From NCBI RefSeq assembly GCF_030936135.1, contig NC_082618.1:10017034-10081033 (forward strand): 64,000 nucleotides of DNA. The letters run 5' to 3'. The position numbers and the translations under genes were made by a program. The DNA comes from Gavia stellata. Taxonomy: Eukaryota; Chordata; Aves; Gaviiformes; Gaviidae. Below, piece by piece: positions 1 through 64,000 of the stretch (position 1 is its first letter; every line of letters starts with the position of its first letter). The notes beneath the pieces were generated by a model that saw only the letters and a program-made list of their open reading frames with translations, made no database searches and was not told the origin of the DNA.

Positions 1-2033
1 AGCTTTGTGCTAGCGGGACAAAAAGAGTCTGGAGAAAGAGCATCCTCAGCAGCGTCTGCAGCCACTCTCCAGGGCTAAGGACAGTGGGACAAGTGACATG
101 CCTTAAGCACGTCCCCATGGGCAGCCCCGTACCACCATGCTTTCCTGGGAAGCCACAGACCCGTTGCGGGGGCAGACTCCGGGTGCACGGGGGCTTGTTG
201 GAGGCCAGACCCTCCCAGCGCCCGGCGACGCGGCTCCCACGGGGCTGGCAGGTGCTGCTGGGCCACAGCCTTCCCTCTCCTGCCTGCGCCTCTCCCTCCG
301 GGCCGCCCCAAGACAGCCCCGCTTTGAAGCCGTGCCGGGGCTGGCGGCAGCGTCGGTGCTGGAATAAGATGGCTTTTAAACTCGGAGTGAGATGAAAAGC
401 AGCCGGAAACACATCTAACGGGTGACTGGAGGGCTAAGCCTGCTTTTCTCATGCTCGCTTATCCCGGGCTGCTCTGCCAGAGCCCAGGTCCCCCGGGAGC
501 AGCTTTCTCAAGCTCTGCTGCCTGCCCCGGTCCTTTGCTGCTCGCATCCCTCCTCTGCCGAGAGGCGAAGCAACAACGGACTTTCAGCAGAGATGTAAAA
601 AACCATTTTTTGTCATTAAAGCTCCCACGGCGTTTCCTGCCCCAGCTCCCAGGAGCCTACACCAGGCTCTGAAGCGCCAGCCGAGGTGCTTTGCACCATG
701 AGCAGCTGTGGTTCTGGAACAGGAGAGACTCCTGCATCGCTTCTCAGAGCGATTCGGGAGGAGAAATGGGAGACACGGGGGCCTGTTGCTGCCTGGGAGC
801 TAGCAGCATTCAGCAGGCGTGCACGGCACGGCACTGATGGGAGAAAAACCATTCCCTTCCCCAAAGCCCTCCAGGCTAAACCTGCGGTTCCCGTGTTTTC
901 TGGGCACTGACCACCTCTGCTGCTAAACTCTTAACTGAACACACTATAAAACCCTGCCAAGACAGCCCCGTTCCTCACGGCGGCAGGCCGCCAGCCAGCC
1001 AAGAGCAAGAGCCGATGGAGAGCAGAGGTGCCGGGGACGAGCACCGCGGCCCCACGGGGCTGGTGCTGAACCGGAGCAGAGCACATCGCTGCGCACCCGC
1101 TGCTTAACGAGGGGAGACATGAGGAGCACCCCTGGGCAACATCAGCTGAATCACTGCGCTAACAGAGCGACCAAAGCTTTAAATCAGGTTTAAAATAGCC
1201 GAGGACCTTGAATGGCTTTTTACCTATTAGATTTCTGCTCTCCCTCCCATTAAGCTTAACGGAAATGGTTCTGAGGAAAGCAAACCCAAAATGCCACGGC
1301 TCCGCAGGGACGCAGCCGCGAGGGCTGAGCACCCGCCGCAGCAGCTTACAGCTTGTTGAAAAGAGTTTCTTCACCCAGAGACCGCACAGGACCCCTGCGA
1401 GGGGCTGCTCCTGGCATTAGCAACGCAGGAGGCCGGGAGAGGCACGGATCTAATGAGATTTGTACTAATTCACGTGATTCTTTATAAGAACAACGCCACA
1501 CTAAGCCTGTTAAGCCATTCTGGCTGGCCAGGGCTATCCGCTCCCGCTGGTCGCAGCATTGGGCTGGCCTGGCAAAGCCGGCCAGTGCACCCTCCAAAGC
1601 CTGAGGTTTGCTCCGGGAAGCCGGGCACGCATTGTGCCTAGAACACAGCATGCAGAGAGAAATCGTTCCTGTTTCTCCTAACCAGAGCCCTCCGAAAAAA
1701 ACCTCACTTTGATGAGGATGCCCTCCTCGTGCAGTGCCGGGCTCTGTGTCCCAGCGAAAGCAAGCGTTGAACCCATGCATGCTCTGCAGGGCACATGCAG
1801 CCGGGACAGCAAAGCAGAAGTAGCCCTGGGGCTTTTCTGCATCCCACAGCTGCAAACCCACCATCTCTGGCCTTCTCACTGGGTTCTCGATCGAGAATTT
1901 ACAGCACCAACGGGCGGCTGAGGAAGCACTTGAGGTCAAACCCCCCCAGTAACTCGCTCCCCACCCTGTGGGTCACAGCTTGCACCCGTCTCAGATGTGC
2001 CTGACTTTTCCTCCCACTACCCTGATGGAAGAA

Positions 2034-2080
2034 ACTGTTGTTGTTGTTGTGTGTTTCCTTTTCTCTTTTTTTTTTTTTCT
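2034..2080. repeat. TGT trinucleotide run followed by poly-T
   Basis: A short TTG/TGT run is followed by CT-rich sequence and about 15 consecutive T. This is simple sequence only. Confidence 0.8.
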
Positions 2081-3829
2081 TTTCTTAATTGAAAATTGTC
2101 TGAGCCCTCCTCGCGACGCTCCCAGCAAAGGAAAAGGTTACCCCAGTAATCAGCCCCGTGGTGCCAAAGAGTCTGCACCAAATTCAGCTCCGGCCTCCCC
2201 GGCTCTGGGGGAAGCAGACATAAATATGGGTCTCTAATCTCAGACGCGCTCGCTGATAATCTGCTCTGCAATTTGCAGATAGGGTAGTCTGAGCGCTCGC
2301 AGGCTCCAGGGATGCGCGGGGAGGGCAGGGGGAGGCAGGACCCAGGTCCGCTCCGAGGGCTCGGGCTGTTTGTGCATCTTCCTTGCAAACCACCCACAGC
2401 ACACGCGGCCACCAACGAGCCAGGGCCTGATCCTGCACCCCCAGGAGTGGGAGTTCTGGCTTTGGATTTGTGGCAGTCACTTGGGAAATCGTAATCAGCC
2501 CTCTCCCGTTCTGGAGGCATCACAGGCATCGGTGGGGTCGCAAAGCAGCTGGATCTCACAGAGGGGAGTAGTGGGACCCCCCCCCAGTCCTGAAATAGGG
2601 TCGCAGCAAACCACCCCGGCTCACAGGGCAAGTACATGAGCTGCAAAAACCACTTCTTTCGCCACAAGGAGCCACGCTGGGGTATCCCAGGGTCAGGGTC
2701 CCTCCGACCATCCCCGCCTGGGGGACCAGCAGTGAAGCACCTTCCAGCGCTCCCCATCGCTGCTGCCGACGGTGGGGGGCTCACTCGGCCCCTCTCTCGC
2801 AGCCAGGGCAGCCTTGTGCCCCAGCCCACGCTTGGCCAAGACCAGTCACAACGCCCGCCAGTCACTCCAGTAAGAGCGACTTCTTCCCCACTTTGACAAA
2901 TGGGCCAAAAGGAGGAAAACATCCTCCTGTTCCCACGGTGGGGCACAGGGACAGGACCCCACTACCCACCCCGGGGAAGAGCAGGATTTCCCCCTCACGT
3001 CACCAAAGCACAGCACGTGGCAGCATGACAATTTTCTCAGAAAAGCTGAGATTTCTGCCCAGTTCTCCCCCCATCCCAGGAAAACGGGCATTTCATGCAG
3101 GGCTTCAGGCAGACAAAGGGCTCCGGCCACCCGGTCTGTCAGCCGAGGCTGAGGGATGCATCTCCACTTGAAAACAACAACTGGGAAAAAAACCAGTCCA
3201 GCTGGGATAAAAATCCCAAACACTCCCTCTCGTGGAGGCAGTCTCTCCCGCTGCCTGGGAGAGCGGGAAAGGTCTTGTTCCAAAAACCATCCCAAGGACG
3301 AGGGGCTCTGCAGGAACGAGGGGTCTGTGGGAGCTGGTGACACGCTCCGCCCACGGCACTGAGCACCAGTGGGGACCTTCGGCGTGAGCAGGGGAGAGCG
3401 GGTGTGGGATGGGGCGAGCTCGGGGCTGGCTGCGCAGCCATGCCCATCTCTCCGGGATCTCAGGCGCTTCTGATACTTTAACAGCCAAAGCACCTTCCCT
3501 TCCCAGTGACGGGGAGAAAGCGCATATCTTTAGCGCCTGATGTAGATGAGGGAAACGCTGGAGATACCTGTTGGTATTTACCTTGGCTGAACCCTGATTT
3601 GTCTCTTTTAAAGCCATTTTGAGGGTGCCCACAGCCCTGACATGGCCCAGGCGGGGAGGACAGCTCTTGAGCTGGAGCAGCACAGGGACGACAGCATCGC
3701 AGTGTCTCCACCAGCTCATTATTTCCCAGCCTGGGGAATTATTTCCCAAAAGTCTTTAACCGATTCCCCCCAACTGCACAGGATTTTGCACTGACAACAC
3801 CTTTCTGCTGGGAACCAAGCCAAGATCTC

Positions 3830-4100
3830 CACAAGGTCATTTTGCAAAGACAATTAGGTAGTCCCTCGACAGCGCTGTCTCATTTTAATTAGATCTTATT
3901 TCCAAAGAATTACCGAGCATGCCAGGCCCAAGGCTGAAGGCAAGGACCATTTACAGAAATCAATGGGAGGCGAAGGACAGATGTACCTGTGCTTATGTCA
4001 CCAGTTACAGCGATGCCAACTTGACAAGGGAAAGAAGCAGACTTTCTCGCACGATTTCGTCCATTAATACTTCAGGCAATATAAAACCCAGCGTGCAGAA
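3830..4100. promoter_or_regulatory. Candidate conserved regulatory block 3' of TBX2
   Basis: An AT-richer stretch in a GC-moderate region carries homeodomain-type cores (CAATTAG near 3851, TTTTAATTAG near 3883, CCATTAATAC near 4061). The local density of such words is typical of developmental enhancers. No alignment was possible, so this is inference from composition and motif content. Confidence 0.3.
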
Positions 4101-4550
4101 GACAGACCATCACCACTTCTGGCTGCTTCTTCGTGCTTAGGTGCCTTGGAGCAAGCGTGTGTTGCTTTCTGAGGGGGTCTATAGATGTAACATGTACATT
4201 TTTGGCAGAAGCCACAAAGCTGGGGAACAGCGCCGGGCCCTTGTCGATCCGTGGGACAGCTGCTCACACGTATATGTTTGCACACACAGGACACACATAT
4301 AGAAAAAGTGAACATATACCCATGCAACGGCCCTCACAAGGTGCACCACGGCGGTGCAGGTGGCAGGGCCCAGGCTGGGACAGCAGGGAACAGACGGACT
4401 GGAGGCTGGGCACAACGCGGGGGTGCGGGAGGGTCACTGCCGCAGACCCCCCCAGCCCCGCGCGATGTGAGAACCCAAACCCCGGAGCTCACACCGGTGC
4501 AGCCGGTACGGGCTGCTGCGCAGCCGCCCCTCCAGAAAACCCCCCTGACC

Positions 4551-4655
4551 AGCCCCTCCACCGGCCGCCCCCTCCCGGGGCCGCCCCCCCGGGGAATCCC
4601 CCCGAGGAGCCCCTCCACCGGCCGCCCCCCCGGGGCCGCCCCCACGGCGCGACTG
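4551..4655. repeat. Tandem duplication, period 57 bp
   Basis: The word AGCCCCTCCACCGGCCGCCC begins at 4551 and again at 4608. Both copies continue into a CCGGGGCCGCCCCC block; the first copy has a few extra bases. The array is almost entirely C and G. Confidence 0.8.
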
Positions 4656-5726
4656 CGCCACCTGGCGGCCGATCGTGGGGCGGCGGCGGGCCCAGCCGGG
4701 ACGGGACGGGCACGGCTGGGACGGACCCGACGGGACGTTTCGGAGCCGCAGCACACCCCGGGGAAGGAAAAACCCCGGGTTTTTTTCCTGCGGCCCCAGA
4801 GCAAAGCGGTGCTGCGCGGGCCGTTGCTGCGCCGCTCCCCTTCGGCAGGGTGCTGGGAGCGGTTTGGCCCCCGAAAAGAGCGGCGGAGGGGGCAGTTGGG
4901 TGCCTCCCGCGAGTCTCCGGCCCGGCCCGTCGGATGTCCCGAGCAGAGGCCCGCCGGGGCGCGGCCGCGCCTCCTCCCTTCCCGGAGGAAGGCCTGGGAA
5001 AGGGCTCGGGCGGGCACCGCGGGGCGACGGGCCCGGCTCTCCCTCGCCGTCACCCGCCGCTGTAAACAACAGGAATAAACCGAGAGACTCCCCTTTCCCC
5101 TTTCCCACCCTGCCTTGGAGCAAAGACGGGGCAAACGGTGCCTGCGGCTAAGAACCAGCTTTGCATCAAAATAAACAGTTGCTTTTTTCCTGAAAATGTT
5201 TTTAACCCCCCCCCAGACACCCGCACAGATCAAAGCGCCTCTGGGAACCTTGTGGCAGGGAACAGCCTGGACGGCTGCTTCGTTCTTCCTTCCCCCCAGA
5301 CCGTGCCCGGCCCGGGGCGAGGACTGTGCCCCACGGGGTTAACGGGCCAGAACCGACTTGCGGGACTTGGGGAGACACAACGAGGCCTTTGGGACACCAG
5401 TGCCCGGAGGAAAAACCTGGGCAGAGGGTCCGGGGCTTTCCCGGAGGGAAAAAGCCCTGGAGCAGGCGGGGGGGGGCTTACCCGAGCAGGCTGCTGCAGA
5501 GACAAACTGTACTCCACACCAGGGCTCTGAGGGCGCCCCGTCGGGGCTCAGCCCCCTGTTCCCAACCCCACTAACGGGGCGGGAGGGAAGGGGTGGGGGG
5601 GGGGCACAGCAGCCCCGCAACGACCCACTGACCTCGCCGGGACCAGCGGCAGCAGCACAAAGTGAGTACGCGCCCCGCGCAACCCCATAAATCACGTCGG
5701 CCACAGGTGCGGAGCTGCCACCGCGG

Positions 5727-5771
5727 CTGCGCATCCCGCCCCGATGGACGCAGGTGCGGCGGGATGCGCAG
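5727..5771. repeat. Perfect 14-bp inverted repeat with 17-nt loop
   Basis: CTGCGCATCCCGCC at 5727-5740 is the exact reverse complement of GGCGGGATGCGCAG at 5758-5771. The 17-nt loop contains GCAGGTGC, and the CAGGTG core recurs just outside, at 5704 and 5770. Confidence 0.85.
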
Positions 5772-6250
5772 GTGCCCTGCGCGGCCGGGGCCGGGGCCGC
5801 GGGTGCGCAGCGCTACACGGATGCCCAACCGTGGGGGGAGGCAGCGCTCCGCGGAGGCCCCCGGCGCTGCGCTTTGCCTATTGATCCGCGATCGGGGGCG
5901 GCAGACAGAGCGGCGGCCCCGCGGATAATTGGGGCTCCGAGGCCGTGACCGCGCCCGCCCCCCCCTCTCCGCGCTCCGCGGGGGGCAGCGCCGGCGAGGC
6001 CCTAATTGGGAGCCGCAGCCGGGGGCTCGGCCCGCCCCGCTTTGTCCGGGGCGCGGAGGCAGCGCGGCACAAAGAGCTGCCCGCCCCGCTGCCGCCGGGC
6101 CGGGGCTGCCCTTCCCCGACGGCCGCGCCCGGGGTGCTCCAGCCGGGGCTGGCAGGTGCTCGTTGAGATGCTCAAAGCGGGGATTTGAACCTGCATGTGG
6201 CACCGGCGGGCCCTGGGAGCCCCCCGGGGCTGGGGGAGCTCCCGGTGCAG

Positions 6251-7740
6251 GGCAGGACCCTGGCACCGCGGTGTGCCCGGCTTCATGGCATCATTCTCGG
6301 GGTGCGGCCCCGCCTGCGTTTCCCCTGGGGTGTACAGCGCTCAGCTCCTATAAACCCCGCACAGACGTGACGAAAAGCAGTATTTCCCCACCCTCCCCAG
6401 CAGTCAGGGCCTGAGTGCACCCAGCAAGGTGCCACCACCTCCCTCGCCCCTTCTGCCACGCACCAGTGACCCGACGTGCTCAGGGAGCGTGCGGTGGCAC
6501 CGGGATAATGCGCACACGCGGGCCAGCAGCACAGCCCCGCAGCTCGGGTGAGGGCTGGCTTGTCCTACGAAGCCACCGCTGGGCCTGTGTGGGGACAGGA
6601 GTTGTGGCAGCGTTCCCCTCCACAGGACTGCGAGATGCTGTGGCGCGAGCCCGTGGTCCTGTTCACAAACCCACCCGTGGAGCCATTCCGGCAGCGCTGT
6701 CGTGCTGCACGGCGGCTCGGCGGCCACGTTAGCCGGGGTTTGTCCACCGGGCCCACGAAACTCTCAGGGCAGGAATGCTCTTTTTAGTGTCTAGCCAAGC
6801 ACCTTGGGCATTTAGCTGAAGAAATTCAGCAGCCACCACAAGCCCTAGTGAAACCCTCCGTGTTTGGTTATCTCGCCGCATTTGGTGAGACAGTGCCAGC
6901 GTTACCCACTAGTTAAACACCAGCACCTTCTGCCAGACGGAGGCCCGCAGAGCACCCAGCGCTTTATTTTTGTGACTCGACAGTGACCACAGCACACAGT
7001 GACCACAGCACATGGAGCAGCTGAGCCAGGTTTTGTTGGGTGCATTGTGGGGTGCAGAGTGGCGAGGGGGGGGGGGGCTGTGCCACCACAGGACCTCCTT
7101 GCCCTTTTTCATAGCTGAGGAAAATAATCCCAGCCCAGTGCGTGACTAGCTGCTGGTCGAGCTGTTTGAATAGGGTTTCTCGGAACCTGGGTTTGGCCAT
7201 GGCGGGCCTGCAGTAGCTCTGCTCCTGCCAAAACACGCTGCTGCCCACACCCCCTGGCTGGGAGGGCCAGGCCCTGCTCCCTGCCCTCGGGCAGTGTCCC
7301 TCGAGGTCACCGTCATGAACCCACCCTTTGCAGGGAACATTTTTCCCTCCGCAGTGAAGAGCGGCTTCGTGCTCAGTGGACAGGTTGGGATGCCTCACCA
7401 GCACCAGCGCTCAGCCCCCGAGGAGGACGTGACACTTAAACCTTCTCTGCCCCCCAGCCCAGGCCGGACGACGCGGCTGTCCCCGACCCACCAGGACAGC
7501 AGGAACCCGGCATGAGGCTCCCCCGGCGCTGGCTGTGTTCAGCAGCACCGTCACCATCTCCCCGCTATGCTTGCCCCAGCCAGCTTAGCCTAAACACAGC
7601 GTTGTTGGACGGGTGGTGGAAAGGGCCGGGGGAGCCCCCGCACAGGCACACGCTGTACTCCCCCTCACTGAAAACAGAGCCCATCAAAATTTTACTCATC
7701 CTGAGTGATGTTTATTCAGAAATAATCCCGCAAGCCTAAT
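6251..7740. other. Intergenic DNA, no gene recognised
   Basis: Moderate GC with short open frames that look like chance. The only clear structure is the 16-bp tandem duplication at 6981-7012. Confidence 0.6.
6981..7012. repeat. Perfect tandem duplication of a 16-mer
   Basis: CAGTGACCACAGCACA occurs twice head to tail (6981-6996, 6997-7012) with no mismatch, which suggests a recent duplication. Confidence 0.9.
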
Positions 7741-9045
7741 TTTAGTAACTACACTTCCCTCCTCCTGTTCAAGCGGTTCCCACCCTGCCGGTCCCCCCCG
7801 CCGGCAGAAACGGCCCCGCCCCTCTCGGTGAGGCGCAGCGGCTCCTCTCCCGCCGTCGGGGAACCCAGCCCCAGCATCTCCCCTCAGACGCTGCCGCGAC
7901 GGGGCGGGAGGGAGCGGGGTCCGCAGCCCCTTCCCTGCCTGCAGGCCCCCGCAGCGCTGGGGCGGGGGGTCGGGGGAGGCCGGGGAGGAGCCGCGGCCGC
8001 GCACGACCCGCCCCGTCGGGGCCGGGCGGCGGCGGGTGCGCGGCGACACCAGCAGAGGGCGCCCTGCGCCCGGCGCTGCGCCTCAGCGCCCGAGGGGGAC
8101 GCGCCCCCCGCCCCTCCCGCAATTGGGTTCATAAATCTTCCCCGGAACGGGAGAAGGGTAATTGGTGAGGAAAAGGGCTGTTTGCGTCCTCCTCGGCCGC
8201 GCCCCGCAACGCCCCGAGCGGCTCCGAGCGCGGGGGGAGGCGTGGGGACCCACAGCCCCCGCCCCGGGGCAGCCCCATCCCCGACGGTACCGGCGTCCCC
8301 GGGTCACCCCTTCCCCATCCCCGACGGTGCCGCTCTGCCCGGCTCATTCCTTCCCCGTCGGTGCCGGTGTGACCGGCGCACCCCAATCCCGGCCGGCACC
8401 GCTGTACCTGAGCGCCTCCCGTCCCCGCCGGTACCGGTGCGCACCCCCGCAGCACGGCGAGGCGGTACCGGGGTGCCCGGGCCCTGCCCTCCCCGGGCGG
8501 CACCGGCGCACACCCCCGGGCCGTCCCGCTGCGCCCCGAGGGCGTTGCGGGCAGACCCGCACCCGCGGAGGGTCCCGGCGCTGCATCCTCCCCCGGGAGA
8601 TCCCCGTGTGGGCCCGCTAGCGCACCCGCGGACGCCTCCGCGCCCCACCCTGCGCAGGTGCGCCGACACCTCCCCGGCGGCGGGGCGGCTTGTGGGGCGG
8701 GCAAAGGCCCTGAAGGCAGAAATCCCCCGACGGGCAGAGCCGGCGGAGGTTCCCCGTCCCCGGGAGCCCCCGCGGAGCGCTGCGCCGGGGCGGGTGGCCG
8801 TGCACCTCGGGGCACTTTCACCCTTCCCCATCAAACCCGGGGCCCGGCAGCCCGCGCTGGGGCCGGGGAAGCCGCCGGGGATGCGCGGTCCCTTCCGCCG
8901 CCGCGGAGAACCGAGCCCTGGCGTGGGCCGGGCCGCCCGCGCAGCGCTGCGCACCTGCGGAGGAACGGCGGCCCCGACGGGGCGATGCGGCCCCGGGAAG
9001 GCGGCGGGAATGAAACAGGCGGGAGCCGGCAGGACTTCTCCGAGT
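7741..9045. other. CpG island immediately 3' of the TBX2 transcript end
   Basis: A CpG-dense block ends abruptly near 9040, where the AT-rich TBX2 3' UTR begins. Long overlapping open frames on both strands are composition artefacts and resemble no known protein. It contains the degenerate minisatellite at 8272-8515. Confidence 0.6.
8272..8515. repeat. Degenerate GC-rich minisatellite, unit about 33-45 bp
   Basis: Successive copies share a core like CCCCGACGGTACCGGCG: CCGACGGTACCGG (8280), CCGACGGTGCCGC (8320), CCGTCGGTGCCGG (8356), CGGCCGGCACCGC (8390), CCGCCGGTACCGG (8427), GGCGGTACCGGGG (8461) and GGGCGGCACCGGC (8497). Spacing varies and copies have diverged, so the array is old. Confidence 0.75.
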
Positions 9046-9051
9046 AGTTTT

Positions 9052-9234
9052 TTTATTGAAAGATGTGAGAATTCATCAAAACTGAACAGACAGATACCCG
9101 AGTAACCAGCACGTTGCAAATCATGTATCTTTTTATTTTAAAACAAATATAGAGCACAGTCCTGTGATATTTAAATTTATTATACTTTTTTTTTTTTTTG
9201 TTCTGGAGCGAAAAATAAAAACCTGAGGTTTATT
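9052..9234 (-). terminator. TBX2: Cluster of TBX2 polyadenylation signals
   Basis: Minus-strand AATAAA (plus TTTATT) occurs at 9229-9234, 9176-9181, 9132-9137 and 9052-9057. A further copy at 9649-9654 could give a shorter UTR. The abrupt return to CpG-rich DNA below 9045 suggests the main transcript ends near the lower members. Confidence 0.5.
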
Positions 9235-9561
9235 CCTGCATTCTCTATACCCCGCACTGTAGCAATATTTTAGTTACGATTTGGATTCTTTTTTTTTTTT
9301 TTTTTTCCCTTGCAAAAGTCCATTAAGGAATTGAACTCTTCGTTTCAGTGACTCCAAAAATTGTTTTACCGGTGGCACATGATTGTCCTAGAGAACAGGC
9401 GGGATAAACAATATTTTAAAACACCGTTAAAGAAACCGATATCTCCTTCAATCACAAAGAGCTAAATAGTTTTCATTTACAATATATATGTTCATGTAAA
9501 ATGGAAAAAAAAAAAAACAAAACCAAAAAAACTTAAATGCGATGAGTTAAACTCTAAATAT

Positions 9562-9569
9562 TATGTACA
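9562..9569 (-). promoter_or_regulatory. Pumilio response element in TBX2 3' UTR
   Basis: The minus strand reads TGTACATA, matching the Pumilio consensus UGUANAUA. A partial site (TGTACATT) lies a few bases away at about 9574-9581. Confidence 0.45.
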
Positions 9570-9630
9570 CACCAATGTACAACTCTGAATAAATTAATAC
9601 CAATTTGCATATTCTGGGATCCTTATAGCT

Positions 9631-9638
9631 TATTTACA
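9631..9638 (-). promoter_or_regulatory. Second Pumilio response element in TBX2 3' UTR
   Basis: The minus strand reads TGTAAATA, an exact UGUANAUA match, 62 bp from the element at 9562. Confidence 0.45.
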
Positions 9639-10192
9639 CAAATTACCATTTATTTCATAAATATCTGCCCGGGTACCCGCGGGGCTCCCCCCGCCGTACC
9701 AGCTCTGCGCGGCGGCGGCTGCCGAGGCGGTTTGTTTCCCATGTTTCGGTTCTTTTTTTTTTTTTTAATTATTTTTTCCTCCCCCCTCCCCTTGCACAGC
9801 TGAGGTTTCGGCCCCGCTCACCTCCCCGGGGCCGGGGCCGGGACCGGGGCCGCCCCCTCCGTCGGGTGCCTCCGCGCCGGCTCGTTGCCCCCCCCTCCCC
9901 GAGCTGCCCAGTGCCCGGAGCGGGGGAGCGGAGGGTCCGGGGGGCTCCGCAGCCGCGCTGGAGCGGGGGGGAGCCGCTCCCAGCCCCACAGCCGGGGGGG
10001 CGGGCGAGCCGTGCGCTCCCACCTCTCGCTCCTGGCTCTGGGGCGGTGGGTCCGCTCGGTCGGCGGAGCTCCATCCCTCTGCTCCAGCCCCCCGCTCCCA
10101 CCCCTCGCTCCGCAATAAATATTTATCCTGTGCTGTACAAAATACCAGTGCTTCTCCGCCCCGCCGGGAGGGCTCGCTGCCCGCCCCGTCGG

Positions 10193-19081
<8,889 letters not shown>

Positions 19082-19085
<4 letters not shown>

Positions 19086-19093
19086 CGGTGCAT
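19082..19093 (-). promoter_or_regulatory. Three-codon uORF overlapping the TBX2 start codon
   Basis: The minus strand reads ATG CAC CGA TGA. The stop TGA (19084-19082) overlaps the TBX2 ATG (19085-19083) in an ATGA arrangement. Both ATGs have weak contexts. This could set initiation at Met1 by reinitiation, with Met11 as a leaky-scanning alternative. Confidence 0.55.
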
Positions 19094-19500
19094 CCACAAA
19101 TCCAGGAGAAAAAGAGGGATTCCCTTCACAAAAAAGGTGTGGGGTGGGGTGGGGTGGTTGGTTTTTTTTTTTTCTTCTCTCCTGCCCAGCGAACTCGCTC
19201 GAGTCTCTGGAAGAGGAAGGAAAATCAACACCACACACACACAAAAAAAAAAAAAAAAAGCCGAGAAAAAAAAAAGCCGAAAAACAGCGGAACTAGATCT
19301 GGGAAAAAAAAAAAAAAAAAAAAAAGATGAAGAAGAAGAAGAGGAAAAAAAAAAGAGAGGCAGTTCCCGGCTCCTGGGACTCCCGGTCTGCGGAGGGGAG
19401 ACAGTAGGTCCTTATTTTTGGTTGTTGTTGTTGCAGCGAGGGAGAGCGAGCGAGGGAGAGAGCCCTCCCGGTAAAGTCCTTCCCGACACTAAAATAGAAA
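19086..19500 (-). other. TBX2: TBX2 5' untranslated region (inferred extent)
   Basis: From the start codon upstream, the transcript sense has several long T tracts (plus poly-A at about 19240-19258 and 19302-19325), a GT repeat (19229-19241) and CCACCCCACC repeats. No in-frame ATG precedes Met1. No TATA box was found; a TATTTTAG word (plus CTAAAATA at about 19488) could act as a weak equivalent. The start site is not directly visible. Confidence 0.45.
19229..19325. repeat. CA repeat and poly-A tracts in the TBX2 5' UTR
   Basis: CA units are followed by about 17 A, further A tracts, and a run of about 23 A at 19302-19325, then GAAGAAGAAG. In the mRNA sense these are pyrimidine tracts. Confidence 0.85.
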
Positions 19501-19649
19501 CAAAAGCCGGCGCGGGGCTGCGCGGAGCGGCGCGGGGCGCGGCGGGGCAGGGGCGGCCGCGCTGGCCCTCACACCCCCGCGGGCCCTGGCTGCGCCCCGG
19601 CGGGGCCGGCCCGGCTGCGCGCTCCGCGGACGGCGCTGGGGCGAGGGCT

Positions 19650-19990
19650 GCTCATGGCTAAAGGAGCCGGAGTGGAAACGGTTAGATCTTGTCCTGATCT
19701 CTGTAAAACTGTGACTATCTCACATGTCCTTCCTGCTCTGATCCGCCCGCTAATGAGCCAAGCCCCCTTGATTGCTGATTTTACGCGTTTCAGACCAATT
19801 GTGGATCTGCATAGGCGTGGTTTTGACAGCTCCGGCCAAGCTCCGGGGCGCGGGGGGGGCGCGGAGGGAGGGAGGAAGGGAAGAAGAGGGGGGGGGGGGA
19901 AGGGGGAAAGAAAAAAAAAAAAGAAGAAGGTGTCGGAAGCATCGGCAGTAAGAAAACATGTCAACAGAATAAAATATTAACCAATGACAG
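19650..19990 (-). promoter_or_regulatory. TBX2 promoter-proximal block
   Basis: A moderate-GC island inside CpG-rich DNA 0.6-0.9 kb upstream of the start codon. It contains two CCAAT boxes (plus CCAAT at 19795-19799 and 19981-19985), CGCTAATGAGCC (19748), GGCGTGG (19814) and TGACAG words (19823, 19985). The break in composition and the CCAAT boxes fit a conserved promoter or upstream element. Confidence 0.4.
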
Positions 19991-20796
19991 AGAAAAGTGC
20001 TCGAAATCCCACCCCCGGCTCCTTTCCGCATACCGGGTCAGCCCCGGCTGCGCCGCGGCCGGGGAGCGGCCGCCGCCGGTGCGGGGACAGCGCGGAGCCG
20101 CCTCGGCGGAGCGGGGAGCGGCGCCCGCGTCCGCCGGGCCCGGAGCCTCGGGGGCGGGAGGGGGGGCGGCGGCAAAGGGCCCCCGCCGGGCTCAGCGGGG
20201 GCGGCGGGCCGGGGAGGGGGGAGCGGCCGGGGGAGCTCGGCGGCTGCCGTCTTACGACAGATCCTGGAGAGCGGATCGAGGTGGGGCGCGCCCCGCCCGC
20301 CGCTCCGCGCACAGCCGCGCAATGCCGCGCAGCGCCGACGGGGCGGCCGCCGGGAGGGCGGCCCGGCGGAGAGCTGCGGCCGGCGGCCGGCGGCGAGGCC
20401 CCGAGTGGCGACCTCCAGCGCGGGTGAGTCGCTCCCTGCCGTCGCCCCCCCCCCCCCCCCCCGCCCCGCCGGCAGCCGCCCCGACCGACCTGAGGCGAGA
20501 GCGGGGGTCCCGCCCGCAGCCCCGCGCCCGCGGCGGAGGCGCAGCCCCCCGTGGGGTGCGCGGCCGGGGGCCGGCGCGGCTGTGCCCGGCCGGAGGGGCT
20601 GTTTACCCGGGCGGGGGGAGGCAGATAAGGCGGAGGGGGACAGGCCGGGGCTGTTTGCAGAGGGATTAGGGCCGGTCCCGCCGCGCCGGGGCCCGGGGGG
20701 GGCCGGGGGGGCGGCGGGCGCGGTGGGTGTCCCCGCGGAGAGGTCGGTTTGGAGATCTGCGCTGATTAACTGAGGGCCGCGGTGGCTGAAGAGGGC

Positions 20797-20860
20797 CCTG
20801 GCGCCAGGCGGCTGAGCCCTCACAATAAAGACCCGTCTCTTGTCACTTCATATTTACCCC
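20797..20860. repeat. Upstream motif module, copy A
   Basis: The perfect 12-bp palindrome CCTGGCGCCAGG (20797-20808) is followed at 20828 by AAGACCCGTC, then GTCACTTCATATTTACC. The same series occurs at 22425-22470 with small changes. The CATATTTAC end reads GTAAATATG on minus, a forkhead-like word. Confidence 0.6.
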
Positions 20861-22257
20861 CAAATCTTCAAAAAGCGCCCTGCCATCCTTCCAAGGCTCC
20901 TGCCCCCGCCGCCTGCGCTGCGGCCAGGCGGGACGGGGTGGGGTGGGGGGGGCCCCCTCCTCTGCCCCCCGGCCCGGCCCCCGGCCCTCCCGCTCCGCGG
21001 ATGCGCAGCGAGGCGCGGCCGCAGCAGCTCCGAGCCCTCGGGGGCCGCGTTTCGCTGCTCCCCGTGCAGGGTGGGACGCGGGGACCCCCCTGGCAGCCCC
21101 TTCCCCACCCCGACCTCTCCTCTTTATCACCCCCCCCGCCCCGGTTCATCCCGCCGGTAGCGACCGCCGCTCGCTGCCCCCCGGCGCCGCGCAGAGCCCG
21201 AAGCCGAGCCCCGGGCTCTTCTCGGGGGCGTTCGCAACCTGCCCGTGTCCCGCGGCAGGTTCACCTCTGCCTGCGCTGCCCGGCCCCGCCACCGCGCCCG
21301 ACGGGGCGGGCAGAGCGCGTCCCCCCGGGGCTGCCCCGGGCGGCGGGGCCGGGGGGGGGGTCCCGCTGACCATTGAACGGGGAGCGGGAACTGAAATTTA
21401 GACCCGATTTGGACTTTGCTTCCTCGCCGCCGCGGAAAACTGCTGACGGCAGCTTTGGCAAAAACGGGGCTTGCTTGTATTTTATTATGATTTTTCTTTT
21501 AATTTCCCCCTCACAAAGCAAAACCGGAGCCTCTCATTGCCCCGGGCGGCATCGCCCCCCGCCGGGGGCGGCTCTCCCGCAGACACCTCGCCCGCCGCTC
21601 CGCGGGGAGACGCGGCGCCCGGCCCGTCGGGGCCTGGAGGCAGCCGGGTCCCCGCGGGGGAAGGTCGCCTCTCCTCCGGCCCAGGGCCCGGACCCCCGCA
21701 CCGCTGTAACGTCGCAAACGCCCTCGCCTGCAGAATAAACCCGATCCAGAGCAGCCTCGTCTCCCCGACCCTCTGTAGCGGCGCCCGTCGATGGGACTGC
21801 TGGGGGCGGGGGGCTAATGGGGACCGGGGCACCCACTGCCCGGGACAGGTCCGGCCGCGGCCCCCAGCCCGACGGGCGCGGACCCGACCCAGGAGCCTGA
21901 GCCCCATGGACGGGGCGGGCCGGCCGCTCACGGCCGCGGCCTGGCGAATCCCGGCGTCGCCCCGTCCTCCCCGTCCGTGACCGGGCACTGGGCAGAGAGC
22001 GATGAGGTTTTCCTCCCGCCCCGAGGCCAGCCCTGCCCCGGGAGCCGGGGGCGAAAGGTGTCCCCGCACCGTCCCCTTCCCAGGGAGGGTTTCCCCGCCC
22101 GCCCCAGAGCGCTGCAGCGCTCGGGGCCACCGTGCCCGGCTCCCGGGAGCCGCCCCGGCCGCCGGCGGGCCCGGCACTCCGCTGGCCAGCGGTCCCCGGG
22201 CTGGGACGGCGGCGGCCGGGCCGCCCCGGGGATCCGTCCCGGGCCAGGCCGGGGGAA

Positions 22258-22312
22258 CCGTCCCGTCCCGTCTCGTCCCGTCCCGTCCCGTCCCGGCCCG
22301 GCCCGTCCCGGC
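22258..22312. repeat. GTCCC pentanucleotide repeat (minus GGGAC, G4-capable)
   Basis: About ten units of CCCGT with one T substitution and two GGCCC variants. The minus strand carries at least four GGG runs spaced by AC, fitting the G3-N2 quadruplex pattern. Confidence 0.85.
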
Positions 22313-22424
22313 CGCCCCCGCGCCCCACCCGCTCCGCAGCGCGGCCCCGCTCGCTCTTCCCCTTTCATCTCTGCCCATCTCCACTCATCATCTCTTTTCT
22401 ATTTTTAGCCGGTAGACTTAGGCC

Positions 22425-22470
22425 TTGGCGCCAGGCCGTTTAAGACCTGTCAAAGTCCTTCATATTTCCC
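22425..22470. repeat. Upstream motif module, copy B
   Basis: TTGGCGCCAGGC (22425-22436), then AAGACCTGTC at 22442 and GTCCTTCATATTTCCC. The shared order, palindrome and word identity with 20797-20860 are too long for chance. It is followed by CATGTCACATGG. Confidence 0.6.
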
Positions 22471-22670
22471 TCATGTCACATGGACCTTTCGCTCCCTTCC
22501 CCGCGCCATGCGAGGGCCGTAATTTGGATCTGTGAGCTGGTGAGCAAATGCAATTTGCTCTTCTCCATCGCTGTGTTGTCTCCGTGACCCCAGCCAGCAG
22601 GACGGCTGGTGTCCTGTCCGGGGCACTTACACAAATTGCGGGTGATTGATGAAAAATAACAATTCTCACA
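22471..22670. promoter_or_regulatory. Candidate enhancer next to module B
   Basis: A drop in GC within the island, with TCACATGG, GCAAATGCAATTTGC (22544) and GGTGATTGATGAAAAATAAC (22640), the last a PBX/MEIS-type TGATTGAT core. Motif-based inference. Confidence 0.35.
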
Positions 22671-23814
22671 AGCAGCCGGGCCTCCGCCTTCCCCTCCTCC
22701 CGGCTCCACCGGGCTGCGGCGGCCCCGCGCCCCGGGGAGCGCTTCCCCCGACGGGGCTGCGCCGGGCGAACCGCCCGCGGGCGCTCCGGCTCCAGGCGAA
22801 AGGCGGTTTTCCGGTGCCGAGGGCGAGCCGTCGGGGCCCCCTTCCCGGCCCTGATGCCACGGCAAGGGACTCCCCCGGGCGCTCGGGGCGGACGGCTCGG
22901 CGGGGCCGGGCGGGAGAGGCCGCTCGCACCTTCCCGAGCAGGGGGGAGCCAAGCGGGGGTGGGAACGGGCCGTGCCGTGGAGGGAGGGGGACGGTGCCGC
23001 CGGGCTGGGCTCCTGGCTGCTACCCCAGGAGCAGCCGGACGGACAGACCCGGGGACGTCTGACACCTCCGCAGTCCGGAGCGAACCCGCAGGTGCGGAGC
23101 TCCCGCCGCCCCGTCCCCGGCCGCGGAAGAAGCCCTTCGCCCCCGCGGGAGAGGCCCGACGGGTGCCGGCCCCCCTCGGGACACGGCGGCCCCCTCCAGC
23201 CCCGGGGTCCCTCCCCGCTCACACGCCCCTGTTTCCCCGCCTCGGCCCGGCCCGGCCACCCCGCCGCAGCCGGGGAGGGGGCTAGGGGCGGCCCCGCAGG
23301 CCCGGCAGCTTCCCCGGCCCCGCTTCTCCCCCTCCACCTGGAGAGGAAAATAAACCCACATGTAACGAAACTGCCCTCGTTTGCCCTCACCCACCCGCGG
23401 CCGGGACAGCTCTCCTCCGCCCCCCTTCCCCGGGGCGCCGCATCTCCCCTCGCACCCCCCGGCGGGGTGGGAATCCCCTTACCCCCCGGGAGATCCCGGG
23501 AAAACGCCTCCCCCGCCCCCGGTGCTCCGGTGCCCGTCGGGGGGGGCCGGGGAGGGGCCGCGCTGCGCGGCGGCAGCTGCCCGGGTTGTGCCGGGCACCG
23601 AGGCCCGCCTGATGCACTTCTATCGACAGCAACCGGCAGAGATGCTCGACCCGACACCAGCCCCGGCGCCGCCGTCCTCCCTCCTCCCGCTGCGCGGCCG
23701 CGGAGCTGCGCGCCCCGTCCGTGCGCGGCCCGGCGAGGGGAAACCCGAGGAGCCCCGCCAGCGCGGCAGCCCCCGGGCCGCCCCCCCGAGCTCCCCCTGC
23801 CCTCAGACTGTTTA

Positions 23815-23960
23815 GATTTCTCTCCAGCTTTAAAGAAAATATTTCCAGTAATCCAGATTTCTGGAAAATAACAACAGGCGGGGAGACGCAGACACAAACG
23901 CCGCTGAAGTTTATCCAGCGTTTGAACAACTTATAAACACATTTTCCAGCCTGTTTGTCA
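23815..23960. promoter_or_regulatory. Candidate regulatory block upstream of TBX2
   Basis: An AT-rich island in CpG-dense flanks: CTTTAAAGAAAATATTTCC, CCAGATTTCTGGAAAATAAC, and a pair of TTATCCAGCG / TTATAAACAC words. No coding potential. Confidence 0.35.
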
Positions 23961-24389
23961 GGGCGGGCGGCGAGTGACCCCGGCCCGGTGCGGGCGGGCG
24001 GCCCCTGCGCGCCCCGCGCTGGGGGGGCGCATCTTCCGCGCCCCGCCCGCACCCCGCCCTCGTTACCTCCGCGCCGCTTTGATCCGGGAGCCCGCTCAGC
24101 CCCGCCGCTTGATTGATCCTTTAATTATTTTTTTTTAATTGCGGAGCGCCCTCCCTGCGCGGGGGGCGGAGTGCCCCCCCGGCCCCGCCCGGCCCCGCAC
24201 CCCCGGGGCTGCCCGGCTCCCCACGTCGGGGCCCGGCGCCTCGCACGCACCGAGCCCGCTGCCTTAAAAGGAGACGGGAGCCCCGGCCGGGGCCGTGCCA
24301 GCGCGGGGGGGACCGCGGCCTGAAACCCGAGCTGGCACCGCGGGGGGCGGGCGGGGACGGGGATGGGGATGGAGCCGGGGGGGGGGGGG

Positions 24390-24490
24390 GCGATCATGCA
24401 AATCCCTCTGTTTAAAAAAACTTCCATTTGAGAAAGTGTGTCACATCCCGGCGCGGGCGCGTAATCCCCGGGCTAATGGCATTACCGCCG
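24390..24490. promoter_or_regulatory. Candidate regulatory block with octamer
   Basis: Contains a perfect POU octamer ATGCAAAT (24396-24403) and GGCTAATGGCATTACC (about 24471), next to a run of 12 or more G. Confidence 0.35.
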
Positions 24491-25100
24491 CCTCATCGCC
24501 GTCATGGGATGGGGCCGGGGGCGAGCGCTCCCCCCGCGCCCGCCGCCACGCGTGACCGCGGCTCGGCTCCCGCGGGCAAACGGAGCCGCGGACACCCCCC
24601 CGCCCCGTCGGGGCGCCCCACGCCGGGACCCCGGCGGTCGGTGTCGGCGCTCCCCCGGGCCCCTCGGTCCCCCCCCGCGGCCTCGGGGGCTGTATCGGCG
24701 TTTATGGGTACTCGGGGTCCCGTTTTCCGCCCAGGTTCCCCGAGCGAAGCCGGTCCCGGGAGGGGAGAGCCAGGGCCGCGCTCCGCGGCCGGTTCATCCC
24801 TTAAATAAAAGCTTCGCAGGGGCGTTATTTGCTAAAATAATGCAGTTGGGGCCCCCGCCCGCTTCCTCCGCGGGATTAGCGGGGAGGACTGGGGGCTGTC
24901 CCGCAGACTGAGCTGCGCCCACAGCGGCCGCGACGGGGCGGCCCGAGCGGGGGGGTCCCGGGCTGGCTCCCGCCCCCCTCCCCGCTTTCTCTCCCTCCTT
25001 CCTTTTGTTTTTAAACTGTGCCCGGTGGGCGCCATCCTCCCTGGATGCCCCTGGAAGGGGGAAGGCTCCGGGCAGCCCCCAGCCCCGGGGGGGTCACCCA

Positions 25101-28100
25101 GCCCACCCAGCCCCGGCCCTTCAGCAGGGCAGGGGCCCTTTGCATCCAGAAACCCCTTTCTCTCTGTTTGGGGCCGGGGGTTTGGCAGGAGTTACAGCAT
25201 CAAAGGAGGGGCGAGTGAAACGGCCCTGGGTGCGCAGAGCTGATCGGGGCCCACACCTCAGCCTGTCTGCTCCAGACGGGATCCGGGAAGGTGTTTGAAA
25301 TCGCATCTAAAACAGGATCTGACGCCACTGTTCCCACGTCATGTGAGTTGCGGGTTTGGTTTAGGTTTGACTTTTAGGATTGCAGAAAATCATCCTCTCG
25401 TGTTTATAGGAGAGTGCATTTCACTGCTGAGAAAATAAAAACAGCCAGAATAAATCATGGGCAGGAATAACGCTTTCTTATTGCACCTGTCTGTTTCGTG
25501 GGTGTTTCGTCACGAACAAATTTGACGTATACCCAGCACTGCACGGAAGGGCCAACTCTCACCATTTTTATTCACGTTTCCTCAAAATCCCAGCGCTCCT
25601 CTGAGCCGCTCTCTGCCAGAGGCACGGGAAGGCGGAGCAGGGCTCCGCAGACAGGACAGACTCTTCCCATCTTTTAATTTTTAAAACAAGTCTGCAAACT
25701 CAAACTGCTGTGGTGCAATGCCCCATCATGGCCCTGACTCCGGCACTGTGCCTGGTGAGGTGCCCGGGCACCTCTGCGCTGTGTGTCATTTTCTCGCTGC
25801 CCGGCTTTTTCCTCCCCTCTCTAGGTGTTGGGTTCTTGCGCCGCCCGCCCCGGGGGATTTGGGGGTCTCGGTACGGGTGCACAGCGAGCACGCTGAAACC
25901 TGCCACCCTGAAGTGCTCCCAGCTCCTCGCCTGCGTGCGCTCTGCAGCGCCGGCGGATTGCTCTCCAGGCGTGTTTTCCATGGATACCTCAACGGAGGCA
26001 GCACCAAATAACAAGTAAATAACGGCCCCGACGCCGGGCTGCCAGCACAAAGCAAGCAATTGCCCTTCGCGCAGGTCACTAATCTCTTGACACATGGTCT
26101 TTGAGACCCAGGCCACGGGGAGGGAGGCTGAAAGGGAAGAAAAGATAGCGGGGACAATGGCAGGGCCGCCCGGCCGGCTAATAACCCCTCTCCCGGCTTT
26201 GTCTGGGTACACTCAGCGCCAGGCTGGGATCAATTCATCTGAGCAGAAAAAAACACACTCCGGCATGGCGAAGGGGCCGGTGTCTGCCCCCGCCTTGGGC
26301 GCCCTGTGAGGATCCCGGCTCGCCGGGCTAAGTGCAAAGCTTGAGACACTGCAGGTATTAATAGCCCCCATTTTGTAGCCAGCAGTAATTCCCTCCTGTG
26401 TTTTCCCCTCCACGCTGAAAACAAACCCTTCACTTGATCCGTTTGTCCTCTCCAGTTGCCATCTGTCTTCCATCCTTCAAATCTCACCTTAAAACCAGTG
26501 CCTCTTGAGCAAATCCTCCCCGCCGTCCCCGCGCGCCGTCTCGCCCGGCGCAGGCCTGACACTACAAGCGCTCATTGAAGTGAAGGGGATTTGAGAGCGC
26601 GCAGGACACGGCGGGATTAAGGCCACAGATTGCGCTCCCCGGGCCACACTGTGCCTGCAGAGCAAAGCCTGGTGCCGCCAGCCCCAAGCCCAGGGCTCTT
26701 CTCCCTCCGCTCGGCTGCTTCTCCTTTGCACCGGCGAGGTGGGGCTCTGCCATGCCGGCCGGTGCGTGGGCATCACCGTCCCTCCGCCCTTCATGTGCTG
26801 GTGGAATGGAGGGAAGCACCTGAGCCAACCTCCCCGGATGCCTCCGGGTACCTTCCTCTGCGGATGGAAGCAGAGAGGTCACCTCCGGAGCCCTGGCGAG
26901 GAGGCAGGGGTGTTTCAAGCGGGGGCTGCTGTTTGCACAGATGCGGCGGGTGCCGTCCCATTCGCGGGTGCCGTCCCATTCGCGGCGTGCCGTCCCGCAC
27001 CACCCAGAGGCAGCATCTGCGGGGCGGCCCCGGCCAAGCCCGTGAATCACGCACACATCAAAGCACCGGCAGCGCAAGCACTAACAACCCCGGCAGCCGG
27101 CTCGGAGCGGACAGTGCCTGCGCAGATGTTCAGCAGCAGCTTTTCTCAATTACAAAGAGCAGAACTTACCAGAAAACCCTGGGAAGGGAAGGAGTCCTGG
27201 CCAGCGGAGGGGCCGCAGCAAAGAGCCCACGCATCCCTTGCAGCTTCCCGGGCCAGGTCAGACCAGCACATCACCGCCTCCCTCCATTTTAGCACTGGTA
27301 TTACATTACCCCACGTTTCCCTGCAGCCCTCGCTGTGGGGGTCACCTGCTCCCATCAAAATCTTGCTCTTTTTTAGAAAAAACCCCACCTTGCAGGGCTT
27401 CATGGGCGTAGAGGAGAGTTCAGACATGACCGCATATGAACCAAACCTTTGCAGCCGGTGAGATTCCTGCTGGAAAATAAACCCACATGATTTCAAAGCC
27501 AATTGCGTGACCTACGGCAGGGTGACGCATGGTGTTTTTCGGCTGAGCCTGGCAAGGGCAGCCCTGATCCTGCCCAGCTCCCGCAGACACCGTGGGCTAC
27601 CAGGAGCAGGAGTCTCGTGGTCCGGCCAGCCGCCCGGGTGGGACAACGGCATCACTCCCGCATGACGGCTGGACTTTCCCCTTTCGACAGCAAAAGGAGC
27701 AAAACAGAACGTGCCTCGAGGGGTGGCTGCAACGCGGACACCCCCTTGCATGGGAGGTGAGGCCGCGGGATGTGCCCAGTCCCCCCTGCCCGCGTCCTGC
27801 CCGTCCCTCCGGCGGAGGGAGTTGGGGGAGAGGGTGCGAGGTGGGGCGGGGAGGCAGGGCATGGGGCCGGCTCCTCGCCCTGGGCTGCCGGTGCTGCCTC
27901 TGGTTTTCTGCTTGAACGAAGCCGCTGGTCTGAACGTGGCTCGTAACCTTCAGCCCCCAGCGAAACCTTGCCAAAGTCCTTTCCCCAGGTTGTTCAGAAA
28001 CGAACGCGCTCGCCCATCGTTTCCCCCCAGGACTATCAGGTACGGCACATCGCAGGGGCCGGTGAAATGCTGCGGTGCCGGGCCGGCGAGCCCTCCTCGC

Positions 28101-28360
28101 CGGGGGATGCGGAGACACTTGTCCTCCCTCCAAAACACATTGGGGGGTCCCTGTCCCCCCCCGACCCCGAGGTGTATTTAGGTGAAAACACGATGGGTTC
28201 TTCCCCCATCCTGCTTCCCACGCACGGAGTGGGAGCGGAGCCGCGTGAGCCGGCACTTCTCACCTCCCCAGAGAAGGGTGCGGAGGGAGAGGGGCCGGGG
28301 TGGGAGCGGGATTAGCACCCAGTGGGCACCGGGCTGCCGCACAGGCACGGCTGGCACCGG
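25101..28360. other. Intergenic DNA between TBX2 and BCAS3, no gene recognised
   Basis: Mixed GC. No exon with supporting splice sites and coding bias was seen. A short AT-rich stretch at 25310-25520 (GTGTTTATAGGAGAG, CAGAATAAATCATGGGC) may be regulatory. An 18-bp tandem repeat lies at 26948-26998. Confidence 0.55.
26948..26998. repeat. 18-bp tandem repeat
   Basis: GGGTGCCGTCCCATTCGC occurs twice exactly (26948-26965, 26966-26983), followed by a third degenerate copy. Confidence 0.9.
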
Positions 28361-28690
28361 CCTTTTATTACTGTCCTATAATAATATTGTAAATACTCAC
28401 TGGGAAGTAATTACATCCTATAAAAGAAGCAGCAGTCTGTGGTTTGAGCCAGGACCGGTTCATGACACCTTAAAGAGACGTTTCATGTCTTGTTTATAGA
28501 TTAGATTTTAACCTGACAACCTTTTAACATTGTATTAAATTAGAAATTAACTTCGTATGACTGCTCACCGTATAATTGACCTACTGATAGGCTGAGCGAT
28601 AGAGAATATTTTAGATACCTTTCAGACAGTGAAGTTCCCAAGAAAATTCAGAGCCTCCTCCTTGATCTAGACCAGGGCTTTGCTATTAAT
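28361..28690. promoter_or_regulatory. Strong candidate conserved non-coding element
   Basis: About 330 bp of evenly AT-rich, non-repetitive sequence with abrupt borders to GC-rich DNA. Words include TATAATAATATTG, GGAAGTAATTACATCC, TTTATAGATTAGATT, GTATAATTGACC and GCTATTAATTAG. Reading frames are short. This texture is typical of developmental enhancers near T-box genes, but no comparison was possible. Confidence 0.45.
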
Positions 28691-29715
28691 TAGTATTTAT
28701 GGTCAGGTGGCAGGAGTGCTTCCCATGGAGGGAGGGCTGCCAGGGAGCAGCGTCCCTGCTGCGCCATGCCCAGCCCCGGGAACGTGATGAAACCCAGCGG
28801 GATGGGGGGAAGGAGGCAGAGGGGACAGGGAAGGCTGCAAGCCCCCGACCCTGCCCGCTGCGGTGACCACCCAACAAGGCCAGTGGTCACCCTCCTGCGG
28901 TCGCCCCAGCCAGAGCTGCTGGGAGGTGAACCCGCCGGGGATGGAGCTGCCACCTTTGAGAGAGCCGGATCCTGCAAGGCGCTGGATGCGTACTGGGAAT
29001 TGCTGAGCAGCTGTAGTTCCCAGCAATAGCCGGGAGCCTGGCAGGACTCGGCTCACGGGGCCTTTGCCATGGGCGCAGGCACGGGACGCTCCCCGGTGCG
29101 GGGCAGAGCAGGCAGGCAGCTCTGCAGCCGGAGGAACGGTCCCGGCCCACGGCACACACGGGCCACACGCAGGCAGCTTACCTTGGCCTGCTCGGATGAC
29201 ACCCATGCCTGCGACCCGCCGCAACCTGCATGGGGCTGTCAGTGTTCTAGCGTAATTTCCTGCAGCAGAAATTCCCAAGAAAGGCAAAACTTCAGCCCAG
29301 GAACTCACCGACAGCTGCGCAGCTTCAAATTGCATCCGAGCCCAGCGAGGAACAGGGTGGCAATTGACAGGACAGTATCAATGCCCAGGCAGAGCCAGGA
29401 ATGGCCCTGTGTCCCAAAGGCTGGGGGGACACGTGGCACGTTCCCCAGACCATATCCCGCAGTGGGAAACACCAGCTCCAGCAGTGACCCTGCTCGCGGA
29501 CGGCGTTGGAGGAACGAGGGTGCAGCCGGGCACCGCATGAGACGGGGGATGCACCGACCCTGCCGTGTCCGCGGTCCAGCTCTGGAGCTGGTGGCTTGTA
29601 TCCCCGCTGCGACCTGCCCTTTGCTTTCACCAGGGTAAAGGCATTGTCGGGTATAATTGAAACCTGTTCCCAACACGTGCAGGGGGCGGGAGCGCTGAGC
29701 GGGAACAAACCCAGC
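28691..29715. other. Intergenic DNA, no gene recognised
   Basis: GC-rich, CpG-moderate sequence with overlapping frames on both strands and no recognisable product. Confidence 0.55.
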
Positions 29716-29900
29716 AACATCAGCCAAAGGAGGATTTATCCTGTTGGGCTGGGAGGACTCTTCAGTACGAGCCTCAGTTTACGCTTGTATTCAATTAACA
29801 TTGAGGAACAGCATGGGATTAAATGGCCCCTGTGCTGTTTTACAAAAGGCTTACAACATGTTTACAAACAGCTTTGCATAACACCAGGCCATCAGCAGAG
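29716..29900. promoter_or_regulatory. Candidate regulatory block
   Basis: GAGGATTTATCCTG, TTGTATTCAATTAACATTG and GGCTTACAACATGTTTAC lie in an AT-rich window between GC-rich flanks. The last contains a TGTTTAC forkhead site. Confidence 0.35.
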
Positions 29901-30574
29901 ACCCCGCACGTCTCCGCACAGGCGCTGGCTGCTTTGCCCCTCGCTTCGCCTGCGAAGCCGCTTGCGGACGTGGCCGCTGCCTCCGCCAGCACGGCAGGGC
30001 CCTGCCTGCACCCCGCGAGGCTCAGGCGGTGCGGCACGGCGCAGGGAGCGAGGCAGCCCTCCTCTCCGGAGGTGTCAGCCCAACCTTCGTCTTTGGCTCC
30101 TTCATTCGCGCCCGCAGGCAGACTTCACCCGCCGTGTGCCGTTTTGCCCGGTTCATGGTTTTTTCCAGCTGAGCCGTGCAGACATCCCCCCTTGCAGCGC
30201 TGCAGGAATGCAGCACCTTCTTCTCCAAACGCCTCCTGCCCACGGCCGGGGCTGAAGGCACTGAGGGAGGCAAGAGCCGAGGACGAAGACCCAGCCCGCG
30301 CTGGGGCAGCCAAACGGTTTTATTCCAGAGCGAGAGCGGGGGGACGGCGGGGCCGGGAGCACGTCCCGGCTGTGCCGCAGCTCCGGGGCAGGACAGGTGA
30401 GGGGCACAGCTGGAGCCTCTTGTCTCTGGCTAATTCTGTTCTCATCAGCTCTGCTCCTACAAAGGGAGAGCAGCGGGCTCCGAGAGGGGGTTCGTGCAGT
30501 TCCCAGGACAGAGGCGCTGCCGCCGCAGACACATGCTTGTCCCGGTGCCTTTTCCATCTGCGGAACAGGCTGAG

Positions 30575-30870
30575 CAGTGGATTCAATTATTTTTTCCTAG
30601 CACATAAGCCACTAATCGTTTATTGCATTAAAACCCCCTCATCTCCACAACTTTTGTTCCCATTTTATCCAATTACAATTCGGGGGGGAAAAGAAAAAAA
30701 GTTTCATTTTCTCTTTCTGCAATCACAAAGACCCGATCTCGGCTCCATTGACTCGCTAATTGTAAGCACTCAAATGGTTGGGTTTAAAGTTACACTTAGC
30801 AGCTGTGAAACATTAGGGTGAAGTGATTACAACCTACTGGAGGATACCGAACATTTTTACAATATCTCAG
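30575..30870. promoter_or_regulatory. Candidate conserved non-coding element
   Basis: AT-rich, with GATTCAATTATTTTT, CCACTAATCGTTTATTGC, ATCCAATTACAATTCG and GACTCGCTAATTGTAAGC, a series of TAAT/ATTA cores over 200 bp. A short inverted pair (GCTAATTGTAA / TTACACTTAGC, one mismatch) flanks about 25 nt near 30755-30800. Confidence 0.4.
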
Positions 30871-31439
30871 GAGCACAAAGGAAAGACAACAGGAAATGGC
30901 GCAAACTTTCCTACCCTGCACAGCAACAAGCCGGAGCAAAGAAGCGAGAAAATAAATGTAGAAACGCGGCGCAGACGCAGTTTGGATCCTCGAGAAGTTA
31001 GTAAGGAAGCCCCGGTGAAAGCACCGTGTGTTTACCACCATGCTCGGAGGGCCGGAGAGGAGGGGGAGCAGCGTTCAGGGATTTCACAGCTGCACTTTGC
31101 AGCAAAAGCCTCCTCTGGGCTCCCTGTTGAGGAAGGCGGACGGAGATCTTGGCGGTATTTTGCCCGCGGTCGGTTCCCCTCGCTGGCCCGCCTTCTCCCA
31201 GCCTCGGCGCCAGCAAGCTTCGTTCTGGGGCTGGCTAACGCCGCTCGGGGCAGGACCACCCCAAGCTGTCCCCTCGCAGGGACGGGCGGCAGGATGGGGT
31301 TTATCGGCTTTGCTGGGGCAGAGCACCGCGCTCCGCCGGGGCTCACCAGGGCTGAGCTTCGCCCACGAAGCAAAGCGAGGCCGAGCCCCACGTGCTCTGC
31401 GAAGCGCCGGGAAACACCAGCCCCGCTGGTTGTGCTCAG

Positions 31440-31640
31440 GCCCTGGACTGGTTCGGAGGTTTGACTTCATTTGAACTTCAAGCTGTCACATTTGGAGAAC
31501 CTTTGACTCTTCAAACAGCAAAACGTTCCCCTCCCATGATTTAAGCACGCTACATGCGTGTGTTTATTACAGAAACCAGGGTAGGATAAGAAAGCAGTAT
31601 TTCATGTTAATTCATGAAATCTGAACTCAACTTTTAATAG
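31440..31640. promoter_or_regulatory. Candidate regulatory block
   Basis: Contains TTTGACTTCATTTGAAC, AGCTGTCACATTTGG and CATGTTAATTCATGAAATC in an AT-richer window. Motif inference only. Confidence 0.3.
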
Positions 31641-32262
31641 AAGAGCTCCACTTTATGCGCAGAGTGATATACAGTCCGCCCCGCTTTAAATGAGATGTTT
31701 TGCCTTTTGAACTCAGCGGGAGGCCGCTGCTTACTACTACTGGAAACAGTTTAAAAACCTGCAAGTCCGGCATGTCTTTTGGGCTCTTTTCGAGCCAGTG
31801 GTTTATATCATGGCACAACATTCTTGCCGGGCTGCCTGCGACGCCTGCCAGCCGCTGCGTTTGAAAATCCGGCCTTTCAGAGACTCACCTGGATTATTTC
31901 CACAACAACGGGAGACACTCGCCCGAAATCCTGCGAAGACCACGAGCCTCTGGCTGGTTTTTTTGCCAGAGGGGGGTTTGGATCAGGTCCCGAGTTTGGA
32001 AACCTGGTTGCATTAAAGTCAGAGGCAAACCTCCCTTAGGAGCAGCTTCTAGACATCATCAAGGAGCGGCAATATTCTCTCCTGGTGCCTGACTGGAGCA
32101 TCACGGATGAGCTTAAGGCGGAAGAAAGGTGGTGTTGCAGGAAAGCACGTGGCACCCGGTTGAAATGGGGGGCTTCTGCGTGTACGCTAAAGGCAGGGGC
32201 CATCGGTGGGAGCTGGCGTGCACTGCGAGCGAGGCACACACCGCGGGGACACGTTGAACAAA

Positions 32263-32313
32263 ACCCTACAGAGTTATTGTTGAATCAGACCCTATAGAGT
32301 TATCGTTGCGACA
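32263..32313. repeat. Tandem duplication, period 26 bp
   Basis: ACCCTACAGAGTTATTGTTG at 32263 is followed by ACCCTATAGAGTTATCGTTG at 32289. The two copies differ at two positions within these 20 bases. Confidence 0.85.
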
Positions 32314-33956
32314 CGCTCGGCTTTCGCTGGCTCACGGAAGAGCTGGAACTCGGTGGTTATTCTGCTGGGTCATCTGTGAAAGTATCAAATTAAAGTTAAA
32401 TTAGCCACCTCATTGCAGTGCTGCTTTTTTTTTTTTTTTTTAAGCTCTAGGCTTTCTTAACAGTTTGGCTATGGGGCTATCAACAGCGGGGAATTCAGGA
32501 CATTCTTTTCGATGAACCAGACTGAAAATATTTTGGTACAGCCCCAGTTTATAGGGTTCCCCCCCCCCCCTTTAAACAAAACATCCTGATTCAAAGGAGC
32601 TTCTTGCAGACTGGGAATTTCCACATGGCCGTATTGCAGCACTTATAAAAAGTGATTTAATGCCTGCCAACAACAAATACATTTCCAATGACACCACTCC
32701 GCGTTATGCGCTATCCTACTTCGTGTGTTAAGTAAGAACCGGTGACCAAGCTGTCCGGGGCAGGAGGGAGAAGAGCGGTCGCCTTCCTTTGCAAGAACTC
32801 CGTCCCTTACGGCTGCTCCTTGGGAAGCCTGAAAGGAAACAAGCATCACGGTGACAACACAATCCCTTCTGTACGTGTTAATCTGGATTTTGTTTGAACT
32901 TTTGGAGCTGACCTTGGCTTGAACTACGTTAAAAATCCTGACTGGTGTGGACTGACTTGACCCTGCGGTCCCATTTGTCCGCGGTGCCAGCCTTACCCTC
33001 AGCCCCTTCCTTCAAGCCATTATTTTACAGACATAAAAGAAACATAGCATTACGGCAGATGCAGCCAGCGGGCTGGAGCTGCGAGTACTTACTTACGGGC
33101 GAACTCTCCTCTGATTTCATCCCAAGGAAGTTTTTTTTTTTCGCTCCAGAAAGTACTGACTGAAAACCAAGCAAGAAACTGAAATTATTGCTGCAGACTC
33201 TCAGTTTTTATTAGTGGTTTCCAAGCCTGAAGAGAGAGAAAAAAATAAAGCTTCTAACATATGAGTCGTGGCATTACAGTTAAAAACAAAAAAAATCAAG
33301 CCCAAGACTGAATTTGGTATTTGGTGTTTGGGGAAGGAGTAGGAAGAGGGTGGTCGGTTCTGCATCGCTCAGCGTGGCTGGTTTAAGCTGTAAGAGTGCG
33401 AAAAGATTTGTGGGTTTAGATAGTTTCCTCTCATTGCCATGACTCAAACGGCTTCTATTAAAAACAAGTAGTGGGAAGGAAATTTCATAAGCTGACAGTC
33501 CCATCTCACCCTCTGCTTCTCGACACGAGTTGGCTGAGATATAGGAATTCATGTGGTTACTATGTGCGAGCCCATGACTGTTTTATCAGCAGAGTTATGC
33601 GGTGCTAGTTTTGACTGTGCGCGTTCAGTATGGTATATAGGCTCAGGCTGCTATACGGGTTCTGCAAAGCCCCTTTTATGTGATCCTGTAACGCAATGGG
33701 TGGGGGCGGGTGTCTGCTGCCTGGTCCTTGCCCCACCGAAATCAGGGGGAGGAAGAAGCCGGGCCCCAAGCAACGCAAGGAGCTGGAGCTGGGGTCAGAC
33801 ACCCAAACAGAGATGGGTGTTGATTTCCAGAGGCGCTCAGCGGGTGCAAGGAACACCATCTACGTCTCCCGTTTTTAAAAATCCTGCCCTTGCACACGGG
33901 GATGAGAAGGCAGGGATGCAAAACCAAGCTAGACTGGCTGCATAACATCCACTGAT

Positions 33957-33972
33957 GGCTTTAATTAAAGCC
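33957..33972. repeat. Perfect 16-bp palindrome
   Basis: GGCTTTAATTAAAGCC equals its own reverse complement. It includes a minus-strand ATTAAA. Confidence 0.9.
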
Positions 33973-34086
33973 CTCAAGTTAGTAAATATGCACGTAGTCT
34001 GGTCCAGGAAGATACATGAAGCCCACAGCCACCCCAGTAACACTCCATGAACATTGCCATTTAAGCAGTTTCTTGTTTAACTTAGA

Positions 34087-34794
34087 TTTATTCAACGACA
34101 CATGCATTTCTGGACAGATATCTGAGTTCCCATGAACAAGTTTTATAACCAAATATGAGAAATTTGTGACCGCAGTTAGTCAATTAAGTACGTTTCTAAA
34201 ATACATGATTAGAAGAAAACCGGAGCAACAGAGAGAATTCTTCCAAAGAACGAAAAGAAACATTTCCATTTGTAATACTCCTGGCATCGATGAGTATCAG
34301 CGGGGAAGGAGGGCAGCAAACGAGGAAGGAGTAACATTATCAACCCTGTCCACAGCAAGTCCTCCAGTTTCCACTCTCTCCAGTTCATTCGTTAATGCTC
34401 GGCACTTTTGCAAATGGCGAGAGCTCCTCTGAGTTACGGAGATTTCCCCTCATCTCTCAACACGAAAAAGCAGAGCATGGTTGTGAAACCATGTGCTTGA
34501 CCAAAAATGGCTTAGAAATATTTCTCCTCAACCAACCTCTTCCTGAACACAACGAAAAAAGAAGCCGCAGAGCTATCGGGATCGAAGACGGAGTCTCTTC
34601 ATATTGCACAGGAACACAAAGTCAAGATTTTGTGAGTATGTTTCAGGAAGGTTTAAGAGTCGTCAATATTTATCGGGGTAACGAGAACCATCCAGCGCGG
34701 CGGCGAACTGGCAGGTGACAGACACATTGGGATTGCTTAGGCGGAGAGGCGGCTCGTTACCCTGTCTGGATCTCTCCTCGGATGTTCGGCTAAT
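34087..34794 (-). other. BCAS3: BCAS3 3' untranslated region (inferred extent)
   Basis: From the BCAS3 stop codon to the first clear minus-strand AATAAA (plus TTTATT at 34087-34092). The sequence is AT-moderate with no coding sign. The true end could be nearer or farther; a minus ATTAAA also lies at about 33960. Confidence 0.4.
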
Positions 34795-35001
<207 letters not shown>

Positions 35002-36459
35002 TTAGACGGCCGCTTTATTGACAAATCTGCTTATTGTATCATTGCTCTAACGCTGCATTTGTTCATCATCCATCTTTTTCGGGGTGATTTGATAAATCAC
35101 TCCAGAGGCATCCCAGCTCCTGGTTCTACTTCTCTGCCGGGCTCACAGCTCAGCCCAAGCGGAGCTGGACGGAGATGTTAAATGCTGCCCGGCAGAGCGG
35201 CCCCTTTCCTGGGAAGAGGCCATCAGCTCGTGACATGTCAGGATTTGATAGTGGGGACGCTCACGGCTGAACTGAGCAGGGTGCGAAGGGTACAGTGGCA
35301 GACGATGGAACATCTTTCCTCCGCAGCAATGCTGCTGAGATGGCAGGGAAGGGGAAGCTGTAGCAGCACCGGTGACCGGTGATGTGTACCAGCAGTGCAT
35401 AAGCACTGCGGTTCTCCACCTTGGGAACACCAGGGACTTTCCACAACCCTTTATCCTGCACAAACGGACATAGATAACTCTGCTTTTTTGTGCCAAAGAG
35501 AAAATATCCCCTTTTCCTACATGCCTGAGCTCTGCCTGAAAGAAAAAGAGAAAGCAGCCCTGACTGCGGCTCTCCCTCTCCCGGTCACACACATCCAGAC
35601 ATCTCCTCCCCTCACTGACCTCCCAAAGCCTTTATGGCTCCCTAATCTCAAAACACGAGGATTTTTATGTGTGCAGAGCATCGTTTCTAACTGTGGCCTC
35701 TCTGTGAGCCACTTGAACCCAACAGTTGACTCAGTGGCAGCGTGCAGCAGCGCCGCTGGGCAGCATCACCCCGGCCAGCACTCAGCGGTGGCATGCAGCG
35801 GTGAGATTAGGCAGAGCCCCACGTACACGGCAGGAATCCTCTCCCCGACACGCGGTGACAGGCTACAAGAAATATTCCGGCCAGTTGCAACGCGCGGCCC
35901 TGAGCGCGACGTCTGTCAGCTGCTTCTGCGCAGCCCGCACTGAAGGGGAGCGGACAGGGATGGGAGCTTCGGGCAAATTCCTCTGCTGCCAAAGGGGAAG
36001 GAGGAAAACCCTCTTGTTTGCTGCACGCCGCGGTGTTCTCCATGTAAGGCGCAGGGGGCAAACCCCCGGAGGAGACAGGCAGCTTTCCCTGACCTTGCAG
36101 CGGGGGTTTTGCTCGGATGGGGATGGAAAAGAGCCGCAGACGCAGGAGGCAGAGGAGCGGTGCTCGCTTTGCTCCCTGCTAAATATTACTGCACCTCTGC
36201 CGTTTGCGCACCTCTGTCTCACACCGGGATAATTAAGCTTTTGTAAACACCACAACAGTCCTTTTGCTGCAATGGGACTCCACGATAAGGACGTACCTAT
36301 ACATGAAGTGCACAGCAAAAGCAGAAAGTCAGTTCTTCGCTAAAACAAAAAGCATCCCGCCCCAGCATCCTCGGAGACGGCACAGCTCCTGTTTGCTACC
36401 TGGGCACTGCAGGGATAACAGCCCGGTGAGCGCACACCTAGCGAAGGAGGGCTTGGGGA

Positions 36460-36740
36460 TTTAATCCTTGATCATGGAGGTAACTTGCAAGGGAGATAAT
36501 CTGCCCAGGATACATGAAAAACAAATCAGCAGGAAACCGGTCACCCTATAAGCAGCGATGATAATGACCTCAGCTGCATTAATCACAATTTCTTGCCGGT
36601 ATTTAGTGAAGGAATGTCCATGTCTAAACCTCTTCATTTTCCTCACATCCTTACTCTCCCATGAGTTCAGGAAGTAAAAACAGTAATTTAAATCAGAAAT
36701 GAGTGGCGTATCCCACACTAATACTGTGCTTATCCTGTCT
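36460..36740. promoter_or_regulatory. Candidate regulatory block in the BCAS3 last intron
   Basis: AT-rich, with GCAGCGATGATAATGACC, GCTGCATTAATCACAATTTC and CAGTAATTTAAATCAG. GATA and homeodomain words cluster. No coding potential. Confidence 0.3.
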
Positions 36741-38903
36741 GATTTGGGGCTTTTATCTCCCTCCGCACACAGCTGGCTTCGGTTAAACGTCCCACGTCAG
36801 AGCTCTCGGGCGCTGGGCAGCCATCGCCGCGCTGGGCAGGCTGGGGCTCCCCGAACAGCGCGCGGGCCGCTGACCTCCTCACCGGCTTGCTTCTCTCTCG
36901 CTCTCTTTTTAAGCTATAATTGATTTGCAGGCAAATGTTGTGTTTTCACTAACCGTAGCAAAAGAAGGGAGAGGGAAAGAGCGAGGGAGCACTTGTTCCC
37001 CCGCAGCCCCGTGGCTCCTGCGCGGCCGTTCCTGTCCCTTGGGGCCGAGCAGTGACTCCTGCCAGCTCCTGCCTGTCCTTGGCCACGCCGCGTCCTGCCT
37101 GTCCTTCGGTGACTCGTGTGGGACCGCATGCCCTGCCGGGGTGGGATTTTGGGGAATTTGGGCTCGCAGGGAGGCTTTCTGGGGGCTGCGGGATTTCTGC
37201 AGGCGGCAGAACTTGTCACCTCTGCGGGGGACTGCCAGGGGGTGGCACTGCAGAGACTGATGCCAGCCAGGGAAAACGCATGGACAAAGAACCGGGGAGG
37301 CAGAGCGATGGGCGCAGGGCCTGGCTGGGGTCCCGTCCCGGCCCGGCCGCTGCTCCCGCTCTGCCACCCCTCCGAGCACAGCGGCCGTGAGCTCCCCTCG
37401 CTGCTGTCAGGCACATAAACCCCTTCAGTTAGCAACGGGGAGGGACAGAAGAGAGGGTAAAAGAGATGCAAAGGCTCAAGAGGAACTGGAGGGGAAGTTT
37501 TCCAGCCCTCCAGCCTGCCCAGAGCCTGCTTTGGGTTCAGAAGGGGTCAAGCTAAAAGCTCCTGCATCCGAGCTGCCATCCCAAGCGCCGCAGATGGCAA
37601 ACGCACACGTTCCCCTGGGCAAATGAGCCTGGGCGCTCTCAAACAGCCCCGCATTGCGAATCCGCTCGCTCTGGAACTAATTACACGGTGAGGCAGACGA
37701 GCAATGTATTTTGATACCTAAGAAAGCATTGTAAAACTCTTGACCGCTGCAGCAGAAAGCACCGCTGCGCTCAGGAAATTGGGCTCTTGCCCTCGCCCAG
37801 CCCGGCTCTCGTGCACGGCTGGGTCACGCGAGATGTGCAATTAGCCATTACACGGTCACCAGGGACTACCTGCGCGGCACGTATGACCCCCCAGGCCACA
37901 GTCAGCACGTTTTCCTACATTCCCCCAGATTAGTCCATTTTCTTCCCAGCTGTTTAATGAATAAAAAAGTATAATTAAACAACAAAGGTCTAGTGCAAAC
38001 TACTATCTTTCCTCCCAGACCTTCCAGCAGATCAGGGCATGGCAGAGGCACATGCACAGGAATGTTGACGCCATTCCTGCAGGAAGCTCAGACAAGACTG
38101 GGAACGGCTCCATGACGTGGGGACACCCTTCTTCTTATGGGGTAAAAAACTGGGGGGCAATTTCTGATAGACCCCATGCCTGGATAGACCCAACAAGTGC
38201 AGAAGGAGCCGCAACGGCGTGGTGGGGCTGTTGGGTATCAGAAGAGGCAGGTCCCTACAGACCGGCAGCGCAGGCAGCGCTGCCCTCCCACTGCCCCGGG
38301 ACGGAGCAGCCGAGCCCTGCGGCACAGCTGGAAGGAGGCGAAATACTTCCCAGACCTAACTCAGATGTGTCACATAACCGGTCAGACCACTGATGTCCTC
38401 TGTGCTGGGAACACGCTCGCTGAAAAACTCAAAATACAGGGAGAAACCAGGATCCTGCCGCAAAAAGATGGGGGCGAGCGGCAGGAGAGCCTGGAGCAGC
38501 GGCGGCTGCGCGGAAGCGAGGCTCAGCACCGCCGGCAGAGCAGGACACGGCTGCCCGGCAAGTGATTTCGTTTACTTTGGTGGAGTTACGCCAGGAATGG
38601 ACTTGGCCCCAGCATGTCTGAGGGTTATTGTATCTGCGTTTCCCCATGCATATACTGTCGAGATGTATTAACTTCCTTAAATGTACCAGTAAAACAACCT
38701 CTTACGATACACTTTAATGAACTTGTACAGTAGCCAACAAATTGTGCATCATATAAAACCCATTCGGCCTTATAGACTCTCTGGCTATTTTGTAATAACT
38801 GCAATTTGCTTCTGCTGAAGCAAGATAACCAGGGTTGAGAAGTCAGGCCTTGCAGAAACCTAAATATTTGATTTGGGGGGGAGTGGGTGGGAGAAGGAAG
38901 AAA

Positions 38904-39046
38904 GGGGCCTCTGGGAGCTATTTATGGGGTCAAAATAACATGAGACCTGCTCTTCTCGTAGCATTTCCACCATCAAGGAAATGAAATACTGTGAGAAGAC
39001 CAGCACTTGCATTATTTTGGCCCCATAAATGGCTCCCTGAGGCTTT
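38904..39046. repeat. 143-nt fold-back (long hairpin) element
   Basis: The left arm 38913-38938 (GGGAGCTATTTATGGGG then TCAAAATAA) pairs with the right arm 39012-39037 (TTATTTTGGCCCCATAAATG then GCTCCC) over 26 positions; the two non-identical positions are both G-U compatible on the plus strand. After one T-T mismatch, eight more pairs (three G-U) extend outward to 38904/39046. Inside, TCTTCTC (38951-38957) can pair with GAGAAGA (38993-38999), and CATTTCC with GGAAATG around an 8-nt loop. It resembles ancient fold-back elements or a long structured RNA. Confidence 0.8.
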
Positions 39047-39238
39047 CAAAAGCCCGTGAAAAACAAACACAAATACAAATAAATGCTAATACTGGAAACG
39101 TAAATACTAAAACCTGCCCATGTCCCCGGAGGAAACGACTCACAAAGTCCTGACTGCCCTAAAAAAAAAAAAAAAGACGACGGGAAAAAAGACGAAGGAG
39201 CAGGAACATCTGCTGAAGCCATGAGGAGAAAGTCACTT

Positions 39239-39900
39239 CAGGGGAGCCGGGAACAGCCCTGCCTGCGCTTTTGACGGTAACAGCAATGGGCACCGCTGGC
39301 ATCACCCAGGGTCCCAGAATAACAGGGATTTTCAGGGTGCACGCGCTTGCTGCCGTGGTGAAGGAGGCGGCAGTAAGAATCCTCGCCGCCGGCGGCGTGG
39401 GGAGGAGCGGTGGTCCCGAGCCGGGGGGGGGGGAGGCGGCACGGCGAGCGGCCGGCCGGGGTCCCCCTCCCATGGCCCTGCAGCGTCTCCGGAAACACGG
39501 ATGCTCCTTGGAGAGCAACGGGGCATTAAAGGTGTTGCAAAGCAAATGCTGGCTGCTCTCTGCTTGGCATTACTTCCAGCGGGCCTGCCCGCAGACTGGC
39601 ACCAGCACGGCCTTCCCGCGGCGTTGCATGAGAAATTGAAAACGAAACCTCCCAAGAAACGTTTCTTTCTGCTAATATTCCCAACCGCCACGCTGCAGCC
39701 GGACAGTCCCGTCCCTTGTTCCGCCGCCCAAGCCGCTCTCCACTGTCCCCGAGCTGGCTGCCAAGGTGGAGAGGAGGAAGAGGAGGAGGAGGAGCTGCTC
39801 TGGGGACAGCCCGGGGGCCTCAGGTCCAGGGGAGCGGTGCCGTCCCCCGTCCAGCGAGGCGGCTGCACCCTCAATTCCAGAAAGCTCCAGGAACTGTCAA
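39239..39900. other. CpG-rich patch in the BCAS3 last intron
   Basis: Locally high GC and CpG, with GCCGCCGGCGGCG near 39386 and a GAGGAGGAG run near 39772-39793. Overlapping frames on both strands are not recognisable. Confidence 0.45.
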
Positions 39901-40359
39901 AGGACCCCGTCAAATCTAGAAAGGTATAAAGCCCTGCCAAGCTTAAATGTGAAACCATTTTATATGGCGCATTAATCCAATGCCTGAAGAAAATCTATAT
40001 AGCCCTCTTTTGCCCGGAACACTCATAAATTATGCTGCCTTTCTTATTCGTGCTCTCTCTGTAGTGGTCCACTTGAAGCCGTGGCATCTCCTTTATGTCT
40101 ACTCAAAAATCTCATCTCCAGTGCATTATTTCTTCTAATGGTTTTTCCTTTCTCTCTGTTTGCTTTCCCCTGTTAAGCACAGTTTCAAAATATCCTCCAA
40201 AATAATTTGCTGGAAGAGCTGACCCTTTCCTCTTACCTACCGAGGGCTGCCCAGGCTCCCGCACAGCCCGGCGGAGCCGCAGCCGGGATAAATGATACAA
40301 TGACAGCAGCCTGATGTGTCAGGGCAGCGGGGAAGCGGCAGCAACTCTGAATACAAGAA

Positions 40360-40610
40360 TTATTCTTCATCATCTCAAACTGTCACAACACATTACCCTC
40401 AAAGCCGCAGCTCGCTGAAGGAGTGACCCTGGACTGAATGGGAGAGTGCTCGGGGAAAGAACTAATTGTAGCCTCTTTTCACACGTCAGTCACTTTTCAC
40501 AGCACCGAGCCTTTCAAGCTCAACTAATGTCAAGTTCCCTTTTCCTTTGGCTGGGCTGAGTATTTCTGATTTTTAAGGATGGCATTTTTAAAGGAACAAG
40601 GTCTCTGGTG
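40360..40610. promoter_or_regulatory. Candidate regulatory block in the BCAS3 last intron
   Basis: Unique, AT-moderate, with AACTAATTGTAGCC, CTCAACTAATGTCAAG and GATTTTTAAGGATGGC. Enhancer-like by texture only. Confidence 0.25.
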
Positions 40611-41129
40611 AGGGATGAGGCCGGGGAAGGGAGGGAAGGAAGCGTCGGAGTGAGCACGCATCAGAAAGTCCGTCAGCCGCCTGAAGACTCGTTAGGAATT
40701 AGACAATTAACAAGTAGGAATGCGGGAAGCGGGGTAATGGCCAGCAGGGCTTGAATCTCCTCGATTTCATTTCTGTCATTGACGGCAATTGTTTCGGGGA
40801 ACTTTTTGGGCTCCGTCGTGCGCCAACGGGGCCGCGAGCGCGGGAACCTCCTCGGCCCCCTCCCCGAAATGAGGATGCAAGACGGGCATTTTCCAGCGGT
40901 GGGGAAGAGAAACAAGGTGCTGCGTACTAAAACCGCCTCCCCCCGCCCACCAGCAGTTTTTGCACGAACAGCTAAAAGGTCAAAATTAGAGCTTCATTTT
41001 AAAATGAAAGAGAATTTCCTTCATTCGGAGGAGAAGTGAGAAGACTCCCTGCAGACAGAGCTCTCAAAACGACAGCCCGGTCTGTCCTCCTGGGCGGGCA
41101 AACGTAAGGGCCCTTCATACCTTCTTGTC

Positions 41130-41420
41130 TTGAACGGGAATCCTAAAATATTCTGCAGTAAGGACTATTTTTTTACCCTTACATTTGCACAACGCCTATC
41201 ATGGGGGACTTGCAGAGCTGACTGGGGCTTCCGAGTGTTACTTATTAACTGTAATGAATAATAATTATGGAGCTTCTGCCATCTGGATTCTCATTCAAAA
41301 GGATCCTATATAAAGCGAACACTAAAAGGCAATTTGTATTAACACAATGGAAGTCTTGAGGATCTCTTAAACTGTTTGTAATTTACACAACGCTCCCCAG
41401 TGAATGGATTAGTTAAACAT
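41130..41420. promoter_or_regulatory. Candidate regulatory block in the BCAS3 last intron
   Basis: AT-rich, with TTATTAACTGTAATGAATAA, GAATAATAATTATGG and GGATCCTATATAAAGC. No coding potential. Confidence 0.3.
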
Positions 41421-41875
41421 TTTCATTTTACTGACTGCTGCCGAAGGGAGCGGGACGTGCTCCCATGGAGGAGCTCGCACCGGCCCCCAACGCGCGCCTT
41501 CCGCTCCCCTGTACGCCGACACGCACTTTTACACGTAAGCTCTCCATCTTTCAGTGTTTAGACAACATCCCAAACTCAGCTGGACACTTTTGGCTCTATT
41601 TCTGCATGAGCATTTACTATGAACATCATAACCGGTCCCCCCGGGAGCCGGTGCCGCTGCCGGGGACGGGCACGGCGCAGCCCAAGGCAGAAAAGGGCTC
41701 AAAAGCCGATGCGAAGTCGTAAACCGAACCGGGACGCAGAAATACCGCCCCTAACACAAAGTCTTGGAAACCGCATCACTGCTACCGCAGTTGTAGGTTT
41801 GTCTGGGGTATTCAGGTTTTTTTTTTTTTAACGAAATACAATTATGCTAACGAGGGAGCTCTAATTATAATCCAT

Positions 41876-42010
41876 CTCCACCACCCTGGGCGGCTGCTCC
41901 GAGGCGAGGACCTGCGGAGCTGGCTCCAGCCCCGCTGGCGGCCGCGGCCCCGCGCAGGGACCCGCTGGCGGCGAGGGCAGGGGGGGCACCGCCCCCCCGG
42001 GGAACCTGCG
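41876..42010. other. Isolated CpG-dense patch
   Basis: About 135 bp of very GC-rich DNA with sharp AT-rich borders. It contains a short direct repeat (GCTGGCGGC, three times at about 41934-41973 including partial copies). The minus strand is open in two frames; no product is recognised. Confidence 0.4.
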
Positions 42011-45000
42011 CTTTTGGGTATTCGGATAAGCAAAAATCGTTAATATTAAACTGTAGTGAAACGGAAGCACCAAGTACTCGTTAAAGCTCTTAATTTTCCA
42101 AGCTCCTTTTCATTTGAGATGGCTGAAAAGAAATTTCTGGGCAAATGGATTTTTCCGTTGCTCCTTTCCAAAGGGAGCACAGACAGAAAGTCGGCTCCCA
42201 GCTTTATACATTACTATAATGTTTACAAGTTCGTATGATTATGACAATGTCTAAAAGTCAATTAAACCTGCTCTCTGCCCCACGCCCCGCTCCTGCAGAA
42301 GCCATTAACCCGTGCCAGTTCCCCCCGCGCTCCGGCAACCGGCGCAGGCAGCTGCGGGGACCGATTTCCTGCGGTTTCGGGTGGCCGGCATAGAGCTGCT
42401 CCTAAGAAATGTTTCTTTTTCCTTTTTTTAAACCAGCAGTTCGAAAAAAGAGATTTTACACTCCATTCAAAAGAGGAACTGTAACACCACGGCATGTGAC
42501 CACCGACAATCAATCCCCGTATTAAAACCATTTCCTCCTGCTGCAACCCGAAAGATGTTGAGGCACCACAAAAGCACCTACATTAAATTTGCAGAGTGAC
42601 AAAGACTGGCAAACGCTGCCTGAACAACCTCTCTGAAATCAGAATTCAGTGGCCTATGTAAAATATTAGGCACTGTCAAACTACCTTACGGTAACTCTAA
42701 TGCTGAATCCACACAGAGTTCGTTCATGCCGTGCACTCGGAGATGAAACCTGGCACGTTGGAAAAAAGGTGGCAGGATCTAGCAAGGAGATGAGGAGGTA
42801 CAGCAGGCAGGGGATAACCAGGGGCTTGAAGACTGAGCCTTCTGAACATCAGTGCCCCTCCGAGACCACAAATTTCATTTCTAGTGCCTTATTTCAGTGC
42901 GAAGATGCCAAACAACTAACACTTGCGAAATGGGGAGGACATCTGAACTTACATAAATGTCTGGGTTTACTTCAGGCACGAAGAGATTGTTGAGATACGG
43001 ACAAAACATTTTCATGCATGAACTTCTAAAGAATTTTGTCTACCAAAAAAAACCCACCCCAACAACCCACCGCCCACCAGCAGCTTGTTTTTTCCTTTAA
43101 AAAGAGAACCCAAAAAGCTCCGTGCGACTCGAGTCCATGGAGCAGGAGACCCAAGACTTTGGCATCTTGCCAGACTTGACTCCGAACATTTTATGGAAGG
43201 TTAAAAGTGCACTAGATAAAGGACTAGCATTTAGAGGGAGAATATTCTTCATGATAGGCACTTTCACAATGACTGCAGAGCTTTTAAAAAATAATCTCAA
43301 GTTTCCTAGCGCTGTGTATTTTTGTAAAGAGGTTTAGGATGTTTTCCTACATAAATGGCACTTCAGAAGAATGAGTTACTGATTTTAGTCAGTATATGAA
43401 ATCTCAAAAGCTAGAACAGTCAAATGCTTATAGAAAACAATTTCTGTAGCCCATCCCCATCATGGAAGCCTATGGCCCCTTGTGCAAGGTTTCTAGGAGA
43501 GTTTTTAAAACGAATATGCAGATACAGTTGTTTGGGTTTAAAGGAATCCCCTCCTACCCCATCTTGAAAATTTCAATATGTTGCTACTATAAATCCTGTA
43601 TTGTACCTTGTATGTCATGCACCATTTCCTGCGCAAGCCAGTCTGTATACAAGTTTTTTTAATGTATTTAGGCAGAATTATCTTGTATCTTCAGTTACGC
43701 AAGCAGCACATCTGTGTATATCAGACCGAAAGCATTTGCAGAGAAAACACTGTATTAAAATTCCTGGGTTTGGTCTCTCATTCCCAGGGTTATGGGAGTG
43801 CCTCCGATTGCTCAACAGTGACCCCTCTGTCAGCCTGCGACTCCACAAAGGAAAACAGAAATTCAACGTAATCTGCACGTTCACGACACCTACCAGCTCC
43901 GTGCCCTACACCCTCCAGACTCTTTGGATCTTGCTCAGAAGTTCTGGAGGTGATGCTCCTGTTCCTGAAACCACCGCGCTTCTCTCCAGAGCAGGTCTGG
44001 ACCCAACGTGGGGATCTAAGCAACCCCTTTCCCACCAGAGCTGGAGCCACTCGAGATCTCGGGGTGGGGGGGTCCTGTCTCAAAGGCAGCTGCAGCAAAG
44101 CCACCGCGCAGGAGCGTGAGGAGCGGGAGCACTCGGGGAGTGCTGGGGGTCCCTCCTCCCGCCCCGGTGCGGCCAAAGAGCCCCAGCAAAAAAGCTGGGT
44201 AAGGAAAAGCTGCCTGAAGGTCAAAAATACAAATCCAGCAATTGCTTCAGGGTCTGGGCAGCCCCTCGCCGATACGCTGAACGGGGGATTTCAGACATGC
44301 CCGACCCGCCGAACCTTTCATGTCTAAGATCTATTTTTTTCCCCTCTTGTGATGCTCCCTCCATTATCGGGCCTCCTTAATAACCCTCAGTTAGGAAGAC
44401 AAGGCAGCCCTGGAGGGCAACAACTGTGCTCGGAGCGTGCCTCCGTGTGCACCTCGCATACGTGCGTTATGTGCTTCTGACACAAACGTATCGCCGAGTT
44501 CGTTTTAAAAGTATAATATTACAAAGCAAAGTAATTCTGGCACAACTTCTAGTACTTCTGACACAGAGTGGCCTTTTGGGCCAGAGAGGAAAGCTACTGA
44601 GAGGCTCTGGGCTGTCTCCCCGGTGCAGATTGATGCTGAGGAGGAAGCTAGACCGGACTGGGATTTGGGTTCGATTCAAAGGAAAAGTTAAAAAGTTTGG
44701 GGGGGAGCAGATGCTCAGCTGGTCCAAATCAGAAGAGCTTCGCTGAAGCTCACGAACTGATGTCACCGCAGATTCAGCCTTGTCTGCTCATTTAAATGGT
44801 TCAAGGCTCTCAGACCCGAAAAGCTCAGGTGGAAATCTAAGAAGCAGAGGTCTCCTCCCTTCATTTCCCCGGCGCTGGTTTTGGCGTCGCTGAGAAACTC
44901 CAAACCCACCCAAATAATCCTAGTTCCAAACGCAATTTATTTCACCTATTTAGTCAATTATTTTAAAGATTATGTTGACATCGCTGCTTCAAGCAGACCG

Positions 45001-48000
45001 ATTTTCTAAACAGACCTAATTTTACGAAGCACTCAAAGCTCGCAGTAGCTCTCTCAAAATCACGTCTCTACCTAGATTGAGTATTAACCGAGCCTGGAAA
45101 AACAACAGGCCAACCTTGCAGGCTCGCTCTCTTGCAGGATTGCTTGAGGCTCTTAATACACTCTGTCTTGTTTATATAGCTCCAAATTCTGATGTTAGAC
45201 ATAAATATGAAAGAGCCTTGATAAAAATGACATCCAAAGCTTGATTCGGCCCTTCGTTAATGGAGTCGTTCAGCACAGCAGTTCGCATTCGTTCTCCTGA
45301 AACCAGAAGGCAGCTGAAAAACGTCAACAGGACGTTTTCACTTGTTAAAAGTCGTATTTTAAAAACTATTCCAAGTATTGATTCTAATGTACTTTGCCTT
45401 TTTAGTTACACTCTTACAAGCACTGTCAAACGCCTGAACGAGCTGCAGCCCGTGGACGAGCGCGTGGCGGAGGGTAACTCTTGTGTGAAATCTAAAAGAC
45501 CTAATGGCAAACCAAGGCATTCCCCTGGCCGCGTCCCACATAAAAGGCAACTTAAATCATCTCAAGCTGTGCAGATTCTGTCTTCTACTTGGGCATCTGG
45601 CAGTGAAGTTAATAGAACTACCTGCTCTTCACATTGTGTTCTTCTGCAGACTTTTCACTCACGTTTTGATGGGCGACCAGCTGCAATTCCAAAAGATAAA
45701 CCAAAGAGGCAACACAATACTAGCGTGATATAATCTAAAGATTTTTTTTGAAAGCACGCCCAGATTTCAGGCTAGGGATCTGTCCCTGTACAATTCACCC
45801 ACCCACTGCTGCCTCCGCGGCTGCAGCTGAGGGAGGAAGGCTGCTAGGTTAATTCGTCTTTTGATTAACGCCTCCAAACATCATTTCCACCTGACAACCT
45901 GGCCTCAGTGATGGGAACAGCTGCTCAGCGAGGCATGCGCACGGTGATCTTGGGAATAGACGGGAGATGCCGTCCATGGGAATGCTGTGCTCCGCCTTAG
46001 GAGAGAACAAGAACAGCAACGCGTCCCAGCATCCCTCTGCAGCACACCGCATGGCACCGCTTCTGCGTCCCCCGGTATGGTGCTATCTGTATCCGGTTAG
46101 GGAACCGCCACCGTTCCCGTCCCGCTCACCTCGGCCAGGATTCTGCATGCGCTCCCATCCCCAGCCACCCGCAGCTCCTCGCTGTGCCACCGAGCCGGAG
46201 CGGAGGGAACGGGGCAGGTCCCGGCTCCTGACCCTGCCGGCACCTTCCTGCCTGCGGCCTTCCCAGAAAAACATCTTTGGAAACAGTCGGAGAAGTGATA
46301 CTGACCCTTTGTCTTTCACAACGCCATCAGCTTTTGATGTAAACACAGAGTTCATGTGTTGGGCAGATACTGAGAAAGTCACTGACCAAGGAAATAACAA
46401 ATAAATACCAAAAATAAGTAAGTAAGAGAAGATGGTATTTTAGCCGCGGGGGTCTTCTTGGAAAACGAGACAAAATGCCTCTCGTAGAAAAAGGCAGTAA
46501 ACAGTTTACGTCCTGGAACAGCCATTTTACAGGGTGGGCGGCTTCCTGGCGTGTCAGGAGGTGACACGCCACCGGCCAGCACCAGGCACTCCCAAATTCC
46601 GCATCTTTCCACAACAGCGAATGGTTGCTTAAAGAATTCATCCCCTTACCACCGATTTCTGGCTGCACGGAAAACTAATTCCTTCCTCCCCGGGACGCGG
46701 GACAGACTGCGGGGAAGCGGCTCCCTGCCTGTGACGGGAAATGCCTGGGAGAAATCGCAGAGGCTCTCGCTAATGTCTGAGGGACACGGAGCAAAGACTA
46801 AAAGGCAGCTAGCAACAAAAGCACCGCCGCCTTGTCTGAAGCGACAGGAATGAAACGCAGAATATGAACAACAGAAGTGGGGAAAAAGCTATTTACATTT
46901 TTTAGAAGTTTTACTCTCCTTCTAAATCAGCTCGCGCATTGCCAAGCATGTAATTACCAGTGATGTAATTTAAGAGGGCACCAGCAGAAACACTGAAAAA
47001 AGCCGCCGGTCTATTATCTTTTTGTCTTTACGTTTTGCCTCAACATCTTTTTCATTCTTTGTGAACATGCAACTTTTACACAGCACCAATTTCACAGAAG
47101 GAATATGCCTTTGGGGGCCGCAACCACTTGCACGGACCTCCGCAGGGGTCCCGAACACCCTCCGCTTCTGCTGGGGCCGCGGCACAGGTGGTTTCGCCAT
47201 TTGCACGACGCTTCCAACCGACCTGTCATTTTTCTTACTCTTAGTTTTTTTGTCAGCTGATTGTGCACACGATATTGAGCAATAATAAACAGAGGAGGAT
47301 GAAAGCTGCTGCAGCTTGAGAAGTGAGCTCAGGATATGATTCCTCCTCACCGGATGCCTGGAAGATGTCACTGAAATTCTCTCTCCCTTAGTGCAACCCG
47401 TGTGGAGCCAATATGAACTCCCAGCAAAGTGCTTAAAAACCCATTATTTATAATAACTGTTAAATGATGAGACATTGTTTACCCAGATCGCAAGATAAAT
47501 TCTCACTTACAGAATGCTTGCCTGACTGTCCTGAACGTCATCTGGTTTTTATTTAAATGCAAAATGTAATTAGGCTCCCAATAACACAGCAGAAGAATTC
47601 AATAAGATAGGGCTTTTCACTTACAGTTTAATATTAACATTCTCCCATAAATGTTAATGAATAAAAGTCTACTGTTTTATATATTATCCATGGTGGGGAG
47701 ACAGCAGGCTAGGAATGGAAGGAAAGCTAATCTTTTCATACCACAAATTACGATATATACCCCAAGGAGAACTAACCGTTCCCAGCACTGCCGGGGACTC
47801 GGCCACAACGCCGCTTCCTCCTGGGGCAGCCACCAGACCCGGTCCCACGGGACGCGCCCCAGGGAGTCTCCCTCCCCATTGATCGGGGAGATCCTTGCCG
47901 GCCAAAACCCCCTCTGGGTTTTTTCTCCTCTTCCCCTGCCCTCTCTCCCCACTTTCTGCCTGACCATCTCCACTAGACACGCTACGACCATCAGATAGCG

Positions 48001-48072
48001 AACAACGTCGCTGTTAAGCGAGGATACGGCCCCAAGCCCTGATATTCCCAGACTCCACCGTGGATAGCAAGG

Positions 48073-48338
48073 CTAGATTATCAGAATAATCAGGCTGCTA
48101 CTTGTCCGATACTCCGTTAGAGAAAGGCACGGGGGCGATGAGAGGTGACGGCGGGGCTGCAGACTGCAGTACGACGATAGGGAATGACACGGCATCCGAA
48201 GGGGTGGGAGAAGGCCCTTGGAGCTGGCGGAGGTGGCACTTCGGGAGCCCATCGAAGGACTTGTGCCTCCTGATGCCGAAGCGTGAGGAGCAGATTCCGT
48301 GGTGGAAGAGGGGCCCCTGCGGCTGAGAGGACTGCAAG
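48073..48338 (-). other. Open CpG-rich patch, possible alternative BCAS3 terminal exon
   Basis: On the minus strand an acceptor-like ctctggccctgcag precedes 48338. Joined to the G left by the 58051 donor it would read ACSPLSRRGPSSTTESAPHA and continue Ser-rich for about 87 residues to a TAG at 48073. All three minus frames are open over most of the patch, so coding is unproven; a second frame shows higher GC at third positions. CpG density is far above the flanks. Confidence 0.25.
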
Positions 48339-48689
48339 CTGCAGGGCCAGAGGGTTGGCTCACGCTGGAATATTTTAATTGTTTTAGCTTTTTGACCTTC
48401 CATTTAGTGCTGGGAGTTTTGCTGTGTTAATGTGTATTGTGCTGTTTGGTGACTCATACTTTATCATATCTCTCTAATAAGAAGCGTTCATTTAACAGTT
48501 CGACTGCTTAACAATTTATTGCATAAATGGGTTTCCATCCTACAGCCTCCTCTCCCGTCTCCCCGGTGAGGGCAATGCATAGTTTATGAGAGCTTTGCAA
48601 TGACTTGGGCCATCATCTTTTCACAATCCAGGGAACGGCAGATGCCCTCGGCATCAGCGTGATGTTAATGCTCTGCCCGGGCAGGAAGG

Positions 48690-49110
48690 GGAGCCGGCAA
48701 ATTGGCCGCGCATCGTTTTAAGATAACGAAAGGCCCAAACTTTCAAAGAGTTAATGCAAGATGCGCAGGAGATCCGCACTACAGAGCAAGCAGAAAGGGG
48801 AGCGGTGTCAGCCTAACGAACCCTGACAGCGGGACCCCGGGGTGGGAGCGGGGTGGTGGCACGCGGTCCGGCCGGCCACGCACCCTCTGCCACCGAGCGC
48901 ACGGCGTGCCCTGCGCCGCGACCCGAGCGGCGGCTCGTCCTTAACGCGAGGGTCACGGGAGTCACGGAAGGCTGTACGGGGATTTCAGGGCGCTCTGGCC
49001 TCCCGGGTGCTCAGATGGCAAAGCTGGAGCGGAGACCGAGGGGCACAAGGGGAGCGGCAGAGCTGAGCGGAGACTCGCGCCCTCCCCCAGCCAAGCCAGG
49101 CTTTAGGAGC
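48690..49110. other. CpG island within the BCAS3 last intron
   Basis: About 400 bp with dense CpG (for example ACGCGGTCCGGCCGGCCACG near 48859) about 29 kb upstream of TBX2. No coding product is recognised on either strand. It could be an orphan island marking an enhancer or a non-coding RNA promoter. Confidence 0.45.
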
Positions 49111-50429
49111 ACCGCTGCACACACCTAACATCGCTCCCGTAAAAACGAGCAAAATACCGAAAGGCCCTCCAGGGCTGCTGGGCTGGGGAGGAGGGAGAGG
49201 AACTGTCTTGTCTTTATTCTGCCACCACCTCAGCAGCTGCAACAAGTTTTGGCTCACAAAACAGCTGTAAAAATACCAGTCCTGGTTCAAATGCTGGGAG
49301 AGGAGGGCTCTCGTACTTATTAAGAAAGATCTGCTTGCCGTAAGTCATATCCTACATAAAATACCACGCAAAGGCTCCTAAAAGGAATAACAAGGTAATC
49401 ATAAAAACTAGAGACGGAAAAATCCGGTATGGCTGCCTAGTCCCCTGCACCCTGCTCAGTGCAGGACCGCTCGGTGTGGGGCAGCCCTCAGGACTCGGGC
49501 TTCTAAAGGGAAGATTTAATAAACACCGAGAAATGTTTCTAAATATTTAGAAAACCCAAAATAACAGATTTCCAAGCCAAGCTGTACAAACAGAAAATTA
49601 ACTTAGAAGACCGTTAAAAATCAACAGCTTTTGCGTGCACCAAAATATATTTCTTTGAAGAGCAAGCACCACCTCATGGGCGTGATGCTGCAAACAGAGC
49701 CGTAAGGATGCTCAGCCCTGTGCAGAATCAGGCCTAAACAAATACCTACCGTGGCTTTCCTCTTGTTCCCCTTGAAATCAATAGCAGAAGCCTCAGTGAT
49801 GCAAAAAGCTTAATGCTTTAGGAGGTACCCAGCGAAACAGTCAAATGTGAGCAAAGCCAAGCCAGACAGAATGGAGCTTTATGTTTGCCTGTGAAATGCT
49901 GGAGTATTGCAGCAGGAAAATTAATTCGCTTAAACGTTAGGAAGAAAAGCCACAAACCAAAGCAAAGCAAACCAAACCCCAACGCCATAACAGATCTCTA
50001 AGGAGAAAGGGAATTATTTCTCTGTTAACTACTTTGAGACAAAGCACTGGAAGAAAAATGACCAGTTCCAATAATGTCGTAACCCGATTACAGCCTGCAC
50101 AGAAGAGCTAAAACACTTGCAGAACAATGAGTAAGAAATTAAGTTTTAAATTGAGTGCTGGCCCTATCTTGTGTCACTTCTTTATATTCTAGTGGAAAGG
50201 ACATGGCTGAGCTCATTTCATATACAGCAGCGCGAGATGCCTGGATGCAGACATCATTTAGTCATCTCATATATGTTTCTCCCCATTTCTTTCTCCAGGA
50301 GGAATGACAAATCTAGAAATGTGACTGCACTCTGTTTTATTATGATATTGATTTTTCTGCAAAGGGAAAGTGCATTTATCCCCCAGGTCTGTGTGCTGGC
50401 AAGAAAGGGTTAACAAAATGTTTATCACA

Positions 50430-50740
50430 AAGCTGGCTTCAGAGTTGAAAGTAATGTGATCAGTAATGAATTTTGTGTTACATTAGGTTGTATAAATGGA
50501 CAGACAAGCGCAGACAACAAGTGGCCAGGAGTCGGGGCTAATCTAATGATGTAAAAATAGAGACAGCACCAATTATACTTGGGGCCAGCTCAGAGCTCCT
50601 GCAGGGACTGCAAATGAATAGGTACAAATCAAATTACTGACTAATAGACGCACTACAAGAGAGGGCAGTCAATGCTAAATACATTAGGGCCTTGTGACCT
50701 CTCTGCTCTGAACAGCAGAATCCTAAATTTGACTTAAAAA
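50430..50740. promoter_or_regulatory. Strong candidate conserved non-coding element
   Basis: About 300 bp of non-repetitive AT-moderate sequence with GTGATCAGTAATGAATTTTG, GGCTAATCTAATGATGTAAA, CACCAATTATACTTGG, AATCAAATTACTGACTAATA and GCTAAATACATTAGGGCC. Many TAAT cores, no coding signs. Conservation must be tested. Confidence 0.4.
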
Positions 50741-51270
50741 AAAAAAAAATCAAAGAAACTCTTGTTCGTTTAAGGAGAGAAATAGAACAATGTTATTTGT
50801 GAAATGATTTGAGACACTTAGATATTTTTTGTTTTGTTCCCCTGTGACCACGTTATGTACGTAACCCTTTGAAAGCTGACAGAGGGTTTGCTTTTAGAAC
50901 AAGGAGAAATATTCTTTGTGCAAAAGTTAAGACCTGATAATAATACAGTTATGTTACATACCAAAACATTTCAAAGCCATGTGCCTCTTTGTGGTGATGT
51001 TTTTTACTGCTACTTCACCGGCTGTGTCTGTATCAAAAATAAAATATTTCTTAAAAAATGCCTTGATTTAATAATAAGAAAAAGAAAAGGAATCTCCCCA
51101 CACCACAATCGATAATAAATAAACGCAGTTGATCAACTTGTTATCCAAAGGCAGAAAGTCAGAGCTGTCTCGTGGTATCAGTGCTCCTTTGAGAAACATC
51201 AGCAGACTTTTTCTACAAACAGCAATGAACGTAAATTTACACCAGAACCATCTGTGGTATCAGCAGCCAC

Positions 51271-51289
51271 CCCCCCCCCCCCCCCCCTT
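51271..51289. repeat. Poly-C run
   Basis: About 18 consecutive C. The true length may be uncertain because such runs are error-prone. Confidence 0.85.
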
Positions 51290-51960
51290 AAATAATGTAC
51301 GACCTGGAAGAAATTCCACTCAAAACCCCCGGGGCTGGTGGCAAGCCGGATTTGGAGACCTGGGAAATGGTTGAGAAGGAAAAAACGCCCTTGTTGGCCC
51401 CGGCAGGGCTGCGGGACGGGGCTGCTCCAGGGACAGCGGCTTGGCCAGGGGAGAAGGAGAAGCCCACACTGCAGCGCTTGACGTCCTGCACGGGGCAGCT
51501 GCGCTGTCGTTGCACGTGAGAAATAACGAATAAAACCACGTTAAAACGTGTGCAACGCAAATGCTGCCGCTCGTACCGTCCAGCACTTCAAAAATGGTGG
51601 CTCCTAAAGAGCCCTGAATTTCCATTTCTTTTAAACGAGTCTCATCCAAACTAACCTTTTGTAGGAGGAACTGCATCGAGCTCTTAAGACTTATTCGAGG
51701 GGGGTAATTTAATCTCTGACCCTGGGATGAATATTCTGAAAGTTCAAAGGCTGCTTTTAGCATCAATGTTATTTGATACGGCAGTGTGTTTGCTGCCCAG
51801 GCTGATTTTGCAGTGAACCCAGGCAGAAATCTCTTTGCAGAAGGGCTTTTCAGAGGGAAAACTCAATTGTTGCATGTTCCTGGGTTCCTATAGCCCATGC
51901 CCAAGTTAGGATTTTGACCAACTGAGGAGAGGGAAGGGAAAAATCGTCTTGGAAAAATTA

Positions 51961-52029
51961 AAAGGAAGAGGAGGGAAAGAAAGAGGGAAAGAAAGAAGGA
52001 AGGAAGGAAGGAGGGAAGGGATGGAAAGG
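51961..52029. repeat. GGAA/GAAA purine microsatellite
   Basis: Tandem GAAA and GGAA units with GGGA variants, about 69 bp of uninterrupted purine. GGAA repeats can bind ETS factors. Confidence 0.9.
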
Positions 52030-54719
52030 TACCAATTGAAGCTCTGACTCTATACAGGGCTAATCCTATTCCTGAAACTCAATGTATAGGTACACCTATG
52101 CCCAGGTGGCTGCTCATCTCTGGACACAGCTTGTGACCACAGACATTCTCTCTTTTGGAAAGAACCCAGGAAGGATGCTCCTTGCACGGGATCAGAGGGC
52201 AGCGGCTCACCCTCCTCCCTCCGGCAGCGGAGCGTGCTTCCCACCTCGGCCAGGCACGCCAGAAAGCGTGTGACTTCACTTCTCCAAACCACAAATGTCA
52301 CATCAAGATTTCAAAAACATTCCCCTGCAAAGCTCAGGGGCGTCAAGACCCGAGTTAGGCTCAGGCTGGTGTAACCACACGGCTTCGGCTGGGGACCAGG
52401 ATCCCAACCGCCCTGAGCGCCCGTCCCGGGTTTCATACGGGCTATTCCCTAACAGCACATCTAATTAGCTCCACTTACTTACATCCCATTAATCAGGTTA
52501 AAGAGTTTGCTTCAACATATGAGCTTCCTTCATCGCATTATGAGTTTGTTCATGAACTTTGGAAGGAATCCAGATGGTTTTTTCCGAGGGCGAGGCACAG
52601 GGCACTCTGCGGCATTTGCACCTCACCGCCGCGCCACTGCCTTCCCGCAGGAGGTAGTTCACAGTTTTGCGGGAGTTTTGGAAGAAAATGAGCCCTACCT
52701 TTTTTTTTGTTTTTAACTGAAACTTTATAATGGGCTTTAAACATCTTGCTTTAAATTCTTCAAACCTTGCGGGTTGTATTGACTATGGTGGTGCCATACT
52801 CACATCCTTCCCTGTTCAGACCTATGGCACTGGCTCTGAGATGCAAAATGTGGGGGGTGCTCTGCAGTTTTTAATATAGGCTCTTATTGCAAGTTCATAT
52901 GTATTCCTGAGACAGGAGAGATAGAGAGAAAAAGTTATGTTGCTCCATAAACTGCAGTGTAAACTGAGCCATCGTAGGGTCCTGGATTTCATGCTGAATT
53001 AAAAAGAAAAGGGATACAAGCCCACAAAAAGCAATTCTACTCTTGCATGTTCACAGAACAGTTCCACCACTCGTAAAACGCTGCAGTAATGTGGCTTTGG
53101 GTATGCTTTGCCAAAATAAATTAGATAGGAATATAAGTACAACATTCAGGCAGCCAAACAAATTGTAACAGAGAAGACGCAGCAGACGGGCACGGACCGG
53201 AATCGCGCACTGCAAACACAGTAAGCCCCATCCTGCATCTCCACAGCTGCCCAGATGCCAGCGGCTCTTTCTGGCAGAAAAAAACAGGGGTCTGACAGTG
53301 GCAGCAGCACATTTATTAAGTTTGCAGCATTGCCTATCCTGACAAAATAACCTGAGCAGTGATGAATACTTATTTATTTTACATATTGACAATTCTCCCT
53401 TGGAAAACTGTCTGTCGCATTAGTCTCCTGAAGAATAAATCTATCCTTCTGTCACTGTGCTATGTGCTTTACAGAAATAAACCCGAGAAGATGCAGAGGA
53501 TGGGTTTTGGTTTGGTAAATCACGTGAAAGTGGAGCCTGAAGCTGTGCCTAGATTTAGCATCCCGCTAAACCTTTCACCCAGGTCAAAGGAGGGAGGAGA
53601 AGCTGGGAGGAACTCCCCAGGGTTGAGAATATCTTTCCTCCTGGTGCTGCAGATGCGGAGCCGCACGCTCACTGCTGCTGTCCTGCAGTTGGTAACTCCC
53701 TTCTGGGACTGACTGACAGAGCCACTGGTTTTCCTTCGGGCCAGCCTAAGTCTTAAGTGGACATGACTGGGGGCCTAATGAATCTGGGTCCCTGGGATGT
53801 ACACAGACCGTGCTGTACCTCTGTCGGAAGAACCCACATCAGCATCACGGCTGCAGATGCTGTCCTCAGCCTGGGGGGGGGACAGGCAGAGAGCGCAAGG
53901 GGAATCTGTCTCCTGGGCTTCAGCACCCTTAACTCCCAGGGCACCGAAACAGGAACAGCCGCAGAAATAGCCTTCCGCAGATGTATTTCAGAAAACATCC
54001 TGGCGCTCAGACTGTAAAGGCTTGGTCCCCTATTATAGACTAATTTTCAATATTATGCCTAGAAATGACCAAAATGCATTTGAAAGCTTAAGAAATGCAC
54101 TTGTTGAAGGAATACATAAATCAGAGGGTTTACTGATTACAGTATTTTTGGAGGGAAAGATTTCTAGCCTGGGCTGGCAATTTCTGCATGTCCAGTTTGA
54201 GTGGAATACTGTCAGAGAGATTTGTCTCCTGGAAACAGAGTTTCATAAATCACAATACTAGCTTTTCTTCTTTCTTTTTTTCTTTTTTTAGAATGCCATG
54301 TGAAGCTCCAGCACATACTCAGAAACTATACTGCAAATGTAAATACTGTAGCTGCTTGAAAACAAAACTTTGCAAGCAAAAGAGGTCACTGACCACTAAC
54401 ATTTTGTGAGTAGACCTTCATTTTTTTTTTCAGTGAGAGTTTGACAGAAACTGAAACAGCAAAACCATTTTTTTGCATCTTTGCCAATTTACGCCTTCTT
54501 TGGAATTAAATGTGTATCTAGGCTGACAGCTTATGTACAGCAGACTCCACTTAAGATAGACATGGGTCGTCTGGATAATTGGATAACAAGGAGAAAAGCT
54601 GGTTTCCCAATCAAGTCAACTAGCTGGATGACTGGAGTTATCATTTAGGTCACAAGGAAAGTAGATTTTTGGGGGTCATTTTCCAGACCTGGTTCTTCTC
54701 CCATCCACTGTCCGACAGC

Positions 54720-54860
54720 CCTTGGCAACTAGTTGGAGTCAGAGATGGAAAAGACCCGTCAAGCCATCTAATTCCCCTTCCTTGCAAATGCCGGATTATT
54801 CCTCATGTTTTTAGCATCCTCCAGTTTGATGTTTCCCGTATAACCAATCTTTGGGTCATT
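54720..54860 (-). mobile_element. Possible ancient CR1-like LINE fragment
   Basis: Plus reads GAGATGGAAAAGACCC, CAAGCCATCTAATTCCCC, TTGCAAATGCCGGATTATTC and CCTCCAGTTTGATG. The order resembles the 3' region of old amniote CR1 elements read in antisense, so the element would lie on minus. It is highly diverged and the end motif is not seen. Confidence 0.4.
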
Positions 54861-57800
54861 TCTGCCTCTGCCCATAGCCAGGACCACCGAACCGGTGAGA
54901 CGTTGCCAACCCTGCTCTGCAATGCAACGGGGTAGGTAAGAAACATAGACACTGTGAGTATCTACTCCTCAAAGTGGTCTGTGTACCGTGAGCATGCGTT
55001 TCCTCCGCACTACTGCAGCATATCAGCCCTGATTACTATATAAATCTACGTGTCAGCTATGTCCTAACAGTTAAGGCATTAAAAGAATCTATTTATCTCT
55101 TGCCATTAAGTGCATGTCAGGACCAGCTGAGCGCTTGATAAAGGCTCCCTGTCCACCCTATCGCCCATTTTGTCGTTGTCCACGCAGTGGACCTGAGCAC
55201 TGCACATGGATGTTATCTTCGCATTCAGAGTTAGAAATTTTCATTAATTCAGGTTTCAGTTCAAATACGACGTTGCAAGTTTCATTAAATCTCTGCAAAA
55301 TGTATTTAAGGACTGAAGAGAATCCAAGGAGCACAAACAGGAGTTAAAGGCATGCATAGCATAAAGACATGCATAAGTTAAAATCAGTCATTTTAGGATT
55401 ATTAGAGGGAGGTTTATAACTTCCATAATTTTGAGTCCAATGCAGAAATATAAACACTGTCTTTGGAACCAGTACCCATACATAAATCAACTACCAACAA
55501 GCCAATTTACAGCGTCCTTCTCTGCTGAACTCTTTGCTATCATTTCATTGAGGTGAGTGGGCAGGAGAGAATCCAAGCAAGGAAGAGCTGCGCTAGAAAA
55601 CGGAACGTTTTTCAACGATAATTCAGTTCAGCCTCGTTTTGTTAAGATGTAAGTGGTTTTGGGGGAAGTGAAAACTACCCTACTTGTTACGAGCCAAGAA
55701 AGACACCTCTTCTTTGAAGCAAGGGTAACGTACCTCCGAACTTATCTTTCCCCACTTATTAACCAGCAGACAGATGCTAGCACTTTACCGTGCTCCACAG
55801 CTTGACAAACGGCTGGCTGGCAGCCTGCCGCGAGTGCAGCCACGCATGGTGTAGCGAGCGCTAGTCGACTCCCTAGGCAAGTGCGGCTTTCCAGGTATCA
55901 TCTGAGCAGGAGAGGACTTTTTATGGCCATCTGGTAAGAAGAACAGCTCAAGAGCTGTTAGGGGATGGAAGTGGAAAGGGCAGGGGAGTTCACAGCCTTA
56001 TCACTAGGTTTTCTCTGCTGCACTGAGTCACCACACGCCCAAATCCTGAGAATAAAGTGTGTTAGTGATAGAGAGAATCCCACGACAGGCAGGAAAACAC
56101 AGAGTGGAATGACAGAGAGAGGAGGGTGGTGGGATGGGGTGAGCTGGGTCAATGCTCATGTTACTCACTACTGCTGCTTACGCTGGCTGCTTTGAGATGG
56201 CGCCTGTCTTACACTCGCTATGAAGATTTATATGCCTGGACTAAAAGCAGGGAGAAATCTCTTTGGATGAATTTTAGCTCAGTGATGTCATCTCCAATAA
56301 AGAGTTCCTTTCTGTCTTTACACCTGCGGTACTCTGAGCCTGATTTTATGCCAAAGAAGTTGGCACTCACTGCTGTCAGCTGGGTTTGGTGAAAATGGAA
56401 GGAAAACACAGACCGCTGTCTCTGACAAAGTTCTTGGTTTACACTATGGTATAATTCCAGTCTCTGGGGCAGTCAGTCACCTTAACTTGGCACGTCTAGA
56501 TGGCTTCGGCTTTCAGAGAAGGTGTTCCCCTCGCCTCTCCCCTAACGCACACAGCCTGAGGGGAGGTGACCTGTTATCGGAAGTGGATACCATCCCAAAG
56601 TTCACTCTGAGCGCAGTATGGGTCAATAAGCGATGAAATACGTGCCTTCATTTTCACAGCCTGTTTTTCCACCTTCACAGCCCTTTGCAGATGTGAGCTG
56701 ATTAAAACCCACACCGGCAATGTGAGGCATCTCTATCCTCACTGCCGTGAGAGAGCACCGGAGTCACGGGCACGTTAATGCCTCATCCAAGGCAACACGC
56801 TAGGGAGAATTTACACCAGATCTGTAGCTGAGACCCACACCTAGTGTTCAGCCAACTCCTTCTGTTAATACCAAATCTTAAACCATCCCTCGACTCCACC
56901 TTTTTCAGGATGGGAATCAGAGGACAGTCAGTTTGAAAGGTGACAAGCTGGGCTCTGAAGGGTGCTTCTGCACCGCTCGGCAGCTTGGCTATTGCTCTTT
57001 GCACCTACGTACAAGGGCTTAAACTCTGCTTCTTTGCAGCCTCCTCCTCCAGCCGGGGAGAGGCAGCCGCAGTTTGGTGACCTGCCGCGGGCTACACGCT
57101 CAACAGCGACCCACCTGCAAAGCCCGGGGACGAGCCCCTTCTCCAGCCGGAGCCGGGCAGAGCAGGGCGAGCTCCGGGCAGCGCAAACCCCTCAGCCATA
57201 CCGGAGGGCATCAGCAAAAGGAAGAGACAGCTCCTGCTCTACACAGCCCTCCAGTAATGTCCGTAGGTCGGCACACCCCTACGTTTCTGCTAGAGCTCGT
57301 CCTCTTTTTTCCCTTCCCAGGCAAGCTGCCAGAGGAGTGACAAGCGAGCTGGCAGCTGATGTTAGAAGCCACCATCGCTATTAGCTGCTGGTGACCACAC
57401 AAATGGTGCCTGGATCGAAGATGGGCTTAGTCCTTTTACTAGAGGGCGTTTTTAAAACAAGCCAAAATTAATGGAGACAATAAAACCGCAACAACTGCGC
57501 TTTAACATTTCTGAGCATCTCCTACCACTGGGCCCCTTCTGAGCAGCATAATCTCTGACGTGCCATTCCATTTACTTAAACAGATGATATAATTTATCAA
57601 TATAATGGACACTGATGAAGATGGATTAATTTGGATTACAGAACCAGCGCTTCGCAGTGGCTCTATTCAGGACACAAAACGAGGATGCGTGTGATTATGA
57701 CATTGTTTGGAGCAGGGTGGGCAAGGGCAGCAATCTGCACAGAGACTCGGGTGCTCCTGAGTTGGCCGGGAGGGAGGACAGTCCTTGTCACAGCTATACG

Positions 57801-57940
57801 GTAAGGAAGCTTCAAGCACCAGTATTTTTCTTCAAGTTACTTTAGGCTTCTCAGACTATGTTTATGTGATCTACCAAAATTTTCCTTTTATAAATGACTT
57901 ATCTCACACTAAGGAGATCCCCATAAAAGTTAATTAATCA

Positions 57941-64000
<6,060 letters not shown>

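Follow-up and report, generated by a model that had tools for sequence, protein, structure and literature searches.

A near-perfect hairpin near TBX2 in Gavia stellata: probable descent from a dispersed, palindromic, MITE-like element

Within the 64,000 nucleotides of Gavia stellata DNA analysed here (the window), the segment 38904–39046 folds back on itself almost from end to end. The question raised by this locus is whether the pairing is maintained by selection on an RNA, as the G-U pairs of one strand had been taken to suggest, or has been left there by a palindromic mobile element.

Fold and setting of the hairpin

The fold-back announced by the original prediction was borne out. A repeat search of the window returned two arms of 61 nt, 79% complementary and separated by a 15-nt loop (Table 1), and the MFE of the hairpin was −80.9 kcal/mol on the plus strand (z −11.07) and −74.3 kcal/mol on the minus strand (z −9.87), with none of 200 shuffles equally good in either case; both strands fold strongly, the plus strand better than the minus. 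The two inner helices that had been proposed (TCTTCTC/GAGAAGA and CATTTCC/GGAAATG) were present in the plus-strand fold, and the 26-nt arms (38913–38938 and 39012–39037) agreed at 24 of 26 positions, both exceptions being, as described, G-U in a plus-strand RNA and A-C in a minus-strand RNA. A sliding-fold scan of the plus strand of the window, in 143-nt frames at 20-base steps and corrected for G+C content, gave a residual of −6.73 SD at 38901. The frame at 38921, which overlaps it, reached −3.77 and the next separate place −3.06, while in three resampled controls of 64 kb the lowest values were −2.91, −3.65 and −3.15. No other hairpin of the window comes near the one at 38904–39046 once base composition is taken into account.

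A very stable fold, better on the plus strand, speaks for a functional structured RNA, or a pre-miRNA, antisense to BCAS3, and hairpin repeats can pass for pre-miRNAs, as in the case of mmu-mir-763, which is described as made up entirely of Eulor5A sequence and was judged a mis-annotation (PMC3495686). On the other hand, no Rfam family reached its gathering score anywhere in the window, and the difference between the strands depends on a handful of transitions. The weak match found at the segment (MIR1512; E 0.42; 18.2 bits, the gathering score being 79) was taken as chance.

As regards the setting, T-box motifs of TBX2 were located at 13.8–18.8 kb of the window on the minus strand, and the WD40 domain of BCAS3 (PF21034) gave 11 matches on the minus strand of the same contig, at 10.285–10.416 Mb. 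Since the element lies at 10.056 Mb, 0.23–0.36 Mb away from the latter, it has the WD40 exons of BCAS3 on one side and TBX2 on the other. A second BCAS3 domain, PF12490, had no match in the genome; 14 control genomes were equally without a match, which makes the result uninformative. The ten ORFs examined, out of 584 listed and all on the minus strand, had no Pfam match at E 0.01. No paper on a hairpin at the BCAS3/TBX2 place was found in the literature searched, which left outside it most subscription papers and the Repbase and Dfam entries, and words of 11–13 letters sought in PMC texts gave no repeat paper among the matches listed. The exact 26-nt pattern was absent from collections of viral and prokaryote contigs, a result that says nothing on vertebrates.

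Dispersed copies and their common anatomy

The genome (1.32 Gb, 1185 contigs) was searched with the window segment as a probe, which matched three other places at 69–78% identity. These three copies, used as probes in turn, matched only the window copy besides themselves; the window copy is thus the closest to the common core of these first four. A 137-nt consensus of the four found 12 places, a 252-nt consensus three further ones and a third probe none in addition, whereas the letters of the first probe in reversed order, used as a control, had no match in the genome. Altogether, whole or partial copies occupy no fewer than 16 places, spread over 14 contigs and including one recovered by the window-segment probe (C9:35.72M): two each on C4 and C9, and one each on C25 (the window), C15, C6, C14, C20, C7, C26, C23, C29, C27, C1 and C13, those on C23, C26, C29 and C27 being partial and matching in pieces. 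These counts are lower bounds; the number of first-look candidates was exactly 12 for each of the three consensus probes. The hairpin is no peculiarity of the BCAS3/TBX2 locus, and the suggestion that it could be an ancient palindromic repeat of the Eulor/UCON or MITE type holds as to the kind of element, no family being named by this comparison.

Most copies have an outer inverted repeat, starting near TTTGTGTTTGTTTTTCA, outside the hairpin, and several a one-sided tail, the fullest ones (on C6 and C20) extending to probe positions 247–252. Thanks to outer repeats and tail, the orientation of most copies does not depend on the palindrome alone; for three with unclear tails (C4b, C26 and C23) it was decided by match score. 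In the element orientation, which corresponds to the minus strand of the window, the whole window copy spans about 38848–39074 (Table 1). The opposite-side partner of the outer part of its 5′ arm is unrecognisable, and the facing G/A-rich run on the plus strand looks like a local replacement or expansion. The remnant of the tail lies outside the local alignment, which ends before reaching it. The decamer noted in the 5′ arm is a perfect match of CArG type, and four such decamers occur in the window.

Table 1. Features of the window copy, in window coordinates
Feature	Position	Strand	Basis
Faint remnant of the one-sided tail found beyond the 3′ arm in several other copies	38848..38870	−	By eye; weak alignment, approximate boundary
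Purine-rich (plus strand) stretch; degraded or replaced outer inverted repeat, kept in several other copies	38871..38903	−	By eye
61-nt arm (3′ arm in element orientation)	38907..38967	−	Repeat search; aligned with the arms of other copies
15-nt loop	38968..38982	−	Repeat search
Other 61-nt arm (5′ arm in element orientation), containing CCATAAATGG at 39023–39032	38983..39043	−	Repeat search
Outer part of the 5′ arm, starting ATTTGTGTTTGTTTTTCACGGGCTTT in element orientation; common to other copies	39044..39074	−	Copy comparison

Dispersal could also be due to retrocopying of a structured RNA gene or to segmental duplication instead of a DNA transposon, and the small number of copies and the asymmetric tail would agree with this. 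However, when loci of about 3 kb were compared, significant similarity between copies was restricted to the element, with the exception of one match elsewhere between the C27 and C6 loci; moreover, outer inverted repeats are present and no common A-tail was seen by eye among the flanks of the copies. We consider such an origin very unlikely. A target-site duplication was likewise not recognised in the flanks of the 16 copies, which were inspected by eye and in which the ends of the element are uncertain.

MITEs and other fold-back, non-autonomous DNA transposons are short and non-coding, have long inverted repeats that form most of the element, and occur as dispersed copies. The present element resembles them in each of these respects, its copies of one short sequence being scattered over the genome, and by anatomy it is MITE-like. 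It differs from typical MITEs in its asymmetric tail, in the lack of a target-site duplication recognisable by eye and in the few copies found, although a high copy number is usual for MITEs rather than strictly defining. The family may already be a listed one. Eulor and UCON of Repbase, old vertebrate repeats that are mostly unclassified, are similar by description in being old, dispersed and non-coding. Birds carry them with many constrained bases (PMC2935454), and a member, Eulor5A, is the repeat that was mistaken for a pre-miRNA (PMC3495686). Eulor5 and Eulor6 have been placed among the Cryptons because they resemble salmon elements (PMC5753468). The present element is like non-autonomous Cryptons a short, ancient, non-autonomous vertebrate repeat; however, animal Cryptons have been reported without terminal repeats (PMC3212892), a feature that our element, built mostly of inverted repeats, does not share.

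Some features of single loci were recorded as well. Inside one arm of the C29 copy (L027, about 1470–1500) there is a C-rich run of more than 20 nt, which is G-rich in the element orientation. Beyond the 3′ outer repeat of the C27 copy (L043), just below G000:C27:7600710, lies what we take to be CR1-like avian sequence, which may be a nested insertion and could then date this copy. For five of the 16 copies a listed homeobox was present at a distance of at most 1 Mb, the scoring having covered 150 of 317 candidate places; this count was made by eye and without a null model, and the proximity to homeobox genes was set aside. None of the transcription-factor motifs sought was seen in the 20 kb around the C15 copy.

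Comparison of the arms among copies

Divergence, covariation and G-U pairs were counted in one alignment (A2) of 12 of the 16 copies: the half copy on C23 had been excluded beforehand, and those on C27, C1 and C13 were found after the alignment had been made, hence they are absent from its counts. If the hairpin were kept as an RNA, a change in one arm should be accompanied by a compensatory change in the other more often than by chance. For 61 pairs in the 12 paralogous copies, the letters of the 3′ side were dealt out among copies in 500 shuffles, and no measure of covariation stood out. Standard pairs occupied 71.0% of the cells against 70.4% in the shuffles (127 of 500 as high); 20 pairs had both sides changed against 17.5 (117 of 500), with 28 cells carrying such changes against 23.3 (72 of 500); further pair types numbered 62 against 61.4 (241 of 500), and the covariation score was 0.173 against 0.167 (146 of 500). 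When the partner was slid along, pairing in the 12 copies fell from 71% to 37–46%, as expected of an ancestral palindrome with long inverted repeats.

Compensatory changes beyond chance were thus not found among the 12 paralogous copies, and a count in the first four leaned the opposite way for two of them. RNAalifold on the four copies gave 43 pairs, six of which had both sides changed, with a covariation term of +1.94 kcal/mol, against the structure. In the same four, the arms of the window copy depart from the arm consensus at five and six of 50 positions, with no departure in common (0.2 expected), while the copy C9b (L005:1502–1631) shares five departures between its arms against 0.96 expected, the C15 copy (L002) two against 0.27, and C4a one against 1.25. 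The eight shared departures in all four copies, against about 2.7 expected, count for a structured RNA, though the window copy contributes none. The excess in C9b and C15, which we do not explain, perhaps reflects subfamilies with a palindrome of their own, or an uncertain consensus of four copies.

The original prediction had read the two G-U pairs as a bias suggesting selection on the plus-strand RNA, a reading that neither covariation nor the strand totals supported. In its 61 pairs the window copy has six pairs of G-U type on the plus strand against three on the minus strand; in single copies the asymmetry goes either way (14 against 3 in C4a, 4 against 10 in both C4b and C14), and summed over the 12 copies there are 82 against 65, with no overall strand bias. 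The G-U bias was therefore rejected as a sign of RNA selection. One of the two positions in question (columns 22/139 of the alignment A1; C-A in the minus orientation) is identical in three of the four copies first compared, so that it is most simply inherited. The copies, when compared, do not clearly point to selection on the RNA fold, with the reservation that these tests rest on paralogues, and orthologues could reveal a constraint on the window copy that paralogues do not make visible. With no covariation beyond the shuffles and no overall G-U bias among the 12 copies, a functional RNA antisense to BCAS3 is a reading to which we give hardly any credence.

Descent of the hairpin and possible recruitment

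The copies are dispersed, their arms have changed independently of each other and no overall G-U bias is seen; for these reasons we attribute the palindrome to inheritance from a fold-back, MITE-like element, and it is very probable that the segment is an old copy of a low-copy, non-coding transposon family of this kind. The ancestral element would have been a near-perfect palindrome of two arms of about 61 nt, flanked by outer inverted repeats and a one-sided tail, and a transposase supplied in trans most likely acted on its ends. After insertion every copy would have decayed, with the two arms mutating independently, and the window copy would owe its fold to having changed least since the ancestor and not to repair of its pairing; as an RNA it would presumably be inert at present. 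Points against this explanation are the small number of copies (at least 16), unusual for a MITE, the failure to recognise a target-site duplication by eye, the asymmetric tail, the excess of shared departures in C9b and C15, the G-U asymmetry of single copies and the lower divergence of the window copy.

As for the age, the JC distances of the 12 copies range from 0.17 to 0.41. Taken with a neutral rate in birds of about 2 per billion years, they suggest that the copies are, very roughly, 85–200 million years old; the family would then predate living birds.

The leave-one-out divergence from the consensus, for which columns with fewer than nine letters and positions with a tied consensus were left out, was 15.4% in the window copy and 20.4–31.6% in the other 11. 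At 21 of 136 sites the window copy compares with a pooled value of 25.6% (binomial P 0.003, uncorrected), and heterogeneity over the 12 copies had P 0.074; the window copy had been noticed for being palindromic, a choice that favours the least diverged copy. Its lower divergence could possibly reflect constraint. The copy might have been exapted as a cis-regulatory DNA element of TBX2, with conserved binding sites and the hairpin as a by-product, which is compatible with an origin from a transposon. Besides its being the least diverged of the 12, this would agree with the description of TBX2-BCAS3 as a regulatory block with noncoding elements conserved between human and zebrafish along its length (PMC2745767), and with the reported constraint on 52–61% of the bases of Eulor, UCON and MER repeats in turkey, namely 61% for 1,581 Eulor and 52% for 3,281 UCON repeats (PMC2935454). 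Furthermore, the window copy alone among the 12 keeps the CArG-type decamer at its position in the arm; the C7 copy has a CArG match, but elsewhere in the element. Against this, the difference in divergence is weak once the choice of the copy is allowed for, and the decamer-length stretch at the CArG site ranks 29th of 52 in conservation within the family, with several such decamers in the window. With one of 12 copies having it in place, the CArG box was set aside as a conserved function of the family. On balance we regard exaptation as DNA as a tentative and rather unlikely proposal. A more specific version, in which an insertion of the palindromic transposon, predating living birds, was recruited beside TBX2 as regulatory DNA, kept a CArG-type site in one arm and stayed nearer to the ancestral sequence than the other copies through purifying selection at this locus, its cruciform-forming geometry possibly adding to its function, appears improbable.

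Descent from a palindromic mobile element can explain a near-perfect hairpin beside a developmental gene, and little can be concluded about selection on an RNA from two G-U pairs on one strand. If the exaptation were true, a structurally recognisable transposon insertion would have been added to the regulatory landscape of TBX2.
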